From the NCBI RefSeq assembly GCF_014207845.1, contig NZ_JACHLC010000001.1, forward strand, positions 1,860,001 through 1,924,000: a stretch of 64,000 bases of DNA. Reading direction: 5' to 3'. This DNA is from Chryseobacterium shigense. GTDB lineage: Bacteria > Bacteroidota > Bacteroidia > Flavobacteriales > Weeksellaceae. The position numbers and the translations under genes were made by a program. Shown here piece by piece: positions 1-64,000 of this stretch. How positions within the stretch are numbered: the first letter of the stretch is position 1; the number at the start of each line of letters is the position of its first letter. The notes beneath the pieces are model-generated. The model was given only the letters and a program-made list of their open reading frames with translations. It made no database searches and was not told the origin of the DNA.

Positions 1-323
1 TCTCTTTCTATCTGGGAAGGTATCGTCTCTATTGTTAAGCGTTCACGGGCATAAATCTGTTTCGTGGCAGATTCATCCTCAATAAACATTACTGAAGCTT
101 TTCTTCCTTCCGCAAGGTTTTTGGTATGCTTTGCCATAAAAGATACCAGAATATATAGTGTATGATCTACCTGTACAAAAGGAGCATAGCTTGAATTAGG
201 ATTTCCTTCCGCATCTACCGTAGCCAAAATCACACTTTTGGTACGTTCTATCAGTTCCTTTACTTTTGGTGCTACCGGCTTTGCTTTTCTGTTGGCCTCT
301 TCCCGGGTATTTTTATGATTCAT
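1..323 (-). CDS. Pyridoxamine 5'-phosphate oxidase-like FMN-binding split-barrel protein (HugZ-like), partial
   Basis: The first 107 codons are present; the 3' part lies beyond the left edge. The translation starts MNHKNTREEANRKAKPVA and continues with ERTKSVILATVDAEGNPNSS, then YAPFVQVDHTLYILVSFMAK and GRKASVMFIEDE. The order 'prevents activity/ATVDxxGxPxSSYAPF/SxMAxHTxNL' is the classic beginning of the pyridoxamine-phosphate-oxidase-like split barrel, and the HTKNL stretch is typical of the heme-utilisation HugZ branch. Such proteins bind FMN or heme in the cytoplasm. The substrate cannot be decided without the C-terminal half. The start is the first ATG of the frame, at 323. Confidence 0.72.
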   Translation of the reverse strand, partial: MNHKNTREEANRKAKPVAPKVKELIERTKSVILATVDAEGNPNSSYAPFVQVDHTLYILVSFMAKHTKNLAEGRKASVMFIEDESATKQIYARERLTIETIPSQIER

Positions 324-443
324 AGTATAAAATTTTATCTGAACAAAAATAGTTATTTATATTAAGACTAAATAATATTAATTAATGTTAAATCTCATAA
401 AGAGGAACTTACCCAGCCGTTTTTTTATCTTAATTATTAGTTG

Positions 444-451
444 TAATTTTG
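444..451 (+). promoter_or_regulatory. Bacteroidota -7 element (TAATTTTG) for ahcY
   Basis: TAATTTTG fits the Bacteroidota -7 consensus TAnnTTTG, 40 nt before the ahcY ATG. I see no TTG at the expected upstream distance, so only half of the promoter is recognisable. Confidence 0.5.
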
Positions 452-491
452 CATTTCGTTATCAACTGAATTTAAACTTATTCATTAACAT

Positions 492-1805
492 ATGAGTACT
501 ACAACACAATACGTTCCTTACAAAGTGAAGGACATATCCCTAGCAGAATGGGGAAGAAAAGAAATTACCCTTGCCGAAGCAGAAATGCCAGGCCTGATGG
601 CTATCCGTGAAGAATACGGACCCTCTCAACCCTTAAAAGGAGCAAGAATTGCAGGATGTCTTCACATGACGATCCAAACCGCTGTTCTTATTGAAACACT
701 GGTGGCTTTAGGAGCTGAAGTTACATGGTCTTCTTGTAATATTTTCTCTACACAGGACCACGCTGCTGCTGCTATTGCTGCTGCAGGAATCCCTGTTTAT
801 GCATGGAAAGGTCTTAACGAAGAGGAATTTGACTGGTGTATTGAGCAGACTTTATTCTTCGGTGAAGACAGAAAGCCGTTGAACATGATCCTTGATGACG
901 GTGGAGATTTAACGAACATGGTTTTCGATAAATACCCTGAATTCACAAAAGATATCAAAGGACTTTCTGAAGAAACCACTACAGGAGTACACAGACTTTA
1001 TGAAAGAATGAAGAACGGAACTTTGGTAATGCCTGCCATCAACGTAAACGATTCAGTAACTAAATCTAAATTCGACAATAAATACGGATGTAAAGAATCT
1101 GCAGTGGATGCTGTAAGAAGAGCTACAGACGTTATGCTTGCCGGAAAAAGAGTAGTAGTTTGCGGATACGGAGACGTAGGTAAAGGTACTGCTGCATCTT
1201 TCAGAGGAGCCGGTTCTATTGTTACCGTTACTGAAATTGATCCAATTTGTGCGCTTCAGGCTGCAATGGACGGTTACGAAGTAAAAAAACTGGATACAGT
1301 TGTAGATAATGCAGATATCATCATCACTACTACAGGTAACTTCAACATCGTAAGAGGAGAGCATTTCCTTAAAATGAAAGATAAAGCGATCGTTTGTAAC
1401 ATCGGTCACTTCGATAATGAAATTGATATGGCCTGGTTGAACAAAAACTACGGTCACACAAAATCTGAAGTGAAACCTCAGGTTGATATCTATACTATCG
1501 AAGGTAAAGAAGTAATCATTCTTGCTGAAGGTAGACTGGTAAACTTAGGATGTGCAACAGGACACCCAAGTTTCGTAATGTCTAACTCTTTCTCTAACCA
1601 GACTTTGGCTCAGATCGAGTTATGGAACAACTCTGCAGCTTACAAAAACGAAGTATATATGCTTCCAAAGCATTTGGATGAAAAAGTAGCTGCTTTACAC
1701 CTTAAAAAACTAAGCGTTGAGCTGGAGACCCTATCTTCAGAGCAGGCTGAATATATTGGTGTGGAAGTACAGGGGCCATTCAAGCCTGAGTACTACAGAT
1801 ATTAA
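492..1805 (+). CDS. ahcY: Adenosylhomocysteinase (S-adenosyl-L-homocysteine hydrolase)
   Basis: Splits S-adenosylhomocysteine reversibly into adenosine and homocysteine, which removes the inhibitor left by SAM-dependent methyltransferases. It is a cytoplasmic NAD+-dependent tetramer in this family. The 437 aa are full length. Visible signatures are the substrate-domain [14 protein letters not shown] (about 86-99), the catalytic [13 protein letters not shown] (about 184-196, with the Lys and Asp), the Rossmann NAD motif [10 protein letters not shown] (about 223-232), and the C-terminal KPEYYRY that reaches into the neighbouring subunit's NAD site. It stands alone between its own promoter and a strong terminator. 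The identification is secure. Confidence 0.98.
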
Positions 1806-1826
1806 TATTTTTTAATCTTATATAAT

Positions 1827-1866
1827 AAAAGGCTTTTCAGGTTTCTGGAAAGTCTTTTATTTTTTC
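1827..1866 (+). terminator. Intrinsic terminator of ahcY
   Basis: A 14-bp stem (1827-1840 with 1845-1858, two G-T wobbles) around a GTTT loop, followed by a T-rich tail, 22 nt after the ahcY stop. Confidence 0.85.
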
Positions 1867-2017
1867 CGATGTTTCCTCTAAGTTTCACAACCAACTGCTA
1901 TCGGGAATCGTAAAATCTTAATTTCTGCCACCGTATTTTACCCATATTTTCGTACCAAGACCCTTATGTCTGGAAAAAATGAATATATTTAGCCCCTCAA
2001 ACAAAAACATTTAATTA

Positions 2018-2410
2018 ATGAAAAAACAAAGAGTATCGAATGCATTCGTAGCTGCATCATGGGTAGCATTGGGAGCAGGAATGGTGGGCTTCATTGTAGG
2101 ACTTGCCAGAGCTGAAATGCAGCTGAATGAAAAAGGTTATTATTTTACCATCCTTCTTTATGGCCTTTTTGCTGTAGTTTCCTTGCAGAAAGCTGTACGC
2201 GACAGACTGGAAAATATTCCGGTAACAGATATTTATTATGGCATCTGCTGGTTTGCAACGCTTTCTTCCATTGTACTGCTGGCTATAGGACTTTGGAACG
2301 CAACCATACTTCCCAGTGAAAAAGGATTTTATGCATTTGCATTTCTCCTTGCACTTTTCGGAGCCATTTCCGTACAGAAAAATACAAGGGACAATATGAT
2401 CCAGGAATAA
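2018..2410 (+). CDS. yiaA: YiaA/YiaB-family inner membrane protein
   Basis: A 130-aa protein with four predicted membrane helices arranged as two similar halves. Each half ends in a NEKGYY/SEKGFY-type motif followed by a QKxVRD/QKNTRD motif (ARAEMQLNEKGYYF about 29-42; LWNATILPSEKGFYAF about 92-107). This double motif defines the YiaA/B two-helix domain known from E. coli YiaA. The function in the inner membrane is not established. It is monocistronic, with a possible imperfect -7 element (TATATTTA, 1984-1991) upstream and a strong terminator downstream. Confidence 0.88.
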   Translation: MKKQRVSNAFVAASWVALGAGMVGFIVGLARAEMQLNEKGYYFTILLYGLFAVVSLQKAVRDRLENIPVTDIYYGICWFATLSSIVLLAIGLWNATILPSEKGFYAFAFLLALFGAISVQKNTRDNMIQE

Positions 2411-2414
2411 ACAG

Positions 2415-2442
2415 AAAACGCTCCGAATGTGGAGCGTTTTTT
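2415..2442 (+). terminator. Intrinsic terminator of yiaA
   Basis: A perfect 10-bp stem AAAACGCTCC/GGAGCGTTTT with a 6-nt loop and a following T run, directly after the yiaA stop. Confidence 0.92.
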
Positions 2443-2536
2443 ATTTATCTGAATTTTTATTTACCAACAGTAATTTCCTTGTTTTTTTAAGGATAAAAAA
2501 GATGGCAAATTCATAATTGCCTATTCACCATTAATA

Positions 2537-3046
2537 TTACTTGTCATATTGATTAGGATGTTGAGCTTTAATATCATCAACGGTTCCCAGCACTTTATCT
2601 TTTAAAGAATCCTGGTATTTCTGAAGATTTTCAGCAATTGCCTCGTCTGCGCTTCCTAAGATCTTTACTGCTAAAATCCCTGCATTTAAAGCACCGTTCA
2701 AAGCTACAGTCGCTACAGGAATCCCGCCCGGCATCTGAAGGATGGAGAGTACAGAATCCCAGCCGTCAATAGAATTGCTTGATAAAATTGGCACCCCTAT
2801 CACAGGTAACGTTGTGCAACTGGCCACCATTCCCGGAAGGTGTGCTGCTCCTCCTGCTCCCGCAATAATTACTTTAAGACCTCTTTCCTTAGCTGTTTTT
2901 GCATAATCAAACATTCTTTCGGGTGTTCTGTGTGCTGAAACTACCGTCAGTTCGTATGGAATATCAAGGCTTTTCAAAAAATTTGCTGCCTGTTCCATAA
3001 TCGGCAGATCGCTCTGGCTGCCCATAATAATTCCTACCATCTTCAA
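2537..3046 (-). CDS. purE: 5-(carboxyamino)imidazole ribonucleotide mutase (class I PurE)
   Basis: Converts N5-CAIR to CAIR in de novo purine synthesis, after PurK has made N5-CAIR. The 169 aa are a typical bacterial length. Motifs: [12 protein letters not shown] near the N-terminus (about 9-20, phosphate and substrate binding), [10 protein letters not shown] (about 38-47, with the catalytic His) and [14 protein letters not shown] (about 62-75). In many bacteria purE and purK form an operon; here purK lies 6 kb away (8964-10076) on the same strand with unrelated genes between. A -7 element TATCTTTG lies about 15 nt upstream of the start. Confidence 0.97.
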
Positions 3047-3061
3047 TTTTTATTAGATTGT

Positions 3062-3069
3062 CAAAGATA
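3062..3069 (-). promoter_or_regulatory. -7 element (TATCTTTG) for purE
   Basis: TATCTTTG read on the minus strand matches TAnnTTTG and ends 15 nt before the purE ATG. No convincing -33 TTG was found. Confidence 0.5.
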
Positions 3070-3299
3070 AAAAATAAAAGTCTTTTTTTAAATAATATCC
3101 ACGTGCATTCCTAAGTTAAGAAGGTTTAAAGCTGAAAGAAAAAGTTATTGGAGCCGAAAGAAACAACTATAAATCAATATTCTGATCTCCGATCCATAGC
3201 AACTTCCCGCATCTATCTTCCTTCTCCCAGCCCCTAATCTTAAATCTGTATCTCCAAAAATCGCAGCAACTGTACCCCTCCGTTTTATTTCATAACAGG

Positions 3300-3307
3300 T
3301 ATATTTG
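3300..3307 (+). promoter_or_regulatory. -7 element (TATATTTG) for the EamA transporter gene
   Basis: TATATTTG is a perfect TAnnTTTG match. It overlaps the TTG at 3305 that opens the longest reading frame, so transcription should begin after that codon. This is the reason for choosing a later start for the gene downstream. Confidence 0.55.
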
Positions 3308-3328
3308 TATGTTATACTTAAATTCACA

Positions 3329-4234
3329 TTGAAAGATTATAAACTTATTTTTGCCGTTATCACCGTTGCTGTTGTCTGGGGAACTACCTTTCTGGCTATC
3401 CGTGTTGCTGTGGAGACTATCCCTGCATGGTTTGTGGCGGGAATCCGTCAGTTTCTGGCAGCGATCATTATGCTTGTTATTCTTCTTTCAAGAAAAGAAT
3501 TCAAATGGATAGGCTGGAAAAACCTGGGTTATCAGGTCATTTTTGCTTCGCTGATGCTGATTGTAGCTAACGGAATGACAACCGTAGCTGAAGAAACGGT
3601 ATCCAGCAGCCTGGCCTCTTTAATCAGTGCCTGCTCCCCTATTTTGGTGTTTTTGGGCAGTGTAGCGGTGGGTTTGCAGAAATTCAGTTTCCGGGCTCTT
3701 TCAGGGGTTCTTTTATGTTTCAGCGGGATACTTCTGATTTTCTGGGACGGTATACAGGATCTCGCAAATCCGGAATACAGAATGGGAATGATCTTTTTAT
3801 TCTGCGCCATTTCCGGATGGGCCTCAGGAACTATTTTTACAAAAAAACTCAATATCCAGAGTGGTAATATTACCCTGAACCTGTTTTATCAGTTTTTATT
3901 TGCAGGAGTGGTACAGGTTATTTTTGCATTTATATTTTCAGAAAACTATAATTTCGAAAACTGGACCCTGAAAAGTATTTCCGCAATGCTTTATCTGGCT
4001 GTATTCGGTTCTGTTGCTGCATTTTTTGCGTTTCATTATGCTTTAACCAAGATTTCTCCGGTGCAGGTTTCAATCCTTGCTTACGTGAATACGGTGATTG
4101 CTATATTTCTGGGCTGGCTCATTATGGATGAAAAAATTTCTCTTAAATTCATTCTGGCGGCAGCTATGATTATCTGTGGGGTTTTTATCATTAATTATAA
4201 ACCGGAAATGTTCAGAAAGCAGAAAATTGCATAA
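3329..4234 (+). CDS. EamA/DMT-family transporter (RhaT/RarD superfamily)
   Basis: A 301-aa inner membrane protein with about ten predicted helices in two EamA repeats. The first begins AVVWGTTFLAIRVAVETIP (about 11-29) and the second AISGWASGTIFTKK (about 159-172). The family consists of metabolite or amino-acid exporters; the substrate is unknown. No ATG lies near the N-terminus: the frame can open with TTG at 3305, but that codon lies inside the -7 promoter element, so TTG at 3329 is preferred. The gene is followed by a dispersed repeat at 4285. Confidence 0.85.
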   Translation: MKDYKLIFAVITVAVVWGTTFLAIRVAVETIPAWFVAGIRQFLAAIIMLVILLSRKEFKWIGWKNLGYQVIFASLMLIVANGMTTVAEETVSSSLASLISACSPILVFLGSVAVGLQKFSFRALSGVLLCFSGILLIFWDGIQDLANPEYRMGMIFLFCAISGWASGTIFTKKLNIQSGNITLNLFYQFLFAGVVQVIFAFIFSENYNFENWTLKSISAMLYLAVFGSVAAFFAFHYALTKISPVQVSILAYVNTVIAIFLGWLIMDEKISLKFILAAAMIICGVFIINYKPEMFRKQKIA

Positions 4235-4284
4235 GATAAAAGCAAAAAAAAGAAAACTAAAAGTAATCCTGCGAGCTCAATATC

Positions 4285-4338
4285 TCTCTTCTTTGGAGGG
4301 GTGGCAAAAATTCAAAGAATTTTTGACGGGGTGGTTCA
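4285..4338 (+). repeat. Dispersed intergenic repeat, copy 1 (two adjacent hairpins)
   Basis: About 54 bp, nearly identical to 39342-39395. It contains TTTGGAGGGGTGGC, the palindrome AAAATTCAAAGAATTTT and then GACGGGGTGGTTCA. The first hairpin (CCCCTCC/GGAGGGG) is complete only in the second copy; here its left arm is degraded. The repeat follows the EamA gene. Confidence 0.85.
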
Positions 4339-4438
4339 CACAATCCAATCTCAATAATTTCTCTTATTCAAGCATACTATAGGCAAATTTCACATTTTCC
4401 TTATTTTTCACTATATTGTTTACTCCAACATTCACAAT

Positions 4439-5005
4439 ATGCTTAAAAATACATTTTTTATACTTCTTGCAGGTTCATTTCTCCTGATCAGCTGTGATTA
4501 TAAGGAAAAGGAAAAAAATCTGACGGAAAGAGAAAAACAATTACTCGAAAAGGAAAAAATATTCGCAAAAAAAGAATCTGAATATCAGTCTCTTTTAAAA
4601 ATGAGAGACAGTATTTTTGCAAAGAAAGATTCCGTTACAATTGTTCTCTGGCCGGAAGAAATTTCAGGTCCGTGGAGTGGAAAAATTATCTGTACAGAAT
4701 CCAATTGCAGTGATTATGTAGTAGGTGACCAGCGTACGGATACCTGGGAATTCGACAGTGATTCTATCCATTTATCTACAAAAATCATTAATAACAATAA
4801 CCTGGTGAGGGTTTATTCCGGTAAATTCGAAAATAATGAGATCAGGCTTACTTTCAAAACAGATTCCATATCCCGGAAACAGGTGGAAATGAATGTCCTG
4901 CTTAATGATATTTCCGATACCAAACTGAAAGGCACAAGGACCATTACTACCGACAACGGCTGTACAGCCAAGTTTTCCGTAGAGTTAGTACGTTCCACCA
5001 AATAA
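4439..5005 (+). CDS. Putative lipoprotein with N-terminal coiled coil, unknown function
   Basis: A 188-aa protein with a lipoprotein signal (MLKNTFFILLAGSFLLISC, lipobox LISC, Cys19). The next 45 residues are rich in Lys and Glu (EKEKNLTEREKQLLEKEK), indicating a charged coiled coil. The rest is a compact domain beginning GPWSGKIICTES with Trp, Cys and beta-rich segments (YSGKFENNEIRLTF, LKGTRTITTDNGC). Predicted location is the periplasmic face of a membrane. I do not recognise the family. It lies 8 nt upstream of the CPA2 antiporter gene and is probably co-transcribed with it. Confidence 0.75.
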   Translation: MLKNTFFILLAGSFLLISCDYKEKEKNLTEREKQLLEKEKIFAKKESEYQSLLKMRDSIFAKKDSVTIVLWPEEISGPWSGKIICTESNCSDYVVGDQRTDTWEFDSDSIHLSTKIINNNNLVRVYSGKFENNEIRLTFKTDSISRKQVEMNVLLNDISDTKLKGTRTITTDNGCTAKFSVELVRSTK

Positions 5006-5013
5006 AAACACCT

Positions 5014-7137
5014 ATGATTTTACTGAGCATACATAATCTGAGTTTTCCTATAGAAGATCCGGTATTAAAATTCCTTTTGGTACTGGTCATCATCCTTGCC
5101 GCTCCCCTGCTGCTGAACAAAATTAAAGTTCCGCATCTTTTGGGCCTTATCATTGCAGGAGCCGTAATAGGTCCGAATGGTTTTAATGTACTGGCAAGAG
5201 ACAGCAGTATTGTGGTAACGGGAACCACGGGCCTTCTTTATATCATGTTTCTCGCCGGATTGGAGATTGATATGGGCGATTTTAAGAAAAACAAATGGAA
5301 AAGCCTTACGTTTGGACTTTACACATTTATTGTTCCTTTTGTTCTGGGCTATCTGGGTGGTTTTTATATACTGCATTTTTCAATACTTACCTCTATTCTT
5401 TTTGCCAGTCTTTTTTCATCACATACCCTGATTGCTTATCCATTGGTGAGTAAACTCGGAATTGCCAAAAATAAAGCTGTAAACATAACCGTTGGCGGAA
5501 CAATGATCACTGATATCCTGGCACTTTTAGTACTCGCAGTTATCGTAGGAATGTCGCAGGGCGATGTGGGTACGGAATTTTGGGTTAAGCTTTCCGTTTC
5601 CTTTATTGTTTTTGCCCTGATTGTTCTGATTATTTTCCCAATTATAGGACGCTGGTTCTTCAAAAGAGTGGATGATAAAATTTCACAGTATATTTTTGTG
5701 CTGGTGATGATCTATCTGGCTGCAATGCTTGCCGAACTTGCCGGAGTAGAAGCCATTATTGGAGCTTTCTTTGCCGGACTTGCATTAAACAGACTGATAC
5801 CTCATACCTCATCTTTAATGAACAGGGTAGAATTTGTAGGAAATGCCATCTTCATTCCCTTCTTCCTGATCAGTGTGGGAATGCTTATAGATTTTAAAGT
5901 TTTCTTTAAAAGCTGGGAAACGCTGGAAGTTGCAGGAATTATGCTTGTGGCATCCATCGGAGGTAAATATCTTTCTGCTGTGATGACTCAAAAGACATTC
6001 AGGCTTTCCAAAGAGGAAGGTAAACTGATTTTCGGGTTGAGTTCTGCTTCGGCCGCCGCCACATTAGCTTCAGTAATGGTGGGATACAATATCATTCTTT
6101 CTGAAACTGAAACCGGAGAACCGGTAAGGTTACTAAATGAACACGTACTGAACGGAAGCATTCTTCTGATCCTTATTTCCTGTACAATCTCTTCATTTAT
6201 TTCAATGGCCAGCGCGCAAAAAATTGCAGAAAGTGACAATGAAGATACCGTTTCCGGAGACAGCCATGAGGAAGAAAACATCCTCCTTGCCATTAATCAT
6301 GAGGAAACTGTGGAAAGAATGGTGAATCTGAGTATTTTAATTAAAGCTCATTCTAATACAGAAAATCTGTTTGCCTTAAATATCATTAATGAAGATAAAA
6401 ATGAATCTTCCATGAAAAATGCTGAAAAACTGCTTCACCAGGCGACAGATGCAGCGGCAGCGGCTGATGTTAAAATGCAGGCTCTTAAAAGATATGATAA
6501 TGATGTAATCAATGGGGTGAAAAATGTTATTAAAGAACAGGATATTACCGATCTTATCATAGGGCTGGAAGATGAGAAAGGCTTCTCCCCTTCTTTTGTC
6601 TATAATCTTTACAACGGATATCTTCAGAATGATGACGTGAATGTATTGGTGTATCATGCCGCACAGCCCCTTTCCACTATCAAAAAATATGCAGTGATGA
6701 TCCCGGAAAACGCCCACAAGGAAGCAGGATTCTTTCATGCGCTCCTGAGAGTATGGAATATTGCAAGAAACTCGGGTGCAGGCCTGGTTTTCTATGCTCC
6801 GGAAAATATCCTGGATATTCTTCAGAGAATTATTAAAAAGGCCAATATAGAAGCTGAATTCATTATTATGAATACCTGGCAGGATGGTGAAAAAACAGCA
6901 GCAAAACTGAAAGAAGATGAGGCACTGATTGTCCTGATGGCCAAACGCGGTATGCAGTCCTACATTCCACGGATGAGGCTTATTCCGGAATTACTGAACA
7001 AATATTTAAACAACAATAATTACCTGCTGATCTTCCCGTTCTCGGAGTTTGATGAAAACAGCCCGGAAATACGGTCTGTGGGTAATCATGGTGATTTTGT
7101 GGAAATTGGGAATGTGATCCAGAAGATTTTCAAATAA
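5014..7137 (+). CDS. CPA2-family cation:proton antiporter with C-terminal UspA-like region
   Basis: A 707-aa protein. Residues 1 to about 395 form a Kef/NapA-type Na+(K+)/H+ exchanger with 12-13 helices: IKVPHLLGLIIAGAVIGPNGF near the start, LYIMFLAGLEIDM (about 75-87), GGTMITDILALLVLAV, and GVEAIIGAFFAGLALNRLIP. The C-terminal 290 residues are cytoplasmic and resemble tandem universal-stress-protein folds (ENILLAINHEETVERMV; LSTIKKYAVMIPENAHKEAG). This architecture is common in Bacteroidota exchangers and probably gives nucleotide- or stress-dependent gating (inference). The ion is not determinable from sequence. Confidence 0.92.
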   Translation: MILLSIHNLSFPIEDPVLKFLLVLVIILAAPLLLNKIKVPHLLGLIIAGAVIGPNGFNVLARDSSIVVTGTTGLLYIMFLAGLEIDMGDFKKNKWKSLTFGLYTFIVPFVLGYLGGFYILHFSILTSILFASLFSSHTLIAYPLVSKLGIAKNKAVNITVGGTMITDILALLVLAVIVGMSQGDVGTEFWVKLSVSFIVFALIVLIIFPIIGRWFFKRVDDKISQYIFVLVMIYLAAMLAELAGVEAIIGAFFAGLALNRLIPHTSSLMNRVEFVGNAIFIPFFLISVGMLIDFKVFFKSWETLEVAGIMLVASIGGKYLSAVMTQKTFRLSKEEGKLIFGLSSASAAATLASVMVGYNIILSETETGEPVRLLNEHVLNGSILLILISCTISSFISMASAQKIAESDNEDTVSGDSHEEENILLAINHEETVERMVNLSILIKAHSNTENLFALNIINEDKNESSMKNAEKLLHQATDAAAAADVKMQALKRYDNDVINGVKNVIKEQDITDLIIGLEDEKGFSPSFVYNLYNGYLQNDDVNVLVYHAAQPLSTIKKYAVMIPENAHKEAGFFHALLRVWNIARNSGAGLVFYAPENILDILQRIIKKANIEAEFIIMNTWQDGEKTAAKLKEDEALIVLMAKRGMQSYIPRMRLIPELLNKYLNNNNYLLIFPFSEFDENSPEIRSVGNHGDFVEIGNVIQKIFK

Positions 7138-7169
7138 CAATAATTAATTTAAATTTATAAAAAATTCAT

Positions 7170-7883
7170 TTGAGAATAAATAAAATACTATTCCTGACCT
7201 CTGTTTTAAGCTTTCAATGGTCTTTCTCCCAGTTTGCCAAGATTATTGATAAGGACGGCTATGTGAATATGAGAAAAAATGCAGATGCAAACAGCAATAT
7301 TGTCATGAAAATAAGCTCGGGGGAAATTATCTACGCTTTTGAGCCTGAAGAGAATAATAAAAACTGGATAAATGTTGATTATACTGACAGAAACGGGAAT
7401 ATTCTTTCCGGGTATATTCATAAATCCAGGATTAAATATATAGAATCTTATGAATCTGTTCCTCCGTCTTCCATAAATGAATATAAGGCCGTTTTCAATT
7501 CAAAAAACATAAGAGTTGAAATTGAATCTGCTCCTTTTGATTATAAAGCAAACAAAAAGTATTTTTCTGTCACCGATTATAATGGTCTGAAAGTGGAAGA
7601 TAAATTTAAAGGAAAGCAGATCTGGGGCACAGACGGAACCATTCCCCAAACGTATTACAAATCGATCTCTGTTAAAACGGGTGGAAAAGTACTTCAAATC
7701 CCTTCAAAAGAGACTGAAAATCTGTTCAATATCAACACAGAATTCGCCTCATGTTATTTTGATCCGGAAAATGAGACTTTGTATATAAGTATGGTGAATT
7801 CCGACGGGGCTGGCGGGTATGCCGTTCTTTTCAAAATTGTAAAAGGCGAATACAGAGGTAAAACACTCATCATGCCTTTTTAA
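7170..7883 (+). CDS. Secreted SH3b-domain protein, unknown function
   Basis: A 237-aa protein with a signal peptide (MRINKILFLTSVLSFQWSFS, then QF). Residues about 25-90 resemble a bacterial SH3 domain (IIDKDGYVNMRKNADANS, then NWINVDY). The C-terminal half is a beta-rich domain of unknown type ending in GAGGYAVLFKIVKGEYRGK. The start codon is TTG, because no in-frame ATG precedes the signal sequence. The overall plan matches the protein at 52734-53531, so the two are probably paralogues. It lies 32 nt after the antiporter and 21 nt before another exported protein, suggesting one operon. Confidence 0.75.
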   Translation: MRINKILFLTSVLSFQWSFSQFAKIIDKDGYVNMRKNADANSNIVMKISSGEIIYAFEPEENNKNWINVDYTDRNGNILSGYIHKSRIKYIESYESVPPSSINEYKAVFNSKNIRVEIESAPFDYKANKKYFSVTDYNGLKVEDKFKGKQIWGTDGTIPQTYYKSISVKTGGKVLQIPSKETENLFNINTEFASCYFDPENETLYISMVNSDGAGGYAVLFKIVKGEYRGKTLIMPF

Positions 7884-7904
7884 AAAAATACAAAAAAACA
7901 ATAA

Positions 7905-8549
7905 ATGAGAATCAAAAGATTATTAATTCCCTTAATCGCTTCTGCATTATTTTCATGCAAAGAAAAAAGAGCTAAGGTTGAGAACAAAGATTTACAACCT
8001 TCCGCAACCGATACCGTTGAAACAGTTGCAGCAGCACCTCCCGAAGAAATAAAAACCGATACAGCCAGTTTAAAAAAATCGGAAAGCATACAATCTGGAG
8101 AGCTGGAAACAGAGCAGCATACAGTTTCTTATGATTTTGCTTTCAATAAATTCCCATCAGCCAATTACAAATTCATAAAAAAAGCAAAACTGGATTTCTC
8201 CAGCGATGAAGGTGCCTACAATTTCAGAACAAGAATTAAAGAAGCTTATGCAGCAGGAAGTCCTGATTTCGCAAGCTATTATATTACCGTTATTTTCGGA
8301 TGCGGGGCAAGCTGTATTATGGGTATGATGGTGGATGTGCGTGACGGAAAAATTTACAGCCTTCCTCTGGGAGAAGAAACATCCTGCCTGTTTGCAGAAG
8401 ACAGAGCTATTTTTAATGTGGACAGCAAACTGTTTATCGCAGGAATATGCAAAGAGTCTCCCGAAGCTGAAAATGTTTATTACCACGCCTTTGTATGGAA
8501 TGAGGAGAAGAAAGCTTTTGAAAAGGTGGATGAGAAAGTTATTAAATAA
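7905..8549 (+). CDS. Putative lipoprotein, unknown function
   Basis: A 214-aa protein with the signal MRIKRLLIPLIASALFSC (lipobox LFSC, Cys18). A low-complexity linker rich in Glu, Ala and Thr follows, to about residue 70. The folded part contains TRIKEAYAAGSPDFASYYI and VIFGCGASCIMGMMVDVRDG, where Cys residues flank a Gly-rich turn, and ends with a beta-rich segment. It lies between the SH3b protein and a small membrane-anchored protein, all on one strand with gaps below 25 nt. Family not recognised. Confidence 0.72.
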   Translation: MRIKRLLIPLIASALFSCKEKRAKVENKDLQPSATDTVETVAAAPPEEIKTDTASLKKSESIQSGELETEQHTVSYDFAFNKFPSANYKFIKKAKLDFSSDEGAYNFRTRIKEAYAAGSPDFASYYITVIFGCGASCIMGMMVDVRDGKIYSLPLGEETSCLFAEDRAIFNVDSKLFIAGICKESPEAENVYYHAFVWNEEKKAFEKVDEKVIK

Positions 8550-8563
8550 AGATATTTGATCTT

Positions 8564-8923
8564 ATGAAAAAAGCTGCAATCATTATTAGTTTTCTACTCC
8601 TTTTTTTCATCATTCTGTTTTCCATATACTGGAATCTTCCCATCGGAATCACAAGGAAAACAGATATAGAAGCTGGAAATAAAATTATTCAGAATATCGA
8701 AAATTATCAGAAAAACAATGGAATGCTTCCTGATAACAATGACTATAAAACACTGAAAAACTTAGGCCTAAAACAGGAAGATTCACAAATTTACCTCGAT
8801 TATACAACAGATAATAAAGGCAGTTTTGAGCTTACTTATCTTGAAGGCTTCGATGGCCCCTATCTTTTATGGAATTCTAAAGAAAGAATATGGACGATTG
8901 ATTATCCGAAGATTTATAAATAA
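8564..8923 (+). CDS. Small protein with N-terminal membrane anchor, unknown function
   Basis: A 119-aa protein. Residues 3-25 form one hydrophobic helix (KAAIIISFLLLFFIILFSI). The rest is a polar domain with IIQNIENYQKNNGMLPDNND and ends WTIDYPKIYK. A helix followed by an IENYxxxNGxLP motif is reminiscent of pilin-like or pseudopilin C-terminal domains, but I see no prepilin peptidase site, so no function is assigned. It is the last gene of the run that starts with the antiporter and is closed by a strong terminator. Confidence 0.65.
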   Translation: MKKAAIIISFLLLFFIILFSIYWNLPIGITRKTDIEAGNKIIQNIENYQKNNGMLPDNNDYKTLKNLGLKQEDSQIYLDYTTDNKGSFELTYLEGFDGPYLLWNSKERIWTIDYPKIYK

Positions 8924-8951
8924 AAGACTGCTTTTTCAAGCAGTCTTTTAT
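8922..8951. terminator. Bidirectional intrinsic terminator between convergent genes
   Basis: A perfect 12-bp stem (8922-8933 with 8938-8949) and TTTC loop, with A and T runs on either side, so it can end transcription from both the 8564 gene and purK. Confidence 0.92.
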
Positions 8952-8963
8952 TTATAAGTTTAT

Positions 8964-10076
8964 TTATTTTGAAATAACTCTTACCATTTCTTTCACCTTA
9001 ACAAGTTTTTCCATTAATTCCTCTCTGGAATCTGCCAAAACGTTGATATGCCCCATTTTTCTTCCGGGCTTCGTTTCTGTTTTTCCATAAAGGTGAATGT
9101 ATGTTTTCGGTAATTTAAGAACCTCATCCATTCCTTCGTAAATTACTTTTCCGGAATGTCCTTCTGTGCCTACGAGGTTCAACATTCCACTGTAGGTTAA
9201 TGTATCTGTATCTGCTAACGGAAGGTTTTTCACAACACGGTACATCTGCTCAAACTGGGAGTTGGCATTTCCTTCCTGACTTTGATGTCCGGAATTATGA
9301 AGCCTTGGAGCGGTTTCGTTTACCCATACTTTCCCGTTTTTATCAAGGAATAATTCGATGGCAAAAAGTCCCGGAGAATGAATTGCGTTTAAAAATTTTT
9401 CTGTGATCGAATTAATCTGTTCTTCAATTTCTCCGGTTAGGAAAACCGGGCAGATATTGAAATCCAGCAAATTCAGTTTCGGGTCGGCAACCATTTCTGT
9501 TACAGGGAAAGTTTTTGTTTCGCCAGTTTCATTTCTTGCAACAATTACAGAAAGTTCTTTGTCGATATCTACCAGTTTTTCAAGCACAGAATCCTGTACC
9601 CAAAGATTTTTCATATCTTCTGCTGTGCGGATTACCTGAACTCCTTTTCCGTCATATCCTCCCGTATTCATTTTCTGGACAAATGGCAACGGCATTTTAA
9701 TTTCGTCAGAACTTCCGTCCATCACTTCAAATTCCGGGCTTGGAATATCATGAGCCTTATAAAATTGTTTCTGAAGAATTTTTTGCTGAATTGTTTTAAT
9801 AATTTTAGAATTCGGGACTACTTTTATACCTTGATTTTCAAGTTCAGCCAGGGCATCAGCATTTACATGTTCTATCTCAATGGTCACCACATCTTTGTCT
9901 TTTCCAAAATTCAATACCGTTTCGTAATCGTTGAAATTTCCTTGTGTAAAATGTGAGATCGTATTGCACGGTGCGTCAGAAGCCGGGTCCAGTGTATAAA
10001 ACCGGTCATCGTATTTCAGTGCGCTTTGTATCAGCATTCTTCCCAGCTGTCCGCCCCCTAAAATTCCTATTTTCAT
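8964..10076 (-). CDS. purK: N5-carboxyaminoimidazole ribonucleotide synthase
   Basis: ATP-grasp enzyme that carboxylates AIR with bicarbonate and ATP to give N5-CAIR, the substrate of PurE. The 370 aa begin MKIGILGGGQLGRML (GGGQLGRM is the PurK N-terminal signature) and contain LPFVQKMNTGGYDGKGV (ATP-grasp glycine loop, about 128-144) and VNETAPRLHNSGHQS (about 252-266, metal and substrate binding). It lies 42 nt downstream of the DUF1543 gene on the same strand, and no -7 element is visible in that gap, so the two are probably co-transcribed. Confidence 0.97.
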   Translation of the reverse strand: MKIGILGGGQLGRMLIQSALKYDDRFYTLDPASDAPCNTISHFTQGNFNDYETVLNFGKDKDVVTIEIEHVNADALAELENQGIKVVPNSKIIKTIQQKILQKQFYKAHDIPSPEFEVMDGSSDEIKMPLPFVQKMNTGGYDGKGVQVIRTAEDMKNLWVQDSVLEKLVDIDKELSVIVARNETGETKTFPVTEMVADPKLNLLDFNICPVFLTGEIEEQINSITEKFLNAIHSPGLFAIELFLDKNGKVWVNETAPRLHNSGHQSQEGNANSQFEQMYRVVKNLPLADTDTLTYSGMLNLVGTEGHSGKVIYEGMDEVLKLPKTYIHLYGKTETKPGRKMGHINVLADSREELMEKLVKVKEMVRVISK

Positions 10077-10118
10077 TCTTACTTTTATTTTTTCTATTAG
10101 ATTTATTTACAGAAGGTT

Positions 10119-10670
10119 TTATTGTATTTTGTCAATCTTCAAATATCCCAATCCCATTGGGTTTTCCTGATCTTCTGCATCAGATTTTGTCAGGATGATG
10201 GAGTATTTTTCTTTCATTTTTTCGGGAAGAATATCACTGACGTTGAAAATATCATCAATATCAACTCCGTGTTTATCATCGATATGGCTTACAGCTCCTT
10301 CAAAGCCCATTGTAGCATAAAATTCGGTAGCTTTTGCCCTTTTCACAATTTCTCCCATGGATTTGCCAACCATCAGGTGCTGTTCATGGAATTCTTCAAA
10401 AAAGCCTTTTTTATAACCTCCTAAATTAAGGAAATACAGCTGGTCTTCGGACGATTGATTTGTTTTCTCAACAATTTTCACCTCATATCCGTCAGCAAAT
10501 TTCACTTCCTGATAGCAGTCCAGGTGGATTTTTCCTTCTGCTTCTTTCCAGAAATCTTTCATATCGGGAACGAGGTCTTTAAGGTTTTCCGCTATCCCGA
10601 AAAAAACGTCATGCTGCTCGATATTCCTGCCTTTGGGCGTTGCACCGAGAATGATATAAAATAATTTCAT
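10119..10670 (-). CDS. DUF1543-domain protein
   Basis: A 183-aa protein beginning MKLFYIILGATPKGRNIEQH, with IHLDCYQEVKFADGYEVKI in the middle; both segments are characteristic of DUF1543 as I know the family. The molecular function is unknown. The frame can also open at an ATG at 10682 (four residues earlier). The later ATG is chosen because it gives the family-like N-terminus and a short leader after the -7 element at 10688-10695. It is cytoplasmic by sequence and precedes purK on the same strand. Confidence 0.78.
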   Translation of the reverse strand: MKLFYIILGATPKGRNIEQHDVFFGIAENLKDLVPDMKDFWKEAEGKIHLDCYQEVKFADGYEVKIVEKTNQSSEDQLYFLNLGGYKKGFFEEFHEQHLMVGKSMGEIVKRAKATEFYATMGFEGAVSHIDDKHGVDIDDIFNVSDILPEKMKEKYSIILTKSDAEDQENPMGLGYLKIDKIQ

Positions 10671-10687
10671 TTCACTTTTCATTTGTG

Positions 10688-10695
10688 CAAAAATA
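10688..10695 (-). promoter_or_regulatory. -7 element (TATTTTTG) for the DUF1543-purK transcript
   Basis: TATTTTTG on the minus strand, 5 nt before the ATG at 10682 and 17 nt before the one at 10670. The first start would be leaderless; the second has a short leader. Confidence 0.55.
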
Positions 10696-10720
10696 CGTCA
10701 AATTTATCTTTTTTAAACGT

Positions 10721-10751
10721 TTGGCAGACTACCGCAATAGTTTTATATTTG
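10721..10751 (+). promoter_or_regulatory. Complete Bacteroidota promoter for the TSUP gene
   Basis: TTG (10721-10723), a 20-nt spacer and TATATTTG (10744-10751): a full -33/-7 match. Only 4 nt separate it from the ATG at 10756, so the mRNA is probably leaderless. Confidence 0.75.
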
Positions 10752-10755
10752 TAGC

Positions 10756-11586
10756 ATGTCAGAAATCATCATTCTGTTTCTCGGCGCAGTTTCCGCCGGT
10801 CTTTTGGGTTCACTTACAGGTTTGGGAGGAGGAGTTATTATTATTCCTTTGCTAACGCTGGGTTTCGGCGTTCCGATGCATTATGCCATCGGGGCTTCTT
10901 TAATTTCTGTAATCGGTACTTCTTCCGGTGCTGCAGTAGCTTTTGTAAAAGAAGGTTTTACCAATATGCGTATAGGTATGTTTTTGGAAATCGGTACTAC
11001 TGCGGGAGCTATTATCGGAGCGCTGGTTTCGGGAATGCTTAATCCCAATACGATCGGAATTATTTTTGCGAGTATCCTTTTATTGACGGTTATTTTAAAT
11101 CTTAAAGGAAAGCCTGACCACCAGGAACCTCTTATCAAAGGAAGCCTTGAAGAAAGATTGAAGCTGTACGGAACTTTTCCGGATAAAGGCGTGGTAAAAA
11201 GCTACTCTGCAAGAAACACGGTTCCGGGATTCCTGATGATGCTGTTTGCGGGTGCCATGTCCGGACTTCTGGGAATAGGTTCCGGAGCGTTGAAGGTTCT
11301 GGCAATGGATAATATGATGAAACTGCCGTTCAAGGTTTCTACAACAACCAGTAATTTTATGATCGGTGTAACAGCTGTAGCCAGTGCCCTGATTTACTTT
11401 CAGAGAGGTGAAATTATTCCTGTAATTGTTGCCCCGGTACTGATTGGTGTGGTGGTAGGAAGTTTTATTGGTTCAAAAACCCTGATGGTATCCAAGACAA
11501 AGAAATTAAAGGTTTTCTTTGCTATTGTCATTACAATCTTAGCAGTATATATGATGTATAACGGCCTTACTAAAAGCTTCAGATAA
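10756..11586 (+). CDS. TSUP-family (TauE/SafE) anion exporter
   Basis: A 276-aa inner membrane protein with about eight helices in two halves. The first half has LTGLGGGVIIIPLLTLGFGV (about 21-40) and the second has GAMSGLLGIGSGALKVLAMD (about 167-186); the repeated Gly-rich loops are diagnostic of TauE/SafE transporters, which export sulfite, sulfonates or similar anions. The substrate is not deducible. The stop and the start of the next gene share one base (TAATG), implying translational coupling to the DUF1634 protein. The start codon lies 4 nt after a perfect promoter. Confidence 0.92.
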   Translation: MSEIIILFLGAVSAGLLGSLTGLGGGVIIIPLLTLGFGVPMHYAIGASLISVIGTSSGAAVAFVKEGFTNMRIGMFLEIGTTAGAIIGALVSGMLNPNTIGIIFASILLLTVILNLKGKPDHQEPLIKGSLEERLKLYGTFPDKGVVKSYSARNTVPGFLMMLFAGAMSGLLGIGSGALKVLAMDNMMKLPFKVSTTTSNFMIGVTAVASALIYFQRGEIIPVIVAPVLIGVVVGSFIGSKTLMVSKTKKLKVFFAIVITILAVYMMYNGLTKSFR

Positions 11587-11969
11587 TGAGAAAGAATTTT
11601 ACAGATGGGGATCTGAACCGTTCGGTAGGAAATCTTCTCAGGCTGGGTGTTATTTTGTCTGTGGTTACATCATTAATCGGTTTCATCAAACTTTTTACGG
11701 AGGGCTTTAAAATGCCTAAAAAATATACTTCCCTGGATATGGGTTCTTCTTCTGAAAAGGTATGGGGAATGTTCTGGAATTCTTTATGTAAGGGGGAAGG
11801 TATGGCCATTATTCAATTGGGAATACTGCTGCTGATCTTTACTCCCCTTGTTAGGATTATTTTTGCACTGATAGGCTATTTGAAAGAAAAAGACTACGTG
11901 TATGTAGTCATTTCCTCGATAGTTTTAGCCATTATGGCGATCAGTTTCTTTACGGGTTACGCCCACTGA
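11586..11969 (+). CDS. DUF1634-domain membrane protein, partner of the TSUP exporter
   Basis: A 127-aa protein with three predicted membrane helices (about 19-38, 73-95, 102-122) and the internal motif GEGMAIIQLGILLLIFTPLV, typical of DUF1634. In many genomes DUF1634 genes directly follow TauE/SafE genes, and here the two overlap by 1 bp, so a role as accessory subunit of the exporter is likely (inference from context). It ends 2 nt from the convergent VOC gene, and no terminator is visible in the gap. Confidence 0.85.
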   Translation: MRKNFTDGDLNRSVGNLLRLGVILSVVTSLIGFIKLFTEGFKMPKKYTSLDMGSSSEKVWGMFWNSLCKGEGMAIIQLGILLLIFTPLVRIIFALIGYLKEKDYVYVVISSIVLAIMAISFFTGYAH

Positions 11970-11971
11970 TT

Positions 11972-12349
11972 TTACATTTCATAAAATTCTAACGGAAGCT
12001 GGTCCGGGTCCTGGGTAAAGAAAAATTCTTTTCCGGTGTATTCATCTACACGGATATCTTCACAGGTAAGCCCTTTTCTCACTAAGTCTTCTCTTTTATC
12101 CTGTACATTTTCAACAGAAAAAGCCAGATGTCTCAAACCGCATGATTCGGGACGGGATGGCCTTGGAGGCGGATCCGGGAATGAAAATAATTCGATAACG
12201 TAATGGTTCCCGATAGCGAGATCAAGTTTGTAAGACTGTCTTTCTTCACGATAGACTTCACGGATAATGTTTAAGCCCAGAATTTCGGTATAGAATTTTT
12301 TTGAGACTTCATAGTCTGAGCATATAACAGCAATGTGATGGATTTTCAT
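11972..12349 (-). CDS. VOC-superfamily metalloprotein, YaeR-like (glyoxalase I-like)
   Basis: A 125-aa single vicinal-oxygen-chelate domain pair. It begins MKIHHIAVICSDYEVSKKFY and contains VIELFSFPDPPPRPSRPESC and GLRHLAFSVENV, all diagnostic of the YaeR/SMU.1112c group. The metal ligands are expected at the His in MKIHH, the His in GLRH and the Glu in the terminal PLEFYEM. The reaction is unknown; glyoxalase activity should not be assumed. It is monocistronic or runs with nothing downstream, as the next minus-strand gene starts at 10670. Confidence 0.88.
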   Translation of the reverse strand: MKIHHIAVICSDYEVSKKFYTEILGLNIIREVYREERQSYKLDLAIGNHYVIELFSFPDPPPRPSRPESCGLRHLAFSVENVQDKREDLVRKGLTCEDIRVDEYTGKEFFFTQDPDQLPLEFYEM

Positions 12350-12405
12350 TTTACAATTTAAATTTTTTCTTTCAACAGCATTTACAGGTAAATCAAATTC
12401 CTGTG

Positions 12406-12846
12406 TTATTTTACTTCCTTACAGTTTTCTTTTCTTCTGGTATCTATAATGTACTGGATTTTCCATCCGGTTTCCTGCTTCACCAGTTGAAAGCTGTTTG
12501 CCCCACAATGAGAAAATTTACCTTTAAAATAGAATGAATACGGCGTGAAAACACTTGCAAGCCCGCCATCTGTATGAACGGCATCAATAACAATCCTTTC
12601 ATCCAGATCATCTTTTGAAAATTTGGAAACGGAATCAATAAATTCCTGTATATTTTCATTTTTCACCGCTCCGTCTTTGGCAATGGTCTGAAGAATGGCT
12701 CCTTCTGCAAAAGCGGATTTCATTAGTTCAGGATCTGCATTTTTCATTCCTGAAAATAAATTGCGGATTGGTTTTTCTATGTCCTGATTCTGCTGTCCGA
12801 AACAGAATGCAGAGAAAAGCAGGACGGCTGCAACAAGTTTATTCAT
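12406..12846 (-). CDS. Secreted NTF2-like (SnoaL-type) protein
   Basis: A 146-aa protein with a signal peptide (MNKLVAAVLLFSAFCFGQ). The mature part follows the NTF2-like plan: an N-terminal helix IEKPIRNLFSGMKNADPELM, a strand-rich core with ENIQEFIDSV, ASVFTPYSFYFKGKFSHCG and SFQLVKQETGWKIQYIIDTR. In this fold the W-x-I-x-x-I segment forms the last strand. Many such proteins carry no enzyme activity; ligand and partner are unknown. The gap to the M14 peptidase gene upstream is 49 nt, so an operon is possible. Confidence 0.75.
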   Translation of the reverse strand: MNKLVAAVLLFSAFCFGQQNQDIEKPIRNLFSGMKNADPELMKSAFAEGAILQTIAKDGAVKNENIQEFIDSVSKFSKDDLDERIVIDAVHTDGGLASVFTPYSFYFKGKFSHCGANSFQLVKQETGWKIQYIIDTRRKENCKEVK

Positions 12847-12895
12847 ATTGGGTTTAAATTAATCTGACAGAATAAAAATAGAAAAATATTGTGAA

Positions 12896-14020
12896 TTATT
12901 TATTCTCTAAAAATATATTCATCAATGCTTTAACGTATGCAGATGTATTTTTATTAACCTGCTCTTTATCCAACGTGGTTACATCGTCTTTTTTACTAAA
13001 AAAAAAGTAGTATTGCGGTAATTCTACAGTTAATATGGTAGCAGCATTTTTAATCAGCTTTCCGTTATTCATAATCTCAGTACTTGCCCATGTACCATAC
13101 GACAGCCCTTCGCTATCCTTTGTTTTGTATGATCTGTATTGTTCCAGACCTTTTTCAACTGCAGCTGAATCCTGGGGATAGATAGGATTTAAATAGGTAA
13201 CCTTTGAAAAAATGTATTTTTCCTTGCTGTTTTCTACAGTCCGGGCATAATTTTCATTAACAAAGTTTCCAAAAATAATCCCACCGTTTTCTTTAACTGT
13301 TACAGCCATTCTTAACGGTAAAATGGAATCATCATAAAATCCCAAAGCTTTACTGTTGTTGTCTGTTTTAGGATCTGCATAAATTCCGATCTGCTTATAA
13401 AGGTTTCTTATTTTTTCATCAGGAATCCAGTCGGCACCTCCATTTTTACAGTGAAGGGATGCAATTCTTGATGGATTAAATTTTTGAGTGGCGTGCAAAA
13501 GATATTGGTTTTCAATCTCAATCTCCTGATTATTATATCCTATATGATCTCCTATATTATATACCTGCCCTGCTACTGGCATCTGCCGGTTAGGATCTAC
13601 ACATTCTTCACATGATTTCCTACCCTCATTTAATTTGAATATATTTTGTCTTCCCACCTGAACATTATCCTTAAATACTTCAGGAACAATTAAAACTTTC
13701 CATTTGAATTTATTCACTTTAAGTTTGTCTAATTCACCTTTCAGGGCCATCGCTACATCCATCCCGTAAAATTCGGAGCCATGAACTCCGGCAATAATCA
13801 TTGCTTTATCTGCTTCTGTTCCTCCTTTATTGTAGTAATAAGCATATATGGGCTCTTCGTTTTTATTATATCCTAAAATAATTTTCTTACCCCAGACATT
13901 TTTTTCAGCTAAAGTCTTACTGAAGTTTTGCATAACGGTCGACATATCATGTTTTTTGATTTCTTGCGCAAAAACGTATAAACAGGCAAAAAATGCTGTT
14001 ATTTGAGCTATCTTTTTCAT
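12896..14020 (-). CDS. Secreted M14-family zinc carboxypeptidase
   Basis: A 374-aa exported metallopeptidase with signal peptide MKKIAQITAFFACLYVFAQ. The zinc ligands are visible as VHGSEFYG (His80, Glu83) and ASLHCKNGG (His190). The substrate-binding Asn-Arg pair is in DPNRQMP (about 142-148), and the general-base Glu is in ILTVELPQ (about Glu334). Family members remove C-terminal residues or cleave peptidoglycan peptides; the specificity is not clear. Two Cys in KSCEECVDPN, beside the Asn-Arg motif, could form a disulfide or metal site. Confidence 0.88.
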   Translation of the reverse strand: MKKIAQITAFFACLYVFAQEIKKHDMSTVMQNFSKTLAEKNVWGKKIILGYNKNEEPIYAYYYNKGGTEADKAMIIAGVHGSEFYGMDVAMALKGELDKLKVNKFKWKVLIVPEVFKDNVQVGRQNIFKLNEGRKSCEECVDPNRQMPVAGQVYNIGDHIGYNNQEIEIENQYLLHATQKFNPSRIASLHCKNGGADWIPDEKIRNLYKQIGIYADPKTDNNSKALGFYDDSILPLRMAVTVKENGGIIFGNFVNENYARTVENSKEKYIFSKVTYLNPIYPQDSAAVEKGLEQYRSYKTKDSEGLSYGTWASTEIMNNGKLIKNAATILTVELPQYYFFFSKKDDVTTLDKEQVNKNTSAYVKALMNIFLENK

Positions 14021-14166
14021 AGGTGTTTGTTTTTATTGATTACAAATTTGGTAAACATACATTAATTTATCAATTACCCGTTTGTATGATTAAAAAAAAC
14101 TGTTTAAAAAGTAAATGGATCTACATTATTTAAAAATAGATTATTTTTATCCATCTATTTGATATT

Positions 14167-15249
14167 ATGTGGAGTATTTATTTGTTTTTAACCGGATTAC
14201 TGTTGCTGTTTACATTGTTACCCAAAATTCAGAACGCTCATTGGATATTCAGGGTTCCGGAGTTTGGTAAAATCCAGATTACTTATGCTGTGCTTTTTAC
14301 TTTTATTTTGGGTCTGTTTATCAGCAGTTCCGGGAATCTTTTATATTCGCAGGGACTTCTGTTTTTAATGTTTGTTCATCATGGAATAACTCTTGTGAAA
14401 TATACTCCGCTTTATCCTGTTAAAAAGCATACACAAAAGCATCAGTCTTCTCAAAAACTGCATTTCATCTCTGCTAATGTTTATCAGTTCAATAAAGAAT
14501 ATAACAGATTTATCAGCCTGATAGAAAAATACAGTCCCGAAATGTTCCTGACTATGGAAAGCAACGGAGACTGGGAACAGGCCATGCGCATTCTTGAAAA
14601 GGATTATCCGTTTCAGCATAAGGTAACACTTGAAAATACCTATGGAATGCATTTCTATTCTAAAATAAAGATTAAAAATGCACAGACACATTATTTTGTA
14701 GCTGATGATATCCCAAGCATCGAGGTTCATTTAAAAACGGAAGACGGCTTTTCGTTTGTTTTTTTCGGGGTGCATCCGCCTCCGCCAAGCCCTACCGAAG
14801 AGGAAACGTCAAAGGAAAGAGACGGAGATCTTTTGAGTACGGCAAAAAGAGTGAAAGATATCAAAGATCCTGTAATTGTTGTAGGTGATTTTAATAATGT
14901 TGCATGGTCAAAATCATCCATATTATTCAGAAAAACGAGTCATTTGATCGATCCCAGGATTGGGCATTCGTTTGTGTCTACTTTTCATGCCAAATACCGC
15001 CTGTTAAGGTTCCCGATTGACCTGATGTTCCACAGTGAAGATATTTTCATTAAAGCGCTTAAAACCCTTGAAAATTTTGGTTCAGATCATCTTCCCGTAT
15101 ACTGTGAGTTTTTTATCGATCACCACAATGATGGACAGGAGGATCAGATTGAGGCAGCCACTTCGGAAGAGAAAGCAGAAGCAGAGGAAATGATACAGGA
15201 GGGAAAGAAAGAGGATGGGGACCGTGATGAAGTGGTAACGGAAGATTAG
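14167..15249 (+). CDS. Membrane-anchored endonuclease/exonuclease/phosphatase (EEP) family protein
   Basis: A 360-aa protein with two to three N-terminal helices (residues about 1-75) followed by an EEP domain: LHFISANVYQFNKEYNRFIS, MFLTMESNGDWEQAM (metal-binding Glu), PVIVVGDFNNVAW (Asp-Phe-Asn motif) and NFGSDHLPVYCEFFI (catalytic Asp-His). Such proteins hydrolyse phosphodiester or phosphomonoester bonds, and membrane-bound forms often act on the outer side of the membrane. The last 35 residues form a highly acidic tail (EDQIEAATSEEKAEAEEM) outside the domain. A degenerate -7 element (TCTATTTG) sits 5 nt before the ATG. Confidence 0.86.
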   Translation: MWSIYLFLTGLLLLFTLLPKIQNAHWIFRVPEFGKIQITYAVLFTFILGLFISSSGNLLYSQGLLFLMFVHHGITLVKYTPLYPVKKHTQKHQSSQKLHFISANVYQFNKEYNRFISLIEKYSPEMFLTMESNGDWEQAMRILEKDYPFQHKVTLENTYGMHFYSKIKIKNAQTHYFVADDIPSIEVHLKTEDGFSFVFFGVHPPPPSPTEEETSKERDGDLLSTAKRVKDIKDPVIVVGDFNNVAWSKSSILFRKTSHLIDPRIGHSFVSTFHAKYRLLRFPIDLMFHSEDIFIKALKTLENFGSDHLPVYCEFFIDHHNDGQEDQIEAATSEEKAEAEEMIQEGKKEDGDRDEVVTED

Positions 15250-15261
15250 ATCCTGTTTAAT

Positions 15262-15299
15262 AAAAAAAGACCGTCTTGCGACAGTCTCTTTCTTATTTT
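15262..15299. terminator. Bidirectional terminator between EEP gene and purA
   Basis: Stem AGACCGTC/GACAGTCT (one mismatch) with a TTGC loop, flanked by an A run on the left and a T-rich stretch on the right, between convergent genes. Confidence 0.75.
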
Positions 15300-15316
15300 A
15301 ATTTATTTCTAGTGAA

Positions 15317-16603
15317 TTAGAATAATTCTTTTCTGATAATATTCTGGCTTCTTTCCGGCCCTACAGAAACCAGATATACGTTGATTCCCAAATACTGCTC
15401 GATGAACTCGATATATTTCTGTGCGTTGTCAGGAAGTTCATCATAGCTTCTTGCTTTTGTAATGTCTTCGCTCCAACCCGGTAAATCATGGTAAATTGGT
15501 TCGTAGTTGTATAATTTTTCAGTAGAAGAAGTGAAATAATTGTTGATTTTACCGTCTTCTGTTTTGTAGTGAGTTACTATTTTCAGGTTTTCAATTCCGG
15601 TAAGAACGTCCAGTTTTGTAATTACCAGATTATTGATTCCATTGATCATGCAGGCATGCTTCAGAGAAACAAGATCCAACCAACCTGTTCTTCTCGGTCT
15701 TCCTGTTGTAGCCCCGAATTCACCACCGATCTGTCTGATACTTTCTCCCAGTTCATTATCCAATTCAGATGGGAAAGGTCCGTTTCCAACTCTTGTACAG
15801 TAAGCTTTTGCAACCCCGATCAGGTTTTGAAGCGATGTTGGAGGTACTCCCGCACCTGAACAAACTCCTCCTGTAGACGGAGAAGATGAAGTTACGTATG
15901 GATAAGTTCCGAAGTCGATATCAAGCATCAATGCCTGAGCTCCTTCAAACAATACATTTTTACCTTCCTGGATGGCTTCGTTCAGTTCAACTTCCGTATC
16001 AACGATTCTGTCCTGAAGCTGTTTTCCGATCTCTAAAAATTCGTTATAGATTTCTTCTACATCCAATGTTGGCTTTCCGTAATATTTTTCAAAAAGAGAG
16101 TTTTTAACCTTCAGGTTTTTCTCTATTTTCTCTCTTAAGATCTCAGGATTCAAAAGATCTACCATTCTGATTCCCACTCTTGCTATTTTATCCTCATAAC
16201 AAGGCCCGATTCCTTTTTTGGTAGTACCGATCTGAGTTCCGCCGTGCTCTTCTTCACGGTAAGTATCCAGAAGAATGTGGTAAGGCATAATAACATGCGC
16301 TCTTCTGCTGATAAAAATGTGGTCAGTTCTCAAACCTTTGCTCTCGATCTGGCCAACCTCCTTAATGAAAGATTTCGGGTTTACCACTACTCCGTTCGCA
16401 ATGATACATTTCCCCTTGCACTGCAGTACACCTGAAGGAAGAAGGTGAAGTACAAATTTTTCTTCGCCCACATAAACCGTATGACCAGCGTTGTCTCCTC
16501 CTTGGAAACGAACTACATAATCTGATTTAGCCGATAAAACATCCGTGATTTTCCCTTTACCTTCATCTCCGTACTGAAGACCTACAACTACGTAAGTTGA
16601 CAT
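15317..16603 (-). CDS. purA: Adenylosuccinate synthetase
   Basis: Joins IMP and aspartate with GTP to form adenylosuccinate, the committed step to AMP. The 428 aa start VVGLQYGDEGKGKITDVL (P-loop-like GDEGKGK, about 12-18) and include GDNAGHTV (about 36-43), GTTKKGIGPCYEDK and GATTGRPRRTGWLDL, which are all PurA active-site signatures. Length and motifs are complete. It has its own well-matched promoter. Confidence 0.98.
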   Translation of the reverse strand: MSTYVVVGLQYGDEGKGKITDVLSAKSDYVVRFQGGDNAGHTVYVGEEKFVLHLLPSGVLQCKGKCIIANGVVVNPKSFIKEVGQIESKGLRTDHIFISRRAHVIMPYHILLDTYREEEHGGTQIGTTKKGIGPCYEDKIARVGIRMVDLLNPEILREKIEKNLKVKNSLFEKYYGKPTLDVEEIYNEFLEIGKQLQDRIVDTEVELNEAIQEGKNVLFEGAQALMLDIDFGTYPYVTSSSPSTGGVCSGAGVPPTSLQNLIGVAKAYCTRVGNGPFPSELDNELGESIRQIGGEFGATTGRPRRTGWLDLVSLKHACMINGINNLVITKLDVLTGIENLKIVTHYKTEDGKINNYFTSSTEKLYNYEPIYHDLPGWSEDITKARSYDELPDNAQKYIEFIEQYLGINVYLVSVGPERSQNIIRKELF

Positions 16604-16628
16604 ATTTTACTTTTATTTTAGATTCATG

Positions 16629-16659
16629 CAAAATTACTTTTTAAAAATAGGCTGGGCAA
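16629..16659 (-). promoter_or_regulatory. Complete promoter for purA
   Basis: On the minus strand, TTG (16659-16657), a 20-nt spacer and TAATTTTG (16636-16629), about 25 nt before the purA ATG. It overlaps the first codons of a longer open frame for the divergent gene, which argues for a later start there. Confidence 0.75.
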
Positions 16660-16779
16660 ATTATGAGGGGATTTTATTTTTGGGCGGGTGGAAATCATGT
16701 GATTATCCTAAAATTTTCTTTATGATCTCTCATACATTTTTTTATTTAGTCTATTCACATTCAATTAAAATTATATATA

Positions 16780-16787
16780 TATATTTG
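16780..16787 (+). promoter_or_regulatory. -7 element (TATATTTG) for the 16803 gene
   Basis: A perfect TAnnTTTG match 15 nt before the ATG at 16803. It lies in a run of TA repeats, which lowers its significance. Confidence 0.45.
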
Positions 16788-16802
16788 AGTATTAACGTAA
16801 CC

Positions 16803-17342
16803 ATGAAAAAGAATAAATCCCAATTATTAATCTTTGCTGTAATTTCATTTTCTTCAATGCTAATCTCTGAAATAAATTATTTAAAGAAAATTATAATTTT
16901 TGAAGAGTTTTCAATTGCAGATATTTTCTTTCTGAATTATTGGATCTTTTTCTTTTTAGCGGGTTATTTATTATTTAAAAGACTTGATTGTGTAAAAAAT
17001 CTTCAACTTGATAGATTTGAATCAACCGATGATATAAGAGTTTCCAGTAAATCTTATAGTGGAGCAGTTAATAGTATGGAAGGACTTTCTTTAATAAGGT
17101 TTTATTTTGACGATGAAAAAATATATCTGGTATACAGAAATTATTTTCCAATAAAAATTTATTACGGTCCTATTATTATTTCACAGAATAAAAATGGGAC
17201 AGACTTTAACATTGAAAAATTCGAATTAATTAAAAATGATGCGATGCTGGTGATCAGAAATAATGTTGAAAATCACCGTTTCAGGATGATAAACATCAAT
17301 AAAACTGATATAATAAAATTAAAAAACTATTTTACAGTATAA
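16803..17342 (+). CDS. Hypothetical membrane protein with two helices
   Basis: A 179-aa protein of unknown family. Two hydrophobic segments (LLIFAVISFSSMLISEINYL about 8-27; FFLNYWIFFFLAGYLLF about 40-56) precede a polar beta-rich domain (DDIRVSSKSYSGAVNSMEG, then IYLVYRNYFPIKIYYGPII), a plan seen in bacterial PH-like membrane proteins, though I cannot confirm that. The open frame extends up to 16626, but this overlaps the purA promoter; the ATG at 16803 follows a -7 element and gives a normal Lys-rich N-terminus. Base composition is clearly more AT-rich than the neighbours. Confidence 0.6.
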   Translation: MKKNKSQLLIFAVISFSSMLISEINYLKKIIIFEEFSIADIFFLNYWIFFFLAGYLLFKRLDCVKNLQLDRFESTDDIRVSSKSYSGAVNSMEGLSLIRFYFDDEKIYLVYRNYFPIKIYYGPIIISQNKNGTDFNIEKFELIKNDAMLVIRNNVENHRFRMININKTDIIKLKNYFTV

Positions 17343-17374
17343 TTATAAATAGTATAGGTAAAACGATTACTTTG

Positions 17375-17382
17375 TATATTTG
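17375..17382 (+). promoter_or_regulatory. -7 element (TATATTTG) for the alpha/beta hydrolase gene
   Basis: A perfect TAnnTTTG match. The TTG at 17384, which opens the longest frame, lies 2 nt beyond it, before the expected transcription start; this supports the ATG at 17414. Confidence 0.55.
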
Positions 17383-17413
17383 ATTGTCTTTTGAAATAAT
17401 AACGACAAACAAT

Positions 17414-18340
17414 ATGACATCGCAGAAATCCTCCTACCTCCCCACTACCGGCAAAACACATCTCTTCCACACTCTCTTCACACCGGAAACAGCTCCCGTA
17501 AAAGCTACCCTTCTCATCATCCACGGCATGCAGGAGCACAGCGGAAGATACACTGAAATTGCAGAATATTTTGCAAACCGTGGATTCGCTGTACTCACTT
17601 ACGATCATCTGGGACACGGCCAATCGGTAAAGGATAAAAAAGACATCGGATTTTTCCAGCTGGATCAACCTGATGAAAAACTTATTTCAGACGCCGAAGC
17701 AATGACTGAATATCTTCACAAACAATATCCGGATATTCCTCATTTTGTTCTTGGACATTCTATGGGATCATTTGTTACGCGGTGTCTGCTTCAAAGAGCC
17801 GGTAATAAATTTGCAGGAGCCGTCATTGTTGGAACCGGTGGTCCTTTGTCAGGTATCAGCTTTATAAAAGGTTATCTTTCATTGGCCAATAAAATAGCAC
17901 CCTACCATCCGACTTTCCTTAATAACCTTTTTAATCTGGTCAACAACAGTCATTTTAAAAAGGATAAAGATTTCAGTGATACAAGCTGGCTCAGTGTAAA
18001 TCCTGATAACAGAAAAGCCTTCACCGAAGATGAGCTCTGCGGAATTCCTTTTACCAATAATGCTTTTTATGCGCTGTTCAGTATTTACAAAAAAGCTACA
18101 TCCGGAAACTGGGCGGCTTCTATTTCAAAATCCTTCCCTTTTCTGTTTGTCAGCGGGCAGGATGATCCTATAGGCGATTTTGGTAAAGGTGTCACCAGGA
18201 CAATTAAGCAATTAAAGCAGAATGGATTTAAAGATGTTGATATCAAAATTTACCTGGGAATGCGCCACGAAATATTAAATGAAGAAATCAAGGAAAAAGT
18301 TTTCAATGATATCTACCAGTGGATTGCAAGACATTTATAA
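17414..18340 (+). CDS. Alpha/beta hydrolase, monoacylglycerol lipase-like (serine aminopeptidase S33 family)
   Basis: A 308-aa cytoplasmic hydrolase. It shows the lid-containing Hydrolase_4 pattern: IIHGMQEHSGRYTEIAEYFA (oxyanion HGM), VLTYDHLGHGQSV, the nucleophile elbow LGHSMGSFVT (Ser about 118), the acid in FVSGQDDPIGDFG and the catalytic His in LGMRHEILNE. This set is typical of monoglyceride lipases and lysophospholipases; the substrate is not proven. The start at 17414 is chosen because the upstream TTG (17384) lies too close to the promoter's -7 element. Confidence 0.87.
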   Translation: MTSQKSSYLPTTGKTHLFHTLFTPETAPVKATLLIIHGMQEHSGRYTEIAEYFANRGFAVLTYDHLGHGQSVKDKKDIGFFQLDQPDEKLISDAEAMTEYLHKQYPDIPHFVLGHSMGSFVTRCLLQRAGNKFAGAVIVGTGGPLSGISFIKGYLSLANKIAPYHPTFLNNLFNLVNNSHFKKDKDFSDTSWLSVNPDNRKAFTEDELCGIPFTNNAFYALFSIYKKATSGNWAASISKSFPFLFVSGQDDPIGDFGKGVTRTIKQLKQNGFKDVDIKIYLGMRHEILNEEIKEKVFNDIYQWIARHL

Positions 18341-18384
18341 CGTAAACATTGTGCTATCTGTGAGTTGTGTATAAATTTTTAGCG

Positions 18385-18534
18385 CTCGCAGATTTAGCAG
18401 ATTACGCAGATTTTTTCCAAAATGAAATATATTGGGGTATACAAAAACGCAAGATTTCTTTTATAATACTTCATTTTAATGAAAGCCTTCCAGAATACAA
18501 CGCAAACATCTGCTTAATCTGCTAAATCTGCGAG
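18385..18534. repeat. MITE-like inverted-repeat element (GCAGATT family), copy 1
   Basis: About 150 bp bounded by 27-bp inverted arms (18385-18411 and 18508-18534, 26 of 27 matching) built from the repeating unit GCAGATT(T/A)A. An inner pair AAAATGAA/TTCATTTT adds a second stem. No coding potential. A related copy with adjacent arms is at 35090-35158. It separates two convergent genes. Confidence 0.85.
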
Positions 18535-18577
18535 ACATAATACATTTCATAAAATTTTAATACCCGTTCACATATTA

Positions 18578-20167
18578 TCAGCCTAAAACAACCTCCCGAT
18601 CCACCCCAATTTCCTCTAAAAATACCTCATCATGTGAAATCACCAGCAATGTTCCTTTATAATCTTTAACAGAAGCCGTTAAAATTTCCACATTCTGCAG
18701 ATCCAGATTATTCGTCGGCTCATCCAGAATAATCATATCAGGTGCTTTACTGTTTACAGAAAGTCCGCACAGCAAAAGCCTCAAACGTTCTCCTCCACTC
18801 AGCATTCCACATTTTTTATCCCAGGTTTCCTTTCCGAACAAAAATCTGGACAACAGGGTTTTCAATTCAGATTCCTGCATCCCGTTATCATTAAACTGCT
18901 GGACAAAATCACAAATATTCAATTCCTGATCAATCAAAGAGTATTCCTGGTCTACATAAATTGTATTAAATGCTGATCCTGTCATTTTCCCTTCAGATGG
19001 TTTCAGACTACCTAAAAGCAGTTTTATCAGAGTTGTTTTTCCTGCACCGTTAGGACCTTTAACGGAAATCCTGTCTCCGCTCCGGATCTCAAGGCCGATA
19101 TTATCTTTCCAGAGATTTTCATCTCCATATTTGAAATTAATACCTTCCATGTTGATAAGCACCTTCCCGGAATGCAGGTTAGAATTATTGAAATTCACCT
19201 TCATCTGGTCAGTATTTTTTAACGAAGAACGGAGATCACGGAGGTCCCCGGAAATACCATTGATTTTTTCAGTATGAATACCTTTCAGTTTTGATGCATT
19301 TTTTTCAGCATTATTTCTCATCGTGTTCATCATAATTCTTGCTACACCGGATTTTTCCTGTTTCTGTTTTCCTCTTGCATCCAGTTTTTGCTTGCGTTCT
19401 ATAGTTTCCCGTTCTTTTTCTTTTGCCTTTTTCAAAGCTCTTTCCTTAGCATAAATATCATGGTGCAGCGCTTCCTGTTCTATTTCTTTCTGTTCTGCAT
19501 AAAAATCGTAGTTTCCTCCATAGGTGGATATTCCCTGATTACTCAATTCAAATATAGTATCAGCAAGGTTCAGCAAAGTACGGTCATGACTCACCATAAC
19601 TACTTCAGCATCCGTTTTTTCAATAAAACTGTATAATAGTTTTCTTCCCTCCAGGTCGAGATGATTCGTGGGCTCGTCCAGTAAAATAATATCAGGCTGG
19701 TTGATCTGGATACCTGCCAGAAAAACTTTTGTTTTCTGCCCGCCGCTCAGGTTTTTAAGCTTTTGGGTTAATTCCAGGTTTTCAAGTTTCCAGTAACTTA
19801 AAGCACTCAGGCAACGTTCCTCAATGTCCCAGTCGTCATTCAGAATATCAAAATACTCTTCATCTACTTCGCCGTTGGTAATTTTTTGAATAGCATTCAG
19901 TTTCTTATCAATTTGAAGACATTCTGCAACGGTAAGATGATCAAAATTGCCAAACATCTGCGGAACATAATACAGATCACCTTTCACGGTAACATTGCCT
20001 TCTAAAGGTTGAATTTCCTGACCTATGATCTTCAGGAGCGTAGATTTGCCAACACCATTGCTTCCGGCCAGTGCTGATTTAGTATGGGATTGTACGGTTA
20101 AACTGACAGCATTAAAAAGGAGATTCCCTCCCGGAAACCCGTAGGATATATCTTGCAGTAAAATCAT
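18578..20167 (-). CDS. ABC-F family ATPase (two ABC domains, no membrane domain)
   Basis: A 529-aa cytoplasmic protein with two nucleotide-binding domains. Domain 1 has Walker A GSNGVGKST (about 35-43), signature LSGGQKTK and Walker B IILLDEPTNHLD. Domain 2 has PNGAGKTT, LSGGERLR and MIILDEPTNNLD. The linker (about 225-310) is long, basic and coiled-coil-like (KEKERETIERKQKLDARGKQ). Members of ABC-F act on ribosomes as translation factors or antibiotic-resistance proteins; which of these applies cannot be told from the motifs. A leader of about 110 nt lies between its -7 element and the start. Confidence 0.9.
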   Translation of the reverse strand: MILLQDISYGFPGGNLLFNAVSLTVQSHTKSALAGSNGVGKSTLLKIIGQEIQPLEGNVTVKGDLYYVPQMFGNFDHLTVAECLQIDKKLNAIQKITNGEVDEEYFDILNDDWDIEERCLSALSYWKLENLELTQKLKNLSGGQKTKVFLAGIQINQPDIILLDEPTNHLDLEGRKLLYSFIEKTDAEVVMVSHDRTLLNLADTIFELSNQGISTYGGNYDFYAEQKEIEQEALHHDIYAKERALKKAKEKERETIERKQKLDARGKQKQEKSGVARIMMNTMRNNAEKNASKLKGIHTEKINGISGDLRDLRSSLKNTDQMKVNFNNSNLHSGKVLINMEGINFKYGDENLWKDNIGLEIRSGDRISVKGPNGAGKTTLIKLLLGSLKPSEGKMTGSAFNTIYVDQEYSLIDQELNICDFVQQFNDNGMQESELKTLLSRFLFGKETWDKKCGMLSGGERLRLLLCGLSVNSKAPDMIILDEPTNNLDLQNVEILTASVKDYKGTLLVISHDEVFLEEIGVDREVVLG

Positions 20168-20281
20168 TATTTCTTTCTTGGTAATTAATTAAATTAAAAC
20201 TCCGGCAGCACTTTAGCCACCTTTTGTAAATCGGAAAGAAACTGAATCCTACATGCTTTTATATATCTGGTTTTGGAAATA

Positions 20282-20289
20282 CAAAGATA
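20282..20289 (-). promoter_or_regulatory. -7 element (TATCTTTG) for the ABC-F gene
   Basis: TATCTTTG on the minus strand, 114 nt before the ABC-F start. This is the longest leader of the clear cases in this window; it contains a possible 8-codon GTG-started ORF (20220-20194). Confidence 0.5.
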
Positions 20290-20563
20290 AGAAATTATTA
20301 ATTATTCATTTTTTCCAGTTAAAAAACATTAAATCTTCATGTAAAAAATGAAGAGAAACAGTAAGAAAATCTGTTTTTTCCTCAATGAATACAATCAGCC
20401 TGTTTAAAGTTCCCTTATATAAAAGGCGATAAATCCGAAGATTTAACAACGTCATTTGAAATAATTACAATTTTTAAACCTGAATTATTTCTGTATAATA
20501 TTTTAAAATAATGTCTTTATTAAATCCGTAATAAAAGTAGAAAAGATTTTGATCAAAAATCCG
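20290..20563. other. Intergenic region without a recognisable gene
   Basis: Divergent upstream space of the ABC-F gene and hpt, AT-rich. The only structure seen is a short hairpin, CTTCAT/ATGAAG, at 20335-20353. No ORF with plausible start and composition was found. Confidence 0.5.
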
Positions 20564-20571
20564 TAACTTTG
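20564..20571 (+). promoter_or_regulatory. -7 element (TAACTTTG) for hpt
   Basis: A perfect TAnnTTTG match with a leader of about 14-19 nt to the ATG at 20591. No TTG at the consensus distance. Confidence 0.55.
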
Positions 20572-20590
20572 CCGCCTACTAAAATTTTTT

Positions 20591-21145
20591 ATGGAAAGTA
20601 TTAAAGTTCACGACAAAACTTTCGTTCCTTATCTGAAGGATACCGAAATTCAGGAAATTGTAAAAGAAACAGCTTTAAGGATTTATGAAGATTACAAGGA
20701 TGAAGTTCCTGTTTTCATCGGTGTTCTGAACGGGGTAATCATGTTCTTTTCAGATCTTCTGAAATATTATCCGGGTGAATGTGAAATTGCGTTCATTCAG
20801 ATGAGTTCTTATGTAGGAACAGAATCTACCGGAATTGTTTACCAGAAAATGGAACTGACGAAAGACGTGAAAGACCGTCATATTATTATTGTAGAAGATA
20901 TTGTAGATACAGGAAATACGGTTGAAAGCCTTTTCAAATATTTCACGGAAACACAGCGCCCGAAATCTGTAAAGCTGGCTTCATTCTTACTAAAGCCTGA
21001 TGTTTATAAGAAAGATTTCAAGCTGGATTATATCGGAAAAGAAATTCCAAACAAATTCGTTCTTGGCTATGGTCTTGATTATGATGAATTAGGAAGAAAC
21101 CTTCCGAATCTGTATCAACTGGAAGAAGGACAGATCAACCATTAA
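20591..21145 (+). CDS. hpt: Hypoxanthine phosphoribosyltransferase
   Basis: Salvages hypoxanthine (and often guanine) with PRPP to give IMP or GMP. The 184 aa include the PRPP-binding signature IIIVEDIVDTGNTVESL (about 98-114), preceded by the flexible-loop region FIQMSSYVGTESTGIV (about 67-82), and VPVFIGVLNGVIMFFSDLLK near residue 40. The order and length fit the HPRT family. It starts a purine-related run with adk, which follows 153 nt later. Confidence 0.95.
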   Translation: MESIKVHDKTFVPYLKDTEIQEIVKETALRIYEDYKDEVPVFIGVLNGVIMFFSDLLKYYPGECEIAFIQMSSYVGTESTGIVYQKMELTKDVKDRHIIIVEDIVDTGNTVESLFKYFTETQRPKSVKLASFLLKPDVYKKDFKLDYIGKEIPNKFVLGYGLDYDELGRNLPNLYQLEEGQINH

Positions 21146-21298
21146 ACGCTGTTGGCTATTAGCTGATAGCTTTTAGCTTAAAAAGTAAAATAAAGAAACT
21201 CATTTAATAATAACTTAAAAACGCTAAAGGCTAAAAAAGGTTAGGCTAATGGTAAAAGCCAAAAGTCAGCTGCCAATTGCCGGAAGCCCTTTAACATT
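21146..21298. repeat. Degenerate intergenic repeat built from TAGC/GCTAA words
   Basis: The left part contains GCTATTAGCTGATAGC and TTTTAGCTT; the right part contains ACGCTAAAGGCTAAAA and AAAGTCAGCTGCC, giving an imperfect inverted arrangement. No ORF or -7 element is evident. Confidence 0.5.
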
Positions 21299-21877
21299 AT
21301 GATAAACATTGTTCTGTTCGGCCCTCCAGGAAGTGGAAAAGGAACACAAGCTCAAAACCTGATCGAAAAATTCAATTTAAAACAGATTTCAACAGGTGAT
21401 CTTTTCAGATACAACATGAAAAATGACACCGAGCTTGGAAAACTGGCTAAATCTTTCATCGATAAAGGAGAACTGGTTCCGGATCAGGTAACAACGGATA
21501 TGCTCATCGATGAGCTTAGAAAACCAACGGATACCAACGGATTTATCTTTGACGGCTATCCAAGAACTACCGCTCAGACGGAAGCTTTGGAAAAAATCGT
21601 AAAAGAAGAGCTGAACGACCAGATTGATATCTGTCTGTCTCTGGTTGTAGAAGATAAAATTCTGGTAGAAAGACTTCTTAAAAGAGGAGAAACCAGCGGA
21701 AGATCCGACGACAGCAATGTAGAGATCATTGAAAACAGAATTAAAGAATACTATACTAAAACAGCGGAAGTAGCCGAGCTTTACAAACAACAGGGAAAAT
21801 ATGTTGAAGTAAACGGTGTAGGAGAAATTGAAGAAATTTCCCAGAAACTTTTCGCTGAAGTAGAGAAAATAAAATAA
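21299..21877 (+). CDS. adk: Adenylate kinase
   Basis: Interconverts AMP + ATP and 2 ADP. The 192 aa begin MINIVLFGPPGSGKGTQAQ (P-loop GPPGSGKGT, about 8-16), followed by ISTGDLFRYNMKN (AMP site), FIFDGYPRTTAQ (about 81-92) and a short LID (LLKRGETSGRSDDSNVEIIE), so this is the short-LID type without a zinc site. It lies 66 nt before obg. Confidence 0.97.
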   Translation: MINIVLFGPPGSGKGTQAQNLIEKFNLKQISTGDLFRYNMKNDTELGKLAKSFIDKGELVPDQVTTDMLIDELRKPTDTNGFIFDGYPRTTAQTEALEKIVKEELNDQIDICLSLVVEDKILVERLLKRGETSGRSDDSNVEIIENRIKEYYTKTAEVAELYKQQGKYVEVNGVGEIEEISQKLFAEVEKIK

Positions 21878-21943
21878 TCGAGATTCGGGATACGGGATGT
21901 CAGTTTTTTGATCCCGTAACTCATACCTCGCAACACAAACTAT
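21878..21943. repeat. Short intergenic inverted repeat (CGGGATACGGGAT)
   Basis: The adk-obg gap contains CGAGATTCGGGATACGGGAT followed by ATCCCGTAACTC, an inverted pair around a T run. It is similar in style to the word-repeats at 21.2, 29.2 and 44.1 kb. Confidence 0.5.
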
Positions 21944-22927
21944 ATGTCTAACTTTGTAGATTACGTAAAGATCCATTGTAAAAGCGGACACGGAGGTGCT
22001 GGTTCTGCCCACCTTCGCCGTGAAAAATATATTCCTAAAGGAGGACCTGACGGAGGTGACGGAGGCCGTGGCGGCCACGTTATCATGAGAGGGAATGCCC
22101 AGGAATGGACTTTACTTCCGCTTCGATACACACGTCACATAAAAGCAGAACGTGGTGAGAACGGAGCTAAAAACCAGCTGACCGGAGCTGACGGTTCTGA
22201 TATTTATATCGATGTTCCTGTAGGCACTATCGCTAAAAATGAAGAAGGAGAAATTATCGGGGAAATCCTTGAGGACAAGCAGGAAATAGTTTTAATGCAG
22301 GGAGGAAAAGGAGGAAAAGGAAACGAGCATTTCAAATCTTCTACCAATCAGACTCCAAGATATGCACAGCCCGGAATGGATGGCGAAGAAGGCTATGTTG
22401 TTTTCGAGCTTAAAATTTTGGCAGATGTAGGCCTGGTTGGTTTTCCAAATGCAGGAAAATCTACACTTCTTGCTTCTGTTTCCGCCGCAAAACCTAAGAT
22501 CGCCAATTACGCATTTACAACGCTGACTCCCAATCTTGGTATCGTGGATTACAGAAATTATAAATCATTTGTAATGGCTGACATCCCCGGAATTATTGAA
22601 GGAGCTGCCGAAGGAAAAGGTCTAGGACACAGATTTTTAAGACATATTGAAAGAAATTCCATTTTGCTGTTCTTAATTCCGGCTGATTCCGAAAGCCATT
22701 TCCAGGAGTTTAAAATTCTGGAAAATGAATTGAAAGAATACAATCCCGAGCTTCTGGATAAAGATTTCATTGTTTCCGTTTCAAAATCCGATCTTCTGGA
22801 TGATGAACTGAAAAAAGAAATCTCCAAAGAGTTCCCGGAAAACAGAAAGCCGTTATTCTTCTCCGGTGTTACCGGTGAAGGCCTTGTAGAACTGAAAGAT
22901 GCAGTCTGGAAAAAACTCCACGGATAA
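21944..22927 (+). CDS. obg: GTPase Obg/CgtA
   Basis: Essential GTPase acting in 50S ribosome assembly and stress signalling. The 327 aa have the glycine-rich Obg domain ([15 protein letters not shown] loop [20 protein letters not shown], about 14-33; [20 protein letters not shown]), followed by the G domain: G1 [10 protein letters not shown] (about 165-174), [14 protein letters not shown]3 [16 protein letters not shown] and VSKSDLLDD. The C-terminal OCT domain is absent, as is usual in Bacteroidota. The next gene starts 3 nt after the stop. Confidence 0.96.
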
Positions 22928-22930
22928 AGG

Positions 22931-23716
22931 ATGATACACTCATTAAAGAAAATAACAGCACCCGCTGTTATTTTTGTTTCATTTACGCTGCCTGCCCTGG
23001 CTTATGCCCAGGACAGTGATTCTTTCATGGAAACATTCAAGCAGGAAGAGCCCGCTCCCTTACATGATAAAGCATTCTTCAGGTATGAATTTGATACAAG
23101 ATTAAGGTATAAATTCATTCATGACAAGGCTGATCAGGGTGCAAATGAAATCAATGAGATTGTTGAATATTACACCAATGAGACCGATCTCACTTCTCTT
23201 TATTTTAATAACAGCAGAAATGGCGTAATCTATAATTTAAATAAAAACACCAATCCGGTTCTCCCTATTTTGATCAAGGACGAGAATAAAAATATCAAAC
23301 CCGGAAATTTCGATTATTTTAAAGGAGATATTCCTTTGGAATCTGAGATTGCCGATATCAGGAAAAGAAAAAAGGCAAAAACCGATCAGATACTGGAGCT
23401 TGTTGAAAAGAAAGCCGAAAACGACCTGGTTCATTATAAATATAACCTTATCCGCAACGATAAAGGCAGAACAAATGTAGGGGTTATTGAGCTGGATATT
23501 ACCAACAGCGATAAAGGCTTCAATAACAATATCCTTTATAATATGGAACCTTTATTTTTCAAAAACAAGATACTTTTTGACAAAGGCGAAATAAAAAGCT
23601 ATTCTCATTATAATACGGACAAAAAGAGAATAAAGTATTATGAATCAATAGATACAGATCCTGTAATCCTGAGATTATCATTTACTAAAGGCTGCTGCGT
23701 TTCATCCCTGGAATAG
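22931..23716 (+). CDS. Secreted protein of unknown function, GLPGLI-like plan
   Basis: A 261-aa protein with a signal peptide ending ALAYAQ (about residue 27). The mature protein is beta-rich, with FFRYEFDTRLRYKFIHDKAD, LYFNNSRNGVIYNLNKN, and VGVIELDITNSDKG. Small secreted Bacteroidota proteins with a FRYEFDTR-like first strand sometimes belong to the GLPGLI family, but the LPGL motif is not seen, so I leave it unassigned. Its start is 3 nt after obg, which suggests read-through from obg. Confidence 0.65.
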   Translation: MIHSLKKITAPAVIFVSFTLPALAYAQDSDSFMETFKQEEPAPLHDKAFFRYEFDTRLRYKFIHDKADQGANEINEIVEYYTNETDLTSLYFNNSRNGVIYNLNKNTNPVLPILIKDENKNIKPGNFDYFKGDIPLESEIADIRKRKKAKTDQILELVEKKAENDLVHYKYNLIRNDKGRTNVGVIELDITNSDKGFNNNILYNMEPLFFKNKILFDKGEIKSYSHYNTDKKRIKYYESIDTDPVILRLSFTKGCCVSSLE

Positions 23717-23778
23717 CTTCAAAGCGGAAATAATTTCATTTGGAATAATTATTGGAAGAACCAGGGAAATTATCCATT

Positions 23779-24267
23779 ATGAAATATATACTGAGTCTTT
23801 TTACATTTATATTTTTATTTTCCTGTACAACACAGAAAACCAGTTCAAAATATTCTAAAATTGAATATAAAGCAGGGCCGTGCTTTGGATCATGCCCTAT
23901 TTTTACCTTGATAATTAATAAGGACAGAACGGCTATACTGGAAGCTGAACATTTCAATTTTTCGAAAGATTTTTCAAAAGGTGAATTTTCAAAACCACGT
24001 GAAGGAACTTATAAAGGTACAATCAAGGAAGCAGATTATAATAAATTGGTTTTACTGCTCAATGGCCTTGATATTAAAACCCTGAAAGACAAGTATGGGA
24101 CAAAAGAAATTACGGATCTTCCAACTTCTTATCTGAAAATTAATTTAGCAGACGGAACTTCCAAAAACATAGAAGATTATGGTAAAAGTGGAAGTGAAAA
24201 ACTGAAGGAAGTCTATCTTTTTATTGAGGGACTTCGACATAATCAGCAGTGGACAAAAGTAAAATAA
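23779..24267 (+). CDS. DUF6438-type lipoprotein
   Basis: A 162-aa lipoprotein: MKYILSLFTFIFLFSC gives lipobox LFSC (Cys16). The mature part starts with a beta domain containing KAGPCFGSCPIFTLIINKDR, the PCFGxCPxFTLxI signature I associate with DUF6438, then EGTYKGTIKEADYNKL and DLPTSYLKINLADG. Function unknown, probably at the outer membrane or periplasm. The frame opens earlier at a TTG (23752), but the ATG at 23779 places the signal sequence correctly. Confidence 0.78.
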   Translation: MKYILSLFTFIFLFSCTTQKTSSKYSKIEYKAGPCFGSCPIFTLIINKDRTAILEAEHFNFSKDFSKGEFSKPREGTYKGTIKEADYNKLVLLLNGLDIKTLKDKYGTKEITDLPTSYLKINLADGTSKNIEDYGKSGSEKLKEVYLFIEGLRHNQQWTKVK

Positions 24268-24288
24268 TCCTCTTAAAAATATTTAAAC

Positions 24289-24296
24289 TACCTTTG
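24289..24296 (+). promoter_or_regulatory. -7 element (TACCTTTG) for the DEAD-box helicase gene
   Basis: A perfect TAnnTTTG match, with the transcribed leader of about 50 nt containing the hairpin 24305-24327 before the TTG start at 24354. Confidence 0.6.
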
Positions 24297-24304
24297 CATC
24301 ATAT

Positions 24305-24335
24305 AATTCCTTCACATTGAGGGAATTTTATTTTA
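24305..24335 (+). terminator. Hairpin with T-rich tail between promoter and helicase start
   Basis: A 10-bp stem (24305-24314 with 24318-24327, one wobble), CAT loop, then TTATTTT. It could be the terminator of the 23779 gene, or an attenuator within the helicase leader, because it lies downstream of the -7 element at 24289. Confidence 0.6.
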
Positions 24336-24353
24336 AATTTTAAAAACATTCAT

Positions 24354-25649
24354 TTGAATTTTACAGACTTAAACTTAATAGAACCTATTGCAAAAGCAAT
24401 TCAGGAACAGGGGTATACCAACCCAACACCCATTCAGGAAAGATCCATCCCTGAAATCTTAAAAGGGAGAGACTTTTTAGGATGCGCACAGACAGGAACA
24501 GGAAAAACAGCAGCATTTGCCATCCCGATCCTGCAAAACTTATCAAAAAACAATACCCGCACCAATCATATAAAAGCCCTTATCCTAACGCCAACAAGAG
24601 AGCTGGCCATACAGATTGAGGAAAATATTAACGCATACGGAAAATATCTTCCGCTGAAAGAACTTGTTATCTTCGGAGGAGTAAAGCAAGGAAATCAGGA
24701 AGCTGCCCTGAAAAGAGGTGTAGATATTCTGGTAGCAACTCCCGGAAGACTCCTGGATTTTATTGCCCAGGGAATTATCAGCTTAAAAAATCTTGAGATC
24801 TTCGTTCTTGACGAGGCAGACAGGATGCTTGATATGGGTTTTGTACACGATGTAAAAAGAATCATTAAACTTCTTCCACAGAGAAGACAGACTTTATTCT
24901 TTTCAGCAACTATGCCTTCTGAAATCCAGAAACTGGCAGATTCAATCCTTAATAACCCGGTAAAAGTAGAAGTTACGCCTGTTTCTTCCACCGCTGAAAC
25001 CATCAAGCAATCGGTTTACTTTGTAGATAAAGAAAACAAACTGAACCTTCTTTCACATATTCTGAAAAATGATATTGCAGATTCTGTACTTGTATTTTCC
25101 AGAACAAAACACGGTGCGGACAAAATTGCAAGGAAACTTCAGAAAGACAATATCTCGGCAGAAGCCATTCACGGGAATAAATCCCAAAACGCAAGACAGA
25201 ATGCCCTGAATAATTTTAAGTCCGGAAAAACAAGGATTCTGGTTGCTACAGACATTGCTGCAAGAGGTATTGATATTGATGAACTGAAATTTGTAATCAA
25301 CTTCGAACTTTCCGATGTTTCTGAAACTTATGTACACAGAATCGGGAGAACAGGAAGAGCCGGAGCTGAAGGGTCTTCAATTTCTTTTGTAGACGGTCTC
25401 GACCTTTTAAACCTAAGAAATACAGAGAAGCTGATAGGAAAGAAAATTCCTGTTATAAAGGATCACCCTTTCCACACGGATGACCTTGTCATACAAAAAA
25501 GGGACTCGAATAACAAGCCTGCTGCCGGGGGCAGTGAAAGACCTCCAAGATCTCCAAAACCTCAGAACAAGAACAGCAAACCTTCGGGAAGTACTCCTAA
25601 TACAGGGTTCAAGAAACCTAAGAATAAAAATTTCACCAGAAAGAAATAG
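24354..25649 (+). CDS. DEAD-box ATP-dependent RNA helicase (RhlE-like)
   Basis: A 431-aa RNA helicase: Q motif [11 protein letters not shown] (about 23-33), motif I AQTGTGKT (about 45-52), Ia [20 protein letters not shown] (DEAD about 149-152), [22 protein letters not shown] and [12 protein letters not shown]. The C-terminal 60 residues are a basic, Pro- and Asn-rich tail ([18 protein letters not shown]), as in RhlE proteins in RNA decay and ribosome assembly. The start codon is TTG; the next Met lies too far inside the Q-motif region. A terminator-like hairpin sits in the leader. Confidence 0.93.
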
Positions 25650-25650
25650 A

Positions 25651-25680
25651 AAAAAGCTTCTCATGATGAGAAGCTTTTTT
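25651..25680. terminator. Bidirectional terminator
   Basis: A perfect 13-bp stem (25651-25663 with 25667-25679) with TGA loop, flanked by A and T runs, between convergent genes. Confidence 0.95.
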
Positions 25681-25683
25681 AGT

Positions 25684-26826
25684 TTATACAGCCCATTTCA
25701 AAAAGGGTATTTTATTTTCAATGTACTGCCGTAAATATTCTGATGAATTTCCAGAGCTGTCATACTGTATATGGAGGTAAAAAACGATAAAGAAAAGGAT
25801 AGTAATCACAAGCAAAGTAATATTCATCTTTCCTTCTATATGCGGTATTTTCTCTTGACTATCCTGCAAAGCGGCAATGATCAGGATAATAAGCAACAGT
25901 GCATAAATATGATTCCACCGGAACCAGTCTGCTCCCAATACATAAATAGGGCCTACCCACACCAGTGATATCAGAATGAAAATTTTAAAGTTTCTGATTT
26001 GCTGAGGAAGATATTTTTTCACAAAATTAAATGATAGAAATATCATAAACAGTAGTTCCAGAGCAAACAGGATATATGATTGGTAAGCATTGACCATTCC
26101 TCTTCTTTCCTTAGCCACATCATAAGTGAAAATATTGAGCCTCGTAAACTGTATTCCCCGCTGCTTTAAAAGCTCCAGAGATTGTCCCTGATTAATTTCC
26201 CCTCCCCAGAAAAACAATATTAAAATAACAATTGTTGAGGCTAAAAACAGGCTTCCCAAATACTTCATATCTACTTTATGAGTCTTCAGAATATAAGCAG
26301 CCATCACAAAAGGCAGGTAAAAATAAAACAGCTCATGGATGAATAATCCTATGATAAAACCAATGAAAAGTATATATTTTTTTAATTCACTCTGTTTTCC
26401 GCAAAGGAAAAACAGGACCAATGCTATTAATATAATTTCTTTTCTTCCTGAGTTAAAAATATTAACGGGGATAAATAAAAGACAAAGCGGTGAACATAAT
26501 AATATTAAAATATCCCAATTCAGTTTTTTGGACATCAGCAGACGAATCAAAAAATAGAACATAAGCAGGAAAAAGAACGACTGAATAATAAAAACCTGCG
26601 TATTCAGCGGAATCTTTAGATAATCCTGGATAAAAAATAAGAAGCTTCCGGATAATCCTCTTCTTTTAAATCCTCCGTCTTCATAGTTGATCAGCCAGTC
26701 GGATATCGTCCAGCCAAGTTCAGGAAGGTGTGATTTGACGTAAAACTGGGCAATTATATAGACTAAGATGATTGCCAGAAATCCTATAAAGCCATAAAAT
26801 TTCATTTTTTCAGGTATTTTCATCAT
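25684..26826 (-). CDS. Polytopic membrane protein, unknown function
   Basis: A 380-aa protein with about ten hydrophobic segments. Polar loops carry INYEDGGFKRRGLSGS near residue 48 (with the preceding helix), FNSGRKEIILIALVLFF (about 123-139) and FIHELFYFYLPFVMAAYIL (about 160-178). The GRKE and HE motifs in or near membrane segments recall polysaccharide polymerase or EpsG-like proteins, but this is only a resemblance. The gene is AT-rich and isolated: a terminator lies at its 3' end and tatD-like DNA lies upstream on the same strand. Confidence 0.65.
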   Translation of the reverse strand: MMKIPEKMKFYGFIGFLAIILVYIIAQFYVKSHLPELGWTISDWLINYEDGGFKRRGLSGSFLFFIQDYLKIPLNTQVFIIQSFFFLLMFYFLIRLLMSKKLNWDILILLCSPLCLLFIPVNIFNSGRKEIILIALVLFFLCGKQSELKKYILFIGFIIGLFIHELFYFYLPFVMAAYILKTHKVDMKYLGSLFLASTIVILILFFWGGEINQGQSLELLKQRGIQFTRLNIFTYDVAKERRGMVNAYQSYILFALELLFMIFLSFNFVKKYLPQQIRNFKIFILISLVWVGPIYVLGADWFRWNHIYALLLIILIIAALQDSQEKIPHIEGKMNITLLVITILFFIVFYLHIQYDSSGNSSEYLRQYIENKIPFLKWAV

Positions 26827-26893
26827 AGTGCGTTCTTTAAATCATGTGTAAGCTATACTCAACCGAAAATATAGCAAAACAAAGAAGTTGTGT

Positions 26894-27670
26894 TTAATTC
26901 GATTCTTTTATCCCAAATAATTTACCTGCATTTTCTGTAGTTATTCTGTCGATTTCAGAAAAATCTTTACCATAAATATCCACTAATTTTCCGGCTACCA
27001 GATCAAGATAAGAGCTTTCATTTCTTTTGCCTCTGTGCGGAACCGGGGCCAGGTAAGGTGAATCTGTTTCCAAAACAATTTTATCCAGAGGAATTTCATT
27101 CAGAAACTGGTCTATTTTACCATTTTTAAATGTTACAACGCCTCCGATTCCCAGTATGAAATTAAGATCAATTGCGTGTTTAGCCTGTTCCAGATCGCCT
27201 GAAAAACAATGAAAAATTCCGCGAAGTTTCGGGTGTTTTTTTCTTTCCAGTACTTCGAATGTTTCATCAAAGCTTTCTCTTGTATGGATCACGATAGGCA
27301 AATCTTTTTCTATGGCCCAGTCTATTTGCTGTTCAAAAGCTTTTACCTGGATATCCAGCGTTGTTTTATCCCAGTAAAGATCAATACCGATCTCTCCTAT
27401 TGCCGGGAAATCTCTTTGGTCCAGATAGTTTTTAACAGTTTCCAGTTCTTTTTCCCATGATTCAGGTTTTACATAGCATGGATGAAGGCCCATCATAGAG
27501 ATAACTTTTCCGGGATATTCAGTTTCCAGCTGAAGCATCTTTTCATGGGATTCAGAATCAATGGCAGGGAGATAAAATTTCGTAATTCCTTTATCTAAAG
27601 CTCTTTGAATAGCTTCTTTTCTGTCTTCATCAAATTCTTCTGCGTATAAATGGGTATGTGTATCAATCAT
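26894..27670 (-). CDS. TatD-family metal-dependent hydrolase
   Basis: A 258-aa TIM-barrel hydrolase, probably a magnesium-dependent 3'-5' DNase/RNase as in E. coli TatD. Motifs: MIDTHTHLYAEEFDEDR (metal-binding HxH), AIGEIGIDLYWDK (about 96-108), LPIVIHTRES, FHCFSGDLEQA and VLETDSPYLAPVPHRGK, all in the expected order. Its start lies 4 nt after the stop of the DUF4269 gene, so the two are probably co-transcribed. Confidence 0.92.
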   Translation of the reverse strand: MIDTHTHLYAEEFDEDRKEAIQRALDKGITKFYLPAIDSESHEKMLQLETEYPGKVISMMGLHPCYVKPESWEKELETVKNYLDQRDFPAIGEIGIDLYWDKTTLDIQVKAFEQQIDWAIEKDLPIVIHTRESFDETFEVLERKKHPKLRGIFHCFSGDLEQAKHAIDLNFILGIGGVVTFKNGKIDQFLNEIPLDKIVLETDSPYLAPVPHRGKRNESSYLDLVAGKLVDIYGKDFSEIDRITTENAGKLFGIKESN

Positions 27671-27674
27671 TTTC

Positions 27675-28202
27675 TTACAATTTTAACAGGTCTTCATAAG
27701 GGTTTTTCAATCCCATCAGCAGCCCGAAGGCAGGTTCTGTTTTCATTCCCTGTTTTTTCAGCTCTATTATTTTATGTTTAAAATCTTCTCCTTTTCTTTT
27801 TAATATCCTGTATTCAGCCATCATGTGACGGTAAGCATTCTGTGCAAGCACCGGTTTGTTCTGCCCAAAAATTTCAATTGGAAATTCTTCCAGCATAAAG
27901 TTCAGCACAATATTTTTTTCTCCGTTTACGATACTATTCTCAACCTTTACATCAGCATTTGCAGGAATTATCCGGCTGAACATGATATCATCCAGAAAAT
28001 CTTCTTCAAATCTAAGGTCTACTTCACAAATAATATCCAGATCACTGCTTTCAATATCAATTCCGATAGGAACTGTTCCTGCCAGAACCGGAGAATAGGG
28101 TTTTAATTTCTCAAAGACCTGATATTTGGTAAGAACTTCATAAGCTCTTTTCTGTCTTTCATTACCCGATTTCAGATAATCAGGGGTTGTGAAATCAATC
28201 AT
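27675..28202 (-). CDS. DUF4269-domain protein (nucleotidyltransferase-like)
   Basis: A 175-aa protein. LAGTVPIGIDIESSDLDIIC (about 41-60) resembles the GS-x(8-10)-DxD strand of the nucleotidyltransferase superfamily, and FPIEIFGQNKPVLAQNAYRH (about 115-134) is typical of DUF4269 as I know it. Activity has not been established. It overlaps the GSCFA gene by 8 bp (28195-28202) and sits 4 nt before the TatD-family gene, which points to one transcript GSCFA-DUF4269-TatD. Confidence 0.8.
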   Translation of the reverse strand: MIDFTTPDYLKSGNERQKRAYEVLTKYQVFEKLKPYSPVLAGTVPIGIDIESSDLDIICEVDLRFEEDFLDDIMFSRIIPANADVKVENSIVNGEKNIVLNFMLEEFPIEIFGQNKPVLAQNAYRHMMAEYRILKRKGEDFKHKIIELKKQGMKTEPAFGLLMGLKNPYEDLLKL

Positions 28203-29154
28203 TTAAAAATATTTTATGCCTTACCTTTTCTCTCTGTGCATCAATCCTTTGCTTCAGCTTTTCCTTAAATTCAATATATTTCGGGTCCTTCTCATCTTCG
28301 GTTCTGTGTTCCAGCGCTTTATTGATTTTAAAATTTTCTTTGATAAAGTTTTTTGTTTCATCTGAAAAATAAGCCTCACCAAATTTGTCAAAAATATAAC
28401 TAACAGCCTGAGAAGTTGGATGAATCATATCTTCCTTATAAAAACGGTAATCGCGGAGATCATCCATCAATATTTCATAAACAGGCAGATAATGGCAGTT
28501 TTCCAGCTGGGAAACAACTTCATGAACCGCAGTAATCAGTTTAGATTTGCTCAGTTGGTTCTCAACCATGCCGTCTTTTGTATGGCGGACCGGAGAAACC
28601 GTAAACAGGATCTGTACATCATCCCGGCAGATATCCTTTAGATTTAAAACCGTATTATAGATGGAATCTGTAAGTTCCTGGTGGGAAAGCATTCTTTTAT
28701 CAAAAAATTTCTGTGGAATTTTATGGCAGTTGGCAGCCAGTTTTTTCTTTGGAATAAATTCGTAGATAAATGAAGTTCCGTACGTAATAATTACCCAGCC
28801 TGCATCCTGAAGAAACCTGTTTCCAATCTCTATTCCGGCATTGATTACGTCTAAAGTCTGGTGGATATACCTTCTGTCAAAACTGCTGTGATGGTCCAGG
28901 GAAATAAATTCATCATTAAAGGTAATCAGCTCATCTTCCGTATAAAATTCTGAATCATGAAGTCTTTTTACAGCATTACTGATCGAAAACGGGTTAAAAA
29001 TGGTACCGAAAGGATTATTAACGGTCTGAAGCTGTCCCTGTCTCATCAGATCAGTCATTTCCGAGGCAAAACAGGACCCTATTGAAAATATTTTATCTTC
29101 AACATCGATCTTTTTCTGTGACTCCGGAATGTGTACTTCAGTTCTGAATTTCAT
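28195..29154 (-). CDS. GSCFA-domain protein
   Basis: A 319-aa protein. The start chosen is MKFRTEVHIPESQKKIDVED, 19 residues after the first possible Met, because the extra segment is the translation of an intergenic repeat (29161-29203). The defining motif IGSCFASEMTDLMRQ lies at about 25-39, then NPFGTIFNPFSISNAV, WVIITYGTSFIYEF, LFTVSPVRHTKDG and SYIFDKFGEAYF. The GSCFA fold is SGNH-hydrolase-like, with the Ser in GSCF and His in the DMIHP segment as candidate catalytic residues. Substrate unknown. Confidence 0.87.
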   Translation of the reverse strand: MKFRTEVHIPESQKKIDVEDKIFSIGSCFASEMTDLMRQGQLQTVNNPFGTIFNPFSISNAVKRLHDSEFYTEDELITFNDEFISLDHHSSFDRRYIHQTLDVINAGIEIGNRFLQDAGWVIITYGTSFIYEFIPKKKLAANCHKIPQKFFDKRMLSHQELTDSIYNTVLNLKDICRDDVQILFTVSPVRHTKDGMVENQLSKSKLITAVHEVVSQLENCHYLPVYEILMDDLRDYRFYKEDMIHPTSQAVSYIFDKFGEAYFSDETKNFIKENFKINKALEHRTEDEKDPKYIEFKEKLKQRIDAQREKVRHKIFLND

Positions 29155-29156
29155 TT

Positions 29157-29241
29157 TTTTCAGGTAGCAGGTGGCAGATAACAGGTAGCAGGTGACAAAA
29201 TCCTGAATCACAAGTTCTGCAACCTGCTACCCATTACCTAC
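29157..29241. repeat. Intergenic direct and inverted repeat (CAGGTAGCAGGT)
   Basis: CAGGTAGCAGGTG is repeated directly with a period of 21 (29161 and 29182), and the inverse ACCTGCTACC follows at 29222-29231. This lies in the gap between the prenyl synthase and GSCFA genes. Confidence 0.7.
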
Positions 29242-29249
29242 AGTCTTTA

Positions 29250-30221
29250 TTAACTCTCTCTTCTCAACAAATAATTAGCCAGTTCCACGAAAGGCTTTTT
29301 CTTTTCTTCAGGAATATCGATCTTCGCCAGGTAGCTTTGGCCTATTTCGTTATGTTTTTCAATCAGGCGCAATGCTTTTTCGTCTACTTTGGTTCTTCTG
29401 AAGATCTTTTCAACACCGTATACTTTATCAATATTATCGGTTTTTTTACCGTACCAGTGGTCCAGTTCTTTTCTTTCTTCTTCCGTGGCATGTTCTCTCG
29501 CCAAAAGGTAAAGAACGGTCTTTTTATTCTCATAAATATCCCCGGCATGCTTCTTTCCAAACTGAGCCTGATCCCCGAATACATCAAGATAATCATCCAT
29601 GATCTGGAAAGCGATACCGATATGTTTTCCGAAATTGAAAATAGCTTTGGCATCTTTAAAATTAGCTTTGGCAATAAGCGCCCCTATCTCAAAGGAAGAT
29701 GCACTTAAAACCCCTGTTTTATAAGTAATCATTCTGATATAGTCATCATAGGTTACATTTTCCTGGGTTTCAAAATTGATGTCGTACTGCTGTCCTTCAC
29801 ATAAGAGAAGTCCCGTATGGGTAAATATCCTGATACAGGCTTTGAAAATTTCAGGTTCAAGATCTTCGAAAAACTTATAAGCTTTCAGCATCAATGCATC
29901 TCCGGAAAGGATTCCGACATTAATCCCGTGAAGGGTATGGATGGTAGGTTTGTTTCTTCTCAGAGGGGCCTCATCCATAATATCATCATGAATAAGGGTG
30001 AAATTATGAAAAAATTCGATCGCCAGTGCAGGTTTTATAGCCTGTTTGAGATCTCCGCCGAACAGGTCACATGCCATCAGTACCATAATAGGACGAAGAC
30101 GTTTTCCGCCGTGGGAAATAATGTAGTTCATAGGATTATAAAGTTCCTCAGGCTTGTCTTTAAAAGTGTACTTCGTGATGGCTTCAGCAACGATCTGCTG
30201 GTATCTGTCTAAAAATTCCAT
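29250..30221 (-). CDS. Short-chain polyprenyl (farnesyl/geranylgeranyl-type) diphosphate synthase
   Basis: A 323-aa trans-prenyltransferase making linear isoprenoid diphosphates from IPP and allylic primers. The Asp-rich motifs are LIHDDIMDEAPLRRNKPT (first motif at about 79-83) and FQIMDDYLDVFGD (second at about 209-213). The residue five before the first Asp is Phe (NFTLIHDD), which in this family favours short products; FPP or GGPP is inferred. Start: a TTG at 30242 overlaps the -7 element, so the ATG at 30221 is preferred. The mevalonate pathway is supported by mvaD at 35170. Confidence 0.9.
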   Translation of the reverse strand: MEFLDRYQQIVAEAITKYTFKDKPEELYNPMNYIISHGGKRLRPIMVLMACDLFGGDLKQAIKPALAIEFFHNFTLIHDDIMDEAPLRRNKPTIHTLHGINVGILSGDALMLKAYKFFEDLEPEIFKACIRIFTHTGLLLCEGQQYDINFETQENVTYDDYIRMITYKTGVLSASSFEIGALIAKANFKDAKAIFNFGKHIGIAFQIMDDYLDVFGDQAQFGKKHAGDIYENKKTVLYLLAREHATEEERKELDHWYGKKTDNIDKVYGVEKIFRRTKVDEKALRLIEKHNEIGQSYLAKIDIPEEKKKPFVELANYLLRRES

Positions 30222-30239
30222 AAAATCTTTTAATTTGAA

Positions 30240-30273
30240 CAAAAATACAATTTTTCAAGGCTTTATAAAACAA
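30240..30273 (-). promoter_or_regulatory. Promoter for the prenyl diphosphate synthase gene
   Basis: On the minus strand, TTG (30273-30271), a 23-nt spacer and TATTTTTG (30247-30240), ending 18 nt before the ATG at 30221. Confidence 0.6.
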
Positions 30274-30300
30274 AAAACTTTGCCCGGAAAGACAAAGTTT
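30262..30300 (-). terminator. Terminator of the DUF47-Pit operon
   Basis: Stem AAACTTTG/CAAAGTTT (30275-30282 with 30293-30300) followed, reading on the minus strand, by a T run. It overlaps the upstream part of the next promoter. Confidence 0.75.
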
Positions 30301-30323
30301 GTATGATAATTTCAATTTTCAGA

Positions 30324-31466
30324 TTAAGACAGAAACATTACCAGAAGATAAGTAATTCCTGCAACAATAGCTGAAATAGGGATCGTTAATATCCATGCCC
30401 AAAGAAGGCTTACGGTGATTCCCCACCTTACAGCAGATACTCTTTTCGTTAATCCCACCCCGATAATGGAACCGGTAATTGTGTGGGTTGTAGATACAGG
30501 AATTGAAAGATGTTCTGTAATGAATAACGTAATGGCTCCGGCAGTTTCTGCACTCACCCCTTCTAATGGGGTTACCTTGGTAATTTTTGTACCCATTGTT
30601 TTGATGATCTTCCATCCTCCGCTCATAGTACCTAAAGCAATAGCTAAGAATGATACCAGCGGAACCCATAAATAATGCTGTGCAAAATAATTAAAGCGTT
30701 CTCCTGATGCAATATTCATATATAAAGGATCATGAATAATATCTACGTGGTAGAAAATGATTGCAGCTCCTATAATACCCATTACTTTCTGAGCATCATT
30801 TAACCCATGCGTCAAACTAAACAATGCTGATGATGCCAACTGTAATTTCTTGAATGACTGGTCTGCTTTGTGCGGATTTGATCTTTTATAAAGGTGAACA
30901 ATGATAAGTGTAATGATTATCGAGATCAGCATCCCGATAAAAGGAGCCAGGAAAATAAACAAGAAAATAGGGATTACTTTATCAAATTTCACCACACTCT
31001 GATGGGTAACCTGACTGAAAGCCTCTTTAATTATCTCCCAAAAACTTAAATTTGACTGTGTTGTTGCCACTGCATGATAATCCATCATAAAAGCATGCAT
31101 TAAAGCAGCTCCTAAAAATCCTCCGATCAGCGTATGTGAAGATGAGGAAGGAATACCAAACCACCAGGTTAAAAGATTCCAGGCGATGGCCGCAACCAAA
31201 CCTGAAAATATAACTTCCAGCGTGATAAAATTCTCATTAACTGTTTTGGCAATTGTATTACCAATTTTAAATTCTCCAATAACGTACGCGGCCAGGAAAA
31301 AAGCGGCAAAGTTCCAGAGTGCTGCCCAAAGTACGGCCTGAAAAGGGGTTAGAACTTTAGTAGAAACAATGGTTGCAATTGAATTCGCAGCATCATGAAA
31401 ACCATTGATATAATCGAAAATTAAAGCTAAAGCAATAATAACCGTAAGTAAAATCGGAAATTCCAT
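30324..31466 (-). CDS. Inorganic phosphate transporter, Pit family
   Basis: A 380-aa inner membrane transporter with about ten helices. Both Pit repeats are visible: DYINGFHDAANSIATIVS (about 18-35) and THGLNDAQKVMGIIGAAI (about 213-230). SSSSHTLIGGFLGAAL and PVSTTHTITGSIIGVGL are the matching helix-loop motifs of the two halves. It is a low-affinity, proton- or cation-coupled phosphate importer. The upstream gene encodes a DUF47/PhoU-like partner (21 nt gap), a widespread pairing in which the partner modulates Pit. Confidence 0.94.
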   Translation of the reverse strand: MEFPILLTVIIALALIFDYINGFHDAANSIATIVSTKVLTPFQAVLWAALWNFAAFFLAAYVIGEFKIGNTIAKTVNENFITLEVIFSGLVAAIAWNLLTWWFGIPSSSSHTLIGGFLGAALMHAFMMDYHAVATTQSNLSFWEIIKEAFSQVTHQSVVKFDKVIPIFLFIFLAPFIGMLISIIITLIIVHLYKRSNPHKADQSFKKLQLASSALFSLTHGLNDAQKVMGIIGAAIIFYHVDIIHDPLYMNIASGERFNYFAQHYLWVPLVSFLAIALGTMSGGWKIIKTMGTKITKVTPLEGVSAETAGAITLFITEHLSIPVSTTHTITGSIIGVGLTKRVSAVRWGITVSLLWAWILTIPISAIVAGITYLLVMFLS

Positions 31467-31487
31467 TTCTATATAGTTATATTGTTT

Positions 31488-32126
31488 TTAAGCGTATTTA
31501 ATCATGATGTTCTCAATCGTGTTGGCAACATCTTCTGCCTTGTCAGTTACTATTTCAAGATAATTAAGTACAGATGAAACCTTGATAATGTTGATTGCAT
31601 CATTAGTTTCGAACAGATCCACCATTGAATTGGAAAGCAGGTCGTCTGCAATATTCTCAATAGAGTTTACTTTGATACAAGCTTCTTTTACCTGGTCCAT
31701 ATTCTTGAAACCTTTAAGGTTCTTCATGGCATTCTGGATCTCAAGACATGCTTTGTGGATCAGCAGTGAAAAATCTGAATAGGCCTTCATTTCAGGCGAT
31801 TTGTATAGGAAGATGTATTTTGTGGAAGCGTAGATGTAATCAGCGATATCATCAAGACCGGTAGCCAGGGTGTGGATATCTTCACGGTCAAAAGGTGTAA
31901 TGAAGTTTTTTCCTAATTCAACGAAGATCTCATGAGTAAGCTCATCATTTTTATGCTCATAGTCGCTCATTCTTTTTAACATGGTATCGTCATTAAGATC
32001 GAAATCTTTGATACCACTGTTAAAGTCTTCAGACATTGCAACTAGGTTTTCAGTTACTTTTTCAAAAAGTACGAAGAAGATTTTATCTTTCGGTTGAAAA
32101 GCGTGGAAAATATTACCAATTCCCAT
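31488..32126 (-). CDS. DUF47-family (PhoU-like) protein, partner of Pit
   Basis: A 212-aa all-helical cytoplasmic protein. It begins MGIGNIFHAFQPKDKIFFVL (the frame opens 22 residues earlier, but this start is the conserved one). Helices carry HKNDELTHEIFVELGKNFIT (about 54-73, where PhoU-like proteins bind metal) and FDREDIHTLATGLDDIADYI (about 75-94), with the E-x3-D-x3-D pattern. In other bacteria such proteins affect the neighbouring Pit transporter, so regulation of phosphate uptake is the inferred role. An imperfect -7 element (GAAATTTG) lies upstream. Confidence 0.92.
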   Translation of the reverse strand: MGIGNIFHAFQPKDKIFFVLFEKVTENLVAMSEDFNSGIKDFDLNDDTMLKRMSDYEHKNDELTHEIFVELGKNFITPFDREDIHTLATGLDDIADYIYASTKYIFLYKSPEMKAYSDFSLLIHKACLEIQNAMKNLKGFKNMDQVKEACIKVNSIENIADDLLSNSMVDLFETNDAINIIKVSSVLNYLEIVTDKAEDVANTIENIMIKYA

Positions 32127-32230
32127 TTGTATGTATTTATAATTTGAGTGCAAATTTCCTAAAAAAGGATTTGCCCTGAAACAATATAACATTAAGTTTT
32201 GTTAACATTCGGTTAACACTTGATTATCAA

Positions 32231-32257
32231 ATAAAAAAACCGGCCATAAGCCGGTTT
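32231..32257 (-). terminator. Terminator of the DEAD-box gene at 32276
   Basis: Perfect stem AAACCGGC/GCCGGTTT (32237-32244 with 32250-32257) followed on the minus strand by seven T, 19 nt after the stop. Confidence 0.93.
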
Positions 32258-32275
32258 GATATATCTTGAGACACC

Positions 32276-33985
32276 TTAGTTTGCTACTTCAGCTCTCATT
32301 TCTTTTCCTTTGAATTTCATTGAAGGAATATTGCTCATCACATTGTCTTTGAATGATTTTTCCACCTCAAAGAAAGAGAATTTCTCTAAGATTTCAATAT
32401 CACCGATTTCTGCTCTCTTCTTGCTTTTTCCTCCTGCTGTAGCTTTATTGATGATATCTAAAACATCCAGTTTTTTCAACTGATCTTTTTTACCCAGATT
32501 AAAGAAGAATCTTACCATGTTTTCATCTCTTTTTCTAGGTTTTCCGCCACGGTCTCTTCCATCTCTGCTTCCTCTGCTGTCACGGTCTCTGTCTCTGCCT
32601 CTGTCACGGTCTCTATCACGTCCTCTGTCTCTTCTTGAATAATCATCATCTCTGCTGCTCAGTTTCTGTTCAGCAAGATCATGTTTATCTTTGTAGTACA
32701 GGGCAAGATCTTTCAACTGGAACTGTAATAGCTTGTGTACAAGTTCTTCTTTAGTAAAGTTGTTGAGATCCGGGATCAGACTGTCATCAAATTCAAATAT
32801 ATCTTCTTCGTGCTCTGTAAACAGCTTTTCAAAAACACCGCCAACCTGAGCTTTGATAATATCATCACCTGTAGGAATAAACATCTCATTGATCTCAATT
32901 TTCGTTGCAGATTTGATCTGTTTAAGCTTTCTGCTTTCTTCAGGCTTGATTAACGCCATTGAGATACCGTCTTTTCCTGCTCTACCGGTTCTTCCGCTTC
33001 TGTGAACGAATACTTCGGGATCATCTGGTAAAGAGAAATGGATCACGTGCGTTAAAGAGTTTACATCCAACCCTCTTGCGGCAACGTCTGTAGCTACAAG
33101 GATATCAATGTTCTTAAGTCTGAATTTCTTCATTACCGTATCCCTCTGCGCCTGGGAAAGATCTCCGTGAAGCGCATCTGCTGCATAACCATTCTGCATA
33201 AGGAAATCAGCAACTTCCTGAGTTTCCATTCTCGTTCTGCAGAAAATGATGGAATACTGGTTAGGATTCGCATCAATAAGTCTTTTAAGGGCTTCTTTTT
33301 TCTGGCGGTACCCTACTACATAGTATTCATGCTTAATGTTCTTCTTAACTTCGTTAATGGAACCTACAGAAATACGGTGCGGGTTGGTAAGATAATTTTT
33401 AGAAATTCTCTCCACTTCTTTATTCATCGTAGCCGAGAATAAGAAAGTCTGCTTCGTGTCCGGTGTTTCACTCAGAATTGTTTCCAACTCATCTTTGAAA
33501 CCCATAGAAAGCATTTCATCAGCCTCGTCTAAAACCAGCCAATGAATAGCAGAAAAATCAAGTGCTTTTCTGTTGATAAGGTCGATTACTCTTCCGGGAG
33601 TACCTACAATAATCTGTGGTTTCTCCTTTAGAGAACGAATCTGATCCATAATACTGCTTCCACCGTAAACCGCTGTGGTTTTGATGTCTTTCATGTACTT
33701 GGAATAGTTTTTTATGTCTTTAGAAATCTGAAGACATAATTCCCGTGTCGGACAAAGCACCAATAGTTGGATTTTGCGACTCGTATCGTCAATCATATCC
33801 AAAATCGGAAGCGAAAACGCTGCTGTCTTGCCTGTCCCTGTCTGCGCAAGTGCGATCAAATCGCGAATATCTGAAAGAATGAAAGGGATAGTCTGTTTTT
33901 GGATTTCTGTCGGGCTTTCATAGCCCAATTCGCCAATTGCCTTAAGAATATCAGGACTTAAATTGGTCTCCGTAAATAAATTCAT
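32276..33985 (-). CDS. DEAD-box RNA helicase with DbpA-type RNA-binding domain (DeaD/CsdA-like)
   Basis: A 569-aa helicase. Core motifs: SPTEIQKQTIP (Q), AQTGTGKT (about 47-54), PTRELC, LDEADEMLSMGF (DEAD about 152-155), FSATM, ATDVAARGLDV and [11 protein letters not shown] linker of RD/RG repeats (RGRDRDRDRGRDRDRD, about 450-480) leads to a C-terminal domain with FFFNLGKKDQLKKLDVLDII and IGDIEILEKFSFFEVEK, which fits the DbpA RNA-binding fold. Expected roles are ribosome biogenesis and RNA unwinding at low temperature. It is the second DEAD-box gene in the window. Confidence 0.95.
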   Translation of the reverse strand: MNLFTETNLSPDILKAIGELGYESPTEIQKQTIPFILSDIRDLIALAQTGTGKTAAFSLPILDMIDDTSRKIQLLVLCPTRELCLQISKDIKNYSKYMKDIKTTAVYGGSSIMDQIRSLKEKPQIIVGTPGRVIDLINRKALDFSAIHWLVLDEADEMLSMGFKDELETILSETPDTKQTFLFSATMNKEVERISKNYLTNPHRISVGSINEVKKNIKHEYYVVGYRQKKEALKRLIDANPNQYSIIFCRTRMETQEVADFLMQNGYAADALHGDLSQAQRDTVMKKFRLKNIDILVATDVAARGLDVNSLTHVIHFSLPDDPEVFVHRSGRTGRAGKDGISMALIKPEESRKLKQIKSATKIEINEMFIPTGDDIIKAQVGGVFEKLFTEHEEDIFEFDDSLIPDLNNFTKEELVHKLLQFQLKDLALYYKDKHDLAEQKLSSRDDDYSRRDRGRDRDRDRGRDRDRDSRGSRDGRDRGGKPRKRDENMVRFFFNLGKKDQLKKLDVLDIINKATAGGKSKKRAEIGDIEILEKFSFFEVEKSFKDNVMSNIPSMKFKGKEMRAEVAN

Positions 33986-34005
33986 TAAATATTTTAAAAT
34001 TTTTG

Positions 34006-34013
34006 CAAATATA
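34006..34013 (-). promoter_or_regulatory. -7 element (TATATTTG) for the 32276 helicase gene
   Basis: A perfect TAnnTTTG match on the minus strand, about 20 nt before the ATG at 33985. Confidence 0.6.
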
Positions 34014-34323
34014 CAACAAATATTTGACTTGTTTTTGAATAAACTTTTAAATATGGAAACTTTAATTCAGAATCTTTTAATATTTTTTTAATTTTTAAAA
34101 AATTAAATCCAAAAAAACAGGCCTTAAGTTAAAAACATGTTAAACAATATTTTTTTTTATTAAATTGGATTGATTTTTTCTTTGCTATTAATGAATTTTC
34201 AAAAATAACCTCTGAAACCTAAATTTTTCTTTTTGATATTCTTTTTTAAAGCCATAAATCTGTTTTCCCAAACAAACCATTATCCTGCCTTTACTGAAGC
34301 GTTAAGATATGAATAGTTTTATG
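34014..34323. other. AT-rich divergent intergenic region
   Basis: About 310 bp between divergent promoters. It holds no ORF of plausible composition. The clearest structure is the palindrome TTTAATTTTT/AAAAATTAAA around 34087-34108. No RNA family was recognised. Confidence 0.5.
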
Positions 34324-34331
34324 TAATTTTG
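34324..34331 (+). promoter_or_regulatory. -7 element (TAATTTTG) for the DUF2461 gene
   Basis: A perfect TAnnTTTG match, with a leader of about 45 nt to the ATG at 34381. Confidence 0.5.
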
Positions 34332-34380
34332 GTAATCAATAAGTATAAACAACGATCAACCTCAACTAAAAATACAAATT

Positions 34381-35055
34381 ATGTCAGTCACTATTTCTCC
34401 TAAAACATTCGATTTCCTGAAAGTCTTAACTCAAAATAACAACCGTGAATGGTTTACAGAAAACAAGAGCTTTTATACGGAATCCCAGGAAAATGTCATC
34501 TCTTTTCTCGATAACCTGATCAAAGAAATGGCTGGATTTGATGAAGAATTAGGTAAACTTGACGGCAAAAAAGCATTATTCAGAATTTATAGGGACACCC
34601 GGTTTTCAAAGGATAAAATACCGTATAAAACCAATTTTGGAGCTTCATTGGGAATGGGCAAAGGAAGCCAGAAAGGTGGCTATTATCTTCACATGGAACC
34701 TGGAAAATCTTTTCTCGCTGGTGGAATCTACATGCCCGAATCCTCTGTTCTGAAACAGGTGAGAAAAGAAATTTCGCTGTATGGAGAGGATTTTCTTAAA
34801 ATTTTAAATAACAAGGACTTCAAAAAGCATTTTCCGGAGCTTGATCAGGATGATAAACTGGTGAAAATACCACAGGGCTTTGAAAAAGAAGATCCAATGG
34901 CTGAATACCTGAAACTGAAAAACTTTATTGTTGTTTACAACCTGAAAGACGAAGAAGTTCTGGATAAAAATGCCATAAAAAACATCACCAAGATCTTTAA
35001 ACTGATGAAACCTTTCAATGATTTCCTGAATACACCTTTTCAGGAAAATATTTAA
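34381..35055 (+). CDS. DUF2461-domain protein
   Basis: A 224-aa cytoplasmic protein with the DUF2461 hallmarks: FLKVLTQNNNREWFTENKSF (about 12-31), FRIYRDTRFSKDKIPYKTNF (about 67-86) and GGYYLHMEPGKSFLAGGIY (about 99-117). The family is widespread in Bacteroidota; I know of no established reaction. Its length is normal and no neighbour suggests a pathway. A 26-bp inverted repeat lies directly after the stop and probably ends transcription. Confidence 0.88.
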   Translation: MSVTISPKTFDFLKVLTQNNNREWFTENKSFYTESQENVISFLDNLIKEMAGFDEELGKLDGKKALFRIYRDTRFSKDKIPYKTNFGASLGMGKGSQKGGYYLHMEPGKSFLAGGIYMPESSVLKQVRKEISLYGEDFLKILNNKDFKKHFPELDQDDKLVKIPQGFEKEDPMAEYLKLKNFIVVYNLKDEEVLDKNAIKNITKIFKLMKPFNDFLNTPFQENI

Positions 35056-35089
35056 AAGTTCTGAATTCTTTTGATTTCAGTAAAAAAAG

Positions 35090-35158
35090 AATCTGCTTGA
35101 TCTGCTAAATCTGCGGTGATTTTTATACTCGCAGATTTAGCAGATCAAGCAGATTTTT
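35090..35158. repeat. GCAGATT-family inverted repeat, copy 2 (perfect 26-bp stem)
   Basis: Arms 35090-35115 and 35130-35155 are perfect reverse complements built from GCAGAT words, with a 14-nt loop. It sits between convergent genes with A/T runs outside, so it can serve as a bidirectional terminator. It shares its arm sequence with 18385-18534. Confidence 0.92.
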
Positions 35159-35169
35159 ATAGTATTATT

Positions 35170-36228
35170 TTAGAACTTCATTACATCTTTTACTACTCCA
35201 TTTTTCTGGGTGTGTTGCAGCAATTCAGTTTCGATGAATGTCTTGATTTTTTCTTCAGATCCGTCATTCGGGAATAAAAGGTGAACATTTGCTCCTGCAT
35301 CTAATGTAAAAAATAACGCAAGACCGGTTTCCCGTCTGAAATCCCAGATTTTATTGATTACTTCCAGAGTTCCGGTTTTCATCAGGATAAAAGCTGGATC
35401 GCTCATCATCATCATGGCGTGAAGAGTAAGGGCTTCGTGTTCTACCAGTCTGATAAATTCTTCCATATTTCCGCTTTTAAGAATTTCCTTCATGGGAACA
35501 AAGTTTTCTCTGGCCTCCTGAAACCTTCTTTCTGCATATGGATTCGTGTTCATAAGACCATGTCCTACGGTTGAAGACACACTTTTCTGCCCTTCATGGA
35601 TCAGCAGAACCCAGTCATTGAAATTTTTAAATACATCATGAATTTCAGCAACAGGATATTTTACAGCAAACAAATCTGAACTTCCTTCTACCTCATCTGA
35701 TATTCCCCAGACTACCAATCCGTTGTATAAGCTTCTGCAGGCACTCCCGCTTCCCAGTCTCGCCAGAAAAGATGCTTTCCTTGATGATTCTTCTTCAGAC
35801 GGGTCTCCTGAAAAACCGGCATCCAGTTTCATCAGGCATTTGGCAATAGCACCAAACCCTGAAGCAGAGCTTGCAATCCCGGAACTGTGGGGGAAGGTAT
35901 TTTCTGTTTTGATGATATACTTTCCTTTCAATATCCACGGAAGATACTGTTCGATATTTTTAAAATATTTTTCTATTTTTTCAGCAAATTTTACTTCTTC
36001 ATTTCCAGCCAGGAAGGTTTGTACAGAAAACGGCTCATTGGCCAGGAATTCCATCGAAGTATTGGTCTTACAATGATTTAAAGTATAGCTGATGCTTGGG
36101 TTTGCAGGAATCTGGTTGTCGTATTTACCCCAGTATTTGATCAGGGCGATATTGGACGGACAGCTTTCCGAAACTGTCTGATTGTGTATGGTAAAATTTT
36201 GTTTTCCCAGAAATTCTTGTGTTGTCAT
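35170..36228 (-). CDS. mvaD: Diphosphomevalonate decarboxylase family protein (GHMP kinase fold)
   Basis: A 352-aa enzyme of the mevalonate pathway that yields isopentenyl diphosphate by ATP-dependent decarboxylation. Motifs: SNIALIKYWGKYDNQIPANP (about 25-44, with the substrate Lys/Tyr region), NTFPHSSGIASSASGFGAIA (about 110-129, the GHMP Ser-rich ATP loop) and ALFFTLDAGANVHLLFP (about 300-316, catalytic Asp). Decarboxylation of mevalonate 3,5-bisphosphate or related substrates cannot be excluded. It supplies building blocks for the prenyl synthase at 29250. Confidence 0.92.
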   Translation of the reverse strand: MTTQEFLGKQNFTIHNQTVSESCPSNIALIKYWGKYDNQIPANPSISYTLNHCKTNTSMEFLANEPFSVQTFLAGNEEVKFAEKIEKYFKNIEQYLPWILKGKYIIKTENTFPHSSGIASSASGFGAIAKCLMKLDAGFSGDPSEEESSRKASFLARLGSGSACRSLYNGLVVWGISDEVEGSSDLFAVKYPVAEIHDVFKNFNDWVLLIHEGQKSVSSTVGHGLMNTNPYAERRFQEARENFVPMKEILKSGNMEEFIRLVEHEALTLHAMMMMSDPAFILMKTGTLEVINKIWDFRRETGLALFFTLDAGANVHLLFPNDGSEEKIKTFIETELLQHTQKNGVVKDVMKF

Positions 36229-36256
36229 AGTCTAATTTAAAATGATAAAACTCTTT

Positions 36257-36384
36257 TCTAAACCACAAAAGACGCAAAAGAATTCTGAATACTTAAGTTA
36301 TTTTTCAAAGTGTTAAAACTTTTTTTACTGAAGTGTTCTAAAGTGTTTAAAAATAAAAAACTTTTGCTCCTTTTGTGGTTTAGA
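36257..36384. repeat. Inverted repeat (CTAAACCACAAAAG family)
   Basis: Arms 36257-36280 and 36361-36384 match at 22 of 24 positions and start TCTAAACCACAAAAG. The centre has several AAGTGTT words. No ORF. The CACAAAAG word also appears in the terminator at 39427-39466. Confidence 0.8.
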
Positions 36385-36396
36385 TTGTTCTATTTT

Positions 36397-38163
36397 TTAA
36401 TACATTTTTTCAATAATGTCTGCATATTTTTTAAGAACTACATTTCTTTTCACCTTCAAAGTTGGTGTAATTTCTCCGGTATTGATATCGAATTCGACTG
36501 GCATCAATGTAAACTTTTTCACTTTTTCATAATCTGCCAGGTGAACCTGTAGTTCTTTAATCTTTTCTTTGTATAAGTTAATAATCTTTTCGTTTTCAAC
36601 TGCTGCTTCCCAATTGGTAAACGGAATATTGTTTTTCTTCATAAAGTCCTGAAGAAACTCAAAATTAGGAACAATAAGAGCTGAAACAAACTGTCTTCCC
36701 TCCGCCACAAGCATAATCTGCTGGATAAAATTATTATTGGTCAGAAGATTTTCAATTTGCTGTGGTGCTATATATTTTCCGTTGGATGTTTTCATCAGAT
36801 CTTTGATACGGTCTGTGATAATCAGGTTTCCTTTATCATCAAATTTTCCGGCATCCCCGGTTTTGAACCATCCGTCTTCTGTAAAAACTTTCTGTGTTTC
36901 CTCCGGCCTGTTGTAATAACCTTTCATAATCCCGTTTCCTTTAGCCTGGATCTCATCTCCTTCACCGATACGGATTTCCACTCCCGGTAAAGGTTTACCG
37001 CTGGTTCCATGCTCAAAGTGCGTTAATGGGAAAAGGGTAAGGGTTGCTGTGGTTTCAGTCAGTCCATATCCTACTGTGATATGAATTCCCACCGAGTCAA
37101 AGAATTTTGTGACTTCCGGCGACAGGGATGCTCCACCACAAGGTAAGAACCATAGTCTTCCGCCCATTCTTTCTTTAATTTTACTGAAAACCAATGTTTC
37201 TGCAACAGATTGTTTCAGTTTTAATCCAAAAGGAACCGATTTTTCATTTCTTCTCAGTTCAGCGGTCTGCCATCCTGTTGCCAGTGCCCAGTCAAATATC
37301 TTTTTCTTGAATGATGAACCTTCTTCTGCTTTTTCCAAAACTCCGGCATATACTTTCTGGAAAAATCTCGGTACTGCACAAATCATGGTAGGCTTTACCT
37401 CTTCCAGAGCTTTGGCTATATTTTTAGGATCTTCCAGGAAATACACCCTTGCACCTCCGTATAAGCAAAGCAGGCTCCAGCTTCTTTCAAAAACGTGGGT
37501 AAGCGGAAGAAATGCCAGTGAAAGTTCTTCTTCAAAATTTTTAAACTTAAAAAACTCAAAATGGGAGTCAAAAGCCTTAATAAAATTTCCGTGGGTAAGC
37601 ATTACGCCTTTGGGTGTTCCTGTAGTTCCGGAAGTATAGATCAGGGTAGCTGTATCGTCATATTCTTTTTTACAGATCTCCAGCTTGGGAGAGGATTTTG
37701 CAATAAAGTCTTCAAGGTAAAAGCTGTTAAATTCTTTTTTGATCCAAACGGCTTTTTTGGAAACGATAATGGTCTCCAACTGGTTTTCCTCCTTGTGTAA
37801 AACACTCAGACACGCATCATATTGCTCCTGATTGCCCACAAGCACAACTTTTGCTGAAGAATCATTGATGATATATTCTGCCTGCTCCGCATTATTGGTT
37901 GAATAAACAGGGACAGTAACAGCGCCTACAGCCATTGAAGCCAGGTCGAAGATCATCCATTCAGAGGAATTATCTGCATAAATGGCCACTTTATCATTTT
38001 CCTGAACACCTGCATTTTTCAGTGCATTAGCTGTTTTAAAAACGATCTCACCGAATTTTTTCCAGCTCAGCTCTTTCCATGCTTCTTTCTTTTTAAAACC
38101 TATCGCTGATTTTACAGGATGCTTTTCTACATTTTTAAGGATAATTGCTGCTGCAAGATTCAT
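36397..38163 (-). CDS. Long-chain acyl-CoA synthetase (AMP-forming)
   Basis: A 588-aa adenylate-forming enzyme. P-loop LIYTSGTTGTPKGVMLTHGN (about 173-192), gate motif AVPRFFQKVYAGV, VGYGLTETTATLTLFP (about 371-386), DGWFKTGDAG (about 427-436) and DRIKDLMKTSNGKYIAPQQI (about 444-463) follow the FadD/FACS order. It activates fatty acids with ATP and CoA; chain length is undefined. It overlaps by 4 bp with the upstream epimerase-like gene, so the two are translationally coupled. Confidence 0.93.
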   Translation of the reverse strand: MNLAAAIILKNVEKHPVKSAIGFKKKEAWKELSWKKFGEIVFKTANALKNAGVQENDKVAIYADNSSEWMIFDLASMAVGAVTVPVYSTNNAEQAEYIINDSSAKVVLVGNQEQYDACLSVLHKEENQLETIIVSKKAVWIKKEFNSFYLEDFIAKSSPKLEICKKEYDDTATLIYTSGTTGTPKGVMLTHGNFIKAFDSHFEFFKFKNFEEELSLAFLPLTHVFERSWSLLCLYGGARVYFLEDPKNIAKALEEVKPTMICAVPRFFQKVYAGVLEKAEEGSSFKKKIFDWALATGWQTAELRRNEKSVPFGLKLKQSVAETLVFSKIKERMGGRLWFLPCGGASLSPEVTKFFDSVGIHITVGYGLTETTATLTLFPLTHFEHGTSGKPLPGVEIRIGEGDEIQAKGNGIMKGYYNRPEETQKVFTEDGWFKTGDAGKFDDKGNLIITDRIKDLMKTSNGKYIAPQQIENLLTNNNFIQQIMLVAEGRQFVSALIVPNFEFLQDFMKKNNIPFTNWEAAVENEKIINLYKEKIKELQVHLADYEKVKKFTLMPVEFDINTGEITPTLKVKRNVVLKKYADIIEKMY

Positions 38164-39173
38164 GAATTCAGCTTTTTGTCGTTAATATAATGGTTAAGAT
38201 GAAAATCAATACTGTCTTTCACAGGAATAAACTGATAATCAAGCTTTTCTTTAATTTTTTGATTGGAAATGGTGTTAAGTGCCGATATAGATTCAATATT
38301 TGATTTGGTAATGATTCTCAGCTTCGGAATCAGCCAGCCGAAAAGGATATTGGCCAGTCTTCCCAAATTCAGTTGAAATTTTGTAAGGATTTTTGCCTCT
38401 TTCAGACCAAGTTTTGATCTGATCTGTTTTCCAAGTTCCGCATATCTTTTATTTTCGGAAATAAGGATAAAACGTTCTCCAAAAGCATTTTTTTCCATCA
38501 GTTCAATAGAAATTTCAGCAACATCTCTCACGTCTACATAACTTGTTCCACCGGAAAATGTAAAGCTGTTTTTTTCAAAAGTGGGAAAAATATCTCCGCT
38601 GCTCTGCCCCCAGTTCCCGCTTCCGATAATCATTCCGGGATTTACAATTATTGTATTTAAACCTTCGGCAGAAGCTCTCCAGACTTCCATTTCAGCAAGG
38701 TGTTTGGAAACAGCATAGGCGGAATGTTCTTCTTTGGAGTTAAATTCCGAGTTCTCGTCCAGCTCACCTTTTTCATTAAAAATATCCAGAACGGCAATGG
38801 TACTTACATGAAGAAATTTTTTCACTCCCGAGCCTTCACAGGCAAATAACAGGTTTTCTGTACCTTTTATATTGGTATGGTACAGTTCTTTTTCATCATG
38901 AGGATGAAAGCTTACTTTTGCGGCACAGTGATAAACCTCATCTATACCCTTTAATGCATTCTGCAGAGAATCAAGGTCATCAAAATCTACATCCACCCAT
39001 TCGATTTTATTAAAAAAATCATCAGGAGTCTCTGTATAGAAGCCGTAAGAATGTCTTACATCGTTTAAATTGCTGCCCGGTCTTTTGGAAGCACGCACGT
39101 TTTTCCCTTTTTTAAGAAGTTCCAAAACGATTACCCTTCCCAGAATTCCGGTCGCACCTGTTACAAAAATCAT
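38160..39173 (-). CDS. NAD(P)-dependent epimerase/dehydratase (extended SDR)
   Basis: A 337-aa extended short-chain dehydrogenase: Rossmann loop MIFVTGATGILGRVIVLELL (TGATGILG, about 5-12), YHCAAKVSFHPHDEKELYHT (about 91-110) and the catalytic Tyr-Lys pair in HSAYAVSKHLAEMEVWR (YxxxK). SGGTSYVDVRDVAEI in the middle is typical of the 3-beta-HSD/DFR-like group. The coupling to the acyl-CoA synthetase (4-bp overlap) suggests a lipid- or acyl-linked substrate (inference). The specific reaction is unknown. Confidence 0.85.
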   Translation of the reverse strand: MIFVTGATGILGRVIVLELLKKGKNVRASKRPGSNLNDVRHSYGFYTETPDDFFNKIEWVDVDFDDLDSLQNALKGIDEVYHCAAKVSFHPHDEKELYHTNIKGTENLLFACEGSGVKKFLHVSTIAVLDIFNEKGELDENSEFNSKEEHSAYAVSKHLAEMEVWRASAEGLNTIIVNPGMIIGSGNWGQSSGDIFPTFEKNSFTFSGGTSYVDVRDVAEISIELMEKNAFGERFILISENKRYAELGKQIRSKLGLKEAKILTKFQLNLGRLANILFGWLIPKLRIITKSNIESISALNTISNQKIKEKLDYQFIPVKDSIDFHLNHYINDKKLNS

Positions 39174-39341
39174 TAATTATTTACTTGATTGCTGACTAAA
39201 ATATAACAATATTTCCTATCCGGCAATTCTTCTTTTTCCTGTAAAGATTCTATGAAAAACTACCTGTGCAAATTTGCGATTTTTAAAGCAGAATTCCGCC
39301 TAATTTAACCAATATTATTAAAAAGCCGGCGAATCTGAATT
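39174..39341. other. Gap without a gene before repeat copy 2
   Basis: About 170 bp of AT-rich sequence upstream of the 38160 gene, with no recognised -7 element, ORF or RNA. The rest of the intergenic space is taken by a repeat and a terminator. Confidence 0.45.
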
Positions 39342-39395
39342 CCCCTCCTTTGGAGGGGTGGCGAAAATTCAAAGAATTTTTGACGGGGTGGTTCA
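39342..39395 (+). repeat. Dispersed intergenic repeat, copy 2 (two adjacent hairpins)
   Basis: Nearly identical to 4285-4338. It has the full hairpin CCCCTCC-TTT-GGAGGGG, then GTGGC and the hairpin AAAATTC-AAA-GAATTTT, then GACGGGGTGGTTCA. Confidence 0.88.
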
Positions 39396-39426
39396 AAAAC
39401 AGTCCATTTTAAATCATAAAAAACGG

Positions 39427-39466
39427 AAAAGTCACAAAAGTGTTTTTAAACACTTTTGTGACTTTT
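39427..39466 (-). terminator. Terminator of the graspetide operon
   Basis: A 20-bp inverted repeat (39427-39446 with 39447-39466; the effective loop is the central TTTTTAAA) followed on the minus strand by a T run, 23 nt after the mvdD-like stop. It also carries CACAAAAG words shared with 36257-36384. Confidence 0.9.
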
Positions 39467-39488
39467 GTTGTAATAGCTATAATGTTTT

Positions 39489-40493
39489 TTAAGCCATAAC
39501 CATATTATTTCTTCTTGGAGCTTTATCGCAGAGAACATCCGCGATGCTTTTGGAGATTAGGTTTCCTTCCGTCAGGTTATCCAGCCAGAAAAATTCTCCT
39601 GCAGCATTGATCTCTATGAAATAATATTCGTCTTCAGGGGAAACAATAATATCTATTGCACCATAATCTACATTATAAATATCTAAAAGTTCCAGAAGTT
39701 TTGCTTCAATATCAGCAGGAAGTTCAGTTCTGACCCATTTAGAGAGTAGATTGACTCCGTCTTTTCTCCAGTCTACTTTGGCATCCTCAGATTGCTGGGA
39801 ATCTATTTCGAAGGCGTAAACATCCTGTCCTACAACAGTAACCCTAAGCTCTTTTTTCTTTTCAATCTTCTTTTGGAACTGCATCGGGCAATATACCAGT
39901 GTATCCAGTTCTTCCAACTTATCTTCGCTCACGACATTGGTGAAAACCACGCTTTCCACCCCGTCTTCATAAATGGCAAAGCCGGTTTGCATTTTAGCGA
40001 CTACATTTTGATGTTTAAGGATAAACTGTCTTGCTTCTTCGGGATTATTTGTTATGCAGGTTTCGGGAATTTTAAGGCCTAATTTAACGGCAAGTTTAAG
40101 CTGTTCTTCCTTACTGTCCAGCCTTCTGTAAACTCCCGGCTTCCCTAATGCATAAGCATCTACAGATTCTATAAACCCGAAAAGTGTATTCCGGATCTCG
40201 CCCATTGCGGCTCCATAGAATTTTTTATCCATCTCTTCTTTTACTCCATTTCCGATGTTGTAAGCTCTTCGGTACCAAACTGCGGCAATATCGTCTACAC
40301 GGTATTTCGTGTCTTTGGTTTCAAGAGTACTTATCCATTCTCCATCCTGATAAATGGTTGACAGTTTATTTTGTATAGGATACAGATCCACATCAAAACG
40401 GATGACTTCGCAGCCATTCTTTTCAATGTATTCCGTTACTTTTTCGATTGAGAAATTATCCTGGGTATAGGTAATAATTAATATTTTATTCAT
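39489..40493 (-). CDS. mvdD: MvdD-type ATP-grasp ligase (omega-ester forming graspetide maturase)
   Basis: A 334-aa ATP-grasp enzyme. It has the MvdD-like N-terminus KILIITYTQDNFSIEKVTEY (about 3-22), VWYRRAYNIG (about 72-81), VVAKMQTGFAIYEDGVESVV (about 164-183) and the metal-binding end YYFIEINAAGEFFWLDNL (about 293-310). In microviridin synthesis MvdD makes two lactones between core Thr/Ser and Asp/Glu; this gene's similarity and position suggest the same role on the precursors at 41526 and 41799. Its ATG overlaps the mvdC-like stop by 4 bp. Whether it accepts the Asp-rich cores here is untested. Confidence 0.9.
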   Translation of the reverse strand: MNKILIITYTQDNFSIEKVTEYIEKNGCEVIRFDVDLYPIQNKLSTIYQDGEWISTLETKDTKYRVDDIAAVWYRRAYNIGNGVKEEMDKKFYGAAMGEIRNTLFGFIESVDAYALGKPGVYRRLDSKEEQLKLAVKLGLKIPETCITNNPEEARQFILKHQNVVAKMQTGFAIYEDGVESVVFTNVVSEDKLEELDTLVYCPMQFQKKIEKKKELRVTVVGQDVYAFEIDSQQSEDAKVDWRKDGVNLLSKWVRTELPADIEAKLLELLDIYNVDYGAIDIIVSPEDEYYFIEINAAGEFFWLDNLTEGNLISKSIADVLCDKAPRRNNMVMA

Positions 40494-41443
40494 GGATTAT
40501 TGATTCTTTTTATAAGGTTATCGGCAATTCTTTCTGCGATGGGAAAACCAAGCTCTTTCTGAAGCATTCCCCATTCTCCCTGAGGATTTACTTCAAGGAA
40601 ATAATATTCCCCATTCTTTCCTTTAATCATGTCTATAGCTCCGATGTAAAGTCCCATTTTTTTCATCATGTAAGAAAGCCCGGTTTTTACATTTTCCGGA
40701 AGTTCATAGGCTGTCCAGACGTAATCTCCCTGCGCCAGTCTCCAGTCTGCATTTTCGCTGTTATTGATCTTTCCTGCAAAAAACTCCCCGGCTATATAGA
40801 CAATTCTTAATTCATATTCTTTGTCAATATAGGGTTGAAAGATCATCGGACAGTAAGCAATATCTGAAATATGTTCAAGGGTATCTTCTTCAATGATCAT
40901 GGTTGAGATAAGATTTTCCCCGTTCATGGTCTTTGCGGTAAGGCTGTGAAGTTTTGCCACTGCTTTTCCATCGCAAAATTCATAAAAAAAGGCCTTAATC
41001 TTCTCAGCATCATTTGAAAAAATGGTTTTTGGAATGGTTAAATTACTTTCTTTGGCCAGTTTCAGCTGAAGCATTTTATTACCATCGATCTTTCTTTCGT
41101 TTTCATAAGGATTGATCCAGGGAACATCTTCTAAAATGGTGATCAGGTTATACCGGAGGTTTCCGTACCCGCTCAGGAATACTTTTTTATACTCTTCATC
41201 CAGTTCTTCAGGAGTACTTATTCCCCATGCCTTTCTGTGCCATACTCCTTTAATATCTTTAGAATGAATGGTATTTCCGAATTCATCTGTAAGTTCAAAA
41301 GAATCTTCACTGACACTGATTTTCTGAAAATGATTTATCCGGTCAGAATTCAGTCTGAAGTACTGAATATTTTTAGAAGCCAGATAGTCAAAAAACAGAT
41401 CGATATTATAAAAATCGTTTGAGTGGGTAATGCAGAGGATCAT
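40490..41443 (-). CDS. mvdC: MvdC-type ATP-grasp ligase (omega-amide forming graspetide maturase)
   Basis: A 317-aa ATP-grasp enzyme, paralogous to the downstream gene. It begins MILCITHSNDFYNIDLFFDY, then GVWHRKAWGISTPEEL (about 66-81), MIFQPYIDKEYELRIVYI (about 199-216), NADWRLAQGDYVW and the terminal YYFLEVNPQGEWGML (about 284-298). In characterised microviridin clusters MvdC forms the lactam between the core Lys and a Glu after MvdD has acted. Its start lies 16 nt after a terminator-like hairpin, so expression should be lower than that of the precursors. Confidence 0.9.
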   Translation of the reverse strand: MILCITHSNDFYNIDLFFDYLASKNIQYFRLNSDRINHFQKISVSEDSFELTDEFGNTIHSKDIKGVWHRKAWGISTPEELDEEYKKVFLSGYGNLRYNLITILEDVPWINPYENERKIDGNKMLQLKLAKESNLTIPKTIFSNDAEKIKAFFYEFCDGKAVAKLHSLTAKTMNGENLISTMIIEEDTLEHISDIAYCPMIFQPYIDKEYELRIVYIAGEFFAGKINNSENADWRLAQGDYVWTAYELPENVKTGLSYMMKKMGLYIGAIDMIKGKNGEYYFLEVNPQGEWGMLQKELGFPIAERIADNLIKRINNP

Positions 41444-41458
41444 TTGCCGGTTTTTATT

Positions 41459-41489
41459 AAAAAAGGAAACTTAATGGTAAGTTTCCTTT
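41459..41489 (-). terminator. Terminator-like hairpin between precursor and ligase genes
   Basis: A perfect 12-bp stem (41462-41473 with 41478-41489), ATGG loop, followed on the minus strand by six T, 16 nt before the mvdC-like ATG and 36 nt after the second precursor's stop. It probably stops most transcripts, leaving precursor mRNA in excess. Confidence 0.85.
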
Positions 41490-41525
41490 GGTATGATTGT
41501 ATTAATACGATTAATAAGTCACGTC

Positions 41526-41756
41526 TTAATCCAGTTGAACAACAGGAGCATCGTCATCTCCGTCAGATGGATATTTCATTGTGTGCATCATGTCGTCTTT
41601 AGGGGAAGTCACCACATCAATAGACGGCTTGGTGATTGAATCCTGCAAAGCATTGGTAATGACACCTGTTCCTCCTTTAACAGTTTCAGGATCTTTAAGC
41701 TGCTTTTCCAGGAATGATGCAAAAAACGGCTTCTTTTTTGAATTTTTGTCTTTCAT
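41526..41756 (-). CDS. Microviridin-type graspetide precursor peptide 1
   Basis: A 76-aa precursor. The leader has KKPFFASFLEKQ (about 8-19), the helix recognised by graspetide ligases, then KDPETVKGG (Gly28-Gly29). The core region is TMKYPSDGDDDAPVVQLD (59-76). TxKYPSD is the conserved microviridin core: Thr59 and Ser64 are candidate ester donors, Lys61 the amide donor, and Asp65, Asp67 and Asp68 candidate acceptors. The usual aromatic after PSD is Gly, and both later acceptors are Asp. Met60 is at the position that sets protease specificity in microviridins. Start: first ATG, with a Lys-rich N-terminus like peptide 2. Confidence 0.9.
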   Translation of the reverse strand: MKDKNSKKKPFFASFLEKQLKDPETVKGGTGVITNALQDSITKPSIDVVTSPKDDMMHTMKYPSDGDDDAPVVQLD

Positions 41757-41798
41757 AATAATTTAGTTTTGGTTGATGATTTTCTTTATAGTTCTGAC

Positions 41799-42044
41799 TT
41801 ACAAAATATCTATCTCTCCGGACTCATCACTGTCGGACGGGTACTTCATTGTTACCACCTGGTCTTTTAACGGTGTGGTAGCATTATCAAGAAACGGTGA
41901 TGTGGTAACAACATCTCTTGCCGGTACGGTAAGAACATCTGTGGTAGGTGTAGTAACTGTACCTCCCTGAATTTTCTCAGGATCATTGATCTGTTTTTCT
42001 AAAAACGAAGCAAAGAACGGTTTTTTTGAGTTTTTCTTTTCCAT
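41799..42044 (-). CDS. Microviridin-type graspetide precursor peptide 2
   Basis: An 81-aa precursor with leader KKPFFASFLEKQ (7-18), DPEKIQGG (Gly27-Gly28) and core TMKYPSDSDESGEIDIL (65-81). Candidate ring residues are Thr65, Lys67, Ser70, Asp71, Asp73 and Glu74; here the last acceptor is Glu as in microviridins, but the first is Asp. Between leader and core the motif DVxT occurs twice (DVLTVP 36-41, DVVTTSP 44-50), and DVVTSP also occurs in peptide 1. It is the first gene of the operon; a weak -7 element lies about 30 nt upstream. Confidence 0.9.
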   Translation of the reverse strand: MEKKNSKKPFFASFLEKQINDPEKIQGGTVTTPTTDVLTVPARDVVTTSPFLDNATTPLKDQVVTMKYPSDSDESGEIDIL

Positions 42045-42073
42045 AAGGTATTATATTTAGTTTTTATGTAAAA

Positions 42074-42081
42074 CTAAAGTA
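42074..42081 (-). promoter_or_regulatory. Weak -7 element (TACTTTAG) for the graspetide operon
   Basis: TACTTTAG on the minus strand differs from TAnnTTTG in one base and ends 29 nt before the first precursor's ATG. It is the best match in the gap, but weak. Confidence 0.3.
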
Positions 42082-42160
42082 CAAAAAATTCAATACCCGG
42101 GGAAATAATATATTGTATTTAAGAAAATTTTAACTTAAACAACAAAAAGACAGAATTAAA

Positions 42161-42946
42161 TTAATTCAAACCTAAAAAATCCTTAACAACTATTGCAAAA
42201 TCAACCGGATTTTCTGCCTGCACCCAATGTCCGGCATTTTTTACCGTAACAATCTTAGCTTTTGGAAACTGCTGCTTGATTCCATATTCATCCTGCGGGA
42301 GGATATAATTTGATTTTTCACCTGCGATAAACAGGGAATCACCTTCGAAAACTCCAAATTTCACTGCATTGGAAACAAATTCGTTATATTTTTCAGATAA
42401 AGTTTTAAGGTTGAATCTCCAGTTCAGCTTTTTATTATCATCCCAATACAGGTTTTTTGCTAAAAACTGGATAGTAGATTTTTCAGGAATATACTGACTT
42501 AATATAGCCTCAACATCTCCTCTTGAACTAACCGTATTGAAGTCTACCGTTTCAAGGGCTTTGATAATTCCCTGATGATGCGGAGGATAAGCTTTTGGAG
42601 AAATATCTACCACAATAAGCTTTTCAACTCTTTCAGGGTATTTCAGGGCGAACTGCATGACTGCTTTTCCACCCAGGGAATGTCCCAGAACATGGGCTTT
42701 CTGAATACCGTAATGATCCATATAACGGGCAATATCATCGGCCAGGTCATCATGGGTCATGCTTTCGGAATGAAAGCTTCTGCCGTGATTTCTCAAGTCT
42801 ATTAAATGAACCGGAAGGTATTCGCCCAGGTCTTTTCCAAAGGTTCCCCAGTTGTCAAGCATTCCAAAAAGTCCGTGGAATACAAGAAGCGGCGTAACGG
42901 TAAGGTTTTCGCCGAATATTTTTGAATTAAGTATGTTATTATCCAT
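42161..42946 (-). CDS. Alpha/beta hydrolase, YbfF-like esterase
   Basis: A 261-aa hydrolase. It shows LLVFHGLFGMLDNWGTFGK (HGLFG, about 21-39), HLIDLRNHGRSFHSESM (about 48-64), nucleophile VLGHSLGGKAVM (Ser about 93), VVDISPKAYPPHH and the catalytic His in NAGHWVQAENPV. This order, including DLRNHGRS, is that of the YbfF/ABHD11 esterase group. The physiological substrate is unknown. It is 6 nt from the upstream hypothetical gene; its 3' end is 116 nt from the graspetide operon start. Confidence 0.88.
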   Translation of the reverse strand: MDNNILNSKIFGENLTVTPLLVFHGLFGMLDNWGTFGKDLGEYLPVHLIDLRNHGRSFHSESMTHDDLADDIARYMDHYGIQKAHVLGHSLGGKAVMQFALKYPERVEKLIVVDISPKAYPPHHQGIIKALETVDFNTVSSRGDVEAILSQYIPEKSTIQFLAKNLYWDDNKKLNWRFNLKTLSEKYNEFVSNAVKFGVFEGDSLFIAGEKSNYILPQDEYGIKQQFPKAKIVTVKNAGHWVQAENPVDFAIVVKDFLGLN

Positions 42947-42952
42947 AATGTA

Positions 42953-43357
42953 TCAGTCTAAAAATGATGAAAAAAATTCTCCGATTCCCTGAAAAATATC
43001 CCCCAGATCCAGCCAGGACAAATCAATTTCCGTATCGGAAAGTTCTGGAAAAACAAAATTAAGCCCATCCGAAGAAATGCCTTCCAGCATAGTTTGCTTC
43101 ATTTCAGTATAATCACAGATTTCTCCTGAAGCCTGATGATAGGAATCAAAATCCTCATGTGAAGAAAAAACAGACATTCCCCAACAGGAATAATCGGCTC
43201 CGTTTGTTCCATTGGCCCATGAAGTTTTCTGATTGGCCTTTTTTATTTCTTCAGGTTTATAAAATTCTTTTTTGCCGTAATCTCCTACTAAAATGCTTCC
43301 TAAATCTTTAATATATTTCTTCCTGTCTTCAGGTAAGGGTGTACAAAATTCGCTCAT
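42953..43357 (-). CDS. Hypothetical acidic protein
   Basis: A 134-aa acidic protein without signal or membrane segment. Segments include MSEFCTPLPEDRKKYIKDLG, KTSWANGTNGADYSCWGMSV (about 44-63) and a C-terminal stretch rich in Asp, Leu and Phe (DLSWLDLGDIFQGIGEFF). I do not recognise the family. Its start lies 13 nt after the pdxJ stop and its stop 6 nt before the esterase gene, so pdxJ, this gene and the esterase are probably one operon. Confidence 0.6.
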   Translation of the reverse strand: MSEFCTPLPEDRKKYIKDLGSILVGDYGKKEFYKPEEIKKANQKTSWANGTNGADYSCWGMSVFSSHEDFDSYHQASGEICDYTEMKQTMLEGISSDGLNFVFPELSDTEIDLSWLDLGDIFQGIGEFFSSFLD

Positions 43358-43370
43358 TCCATTTAATTAA

Positions 43371-44090
43371 TTACCATTTTGCCAATCGTTTCAAATAAGC
43401 CTGAACTGTATTTTCAAGTCCCATATACAATGCTTCGGAAACCAGGGCATGCCCTATTGAAACTTCAAGAAGGTTCGGGATATTATCTGCAAAATATTTT
43501 AAATTTTCCAGGCTCAGATCATGGCCGGCATTAATTCCCAATCCGAATTCCGTAGCCGCAACTGCAGTATCGTAGAAAGGTTTAATAGCCTGTTCTTTAT
43601 TCACAAGATAATTTTTTGCATAAGCTTCAGTATACAGTTCAATTCTGTCTGCCCCTGTTTTTGCAGCATAATCTACAAGTTCCGGCAAAGGATCAAGGAA
43701 AATGGAAGTACGGATTCCTGCATTTTTAAACTCTGCAATAATTTCTGTAAGAAAGTCTAAATGCTTTTTGGTGTCCCAACCTGCATTGGAAGTAATGGCA
43801 TCATCGGCATCGGGAACCAGCGTTACCTGTTCCGGCTTTACTTCCAGAACCATATCAATAAAAGAGCGGTGCGGGTTTCCTTCAATATTAAATTCGGTGG
43901 TAACCAAAGGCTTCAGATCATAGACATCTTTTCTTGTAATATGCCTTTCATCCGGTCTAGGATGGATGGTAATCCCTTGTCCTCCGAATTCCTGGATCTT
44001 CACTGCTGCTTCTGTTACGCTTGGCGTTTCGCCTCCTCTTGCATTTCTTAATGTCGCAATTTTATTAATGTTTACGCTTAGTTTTGTCAT
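43371..44090 (-). CDS. pdxJ: Pyridoxine 5'-phosphate synthase
   Basis: Condenses 1-deoxyxylulose 5-phosphate with 3-amino-1-hydroxyacetone phosphate to give PNP in the DXP-dependent vitamin B6 route. The 239 aa begin TKLSVNINKIATLRNARGG (typical PdxJ N-terminus), then GQGITIHPRPDERHITRKDV (about 34-53, catalytic His), LVPDADDAITSNAGWD, GLGINAGHDLSLENL and EVSIGHALVSEALYMGL. It is complete and probably the first gene of a three-gene run. Confidence 0.97.
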   Translation of the reverse strand: MTKLSVNINKIATLRNARGGETPSVTEAAVKIQEFGGQGITIHPRPDERHITRKDVYDLKPLVTTEFNIEGNPHRSFIDMVLEVKPEQVTLVPDADDAITSNAGWDTKKHLDFLTEIIAEFKNAGIRTSIFLDPLPELVDYAAKTGADRIELYTEAYAKNYLVNKEQAIKPFYDTAVAATEFGLGINAGHDLSLENLKYFADNIPNLLEVSIGHALVSEALYMGLENTVQAYLKRLAKW

Positions 44091-44098
44091 TTCTTTAT

Positions 44099-44267
44099 TG
44101 AGATGTTAGATATCAGAAGTTAGAAATTAGTATTCCAGTCTACTTCCGTATCACATTATTATTTTTATTGAGATGTTAAATACCAGATATCAATTATTTA
44201 TAATTCATTTGCTATAAACGTATGAATTATCTAATTTCTAATTTCTAACTTCTGATATCTAACTTCT
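44099..44267. repeat. Inverted repeat of TTAGATATCAGAAGTTAG words
   Basis: Arms 44101-44130 and 44238-44267 match at 29 of 30 positions around the core GTTAGATATCAGAAGTTAG. A direct repeat TTATTGAGATGTTA also appears at about 44095 and 44166. It lies in the pdxJ-MscS gap without ORF. Confidence 0.8.
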
Positions 44268-44271
44268 ATTC

Positions 44272-45540
44272 TTAAACTTTCACACTCACCTGCATTACCT
44301 GAAGGTCAAATTCTTTTGAAGCCACCAGCAGGTGATCAAAAATATCTGCCTGGATCTGCTCAAAGTGTTCCCAATTGGAATCATTGGCAAAGCAATACAC
44401 TTCAAGGGGAAGTCCCTGAGGGGTAATATCCAGCTGACGGACCATTTTTGCCCCATTCTGGTCTATATCAGGATCATTTTCTATATATTTCTGGGCATAA
44501 TACCTGAATACCCCAATATTGGTAAGCTGTCTTCCGTTGATGGTTTTATCATTATGTTCCAGATTCTGTTTTTCTTTTTCAATTTCCAGTGTTTTTTCTT
44601 CCAGATAATCTGAGATCAGGTTGATTTCTTTCAAACGTTCAATGTCTTCCTTATTCAGAAATTTAAAAGAATTGATATTGAAATAAATAGATTTCTTGAT
44701 TCTTCGTGTATTGGATTCGGACATCACCTGAAGATTCTTGATCTCCGTTGTAAGCAAATCGTAAGTAGGAATTGTTGAAACGGTTTTATCAAAATTGGTG
44801 ATCTTTGTTGTCAGAAGGCTTATATCTGTAATATTCCCTTCAATACTGTATTTTGGAATGCTTATCCAATCTCCTACTTTCATATTTTTAGAGGTAGCCA
44901 CATGGATTCCTGTTACAAAACCTAAAATTGTATCCCTGAAAACAAGGACCAGCACGGCAGTAATAGCTCCCAAACTTCCGACAATGGTAGTTCCTTTGAT
45001 CCCAAATATAACACAAAGCCCTACTACAGAAAAAATAAAGATTCCCAAAATCTTTACGGTTTCTGAAATGGCATTGAGTGCCATGATCTTATAAAAGTCC
45101 TGCTTGATGGTGAAAAAGTATCTGAAACCCGTCAGTGAACGGTAAAGCATTCCGGCAAGAATCAGCACCAATCCTAAATTGATAGCTCTATTGATGAAAA
45201 TATTTGTTTTAGGCAATGCTGTTGCAGGAAATATGGAAGGATGAATAGCTCCAACAACCAGAAGTGCAGCAAAATGGGCTACAGAATTGGAGATCTTAGA
45301 CTGATAGATGGACCGTATAATCGGAAATCTTTCATCGCTACGGAAAAATCTGAAAACAAAATTAATAAGGAATTTAAAAATAAAATCCACCACTAAAAAT
45401 ACGGCACATAAAAGTCCCAGCTTAACAATAATATGTACAACCCAATCCATACCGCCGGGCGTTACCTGGCTGATATAGATGTAAAGCTGATCGCTTATTT
45501 CCTGCAAAAAGCTTTTGGTATCCTGTATCTCGTCTTTCAT
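44272..45540 (-). CDS. MscS-family mechanosensitive ion channel
   Basis: A 422-aa inner membrane channel. It has five or so helices, then the conserved pore helix and beta domain: VGSLGAITAVLVLVFRDTIL (about 192-211), GFVTGIHVATSKNMKVGDWI and DISLLTTKITNFDKTVSTIP (about 236-255). The C-terminal cytoplasmic cage is present, including a charged coiled segment LEEKTLEIEKEKQNLEHNDK. Expected role is pressure release during osmotic downshock. The -7 element lies 5 nt before the ATG, suggesting a leaderless mRNA. Confidence 0.92.
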   Translation of the reverse strand: MKDEIQDTKSFLQEISDQLYIYISQVTPGGMDWVVHIIVKLGLLCAVFLVVDFIFKFLINFVFRFFRSDERFPIIRSIYQSKISNSVAHFAALLVVGAIHPSIFPATALPKTNIFINRAINLGLVLILAGMLYRSLTGFRYFFTIKQDFYKIMALNAISETVKILGIFIFSVVGLCVIFGIKGTTIVGSLGAITAVLVLVFRDTILGFVTGIHVATSKNMKVGDWISIPKYSIEGNITDISLLTTKITNFDKTVSTIPTYDLLTTEIKNLQVMSESNTRRIKKSIYFNINSFKFLNKEDIERLKEINLISDYLEEKTLEIEKEKQNLEHNDKTINGRQLTNIGVFRYYAQKYIENDPDIDQNGAKMVRQLDITPQGLPLEVYCFANDSNWEHFEQIQADIFDHLLVASKEFDLQVMQVSVKV

Positions 45541-45545
45541 TACAG

Positions 45546-45553
45546 CAAATTTA
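45546..45553 (-). promoter_or_regulatory. -7 element (TAAATTTG) for the MscS gene
   Basis: A perfect TAnnTTTG match on the minus strand, 5 nt from the ATG at 45540. Confidence 0.55.
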
Positions 45554-45662
45554 TAAAATTAAGAATGATGATGTTACTATTGACAATCAATTTTCATCCC
45601 AAATATCAAAAAGGTTCCGGCAAATTTTCTTTTTTCCTATCTTGCATTGATAATTTTAAAGA

Positions 45663-46154
45663 ATGGATACAACCTTAATTAATGTTCTCTGTCTTATTTT
45701 ATTGGTTCTCGGAATTCTTGGAACCTTCTTACCTGTACTTCCGGGGCTTTTACTAAGCATCTGCGGCCTTCTGATCTATAAATTCGGGACAAATGCTGAC
45801 TTGCCAATGATTTATGTATGGGCATTCGGGATTCTTACGGCAATTTCTGCGGTGCTCAGCTATGTGATTCCGGCAAAAACCAACAGGAAATATGGGGGAA
45901 CACGCTGGGGAAGCATAGGATCAATCATTGGAACTATCGTTGGGATTTTTATTCCTATACCTTTAGGGTTTCTGATCGGGATGTTTGCCGGGGTATTTAT
46001 CGGGGAACTTCTTCATGACAGCAAGGATATGAATAAGGCCTTACAATCCACTAAAGGGGCATTTATCGGTTTCATTTACGGAACAGGTTTCAGCTTTGTG
46101 GTAGGTGTGGCAATGTTTTTGGTAGTAGTTTTAGATATGCTTGATATTATTTAA
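45663..46154 (+). CDS. DUF456-domain membrane protein
   Basis: A 163-aa protein with four to five predicted helices, typical of DUF456: LCLILLVLGILGTFLPVLPG (about 10-29), VIPAKTNRKYGGTRWGSIG (about 68-86), and a Gly-rich half IGSIIGTIVGIFIPIPLGFL with FAGVFIGELLHDSKDMNKAL. The family is widespread in bacteria, with no established function. The next lipoprotein gene begins 11 nt after its stop. Confidence 0.86.
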   Translation: MDTTLINVLCLILLVLGILGTFLPVLPGLLLSICGLLIYKFGTNADLPMIYVWAFGILTAISAVLSYVIPAKTNRKYGGTRWGSIGSIIGTIVGIFIPIPLGFLIGMFAGVFIGELLHDSKDMNKALQSTKGAFIGFIYGTGFSFVVGVAMFLVVVLDMLDII

Positions 46155-46164
46155 AAAAGAAATT

Positions 46165-46671
46165 ATGTTCCATAAAGCCATTATCATCAGTCTGGGAATG
46201 CTGACCTTAGCAGGATGCAATGCCCAAAAGAAAACGAAAACTCCGGACACAAAAGCCGGAACAACTGCCAGTAAACAGGGAACTAAGTCTCCGTTACAAA
46301 AAGGAGGAATCATTTATTTTACTCAAGGAGAAAATAAGTTCCTGAAAGAATACGAAATGAATGTCACTTTCAAAGGTATTTCCGAGGACAGCCGTTGTCC
46401 TGAAGGTGTAAACTGCATATGGGCAGGTGTTGCCATAGCACAGGTAGAGGTAATGAGTACTACCTCCAGACCAGTGACCTTAAGTCTTGCCACTATGGAC
46501 AATGCAGGGAGAAATCTCCATCAGTCACAGGAATTCAACGGATATACTGTTTCACTGGAAGAAGTAACCCCGTTTCCGAAATCGGACGGAGGCGCAAAAG
46601 CTCTCGAAGGCAATTATAAAATCGGAATAAAAATCACAAAAGCTGACGAAGCTTCTTCTACCACGAAATAG
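46165..46671 (+). CDS. Putative lipoprotein with RCPEGVNCIWAG motif
   Basis: A 168-aa lipoprotein: MFHKAIIISLGMLTLAGC (lipobox LAGC, Cys18), a Lys/Thr-rich linker, then GISEDSRCPEGVNCIWAGVA (about 71-90) in a beta-rich domain. The SRCPxGVxCxWAG motif recurs in small Bacteroidota lipoproteins; I know no function. The frame opens at TTG 46141, but the ATG at 46165 places the signal correctly. The last 14 bp overlap the 3' end of ung on the other strand. Confidence 0.74.
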   Translation: MFHKAIIISLGMLTLAGCNAQKKTKTPDTKAGTTASKQGTKSPLQKGGIIYFTQGENKFLKEYEMNVTFKGISEDSRCPEGVNCIWAGVAIAQVEVMSTTSRPVTLSLATMDNAGRNLHQSQEFNGYTVSLEEVTPFPKSDGGAKALEGNYKIGIKITKADEASSTTK

Positions 46672-47299
46672 GCTTCTTCCCTTTTGAGACAAGATATTCG
46701 TTAATTTTCGAAAAAGGTTTGCTCCCAAAAAATCCTCTGTGAACAGAAAATGGTGACGGGTGTGCAGATTTTAAAATAAAATGCCTGGCCGGATTGATTA
46801 GTTCGGCTTTTTTCTGTGCAAAAGCTCCCCAAAGAACGAAAACCACATTTTCTTTTTTATCTGAAATTTCTTTAATGATAAAATCTGTGAACTTTTCCCA
46901 GCCCAGATCTTTATGAGAGTTTGGTGAATGGGCGCGAACGGTTAATGTAGCATTCAATAACAGAACACCCTGTTTCCCCCAATCATCCAGTTCTTTGGAC
47001 GTTCTTACCACCCCTAAATCATCTTTCAGTTCTATGAAAATATTTTTAAGGGATGGCGGTGCGGTAACCTGTTCAGAAACTGAGAAACATAAACCATTAG
47101 CCTGGTAATCGTTATGATAAGGGTCTTGCCCGATAATTACCACTTCCACATCATCAAAAGGGGTAATTTCCAATGCTCTGAATATCTGGTTTTTCGGTGG
47201 GAAAACTTTTGTGGTTGCATATTCCTGCTTTACTTTTTCCCAAAGGCCGGTAAAGTATTCTGTATTTTTTATGGGGGCTAAAACTTCTGTCCAGGTCAT
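46658..47299 (-). CDS. ung: Uracil-DNA glycosylase, family 1
   Basis: Excises uracil from DNA to start base excision repair. The 213 aa carry VVIIGQDPYHNDYQANGLCF (GQDPYH with catalytic Asp, about 57-62), LLLNATLTVRAHSPNSHKDL (about 115-134), VLWGAFAQKK and SAHPSPFSVHRGFFGSKPF (HPSPxSxHRGFFG). These are the complete family-1 motifs. The 3' end overlaps the convergent lipoprotein gene by 14 bp. Confidence 0.98.
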   Translation of the reverse strand: MTWTEVLAPIKNTEYFTGLWEKVKQEYATTKVFPPKNQIFRALEITPFDDVEVVIIGQDPYHNDYQANGLCFSVSEQVTAPPSLKNIFIELKDDLGVVRTSKELDDWGKQGVLLLNATLTVRAHSPNSHKDLGWEKFTDFIIKEISDKKENVVFVLWGAFAQKKAELINPARHFILKSAHPSPFSVHRGFFGSKPFSKINEYLVSKGKKPISW

Positions 47300-47306
47300 T
47301 TCTTAT

Positions 47307-47831
47307 TTATTTATTACAATATTCATATACTCTGTCTTTGGCTAAAACAATATGATTGATTGCTGCCATCTGATAATCAAGATGTACCTGTCTTGTAGCA
47401 ACAATATTACTGTTGGCTTTTTCCAGCTGATTATCTGCCATTCCTACCGGATGTGAATAGTTTTTATTAACAATGAAGAGTGTTGCATTCTGATCATCAT
47501 TAAGTTCCGTTTCATCATATTTAACATAGTCTCCTTTGGTATATTTTTCATTACAGTCAATACTGTTAATATCAAAGTCAACTACCTGCTGATACTGTTT
47601 AAATGGAGCAGGCTGAACAGGAAGATTGCAAACAATCATATGGTTATCTTTATTATACGTTCCTTTTTCCACCCCAAAATATTCATCCATATCTTCATCT
47701 TTTATATCCATATAAATTTTGAGTACAGCCTGATTGCTCATGATATTGTTTCCGTTATACCACGTGAATACCTGAAGAATGACAAACAAAATAGCAGCCA
47801 GTACAATGATACCTGTTAAAATTTTTTTCAT
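47307..47831 (-). CDS. Hypothetical protein with N-terminal membrane helix
   Basis: A 174-aa protein. Residues 4-22 form one hydrophobic segment (ILTGIIVLAAILFVILQVF) and the remainder is polar, with IYMDIKDEDMDEYFGVEKGT, CNEKYTKGDYVKYDETEL and ATRQVHLDYQMAAINHIVLA. It is probably anchored in the inner membrane with a periplasmic domain. Not recognised. The stop lies 7 nt before ung on the same strand. It has its own -7 element. Confidence 0.65.
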   Translation of the reverse strand: MKKILTGIIVLAAILFVILQVFTWYNGNNIMSNQAVLKIYMDIKDEDMDEYFGVEKGTYNKDNHMIVCNLPVQPAPFKQYQQVVDFDINSIDCNEKYTKGDYVKYDETELNDDQNATLFIVNKNYSHPVGMADNQLEKANSNIVATRQVHLDYQMAAINHIVLAKDRVYEYCNK

Positions 47832-47850
47832 GATTAGCCTGATAAAAAAT

Positions 47851-47858
47851 CAAATATA
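47851..47858 (-). promoter_or_regulatory. -7 element (TATATTTG) for the 47307 gene
   Basis: A perfect TAnnTTTG match on the minus strand, about 19 nt before the ATG at 47831. Confidence 0.5.
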
Positions 47859-47935
47859 AATTAAAAAAAGGCAATATCAAACTTCTGTCTTACATCAGAA
47901 AATATAAAGAATTTAAATTTCATATCAATAGCTTT

Positions 47936-48787
47936 TTAATTTTCCTGTTTTTGCTGCAGTTCATCTTTTGAAAATAAAATTTTATGCTGATGATCTTTTA
48001 TAAATTCCTTTTCTCTTTTTGGATAGCGGTATTTCTTCTGAGTTTGCAGGCAATAATGTATTTGTGAAGATTTATTGATTTCAAAAGCTGAAGAATATTT
48101 CTGTTTCATTCTTTCCGACAGATCCGAGTCATGTAAATATCTTTCTCCACAAACAAAACAAGGCTGATTTTTACTTTTTGCAATATAACCACAAATTCCA
48201 CAACTTTCTAAAGTCAGTATTTCATTTTTCTTATATAGGTTGTTTTCAGAAAACAAATAATCCGGTACATTCTTCAATAATTTATAAAAACCCTGTTCAA
48301 GTTCAAATACGGAAAAGCTGTTTTCATCCCAATCTGTTTTTCTATTGAAAATATTTTCAGGCTTTAAAAAGAAATTAATACGTAAAACTGTATCAAACTC
48401 TGATAATTCCACTCTATCAAGATTATTCCATTTTACAGTAACCCATTTATTTCTCCGATAAAAATTTTTAAATACAGAAAAGCCTGCTGGGTTGATTTTC
48501 TTCACAGAATATTTACATTTTATCCTGTAATAACATCTGGCACAGAAAGGATCAGCAAAATCCCCTGCTCTTCCACATTTGGAACAGGTATGATTGATCT
48601 TATATTCAAATTCTTCAGCTAATTTTTTAAGGGTTTGATCTTCATGATCGGAAACATTTATTCTTATACAATTATTGCTGTGAATAGAATCAGTCAATTC
48701 TACTACAGTATCTGAAACCTGAGGAAACTTTTCTTTCAGTTGCCTGTAAAATTCATTCATCAATCTTTTCTTTCTTCCTAATTTCAT
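47936..48787 (-). CDS. Protein with two Cys4 zinc-ribbon motifs, unknown function
   Basis: A 283-aa soluble protein with two Cys4 motifs: CSKCGRAGDFADPFCARCYY (about 88-107, CxxC-x11-CxxC) and CGICGYIAKSKNQPCFVCGE (about 195-214). The first is followed by a basic stretch (RIKCKYSVKKINPAG). The segment between them contains WVTVKWNNLDRVELSEF. Zinc binding and nucleic-acid or protein contact are inferred. The gene starts exactly where the GNAT gene ends, so it belongs to the same transcript. No family known to me. Confidence 0.66.
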   Translation of the reverse strand: MKLGRKKRLMNEFYRQLKEKFPQVSDTVVELTDSIHSNNCIRINVSDHEDQTLKKLAEEFEYKINHTCSKCGRAGDFADPFCARCYYRIKCKYSVKKINPAGFSVFKNFYRRNKWVTVKWNNLDRVELSEFDTVLRINFFLKPENIFNRKTDWDENSFSVFELEQGFYKLLKNVPDYLFSENNLYKKNEILTLESCGICGYIAKSKNQPCFVCGERYLHDSDLSERMKQKYSSAFEINKSSQIHYCLQTQKKYRYPKREKEFIKDHQHKILFSKDELQQKQEN

Positions 48788-49297
48788 CTATTGATCTGAT
48801 TGCTTCAAACTAAAAACCAAATTATTAGGAAAACCTTCATCCACTCTCCCTTCTTCCAAAACAAAATGATGCTTTAACAGAAGTCCTTTAGAATTTTCAT
48901 TGAGCTTATTCGTAAAAGCTAAAATTTCCTGTAAATGCAGTTCATTAAACCCATAATCTAATACAGTTTTTAATGCTTCGGACATAATTCCTTTTCTGTG
49001 ATAATCGGGTAACAATTCATAACCTACTTCCGCTATTTTTCTATCTTCTGAAAAATTCCAGAGGCAAATCGTTCCGATGAGATTGAGTTGGTCTTTTAAA
49101 GAAATTCCCCAATAAAATGTTTGATTATTCCTGGTTCTTTCTTTAATAGTTAAAATAAATTGCAACGCATCATAATTGTTTTTCGGAGAATTTCTCTTCA
49201 CAAATTGATTGGTAACTTCATTACTTCTGATCCGCAAAATATCTTCAACGTAGCTTTCATTGATTTCTTTTAATAGTAATCGTTCAGTTTGTATCAT
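48788..49297 (-). CDS. GNAT-family N-acetyltransferase (RimJ/RimL type)
   Basis: A 169-aa acetyltransferase. MIQTERLLLKEINESYVEDI is the RimJ/L N-terminus; IGTICLWNFSEDRKIAEVGY (about 74-93) and ELLPDYHRKGIMSEALKTVL (about 94-113, acetyl-CoA loop RKGIMSEA) are the GNAT motifs, and AFTNKLNENSKGLLLKHHFV the last. The substrate (protein N-terminus or small molecule) is unknown. It is divergent from mutS2, with the two promoters only 23 nt apart. Confidence 0.88.
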   Translation of the reverse strand: MIQTERLLLKEINESYVEDILRIRSNEVTNQFVKRNSPKNNYDALQFILTIKERTRNNQTFYWGISLKDQLNLIGTICLWNFSEDRKIAEVGYELLPDYHRKGIMSEALKTVLDYGFNELHLQEILAFTNKLNENSKGLLLKHHFVLEEGRVDEGFPNNLVFSLKQSDQ

Positions 49298-49314
49298 TAA
49301 TTTTGTAAATATCT

Positions 49315-49322
49315 CAAATATA
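49315..49322 (-). promoter_or_regulatory. -7 element (TATATTTG) for the GNAT gene
   Basis: A perfect TAnnTTTG match on the minus strand, 17 nt before the ATG at 49297. Confidence 0.55.
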
Positions 49323-49344
49323 CATAATAATCACATTTTCTCAC

Positions 49345-49352
49345 TAAATTTG
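49345..49352 (+). promoter_or_regulatory. -7 element (TAAATTTG) for mutS2
   Basis: A perfect TAnnTTTG match ending 4 nt before the GTG start at 49357. The mRNA would be leaderless. Confidence 0.6.
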
Positions 49353-49356
49353 CAGT

Positions 49357-51504
49357 GTGTATATAAATAAAGAAGATTTAAACGAATTAGAGTTTCCGCA
49401 ATTGCTCGCGGAGATCTCTCCATTTGCGTATTCTCCGAAAACGAGAGAAAAAATTCTTCAACTTCGTCCGATGGAAATTGACGAGGCGGAACTTTCACTG
49501 AAAAAAACGTCGGAATATCTTTCGAGTTTTGAAAGTTCAAATGCAATTCCGTTCGATGAATATGAAGATATCGAAAATGAGCTGAAATTAATGCTGATTG
49601 AGAATTACCGATTGGAAAATGGTGCTTTCATTAAGATAAAAATGTTAACAGAGCAGATAGGAAAACTTCAGAAGTTTTTCCCAACCATGCCAGAAACGTT
49701 CCCTACTTTGATCAAAGATGTTTCTGTACTTGAATTTAAGAAAGAGATTATTGACAAGGTAGACAAAGTATTTAACCGCTTCGGAGAAGTAAAAAGTGAC
49801 GCCTCTCCTGTTTTGAAAGAGCTTCGTGCTGAAATTCAGGTGGCTAAAAAGGCTATTCAGGAAAACTTCAACCGGGCCTTATTTAATTACGGACAAAGTG
49901 ATTTTCTGGATGATATCCGGGAAACGATTATTGAAGACATGAGGGTTTTAGCCGTAAAATCCGGATTCAAGAAAAGAGTGGCAGGAAGAGTTCTGGGAAT
50001 CTCAAAAACAGGTTCCATTACTTATATTCAGCCGGACAGTGTGGTAAAACACTATTTCAAGTTCCGTGAAAGTGAAGAGGAAGAAAAGAAAGAGATAGAC
50101 AAGATTCTCAGAAAACTGACTTCAGAACTGGCGGAATTCCAGCCTCAGCTCTGGAGATACCAGGCTTATATTTTTGATCTTGATCTTACCAGAGCAAAAG
50201 CTAAATTTGCAGAGCTTGTCAACGGAATTCTTCCGAAGATCAACCGTCACAGAACATTAAAGCTGAAAGATGCATTCCATCCACTGTTATGGTTGAGAAA
50301 TAAAGCGGAAAACAAGACTATTTTCCCACAAACCCTTAGTTTAACGGATCAAAACAGAATCATCTGTATTTCCGGGCCGAACGCGGGAGGAAAATCCATC
50401 ACCCTGAAAACAGTAGGGTTACTCCAACTGATGATCCAGACCGGAATTTTAGTTCCTGTACATCCAAGGTCTGAAATGTTCTTCTTTGAAAAGATCATGA
50501 CTGATATTGGTGATAACCAGTCGATTGAAAATCACCTTTCTACCTATTCATCAAGGCTTAAGAAAATGTCCGGAATTATCCGCGAAGCTGATGGTAATAC
50601 ATTGCTTCTTATTGATGAGTTCGGAACAGGATCTGATCCTGAACTTGGTGGTGCACTGGCGGAAAGTTTCATGGAATATTTCTATGATAAAAAGAGCTTT
50701 GCCATTATTACCACACACTATACGAATATCAAACTGGTAATAGAACAGCTGCCTCATGCTGAAAATGCCGCCATGCTTTTTGATGAAGAAACGCTGGAAC
50801 CTATGTATAAGCTGGAAGTGGGACAGGCAGGAAGTTCATTTACTTTTGAAGTAGCAGAGAAAAACAGAATCCCAAGATTTATTATTCATGCTGCCAAAAA
50901 GAAAGTGGAACATGATATTGTGAACCTGGATAAGACCATTGTGAAACTTCAGCAGGAAAAATTTGAGGTTGAAAAACTGAAAACCGATCTTGCAGAAAGA
51001 AAAGAATCTGTAGAAGATAAACGTGATAACCTGCAAAAACTGAATGACCAGCTGCAACAAAAGCTTTTCAATTTCCAAAAGCTGTATGAGGAGGAACACC
51101 GTAAGCTTCAGTTTGGAAACAAGATTGAAACATTTATAGACAGTTATGTGAAAGGAAAATCCAGAAAAGATGTTGTGAAGGATTTTGTAAAGCTGCTTGA
51201 ACAGGAAAAATTCAGAAAGATAGGTGCTGATAAGGATGAATCAAAACGTCTTCAGGTCGTTAAAAGAAAGATTACGCAACAGCTTAAAAAGGAAGAAGTG
51301 ATTGAAAAGATTGCTGAAACCAACGAAAAACTGGAAGAAAAACGTAAGACAGACCGCGCCGTCTGGATGAAAGAAGGCCAGCGTGTTCGTATCCCGGGAA
51401 GCACAAGTGTGGGAACTATTGAAAAAATTTCCAAGAATAAAGTAATCGTGAACTACGGGACATTTAAGACGACGATTGATGCGGATGAGCTGGAAAGGAT
51501 TTAA
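49357..51504 (+). CDS. mutS2: MutS2-like ATPase lacking the Smr nuclease domain
   Basis: A 715-aa MutS-family protein. Start GTG: MYINKEDLNELEFPQLLAEI is the conserved N-terminus, and no ATG precedes it. Core: Walker A ICISGPNAGGKSITLKT (about 343-359), DIGDNQSIENHLSTYSSRLK (about 384-403), Walker B LLLIDEFGTGSDPELGGALA (about 421-440) and AIITTHYTNIK. A long coiled coil follows (about 530-650), then a KOW-like segment (MKEGQRVRIPGSTSVGTIEK) at the end. MutS2 proteins usually end in a Smr domain with a nicking or ribosome-linked function; it is absent here, so ribosome rescue or recombination suppression would have to proceed without it. Confidence 0.9.
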   Translation: MYINKEDLNELEFPQLLAEISPFAYSPKTREKILQLRPMEIDEAELSLKKTSEYLSSFESSNAIPFDEYEDIENELKLMLIENYRLENGAFIKIKMLTEQIGKLQKFFPTMPETFPTLIKDVSVLEFKKEIIDKVDKVFNRFGEVKSDASPVLKELRAEIQVAKKAIQENFNRALFNYGQSDFLDDIRETIIEDMRVLAVKSGFKKRVAGRVLGISKTGSITYIQPDSVVKHYFKFRESEEEEKKEIDKILRKLTSELAEFQPQLWRYQAYIFDLDLTRAKAKFAELVNGILPKINRHRTLKLKDAFHPLLWLRNKAENKTIFPQTLSLTDQNRIICISGPNAGGKSITLKTVGLLQLMIQTGILVPVHPRSEMFFFEKIMTDIGDNQSIENHLSTYSSRLKKMSGIIREADGNTLLLIDEFGTGSDPELGGALAESFMEYFYDKKSFAIITTHYTNIKLVIEQLPHAENAAMLFDEETLEPMYKLEVGQAGSSFTFEVAEKNRIPRFIIHAAKKKVEHDIVNLDKTIVKLQQEKFEVEKLKTDLAERKESVEDKRDNLQKLNDQLQQKLFNFQKLYEEEHRKLQFGNKIETFIDSYVKGKSRKDVVKDFVKLLEQEKFRKIGADKDESKRLQVVKRKITQQLKKEEVIEKIAETNEKLEEKRKTDRAVWMKEGQRVRIPGSTSVGTIEKISKNKVIVNYGTFKTTIDADELERI

Positions 51505-51540
51505 TCACTCACAATTCCATAACTTTTAAAATAATTGATA

Positions 51541-51575
51541 AATAGCGCTGATTTTTTTCAGCGTTATTTTATTTT
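51541..51575 (+). terminator. Terminator of mutS2
   Basis: An 11-bp stem (51541-51551 with 51558-51568, one wobble) with a six-T loop and a T-rich tail, 37 nt after the mutS2 stop. Confidence 0.85.
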
Positions 51576-51624
51576 CTTCAGGTATTAATTTTATACAGCC
51601 GGATTTTATTTTTACTTTTGATTT

Positions 51625-51903
51625 ATGGATAAAGATTTATCAGTTCTCTGGATTTTTTATAAAAAACTAATCATTCCTGCTGTTTTATTTTCACTTTTGA
51701 TATCTTTCTTAAGTCAGTTCAGTATTGAAAATTTTGGGCTTTGTTTTTTCCTGATCTTTCCGCTTCTCCATTTCTTTATCTATGATATCAGACTTAAAAG
51801 TGAATACTTTTTCTATGCCCATTTTGGTTTTTCAAAACTTTTTTTGTGGATGCTCACTGTATCGTTAGGTTTAATTCTTAAAATTATCACTAAATTCTTA
51901 TGA
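51625..51903 (+). CDS. Small polytopic membrane protein
   Basis: A 92-aa protein with three hydrophobic segments: LIIPAVLFSLLISFL (about 15-29), FGLCFFLIFPLLHFFIY (about 37-53) and LFLWMLTVSLGLILKII (about 72-88). The charged ends are short. Its stop overlaps the ATG of the ABC ATPase gene by 4 bp, indicating coupled translation and possibly a subunit relation. It is unlike any permease I recognise. Confidence 0.68.
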   Translation: MDKDLSVLWIFYKKLIIPAVLFSLLISFLSQFSIENFGLCFFLIFPLLHFFIYDIRLKSEYFFYAHFGFSKLFLWMLTVSLGLILKIITKFL

Positions 51904-52562
51904 ACAAGCTTCACGTTGACAGTGTTACCAAATCTTTCGGCCAGAGAAAAATCCTCCAGGATGTTTATTTAAGTTGTGAAACAGGAAGAATATCTGCGCT
52001 ATTTGGTCCATCCGGTAGTGGAAAATCTACCCTGATGGAAATTATTTTCGGAACAGCAAAAGGAGATACACAGTTTATTAAATTTAATGATTCTATTCTC
52101 AAAAACCAGTCTGACAGAAAAAACAAACTTGCTTATCTGCCACAACGGTCTTCCTTTCTTCCCAAAGAATGCAAGATCCAAAAGCTTATTCCTCTGTTCT
52201 GTACCAAAGAAAATACAGAAGTTCTGTACAGTTTAAAAATGATACAGCCATTTTTAGATAAAACTGTCAGGAATCTCTCAGGCGGCGAGAAAAGAATTGT
52301 TGAAACCTTAATTATTACACATTGCGACTCAGCATTTATTCTTCTGGATGAACCTTTCAGTGGGGTTTCTCCAAAATCTGTAGATGAACTGAAAACAATC
52401 ATTAAAGCCCAATCAAAAAACAAAGGAATCATTATCTCTGATCACAATTACAGTATCATTTTAGATATAGCTGATGATATTTATCTTCTGTCTGAAACTT
52501 ATCTGAGAAGGATAAAAGATGTTAAAGAGCTACAGCAATTTAATTATCTTCCAAAAAGCTGA
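51900..52562 (+). CDS. ABC transporter ATP-binding protein
   Basis: A 220-aa nucleotide-binding subunit: Walker A ALFGPSGSGKSTLMEII (about 34-50), Q-loop LAYLPQRSSFLP, signature VRNLSGGEKRIVETL (about 124-138), Walker B AFILLDEPFSGVSPKSVDEL (about 146-165) and switch His in IIISDHNYS. DEPFSGVSPxS resembles LptB and branched-chain subunits. The only close partner is the 92-aa membrane protein upstream (4-bp overlap); no conventional permease is adjacent. The transported substrate is unknown. Confidence 0.88.
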   Translation: MNKLHVDSVTKSFGQRKILQDVYLSCETGRISALFGPSGSGKSTLMEIIFGTAKGDTQFIKFNDSILKNQSDRKNKLAYLPQRSSFLPKECKIQKLIPLFCTKENTEVLYSLKMIQPFLDKTVRNLSGGEKRIVETLIITHCDSAFILLDEPFSGVSPKSVDELKTIIKAQSKNKGIIISDHNYSIILDIADDIYLLSETYLRRIKDVKELQQFNYLPKS

Positions 52563-52702
52563 AATATATTAAGATTTTTAAAAATTACTCTCAAAATTAT
52601 AAAATAAGATTCTCATGAAGAGTTTTATATTATTTTTCAGAAAAAATTGATAGTTTTAATCAAATACCATTATATTTTACAGAGCAAAAAGCATTTAATT
52701 TA

Positions 52703-52710
52703 TATATTTG
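52703..52710 (+). promoter_or_regulatory. -7 element (TATATTTG) for the SH3b-like gene
   Basis: A perfect TAnnTTTG match, 23 nt before the ATG at 52734. The frame opens earlier (52647), but this promoter excludes those starts. Confidence 0.6.
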
Positions 52711-52733
52711 AAGGATTAAAAAATTTCATAAAA

Positions 52734-53531
52734 ATGATTTCCATAAACAAGGCATTGTACCTATCCGCTTTCAGTCTTTTTTCCTTAGCATTTGTTAAGG
52801 GACAGAATAAAGTTCCTTTTGGTGTTGTAAAAGCTGAAGAAGGTTATGCTAACGTACGTGTCCACAAGGATGACTACAGAAAAATCGTAGACAAAATCCG
52901 GATGCGTAAAGGTGATGTATTTGTTTATGTAAAGCCTGCTCCGGGAGAAACGGAATGGGTATGGATCAAATATCCTGAAAAGCAGGATGAGGAAAAACCT
53001 TTTGTGAGATACGAAAACCTTGAGAAGGAAGGAATGGTAAATAAGGGCCGAATTGCCTTTATAGACCAGCTTCCGCAATTTACTCCTTCAAAATCCAAGA
53101 ACGGAAAGTCACTTATTTTTACAGATAACAGCAATCCAAAAATCCCGACAGCCCAAAGAACGAAGGTCGTTATTGATGTTTATCCTTCCAATGCAGGGTA
53201 CAGAAAGCAGGAAAAGGATGCAAGCGGAAAAATTCTTACTATAGATAAGATAAAGCCGTGGGGAATCAAGGATGCGCTTCCTGAAGGTATGACGGAAATC
53301 AAATCCATCAGGGTTCAGCAGCCGGGAAGAGGTTCCGTTTTTGTAAGGGAAGCGATTAAAAATATGTTCCAGCCTACTATGGATTTCAATAATGTTGGAG
53401 TAACAGCGCTCGACAATGATCATATCTACCTTTATATGATTAACGGCTCCGGTGAAAACAGGTATGTTACGCTCTGGACCATCAAGGAAGGAAAGGTAAT
53501 GAGCCAGATTATTTACAATAGTCCGGAATAA
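52734..53531 (+). CDS. Secreted SH3b-like protein, paralogue of 7170-7883
   Basis: A 265-aa protein with signal peptide MISINKALYLSAFSLFSLAF and cleavage near FVKGQ. The N-terminal part, VVKAEEGYANVRVHKDDYRK, matches the YVNMRKNADANS region of the protein at 7170; the C-terminal part has DKIKPWGIKDALPEGMTEIK (compare IWGTDGTIPQTYYK) and YLYMINGSGENRYVTLWTIK (compare YISMVNSDGAGGYAVLFKIV). Both therefore share one plan: SH3-like plus an unknown beta domain. The function is unknown. Confidence 0.75.
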   Translation: MISINKALYLSAFSLFSLAFVKGQNKVPFGVVKAEEGYANVRVHKDDYRKIVDKIRMRKGDVFVYVKPAPGETEWVWIKYPEKQDEEKPFVRYENLEKEGMVNKGRIAFIDQLPQFTPSKSKNGKSLIFTDNSNPKIPTAQRTKVVIDVYPSNAGYRKQEKDASGKILTIDKIKPWGIKDALPEGMTEIKSIRVQQPGRGSVFVREAIKNMFQPTMDFNNVGVTALDNDHIYLYMINGSGENRYVTLWTIKEGKVMSQIIYNSPE

Positions 53532-53564
53532 TTGCCTTTTTTCTCTGTAATATTCCTATTTTTG
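53532..53564 (+). promoter_or_regulatory. Complete promoter of the cobalamin riboswitch transcript
   Basis: TTG (53532-53534), a 22-nt spacer and TATTTTTG (53557-53564), starting right after the preceding gene's stop. Transcription would begin just upstream of the riboswitch aptamer. Confidence 0.7.
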
Positions 53565-53596
53565 CAACTGAAAAAGTGTAACGCTAATTCATCACA

Positions 53597-53746
53597 GAAA
53601 CTGGTTCTGCTTACCGCAGATTAAAAGGGAACCGTGTGAAAATCACGGACTGTCGCGCAACTGTAAGTAACTGAAGTCTTTATCAAAGATCCACTGTGCA
53701 GGGCACGGGAAGGAGATACAAGATGTTACAAGTCAGGAGACCTGCC
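53597..53746 (+). promoter_or_regulatory. Cobalamin (adenosylcobalamin-type) riboswitch
   Basis: The RNA shows the conserved blocks in order: CTGGTTCTGC, then TTAAAAGGGAACCGTGTGAA (about 53621-53640), the CGCGCAACTGTAAG segment (53655-53668), GGGCACGGGAAGGAG (53701-53715) and the B12 box AGTCAGGAGACCTGCC (53731-53746). The downstream gene encodes a thioesterase rather than a cobalamin transport or synthesis protein, which is atypical. Confidence 0.93.
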
Positions 53747-53804
53747 TATTTCTTTACACAAGAAACTTTCGCGATCTGAAGTTTATTGATCTGATGGACT
53801 GCTT

Positions 53805-53843
53805 CAGGAACTCTTATGATTCCTGTTATTGTTCTGTTATTTT
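53805..53843 (+). promoter_or_regulatory. Candidate expression-platform hairpin with U-rich tail
   Basis: CAGGAA/TTCCTG stem (53805-53810 with 53820-53825) followed by a T-rich run, downstream of the B12 box. It could end transcription when cobalamin is bound. It overlaps the short ORF at 53816-53845 (9 codons, MIPVIVLLF). Confidence 0.45.
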
Positions 53844-53879
53844 AATAGTATTTCATTTCGCCTTAATTAATAATGAAAT

Positions 53880-54263
53880 ATGACTACAGAAGAAAGAATT
53901 GCAGCATCCGAAACCAGAATTTTTAAAGCGGTTTTCCCTAACACTACCAACCACTACGATACCCTTTTCGGAGGTACTGCCATGCAGTTGATGGATGAAG
54001 TAGCTTTTATCACAGCCACCCGTTTTGCAAGAAAAAGAGTGGTAACCGTAAGCAGCGATAAGATTGATTTTAAAAAACCAATTCCCGCCGGAACAATTGT
54101 TGAGCTTATCGGAAAGGTTTCCTATGTGGGGAAAACAAGTATGAAGGTGAATGTAGAAATCTATACGGAACAGATGTATTCTTACGAAAGAGAAAGAGCC
54201 ATTGTAGGAGATTTTACATTTGTAGCTATTGATGAATTTAAAAAGCCGATCAGAATCTTGTAA
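53880..54263 (+). CDS. Acyl-CoA thioesterase (hotdog fold, YciA-like)
   Basis: A 127-aa hotdog-fold hydrolase. Typical residues are NHYDTLFGGTAMQLMDEVAF (about 23-42; Asn-His and the central helix with Asp-Glu), RVVTVSSDKIDFKKPIPAGT (about 57-76) and ELIGKVSYVGKTSMKVNVEI (about 79-98). It hydrolyses acyl-CoA to acid and CoA in the cytoplasm. The leader is a cobalamin riboswitch with its own promoter, and no other -7 element is visible before the ATG, so control by cobalamin is predicted. A propionyl- or methylmalonyl-linked substrate would be a guess. Confidence 0.88.
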   Translation: MTTEERIAASETRIFKAVFPNTTNHYDTLFGGTAMQLMDEVAFITATRFARKRVVTVSSDKIDFKKPIPAGTIVELIGKVSYVGKTSMKVNVEIYTEQMYSYERERAIVGDFTFVAIDEFKKPIRIL

Positions 54264-54279
54264 ATTCTGATTACAGAAG

Positions 54280-54310
54280 AGTTTCGGGCGGCCTGCGGCC
54301 GCCCGAAACT
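54280..54310. terminator. GC-rich perfect palindrome / bidirectional terminator
   Basis: A 14-bp perfect stem AGTTTCGGGCGGCC with TGC loop (54280-54293, 54297-54310) between convergent genes. Its GC-rich core is unlike the surrounding DNA, so it may also be a dispersed palindromic element. Confidence 0.8.
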
Positions 54311-54331
54311 TCAAATCTTATCAAATACGGG

Positions 54332-54922
54332 TTATCTGACTACTTTTTCAGTCTCCAGGCTTCTATTCAATAGCGTTTCAAAGGCCTCTCCCATTTCGTC
54401 CGATGCTCTTGTAATAGCATTTTCCAGCATATTCCTGATCTGTTTCTCAGTAACACCGGCTTCCGTCCAGCTTTTCCCTGAAGTATGGGAATTCAGGATA
54501 AACGGCATAATGCGGTCAATGGAACATGCAAAAACGGCATCCGGAGTTTTTTCTTCTTCAAATTCCAGCCACAGTTCAAAAAACTCGGTACGTAAAGGTT
54601 CGTCCAGGATTCCAAAGATTTTCTGTGCTGAAACTTTTTCTCTTTCAAATTTCCCTGCCATTGCCTTTTCGTCAAAAAGGAAAGTGTCTCCCGCTTCTAT
54701 TTCCACCAGATCATGAATGGAAAGCATTCTTATTACCCTTAAAAGATCAATATCTGCACGGTTTTTAGCGTATGGATAAAGGATCTGTGCCAGAATAATA
54801 ATCTGCCATGAATGTTCGGCGGTGTTTTCCCGCCTGGAATCATCGGCATTATAGTTTCGTCTTTGTACGTTTTTTAAAGCGTCAACTGCCAGGATAAAAT
54901 CTATTTCTTTCTGAATTTTCAT
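54332..54922 (-). CDS. HD-domain phosphohydrolase (YfbR-like)
   Basis: A 196-aa metal-dependent phosphohydrolase: MKIQKEIDFILAVDALKNVQ, RRENTAEHSWQIIILAQILY (about 29-48, first His), MLSIHDLVEIEAGDTFLFDE (about 66-85, the HD pair) and CSIDRIMPFILNSH. This is the arrangement of YfbR-type 5'-nucleotidases acting on dNMPs. An ATG at 54940 lies upstream, but it is part of the -7 region; the ATG at 54922 begins 4 nt after the -7 element, which implies a leaderless transcript. Confidence 0.87.
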   Translation of the reverse strand: MKIQKEIDFILAVDALKNVQRRNYNADDSRRENTAEHSWQIIILAQILYPYAKNRADIDLLRVIRMLSIHDLVEIEAGDTFLFDEKAMAGKFEREKVSAQKIFGILDEPLRTEFFELWLEFEEEKTPDAVFACSIDRIMPFILNSHTSGKSWTEAGVTEKQIRNMLENAITRASDEMGEAFETLLNRSLETEKVVR

Positions 54923-54926
54923 ACTG

Positions 54927-54934
54927 CAAAAATA
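54927..54934 (-). promoter_or_regulatory. -7 element (TATTTTTG) for the HD-domain gene
   Basis: A perfect TAnnTTTG match on the minus strand, 4 nt before the ATG at 54922. Confidence 0.6.
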
Positions 54935-54940
54935 AGTCAT

Positions 54941-54970
54941 TTGATATTATATGGATTAGTTGTAATTTTA
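54941..54970 (+). promoter_or_regulatory. Promoter for the cytochrome P450 gene
   Basis: TTG (54941-54943), a 19-nt spacer and TAATTTTA (54963-54970; last base differs from TAnnTTTG), 14 nt before the ATG at 54985. Confidence 0.5.
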
Positions 54971-54984
54971 GTTTAAAATTTATT

Positions 54985-56319
54985 ATGAATCCCACATTCA
55001 ATTATCCTCCCGAAGTTAAAGGAACAAGAAAGCTATATTCTTTATTTAAGGGAGCAAATCACCCTTTGGAAGTTTTTAGCAGTAATCACAGGTTCTTGGG
55101 TGATACTTACTATATCAACGCTGTTTTTGTGAAAAGAAAGTTCATTTTTTCGCAGGATAAAGAGTTCATTGAGTATATTTTAAAAAGTAATCATAAAAAT
55201 TACTATAAATCTCAGATACAGTCCGTTACTCTTGGTAAATATCTGGGAAAAGGATTACTGACCAACAATGGGAAAGACTGGCTCAGGCAGCGAAGATTGA
55301 TCCAGCCCGGTTTCAGCAAGGTAAAAATTACCAGTCTGGCTTCCATTATAGAAGATGAAACAGAAAAAGCATTTGATTTGTTTACAGCCCGGAATGAAGT
55401 TGATCTTTATGATTTCTTTCATACGCTGGCATTCAATATTGTAGCTAAAACCCTCTTCAGTTCTGATATAGATGAAGATACGGTACACAGGCTCAGTAGG
55501 ATCATTACTGAAATTCAGGAAATTTCCACTAAAGAGATCAGACTGCCGTTTTATGCACAATTTTTAGGTCTTCTGGGGATCATTGAGAAGAATGTTCAGA
55601 AAAGTAAAGAGTCAAAACACATCATTCAGGGTATATTGGATAAAAGGAGAACTTCCTCTGAAGAAAAAAATGATCTGCTGGATATGCTGATCCAGGCGAG
55701 GTATGAAGACACCCAACTTCCTATGACGGATGAACAGCTGATAGACGAGATGCTGATTCTTTTTATAGCAGGGCACGAAACCACAGCCAATGCATTAAGC
55801 TTTATTTTTTATGAGCTCAGTCAAAATCCGGAAGCAGAAGAAAAGCTGAAAAAAGAAATCCAGGAAGAAGGTGATGCTGTTTTCACCCCGGAATCTTTAA
55901 TGAAAAAATCCTTTACCACAAATATTATCAAAGAAGCCATGAGACTGCATTCTCCGGCCTGGGCAATAGACCGTGAAGCGTTGAATGATGATCAGTTCAA
56001 GGAGTATTCATGGGAAAAAGGTACACAGATTATTCTTTATATAAGCGGATTACACAGAAATCCCCAGTACTGGGAGCACCCGGATACATTTATTCCCGGG
56101 CGTTTTGATGATGAGAATGCTAAAAATTTGCCCTACTACCCTTTCGGAGCCGGTCCCAGACTTTGCATAGGAGAACATTTTGCGATGATGGAAATGGCGC
56201 TTATCGTCCGTAAGTTCTATAAAGATTTCTCTTTTCAATCTCATCAAAACACCCTCAGGAAAAAAGCTCTTGTAACCCTGAGACCTGTCCGCCTCAGTGG
56301 AAAAGTAATCAAAAAATAG
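54985..56319 (+). CDS. Cytochrome P450 monooxygenase
   Basis: A 444-aa heme monooxygenase without membrane anchor. I-helix ILFIAGHETTANALSFIFYE (AGHETT, about 255-274), ExxR in IIKEAMRLHSPAWAID (about 311-326), PERF-like FIPGRFDD and the heme loop YPFGAGPRLCIGEHFAMME (FGxGxRxCIG, Cys about 392) are all intact. The fold order is complete, so it should be active with a separate ferredoxin/reductase or equivalent; no redox partner is adjacent. The substrate is unknown (fatty acids or sterols are typical of the class, inference). Confidence 0.93.
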   Translation: MNPTFNYPPEVKGTRKLYSLFKGANHPLEVFSSNHRFLGDTYYINAVFVKRKFIFSQDKEFIEYILKSNHKNYYKSQIQSVTLGKYLGKGLLTNNGKDWLRQRRLIQPGFSKVKITSLASIIEDETEKAFDLFTARNEVDLYDFFHTLAFNIVAKTLFSSDIDEDTVHRLSRIITEIQEISTKEIRLPFYAQFLGLLGIIEKNVQKSKESKHIIQGILDKRRTSSEEKNDLLDMLIQARYEDTQLPMTDEQLIDEMLILFIAGHETTANALSFIFYELSQNPEAEEKLKKEIQEEGDAVFTPESLMKKSFTTNIIKEAMRLHSPAWAIDREALNDDQFKEYSWEKGTQIILYISGLHRNPQYWEHPDTFIPGRFDDENAKNLPYYPFGAGPRLCIGEHFAMMEMALIVRKFYKDFSFQSHQNTLRKKALVTLRPVRLSGKVIKK

Positions 56320-56413
56320 ACGGTAAACATTTTCAAATTAAAATTCAATAAAAATAAATTAACTGATTATCAATATATTACAGTATTTATAAATATTTTT
56401 CCACTACTTTGTA

Positions 56414-56445
56414 TTGCATAATACCATTTTATTTACATATCTTTG
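56414..56445 (+). promoter_or_regulatory. Complete promoter for the PadR-PspC operon
   Basis: TTG (56414-56416), a 21-nt spacer and TATCTTTG (56438-56445). The leader of about 70 nt contains a CTAGCTAG palindrome (56466-56481), a possible PadR operator. Confidence 0.7.
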
Positions 56446-56523
56446 TAATGTAAAATCAGAATAGGTTCAACTAGCTAGGAACATTTTTCTGAATATATAA
56501 CTAATTAACAAAACTTATTAAAG

Positions 56524-56853
56524 ATGAATACTGAAAATACCAAAGCGCAAATGCGTAAAGGAATTCTGGAATTCTGTATTTTAAGTCTCATCAATCATCG
56601 TGAAATGTATGTTTCCGACCTTATCGATGAACTTAAAAAAGGAAAACTGGATGTGGTGGAAGGAACCCTCTATCCTCTCCTTACAAGACTGAAAAACGGC
56701 GAGTTCCTTTCCTACAGATGGGAAGAATCTACAGGAGGGCCACCAAGAAAATATTACCAGATCACAGAAAAAGGAAAACTTTTCTTGGATGAACTTCAAA
56801 ATACCTGGGCAGAACTGACAGCGTCAGTAAACCAAATCACTCAAAAAATTTAA
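56524..56853 (+). CDS. PadR-family transcriptional regulator
   Basis: A 109-aa winged-helix protein: RKGILEFCILSLINHREMYV (about 12-31), SDLIDELKKGKLDVVEGTLY, PLLTRLKNGEFLSYRWEEST (about 56-75) and GGPPRKYYQITEKGKLFLDE (the PadR GPPRKYYxLTxxG wing, about 76-95). The expected action is repression of its own operon, released by a ligand. It lies 11 nt before the PspC-like gene, so the two are co-transcribed and regulated together. Confidence 0.93.
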   Translation: MNTENTKAQMRKGILEFCILSLINHREMYVSDLIDELKKGKLDVVEGTLYPLLTRLKNGEFLSYRWEESTGGPPRKYYQITEKGKLFLDELQNTWAELTASVNQITQKI

Positions 56854-56864
56854 AAAACAAAGCT

Positions 56865-58583
56865 ATGAACAAGACACTCTCAATAGGACTCGCAGGTTTT
56901 TCTTTCACGATAGAAGAACACGCATATATAAAGCTCAGCGATTACCTGAATGCCCTGAGAAGCTCACTGGATGCTTCCGAGGAAGAAGAGGTAATGCATG
57001 ATATAGAAATAAGAATGGTAGAAATCTTCAGAGATTCTTTAGGAAAACGCGAAGTGATTAATGATACTGACGTTGAGAAAGTAATCGCACAGATCGGAAC
57101 TCCTGAAAAGATCGAAGAGCAGGAAGAGGCTTATTATTCTGAGAAAAATACGAAAAGAACCAATACATCAGGAACCGAATATTCTGATAAAAAACAATTG
57201 TTCCGCGACCCTGAAAGACAGAAAATCGCAGGTGTTTGCGCAGGTCTGGCTCACTACGTAGGAATGGATATTACAGCAATGAGAGCGATCTGGCTGGGAA
57301 TTTTCATCCTTGGAATTTTTACAGCAGCTATTTCATCAACACTGGTTTTCTTGCTTTACATCATCCTTTGGGCGGTGTTACCAAAAGCTGAAACTGCAGC
57401 AGATTACCTGAAAATGAAGGGAAAGCCTATGAACTTCGACAATCTTAAGAATGAGTCTAATAAATTGGTACAGTTTGCCAACGAATCTACTCAGAGGGTC
57501 GGAGAAATCTACATCGAAAACAAACCTTACATCAACAACGCCGGAAGCGGATTGTGGAACGTTGTAAGATATATTTTAGGCGGAATCTTCGCCATCATGT
57601 CAGTATCTTGTTTAATAGGAGTATTCGTAGTATTTGGTTTCATGGGAGCGGACAGCGACTTTCCTCCTATCAGCGAAATGAATTTCTATTTTGATAATGA
57701 CAGCATGAAATATATCATCATGGCAATGATCACTTTAGGAAGTTTACTGCCTGCAATGATTTTCGGACTATTGAGTATTAAATTAATCTCTCCTAAAACG
57801 AAATTAAGAAACACAGGTTGGGTAATCGGGGCATTATTCCTTGCACTAATCGCTCTTGGAACCTACTTCGGATTCAGCATGGCGAAAAAAGAGATGTTCT
57901 TAAAAGGCCATAAGGAAGATACGGAAGAAGTGGCAATCAACACACAATCAGACAGTATTTATGTTGATGTGAAGCAGGTAAGCATTCCTCAGAACTTCAA
58001 AGGATACGATAACGATCTTTATTCTGATAAAATCTCTGTATTCGAAAAAGACTGGATCCATGTAGATGTAACAAGAAAGGCCGATATCAAAACTCCTTAT
58101 TTGGTTATTAAAAAAGAAGCTAAAGGATATAACCTTCCATTGAATGTAAGCGTTCCTGTAGAAATTGTGAACAACAAGGTGATTCTTCCGAACTACGTAA
58201 AATACCCTTACGAGCACAGATTCAGAGATTACAGCATTGATTATGAACTGGTAGTTCCTTTAAAAACAGTGGTACTTCCTTCAAAACATGATATGATTAA
58301 TTTTGATGGAGATTTGAACGCAGACGGAATTAACGACAACGATCAGGAAAAAGACGAAGACGGTAAAATCAGAATAGAAAAGAACAAAATTTCTGTAAAC
58401 GGTTCTACTATAGAATACAACTCTGACGATAAAGACAGCATCATCATCAACGGGAAAAAAGTTCCGAATTCCCAGGCAGATCAGGTAATTGATTCCATGA
58501 AGTCTACCATCAAAAAGATGAACAAAAATGTAGACATCAAAATCAAAGACGGAAAAGACGAAATTTCCATACAAACTAAATAA
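56865..58583 (+). CDS. PspC-domain multi-pass membrane protein
   Basis: A 572-aa protein. The N-terminal 90 residues form a cytoplasmic DUF1700-like segment (YIKLSDYLNALRSSLDASEE, then EVMHDIEIRMVEIFRDSLGK). The PspC domain is at about 112-170: KQLFRDPERQKIAGVCAGLA, HYVGMDITAMRAIWLGIFIL. Further helices (about 220-255, 275-345) precede a C-terminal exported part that ends in a repeated-looking charged region (NADGINDNDQEKDEDGKIRI). In Bacteroidota it is often paired with PadR, as here; the role is probably envelope-stress response (inference). Confidence 0.9.
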   Translation: MNKTLSIGLAGFSFTIEEHAYIKLSDYLNALRSSLDASEEEEVMHDIEIRMVEIFRDSLGKREVINDTDVEKVIAQIGTPEKIEEQEEAYYSEKNTKRTNTSGTEYSDKKQLFRDPERQKIAGVCAGLAHYVGMDITAMRAIWLGIFILGIFTAAISSTLVFLLYIILWAVLPKAETAADYLKMKGKPMNFDNLKNESNKLVQFANESTQRVGEIYIENKPYINNAGSGLWNVVRYILGGIFAIMSVSCLIGVFVVFGFMGADSDFPPISEMNFYFDNDSMKYIIMAMITLGSLLPAMIFGLLSIKLISPKTKLRNTGWVIGALFLALIALGTYFGFSMAKKEMFLKGHKEDTEEVAINTQSDSIYVDVKQVSIPQNFKGYDNDLYSDKISVFEKDWIHVDVTRKADIKTPYLVIKKEAKGYNLPLNVSVPVEIVNNKVILPNYVKYPYEHRFRDYSIDYELVVPLKTVVLPSKHDMINFDGDLNADGINDNDQEKDEDGKIRIEKNKISVNGSTIEYNSDDKDSIIINGKKVPNSQADQVIDSMKSTIKKMNKNVDIKIKDGKDEISIQTK

Positions 58584-58588
58584 TTAAC

Positions 58589-58655
58589 TTCAGAGAGTGC
58601 AGAAGGTGTGGATGGAAGGCAACCGTTTGAAATTCACACTCTTCTTCTCTCAGAA
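58589..58655 (+). terminator. Imperfect hairpin after the PspC gene
   Basis: TTCAGAGAG and CTCTCAGAA form the outer stem of an imperfect inverted repeat 6 nt after the stop; the following sequence is A-rich, so its role as terminator is uncertain. Confidence 0.4.
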
Positions 58656-58755
58656 ACCAGAAAAAATATCATTATTTAGTTCGCTATGTTAAAAAAATGT
58701 TATACATTCGTATAGTTAAAAATAATTAACCAAATCATTAAAAAACATCCTAACC
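58656..58755. other. Gap before the 20-codon ORF
   Basis: AT-rich, with TATAC-ATTC-GTATA at about 58700-58713 as the only palindrome and TACATTCG as a poor -7 match; nothing else recognised. Confidence 0.4.
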
Positions 58756-58818
58756 ATGGTACAAGTTGCATTAGAAATTGTTATGAAGATCGTAGATTTA
58801 ATCAGCGGTTTGTTTTAA
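58756..58818 (+). CDS. Candidate 20-aa amphipathic peptide
   Basis: ATG to TAA encodes MVQVALEIVMKIVDLISGLF. Hydrophobic and charged residues alternate with helical periodicity (V/A/L/I/V/I/V/L/I on one face, Glu7, Lys11, Asp14 on the other), a pattern of membrane-active peptides or small toxins. The ORF is followed by a strong terminator at 58845. There is no Shine-Dalgarno sequence, as is usual here, and only a poor -7 match upstream. It could be a chance ORF; conservation in relatives would decide. Confidence 0.42.
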   Translation: MVQVALEIVMKIVDLISGLF

Positions 58819-58843
58819 GAGCGATAATATTTCAATATATTTG
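58810..58843 (+). promoter_or_regulatory. Promoter for the PlsC-like gene
   Basis: TTG (58810-58812, inside the end of the short ORF), a 23-nt spacer and TATATTTG (58836-58843). The leader would begin in or just before the hairpin at 58845. Confidence 0.6.
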
Positions 58844-58844
58844 T

Positions 58845-58880
58845 AAAGTATAACCCGTTTGGTTATACTTTTTTGTTTTT
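58845..58880 (+). terminator. Terminator-like hairpin downstream of the 20-aa ORF
   Basis: A perfect 11-bp stem AAAGTATAACC/GGTTATACTTT (58845-58855, 58861-58871) and T run. It overlaps the transcription start of the next gene and would form at the 5' end of that mRNA. Confidence 0.88.
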
Positions 58881-58893
58881 AATCTAAAGATAT

Positions 58894-59496
58894 ATGAAAA
58901 AACTGATAGGTAAACTGATGCTAAAGATGCTGGGCTGGAAAGTCGTCCTGCAAGGCGATGCAAATAGTCTGAACCGATGCATTCTTGTGGTGGCTCCACA
59001 TACTCACAATATGGAATATCTGCTGGGAAACCTTGCCTACTGGTCTTTAGAAAAACCCCTGAAAGTGATTATTAAAGATGCCCATACCAAAGCATGGTAC
59101 GGAAGTGTTGTAAAAGGACTTGGCGGTATCGGTATAGACAGAAGCCAGAAAAACGACCTGGTTAATTTTGTAGCTGAACAGTTTGGAAAAGAAGATTTCA
59201 GCCTTGTTATCACTCCCGAAGGTACCAGAAGCTGGGTTCCGAAATGGAGAAAAGGATTTTATCATATGGCCCTGGCTGCTAAAGTACCCATTGTATTAGC
59301 TGCAGGTGATTTCAAAAGAAATATTGTTTATCTGGGGTATACCATACCCTATGAAAGGATTGCCTCAGTTCCTTTTTCAGAGATCATGGAGGAAATTCAG
59401 AACTACTATATAAAATACGATATTGTTCCCAAAATCCCTGCCAACTGGAACCCGAATATTATGGGAAGCGGCACTGAGGAGGAAGTTAGAAGTTAG
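58894..59496 (+). CDS. PlsC-like lysophospholipid acyltransferase with altered catalytic motif
   Basis: A 200-aa acyltransferase-fold protein. VVAPHTHNMEYLLGNLAYWS (about 31-50) aligns with the HxxxxD motif, but the acid is Glu (HTHNME) instead of Asp. GGIGIDRSQKNDLVNFVAEQ, SLVITPEGTRSWVPKWRKGF (about 105-124, the EGTRS glycerophosphate-binding motif) and VPIVLAAGDFKRNIVYLG follow as expected. The Glu may be a family variant; the acyl donor and acceptor are unknown. Phospholipid synthesis or remodelling at the membrane is the likely role. Confidence 0.85.
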   Translation: MKKLIGKLMLKMLGWKVVLQGDANSLNRCILVVAPHTHNMEYLLGNLAYWSLEKPLKVIIKDAHTKAWYGSVVKGLGGIGIDRSQKNDLVNFVAEQFGKEDFSLVITPEGTRSWVPKWRKGFYHMALAAKVPIVLAAGDFKRNIVYLGYTIPYERIASVPFSEIMEEIQNYYIKYDIVPKIPANWNPNIMGSGTEEEVRS

Positions 59497-59545
59497 CAGA
59501 ATTCCTTTTAATTAATCAATTATCATTCATCACTTATTTATAAAA

Positions 59546-59977
59546 ATGAAAGATCAGACTAAAGAAGAGCTCCTTACGTTCTTAAACAGCTGGGGAAACG
59601 GCGTAACCCTAGCAAAAACACTTGAAATACAATTCATAGATATTGACGTAGAAAATGAAACCCTCACGGCCACCATGCCGGTACAGCCAAAGGTACACCA
59701 GCCTTTCGGAATCCTGCACGGAGGGGCAAGCTGTGTACTGGCGGAAACCTTAGGGTCAAGCCTGTCCAATATTTTCATTGACGGAAGTAAATATTACGGT
59801 GTTGGAACCAATATCAACTCCAATCACCTGAAAAGCAAAAAAGACGGTATGGTAACAGCCACAGCCCGTTTCATCAGAAAAGGAAAAACAATGCACGTTT
59901 CCGAAATTGAGATCAGGGATGAAAAAGGAGTACTCATCAACCATACAACAATGACCAACAATATCCTGCTGAAATAA
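59546..59977 (+). CDS. menI: PaaI-type hotdog thioesterase, likely DHNA-CoA hydrolase (MenI)
   Basis: A 143-aa hotdog-fold thioesterase of the PaaI group: MPVQPKVHQPFGILHGGASC (about 46-65, with HGGAS), LAETLGSSLSNIF (Glu about 69) and VGTNINSNHLKSKKDGMVTA. The PFGxxHGGAS motif is shared with 1,4-dihydroxy-2-naphthoyl-CoA hydrolases. It is followed by an isochorismate synthase gene on the same strand, which supports the menaquinone role; a detoxifying thioesterase remains possible. A terminator separates it from menF. Confidence 0.78.
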   Translation: MKDQTKEELLTFLNSWGNGVTLAKTLEIQFIDIDVENETLTATMPVQPKVHQPFGILHGGASCVLAETLGSSLSNIFIDGSKYYGVGTNINSNHLKSKKDGMVTATARFIRKGKTMHVSEIEIRDEKGVLINHTTMTNNILLK

Positions 59978-59998
59978 CCCGGAATATCAATAAAAAAT

Positions 59999-60028
59999 AA
60001 AAGACTCAAAGAAATTTGGGTCTTTTTT
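59999..60028 (+). terminator. Terminator between menI and menF candidates
   Basis: A 12-bp stem (59999-60010 with 60015-60026, one wobble) and GAAA loop with T run; menF therefore has its own promoter. Confidence 0.9.
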
Positions 60029-60080
60029 ATATTCTGAATATGATAAAAGAAATATTTCAGTAAAAACAGTCCTATTAATT

Positions 60081-60110
60081 TTGACATTTTTAAGACTAAT
60101 AATACCTTTG
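60081..60110 (+). promoter_or_regulatory. Complete promoter for menF
   Basis: TTG (60081-60083), a 19-nt spacer and TACCTTTG (60103-60110), the best consensus match in the window. Confidence 0.78.
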
Positions 60111-60153
60111 TTAAAAGGGAATCATTGGGGCCTGTTTTCGCATTTCCCGGGTA

Positions 60154-61146
60154 ATGATTTTCAAAACCTATCCACAGCTCATGATTTATTTCAAACTTCC
60201 TTTCAGCGAAACATTATATTCAACCGATCAGAAATCAAACGAAGAGGCCGTTAGTTTTCATTCTTTTGACCTCTTAAGGCAGATCAGTTTCGAAGGCAGT
60301 ATTACCAATGCTTCTGAACAGTTTGAACAGGCTGCTATTACAAATGAAGCTTTATTGGAAGATGAAAGCTTTTTCAATGAAGAAACCAGGGAAGAATACA
60401 TCAGCAGCCTTCACCAGGTCATTGATGTCATTAAAGAATATCACCTTCCCAAACTTGTCTATTCAAGGAGAAAGATCTTCAGGGATTTTAAAGAGATAGA
60501 TTTTAAAGAGAGTTTTAAAAAGATATGTGAAACCTATCCCAATGCCTTCAGATATATTTTTAACGACGGACAGAATGCCTGGATGGGAGCTTTTTCAGAA
60601 ACCCTGGGAAAATTCAACAAAACAACCCACGAATTTGAAACCATGAGCCTTGCAGGAACACTTCCCATAGATGAAGAATGGACCGAAAAAGAAATTGAAG
60701 AGCAAAAACCCGTTACTTCCTACATTCAGGATACCCTTAAAAACTATTCCGGAAAGATACAAATATCAGAAACATACGACCATATTTCCGGAAATATCAA
60801 GCATCTCCGGACAGATTTTAAAGCTCACATTCAACCTGAGGATCTGGACAGCCTTATCAACAACCTCCATCCTACTCCGGCTGTCTGCGGTATTCCAAAA
60901 GATTTCTGTAAAAAAAACATCCAGGAGCTTGAAAAATTTCCCCGCGAATTATATTCCGGCTTTATTAAAGTAGAAACTGATGAAAGCGTAATGTATTTTG
61001 TTAACCTGAGATGTGCAAAACTTTACAAAGATTCCGTACATGTATTTGTAGGCGGCGGCATTACAGCTCAGAGCAGCCCGGAAAAAGAATGGAGAGAAAC
61101 GGAACTGAAATCGGAGGCTATTTTAAAGAATCTTGTGGTTAATTAA
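60154..61146 (+). CDS. menF: Isochorismate synthase / chorismate-binding enzyme
   Basis: A 330-aa chorismate-utilising enzyme, first step of menaquinone synthesis (chorismate to isochorismate). The C-terminal catalytic domain shows LAGTLPIDEEWTEKEIEEQK (about 169-188), SGNIKHLRTDFKAHI, LHPTPAVCGIPKDFCKKNIQ (about 236-255) and RCAKLYKDSVHVFVGGGITA (about 288-307). The N-terminal portion is shorter than in E. coli MenF, as is usual in Bacteroidota. Start: ATG at 60154; a second ATG at 60181 (MIYFKLPFSETLYS) is a plausible alternative. A consensus promoter precedes it. Confidence 0.88.
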   Translation: MIFKTYPQLMIYFKLPFSETLYSTDQKSNEEAVSFHSFDLLRQISFEGSITNASEQFEQAAITNEALLEDESFFNEETREEYISSLHQVIDVIKEYHLPKLVYSRRKIFRDFKEIDFKESFKKICETYPNAFRYIFNDGQNAWMGAFSETLGKFNKTTHEFETMSLAGTLPIDEEWTEKEIEEQKPVTSYIQDTLKNYSGKIQISETYDHISGNIKHLRTDFKAHIQPEDLDSLINNLHPTPAVCGIPKDFCKKNIQELEKFPRELYSGFIKVETDESVMYFVNLRCAKLYKDSVHVFVGGGITAQSSPEKEWRETELKSEAILKNLVVN

Positions 61147-61153
61147 CTGCATG

Positions 61154-61257
61154 GTGGCTTCGAGAGCCTCAGCCACTCACCACTTTTCCCTTTTATACAC
61201 TATTATTTATAAATAATCTTGCAGACAATTGCTGGTGGCTGAGGCTCTCGAAGCCAC
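61154..61257. repeat. Self-complementary inverted repeat (GTGGCTTCGAGAGCC unit)
   Basis: Two 23-bp arms (61154-61176 and 61235-61257) are perfect reverse complements. Each arm also starts GTGGCT and ends AGCCAC, so it is nearly self-complementary. The spacer is 58 bp and AT-rich. No ORF. Confidence 0.88.
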
Positions 61258-61327
61258 TTCTCCTAAAATCAAAAAAACCTCCTTCCAGGGAAAGAGGTTT
61301 ATTATATAGAATAATGTGATTCTGAAA

Positions 61328-61522
61328 TTATTTTTTCGCTCCTATTTTACTCCATGTATTCAATACAAAAAGCAAAATAACACCGAGAATTGCTGAAGCG
61401 GCTGAAAATACAAACTTCAGGTTATCTTCTGATAAAAGATCCGCCTGCCAGTCCAATGCGTAAAGATTGATGGCAATGAAAATGATAAACAATACTAGAA
61501 ATACTTTATAAAACTTCTGCAT
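61328..61522 (-). CDS. Small membrane protein with two helices
   Basis: A 64-aa protein with two hydrophobic segments (KVFLVLFIIFIAINLYAL about 6-23; FSAASAILGVILLFVLN about 39-55) joined by a charged loop (DWQADLLSEDNLKF) and ending WSKIGAKK. The start lies 5 nt after the MarC stop on the same strand, indicating co-transcription. No family recognised; it may be a small MarC-associated protein (inference from position only). Confidence 0.6.
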   Translation of the reverse strand: MQKFYKVFLVLFIIFIAINLYALDWQADLLSEDNLKFVFSAASAILGVILLFVLNTWSKIGAKK

Positions 61523-61527
61523 GACTC

Positions 61528-62130
61528 TTAAAAATTAATATAGTTCTGCACCAATTGGGCAAAGTTAGCGGTGAATAATTTTATTGAAATAGCCAAAAGA
61601 ATGATCCCGAAAACTTTCTGAAGAATAGACAGGGTAGCCTCGCCCATTTTATTTTCAAGCCACTTCGCTGATTTCAGCACCAAATATACGAAAATTGTAT
61701 TGAGAACAATTCCTAAAATAATGTTAATGTCATGGAATTCAGCTCTGAGAGATAACGTTGTCGTTAGGGTTCCTGCTCCTGCAACCAGCGGAAATGCAAT
61801 AGGAACAATGGATGCAGCCTTTGCTTCGGTAGTTTTATTGATCTCAATACCTAAGATCATTTCAATGGCTATGATAAAAATCACAAAAGCCCCTGCAATG
61901 GCAAAGGAATTCACATCTACACCGATAAGTTTAAGGATTTTGTTTCCTACAAAAAGAAAAACAATCATAATGAGTCCGGCAGTAATAGATGCCTTTCCGG
62001 CTTCTATCTGACCAAACTTCTGCTGAAGGCTTACCACGATAGGAACAGAGCCTATAATATCAATTACGGCAAAAAGAACCATAAAGCAGGTAACAATCTC
62101 TTTAAAAGAGAAATCATTCAATATTTCCAT
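61528..62130 (-). CDS. MarC-family membrane protein
   Basis: A 200-aa protein with six predicted helices: VTCFMVLFAVIDIIGSVPIV (about 13-32), the conserved IVPIAFPLVAGAGTLTTTLS (about 109-128) and the first-helix DIIGSVP turn typical of MarC/YchE. E. coli MarC is no longer thought to cause multiple antibiotic resistance; function is unknown. A -7 element lies about 23 nt upstream. Confidence 0.9.
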   Translation of the reverse strand: MEILNDFSFKEIVTCFMVLFAVIDIIGSVPIVVSLQQKFGQIEAGKASITAGLIMIVFLFVGNKILKLIGVDVNSFAIAGAFVIFIIAIEMILGIEINKTTEAKAASIVPIAFPLVAGAGTLTTTLSLRAEFHDINIILGIVLNTIFVYLVLKSAKWLENKMGEATLSILQKVFGIILLAISIKLFTANFAQLVQNYINF

Positions 62131-62152
62131 CTTTCTGTAATTAAAAATTTCG

Positions 62153-62160
62153 CAAAAATA
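62153..62160 (-). promoter_or_regulatory. -7 element (TATTTTTG) for the MarC gene
   Basis: A perfect TAnnTTTG match on the minus strand, 22 nt before the ATG at 62130. Confidence 0.55.
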
Positions 62161-62174
62161 TGAAAAAAAACTGA

Positions 62175-63905
62175 TTATTTGCTAATCTGTGAATACAAAT
62201 TAACAACTGCTTTTAAAAGCTCCTCAATCCCTTCTGCTGATTTCAGAGGTGAGTATTTCTCCATTTGGATCCTTTGTAAAAGGTTCCTGTATTCCTCAGC
62301 AATAGTCGGACCTTTATGACTTTCAAGGAAGGTTCTGAAGTCCTGTGGAGAATGCTGGAAATACTGGCTCCTCACTTCAACATCCATATCTTCCAGGGTT
62401 TCAAAAAACTTTTGATAATCTTCATTATCTTTAAGATTTTCTAAATAACTGAAATAGTCATTAATATCCGTTTTCAGTGTTTCTCTGATCTGTTTTTCTG
62501 TTTCGGCTACAGAACCAAGCGGTTTAGCTGCCGTTTCTTTAACCAGTGCTCTTTTTTTCTGCCATGTTTTGAACAGCAGGTACATAATGAATAGCCCGAT
62601 GAGGATAGAGATATTGGTTAAAAGGATATTCCAGTGGAATTTGCTTTTTTCCTTCACTTTAAATGTAGTCGTCTTCAGAACAGGAGTATCTACCGTCTCC
62701 AGAAGTGTATTGGTATATTCATTCACTTTTTCAACTGTGGTACGGGATTCCAGAATCTGGTCATGGGAAAATGCATTCAGGGCAAGAGTTTTCTGCCCAA
62801 GATCTACATATTCACGGCTTGCAGGATCAAAAAATGCAAACTGCTCGGTCTGGATAGAAATAGCACCTGCCTTTTTAGGAATAATAACGTAATTAGCAAG
62901 AATTTCTCCTTTCATTCCTGTAGTTCCCGGAGCTACTTTGGAGGTAATTTTAGGAGCAAAAACCTCATAATCCGGAGATGAAACAATCTTTGGAAGATGC
63001 ATATTCGGAAGATTTCCTTCTCCTGAAACTTTTACAATAACATTGATAGGTTTTTCAACCTCTATTTTTTCCTTTGAGGCATTGTATACATCTACGTTGA
63101 AATTACCCACAGCATTTTTAAAATACTCAGGCGATCCCTCAGGAAGTTTTTTTACGTTAAGTTTTACCTTATTGGAAAGAATTTTATTTTTATTGGCATA
63201 AGAGCTTACCGATGCTGATACGGATGGCACCTCAACATATCCTGACTCATTGGGAAATACCATAAATACAGCGAGAATCTGGGAAGCCATATTGCCTGAA
63301 GGATCTATTTCCGACTTGCTGAAGCTTATAGGATGTACATTAATATTATCCTGATGGGGAAGATGAACGTCTTTCACTTTTCTGAAATTGTCCATGTTTT
63401 TTGAGTACACCCTCAATACAGCTACTGTAGGCTGATCCTGGTAAACTTCCCGGTCTTCTATTTCCATATTCAGGTAAACTTCGCCGGAATTATTGCTGGC
63501 AAGAGATCTTTTTTCAATAATATCCTTGATATTAATATCGAAAGGCTCCGTTTTATAGATCTTATTATTAACCGTCACCAATACGGAACCAATCTTGATT
63601 TTACCTCTTTTTTTAGGTTCAAGAGCAATTCTGGATATTTTCTGGGTAACAAGTGTATTGGTGGCAGGATCAATTAACGTATTGGTCATAGATCCGCTGC
63701 CTATAATATTGAATTTTGAAAGGTCAGGAAGCTGAAATCTGGTTTGGGGCTCAAGATCGATGCCGTTAAGTTCCAGAACAATGGTAAGGTTTATAATATC
63801 CTTTCCGTTGTAATCCGCTTTATCCGATTCCATAAACAGATTTACCTGTCCGTAAGATATTACGGATACCAAAAGGAATAATATGTAAATCAGTTTCTGT
63901 TGCAT
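62175..63905 (-). CDS. batD: BatD-family protein (Bacteroides aerotolerance operon)
   Basis: A 576-aa protein with signal peptide MQQKLIYILFLLVSVISYGQ. Repeated Ig-like beta domains follow (VNLFMESDKADYNGKDIINL, about 21-40; EVYLNMEIEDREVYQDQPTV; NFNVDVYNASKEKIEVEKPI), then a helix at about 433-453 (ILLTNISILIGLFIMYLLF) and a C-terminal cytoplasmic helical region. This is the BatD architecture. In Bacteroidota BatD is encoded with BatA-C; the stop of the previous gene overlaps this ATG by 1 bp. In-frame TTG (63911) and GTG (63908) starts are less likely. Confidence 0.92.
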   Translation of the reverse strand: MQQKLIYILFLLVSVISYGQVNLFMESDKADYNGKDIINLTIVLELNGIDLEPQTRFQLPDLSKFNIIGSGSMTNTLIDPATNTLVTQKISRIALEPKKRGKIKIGSVLVTVNNKIYKTEPFDINIKDIIEKRSLASNNSGEVYLNMEIEDREVYQDQPTVAVLRVYSKNMDNFRKVKDVHLPHQDNINVHPISFSKSEIDPSGNMASQILAVFMVFPNESGYVEVPSVSASVSSYANKNKILSNKVKLNVKKLPEGSPEYFKNAVGNFNVDVYNASKEKIEVEKPINVIVKVSGEGNLPNMHLPKIVSSPDYEVFAPKITSKVAPGTTGMKGEILANYVIIPKKAGAISIQTEQFAFFDPASREYVDLGQKTLALNAFSHDQILESRTTVEKVNEYTNTLLETVDTPVLKTTTFKVKEKSKFHWNILLTNISILIGLFIMYLLFKTWQKKRALVKETAAKPLGSVAETEKQIRETLKTDINDYFSYLENLKDNEDYQKFFETLEDMDVEVRSQYFQHSPQDFRTFLESHKGPTIAEEYRNLLQRIQMEKYSPLKSAEGIEELLKAVVNLYSQISK

Positions 63906-64000
63906 CACCAATCTTTTTCGTTGCTCTGGGGCACCGAATAAGAATTCTTATTTAAGATTTTTCTGGCGGTTTCTTTTTCTTTTTCGCTTACTTTATCTAA
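63905..64000 (-). CDS. batC: C-terminal end of BatC-like TPR protein (partial)
   Basis: The last 31 codons of a gene cut by the right edge: LDKVSEKEKETARKILNKNS, then YSVPQSNEKDW and TGA, which shares one base with the batD ATG. The EKDW end and the position upstream of batD fit BatC, a TPR-containing Bat protein; no TPR is visible in this fragment, so the assignment rests on context. Confidence 0.6.
   Translation of the reverse strand, partial: LDKVSEKEKETARKILNKNSYSVPQSNEKDW

Follow-up and report, generated by a model that had tools for sequence, protein, structure and literature searches.

A two-precursor chryseoviridin (cdn) locus in Chryseobacterium shigense and the conserved hairpin between its precursor and ligase genes

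Introduction

Does a compact operon of two small precursor genes and two ATP-grasp ligase genes in Chryseobacterium shigense represent a new graspetide type, or one more member of a system already known from the genus? The operon lies on the minus strand of the window, that is, the whole stretch of 64 000 nucleotides that was analysed (GCF_014207845.1, contig NZ_JACHLC010000001.1, positions 1 860 001 to 1 924 000). By sequence, it is a chryseoviridin (cdn) locus of the genus-wide Chryseobacterium system and no new type, because its MvdD-like ligase matches CdnC and loci with the same flanking genes are published and recurrent in the genus. The preferred reading is a multicore microviridin-class chryseoviridin pathway (group 1 graspetide, 'class III' precursor) with an attenuating hairpin between the precursor and ligase genes. 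It draws on gene identities, synteny, unit spacing, donor/acceptor coupling and hairpin conservation, and the whole scheme was given a probability of about 0.9.

Locus organisation and ligases

Four open reading frames were confirmed on the minus strand, in transcription order P1 (41799..42044, 81 aa), P2 (41526..41756, 76 aa), an MvdC/CdnB-like ATP-grasp ligase (40490..41443, 317 aa) and an MvdD/CdnC-like ATP-grasp ligase (39489..40493, 334 aa). The initial annotation had placed two precursors with a PFFASFLEKQ leader and a TMKYPSD core upstream of a ligase pair overlapping by 4 bp (40490-40493), and all of these were recovered. A profile scan of the neighbouring genes identified an alpha/beta hydrolase (42946..42161) and an epimerase (39173..38160), between which the operon sits, as is typical of cdn loci; the published Chryseobacterium chryseoviridin loci comprise CdnB and CdnC with the same flanking hydrolase and epimerase (PMC8939145). 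A promoter scan returned 12 promoters, with 11.8 expected.

The MvdD-like ligase scored 482.6 bits with TIGR04184, above the cut-off of 475, and residues 1-333 were aligned gap-free with CdnC (PDB 7mgv; E 1.5e-186), which assigns it to the CdnC type. The MvdC-like ligase reached 395.6 bits with TIGR04185, below the cut-off of 425, yet the profile was aligned from 1 to 318 of 318; its best solved structure was AMdnB (7m4s, E 1.7e-53). An MvdC-type and an MvdD-type ligase are adjacent, and these profile and structure matches uphold the earlier reading of the operon as a microviridin-class graspetide system whose ligases are related to MvdC and MvdD. A grasp-with-SPASM system was rejected: TIGR04192 gave only 114.9 and 131 bits against 230, and no SPASM radical enzyme was found among the neighbouring genes scanned. 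PMC13039773 assigns lactone formation in microviridins to MvdD and lactam formation to MvdC; by analogy, the MvdD/CdnC-like ligase is the predicted omega-ester former and the MvdC/CdnB-like ligase the predicted lactam (Lys to Glu/Asp) former.

The closest known system is the cdn locus of C. gregarium DSM 19109 (L074 among the loci compared; CdnC structure 7mgv), which has the same gene order, flanks, leader type, tail motif and T-x4-D units. Its MvdD-like ligase is 80% identical to that of the window (tblastn), its precursors and those of the window share 54 to 76% identity over aligned residues, and it carries four precursors whereas the window has two.

Precursor peptides

Both precursors contain GG and PFFASFL, an instance of the leader motif PFFAxFL; the P1 leader contains PFFASFLEKQ. 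With the NCBIfam model microvirid_RiPP (NF033738; cut-off 26) P1 scored 69.2 bits and P2 73 bits, and with Pfam Inhibitor_I10 (PF12559; cut-off 21) 37.9 and 35.8 bits, respectively. P1 holds four T-x4-D units (TTPTTD, TVPARD, TSPFLD and TTPLKD) and then the tail TMKYPSDSDE; P2 holds three (TNALQD, TKPSID and TSPKDD) and then TMKYPSDGDD. Each unit is a predicted ester ring (four in P1, three in P2). Both tails show the microviridin core motif TxKxPSD with acidic acceptors. This motif occurs once per precursor, unlike the repeated TxKxPSD cores of class II; the long core that is microviridin-like only at its C terminus, the GG and the repeated T-x4-D units are those of class III, which is described in PMC13039773. 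This multicore architecture had been missed in the initial annotation, which had also regarded the core as different from known types. That view did not survive comparison: TxxxxDxxxTxKxPSDxD[DE] is the published chryseoviridin precursor motif (PMC8939145), both tails are common in the genus (TMKYPSDGDD in 48 and TMKYPSDSDE in 19 of the 179 distinct precursors of these loci), and a new core type was thus ruled out, the tail being the standard chryseoviridin tail.

In related loci, the sequences closest to P1 were the first precursors (identity up to 91%) and those closest to P2 the last, adjoining the ligases (up to 88%); P2 is identical to the fourth C. gregarium precursor at 55/72 aligned positions. 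In a protein database clustered at 90%, P1 had its best match at 94% identity, and one of the clusters may contain an identical sequence. Judged by these matches, P1 and P2 are sequence variants of known chryseoviridin precursors.

Cyanobacterial microviridins (mvd/mdn, class I) likewise combine a PFFAxFL leader, a TxKxPSD tail and an MvdC and MvdD pair (PMC7823629). They have a single core, mostly without GG, and optionally carry an acetyl group added by an enzyme from their own cluster (PMC13039773), whereas the window has extra T-x4-D units, GG and no acetyltransferase among the genes scanned. AMdnA from Anabaena PCC 7120 (class II, three microviridin-like cores) also carries several ring units per leader; each of its repeats is a core receiving up to two lactones (PMC5934393), whereas in the window each repeat is a predicted single-ring unit and microviridin-like sequence is confined to the tail.

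Genus-wide comparison

The same kind of locus was found at 80 named loci besides the window. With the window counted, and within the stretch fetched, the hydrolase is present in 80/81 loci and the epimerase in 75/81; in 11 loci a flank lies more than 1 kb from the ligase. Of 173 genomes of the genus, 144 carry precursors; the 32 other genera sampled from the family yielded none. Failure of the set to be conserved in related genomes had been named beforehand as a ground for abandoning the operon assignment, and the set is kept in relatives.

Spacings of five from Thr/Ser to Asp were counted 603 times, against 156 in shuffled sequences; spacings of four were raised as well (301 vs 162). Among P1 orthologues dN/dS was 0.06 in the leader, 0 at the ring closers, 0.26 in the ring interior, 0.16 in the linker and 0.01 in the tail; the ranges over the orthologue groups were 0 to 0.01 for closers, 0.16 to 0.26 for interiors, 0.10 to 0.37 for linkers and 0.01 to 0.03 for the tail. 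These ratios were computed from equal-length sequences only (14/17, 9/18 and 10/17) and are rough, since dS reaches values as high as 2.7 in certain short regions. Linkers are no less variable than ring interiors, so variability alone is no ring marker; the fixed closers are. Diversifying selection in the ring interiors was ruled out, their ratios being relaxed but well below 1.

These data bear on the reading of P1 and P2 as plain single-core microviridins, in which three rings would form on the TxKxPSDxD[DE] tail only and the region from GG to the tail would be a linker. This was the view of the initial annotation, and no other variable-sequence part of the core is indeed as constrained as the tail. 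It is nevertheless very unlikely, given the strict T-x4-D spacing upstream of the tail and the nearly fixed closing Thr and Asp around residues that change; moreover, chryseoviridin itself has been called multicore, and PMC12291112 lists it with the graspetides built of repeating macrocyclic units. The multicore reading is therefore retained.

In the tails, an acid occupies the partner position in 266/266 Lys cores and is missing there in 8/8 Arg cores. This joint loss of Lys donor and acidic acceptor supports the predicted lactam, although it may amount to only one or two events, since the Arg cores are close relatives. The tail of marinostatin is almost identical to that of P1, with Arg for Lys; marinostatin is without the lactam donor and hence bicyclic. 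PMC13039773 gives Glu as the acceptor in the microviridin lactam, where P2 has Asp-Asp; across the genus Asp (82/179) is about as common as Glu (92/179) at the lactam acceptor position.

The window has two precursors, whereas the other loci of its set in the ligase tree all have three or four (16/16), and a middle precursor has probably been lost from it. Between P1 and P2, the 5' half of the intergenic DNA gave 13.8/21 matches to the first intergenic stretch of the relatives and 14.9 to the last. The lower precursor number might also be taken as a sign that the locus is decaying in this strain, with one precursor gone and the remainder inactive. Such decay is scarcely credible: all four genes encode full-length products with their motifs, purifying selection acts on the orthologue groups, and many loci of the genus have no more than one or two precursors (48/80).

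Intergenic hairpin

Where the initial annotation had noted terminators, a hairpin lies on either side of the ligase pair (41489-41462, 12-bp stem; 39466-39427, 18 pairs). The downstream one, a terminator-like hairpin with a T run found by the terminator scan (39427..39466, minus strand), showed no conserved sequence at this site in relatives. The upstream one, between P2 and the MvdC-like gene (41459..41489 with the T's that follow, minus strand), has the arms AAAGGAAACTTA and TAAGTTTCCTTT and the loop CCAT. The hairpin at 41489-41462 is absent from the list of the terminator scanner.

The upstream hairpin was found in 80/80 loci holding both flanks (window included), among them that of C. gregarium. 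Its exact 9+9 core is present in 74/80 loci and in 0/29 genus genomes without precursors, and the hairpin occurs at one place in its own genome, which rules out a common genomic terminator. The letters of the arms are conserved more than pairing requires, whereas loop and flanks drift. Loop length ranges from 3 to 7 bases; because of this variation a coding sequence was ruled out by inspection, and a DNA operator appears less likely. An Rfam search of the region gave no above-threshold match to a known RNA family, the one weak match (24.8 bits, gathering score 48) lying at the downstream hairpin and on the opposite strand. Covariation exceeded all 500 shuffles both in cells changed on both sides (25 vs 8.6) and in score (0.137 vs 0.094); the signal is mixed, however, since the number of pairs with a both-side change did not stand out (2 vs 1.8), and scores came close to the observed one when the partner was shifted by +1 or +2 (0.125 and 0.132). 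A word search of the main text of PMC8939145, the paper describing these loci, found no mention of the hairpin.

Its position and conservation suggest that the hairpin is probably an attenuator that sets the precursor-to-ligase ratio, or the 3' end of the precursor transcript. It could instead act as a full terminator separating two transcription units, the ligases having a promoter of their own rather than being reached by readthrough. The T's after the hairpin would suit such a terminator, as would the P2-ligase intergenic stretches, which in all but one of the 80 loci measure 69 to 95 nt and have folding energies, over the whole stretch, between -11.8 and -28.9 kcal/mol. In the window, however, only 15 bases separate the last T from the ligase start codon, so that a ligase promoter would need to lie at or before the hairpin, and a full terminator would not account for arms kept beyond the demands of pairing; we consider it unlikely. 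A tentative alternative is a sequence-specific regulatory element of the chryseoviridin pathway instead of a plain attenuator, suggested by arms held almost letter for letter beside a drifting loop and flanks, and by the company that the hairpin keeps with the pathway. A protein, small RNA or processing enzyme could then bind it and tune ligase supply. For attenuation, the E. coli mcc operon offers a precedent for the hairpin only, its peptide class being unrelated: there, the genes mccA (precursor) and mccB (enzyme) are separated by a terminator hairpin, and termination depends on ribosome binding to mccA (PMC6495379).

Proposed pathway

Characterised relatives served as the guide for ring closure, the role of each ligase, leader removal, export, target and attenuation. 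Both ligases would bind both precursors through the shared PFFASFL leader. The CdnC/MvdD-like ligase would close a Thr-to-Asp omega-ester on every T-x4-D unit of P1 and P2 and, in the tail T-M-K-Y-P-S-D-x-D-[E/D], both the Thr-Asp and the Ser-Asp ester; the CdnB/MvdC-like ligase would add the tail lactam from Lys to Glu/Asp. Complete ring closure is predicted to remove up to seven waters from P1 and six from P2, which would take the computed monoisotopic mass of the core behind GG from 5692.84 to 5566.77 Da in P1 and from 5059.40 to 4951.34 Da in P2. The leader would be cleaved off behind GG, and a C39 transporter may do this from another place in the genome: the scan of neighbouring genes revealed neither a transporter nor a peptidase nor an N-acetyltransferase, and the four C39 genes of the genome all lie away from the locus. 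A C39-peptidase transporter accompanies class III often, not always (PMC13039773). By analogy, the exported chain of small rings may inhibit serine proteases, and the hairpin between the precursor and ligase genes would result in more precursor than ligase.

Conclusion

With this locus, two further precursor sequences join a family of probable ringed protease inhibitors that is already known throughout the genus. The hairpin is near-invariant and directly testable, and terminators between precursor and enzyme genes are already known elsewhere (mcc). Across the genus, the precursors follow a clean code of fixed ring closers, variable four-residue interiors and joint loss of lactam donor and acceptor, a helpful guide for library design.

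Locus organisation and class assignment

The four genes of the precursor/ligase set were all confirmed on the minus strand at the positions of the initial annotation: precursors P1 (81 aa, 42044..41799) and P2 (76 aa, 41756..41526), the MvdC-like (CdnB-like) ATP-grasp ligase (317 aa, 41443..40490) and the MvdD-like (CdnC-like) ligase (334 aa, 40493..39489), the ligase genes overlapping by 4 bp. P1 and P2 passed the curated thresholds of both NCBIfam microvirid_RiPP and Pfam Inhibitor_I10 and were the sole precursor matches in the whole genome (4.15 Mb, 15 contigs). The MvdD-like ligase exceeded its profile cut-off; the MvdC-like ligase covered its profile fully, with 395.6 bits against a cut-off of 425. 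The set is flanked by an alpha/beta hydrolase gene (42946..42161) and an epimerase gene (39173..38160).

The nearest solved structure to the MvdD-like ligase was CdnC (7mgv), aligned without gaps over residues 1-333; the structure was reportedly published in JACS in 2021. CdnB and CdnC are mentioned in PMC8939145, where 47 closely related species were selected and TxxxxDxxxTxKxPSDxD[DE] is given as the conserved motif of chryseoviridin precursors. This motif is fitted by both P1 and P2, and the hydrolase and epimerase flanks agree with the published arrangement. The locus is a further member of the already known chryseoviridin-type system. Its earlier assignment to the microviridin-class graspetides is borne out by the precursor scores and the CdnC match; the core, which had been taken for a new type, is standard, and the multicore design of the precursors had been overlooked.

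An ORF of 134 aa (42953-43357, minus strand) with a weak, below cut-off match to DUF6559 was detected in just three of the 80 related loci (L014, L022 and L070; best 80 of 87) and is thus a gained or often lost neighbour.

Locus set and distribution

Related loci were collected by searching GTDB contigs with the MvdD-like protein; the best 80 of 87 stretches encoding a relative were combined with the window into an 81-locus set, to which the locus counts below refer. All 80 are titled Chryseobacterium except one Weeksellaceae MAG, and C. gregarium DSM 19109 (L074) is among them. The hydrolase was found in 80/81 loci, the exception (L023) starting within the ligase gene, and the epimerase lay within the fetched stretch in 75/81; its distance from the ligase exceeded 1 kb in 11 of the latter.

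The MvdD profile matched 156 of 173 genus genomes, 108 above cut-off and 142 (read off the table) at E < 1e-100; precursors were found in 144/173. In a family sample of 296 genomes from 33 genera, precursors occurred in 125 genomes, every one of the window's own genus, and were found in none of the 32 other genera (1/33 positive).

Precursor anatomy and predicted ring units

PFFA precursors numbered 190, in 80/81 loci, with one (n=16), two (n=32), three (n=20), four (n=10) or five (n=2) per locus; the L018 row (59 aa, no PFFA) was left out. In L049, a precursor-like, apparently broken copy, not called as a precursor by the ORF scan, lies in the 342-nt intergenic stretch that separates the listed precursor from the ligase. 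GG and [TS]x[KR]xPSDxD were present in all 179 distinct precursors of the set, the residue after the latter being E (92), D (82), A (4) or S (1).

Between GG and this tail, Thr/Ser-to-Asp pairs at spacing five numbered 603 (shuffle mean 156). Spacing four was likewise above shuffles (301 versus 162), by inspection in part because Thr doublets open many units. P1 carries four T-x4-D units (TTPTTD, TVPARD, TSPFLD and TTPLKD) and P2 three (TNALQD, TKPSID and TSPKDD). Among 587 units of the set, 240 distinct interiors were counted, with Pro at the second interior position in 382.

In three orthologue groups from the closest relatives, dN/dS was 0.04 to 0.06 for the leader, 0 to 0.01 for the predicted Thr and Asp ring closers, 0.16 to 0.26 for ring interiors, 0.10 to 0.37 for linkers and 0.01 to 0.03 for the tail, which indicates that closers and tail are fixed and that interiors and linkers drift; no precursor region in these groups gave a sign of positive selection.

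Predicted lactam pair

The 179 precursors were joined with 114 from a protein-database search (19 common to both), giving 274 distinct precursors. Tail Lys was present in 266/274, with an acid at the partner position in 266/266, and tail Arg in 8/274, with the acid in 0/8; these eight are close relatives, so that one or two losses may account for the pattern, and Fisher's P overstates the coupling. Such coupling is as expected from the predicted Lys-to-Glu/Asp ring. Tails like TMRYPSDSDA, in which Lys and acidic partner are both gone, end the first precursors of L038, L054, L060, L065 and L073; from this joint loss a bicyclic, lactam-free tail is predicted.

Hairpin before the ligases

A hairpin with arms AAAGGAAACTTA and TAAGTTTCCTTT, followed by T's (41489-41459), separates the last precursor from the MvdC-like gene and stops 15 bases ahead of the start of the latter. 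All 80 loci of the set with both flanks (window counted) carry it, 74 of them with an exact 9+9 core; across these 80 loci, five of 12 pairs never vary and 98.4% of cells are paired. Both-sided changes occurred at two outer, not outermost, pairs, and covariation controls were mixed.

The exact core has a single place in its own genome. Counted wherever in the genome, it occurred in 131/173 genus genomes, namely 131/144 with precursors and 0/29 without, nine of these 29 being so classed by absence among the precursor positives. Against specificity, six of 147 non-genus family genomes, where no precursors were found, hold the core once each; a reversed control pattern matched 1/296 family genomes. 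In G093 (C8:131790-131815) the core is on a different contig from the listed precursor, as is one (C1:466145-466166) of two matches in G062.

The hairpin is probably an attenuator, of the kind known from the interval between mccA and mccB (PMC6495379); its arms hardly vary, so that sequence recognition may also be involved. A terminator-like hairpin 3' of the ligases was detected in just 36/81 loci, with differing sequences.

Export and other ligases in the genome

None of the neighbouring genes scanned at the locus matched a transporter, peptidase or acetyltransferase. Class III precursors, as described in PMC13039773, are mostly from Bacteroidetes, carry GG and often have C39 transporters alongside. 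The four C39 genes of the genome are all away from the locus, so any exporter is a guess.

The MvdD profile has four matches in the genome, two being the ligase pair of the window. At a second place (L003, C1 about 954761-955723), a related ATP-grasp ligase (1495-2463 of L003), with a TGA flagged within its profile match, is preceded by a 61-aa ORF (1230-1415) whose start resembles a GG leader and whose tail is poly-Ser / Ser-Asp; this looks like another graspetide system. A further ATP-grasp ligase matching the MvdD profile (L004, C1 about 22375-23271) is accompanied by a 360-aa ORF and an 82-aa ORF with GG; L003 likewise holds an ORF of 360 aa.

Probable precursor loss

In a quick two-ligase tree, with the root not inferred, the window belongs to a 17-locus set whose internal forks are not fixed; it has two precursors, versus three or four in 16/16 of the others. 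Within this set, the nearest relatives of P1 are first precursors and those of P2 last precursors. Of the intergenic stretch between P1 and P2, only the 3' half discriminates (the 5' half is undecided): it matched the stretch before the last precursor at 19.4 of 21 positions (mean, 16 loci), versus 13.9 of 21 for the one that follows the first precursor. The simplest reading is that a middle precursor cassette was lost in the window. L064, the next row outside the set, has three precursors, and the 26 rows of the sister set beyond it have one or two each, which indicates that precursor count is fluid within the genus.
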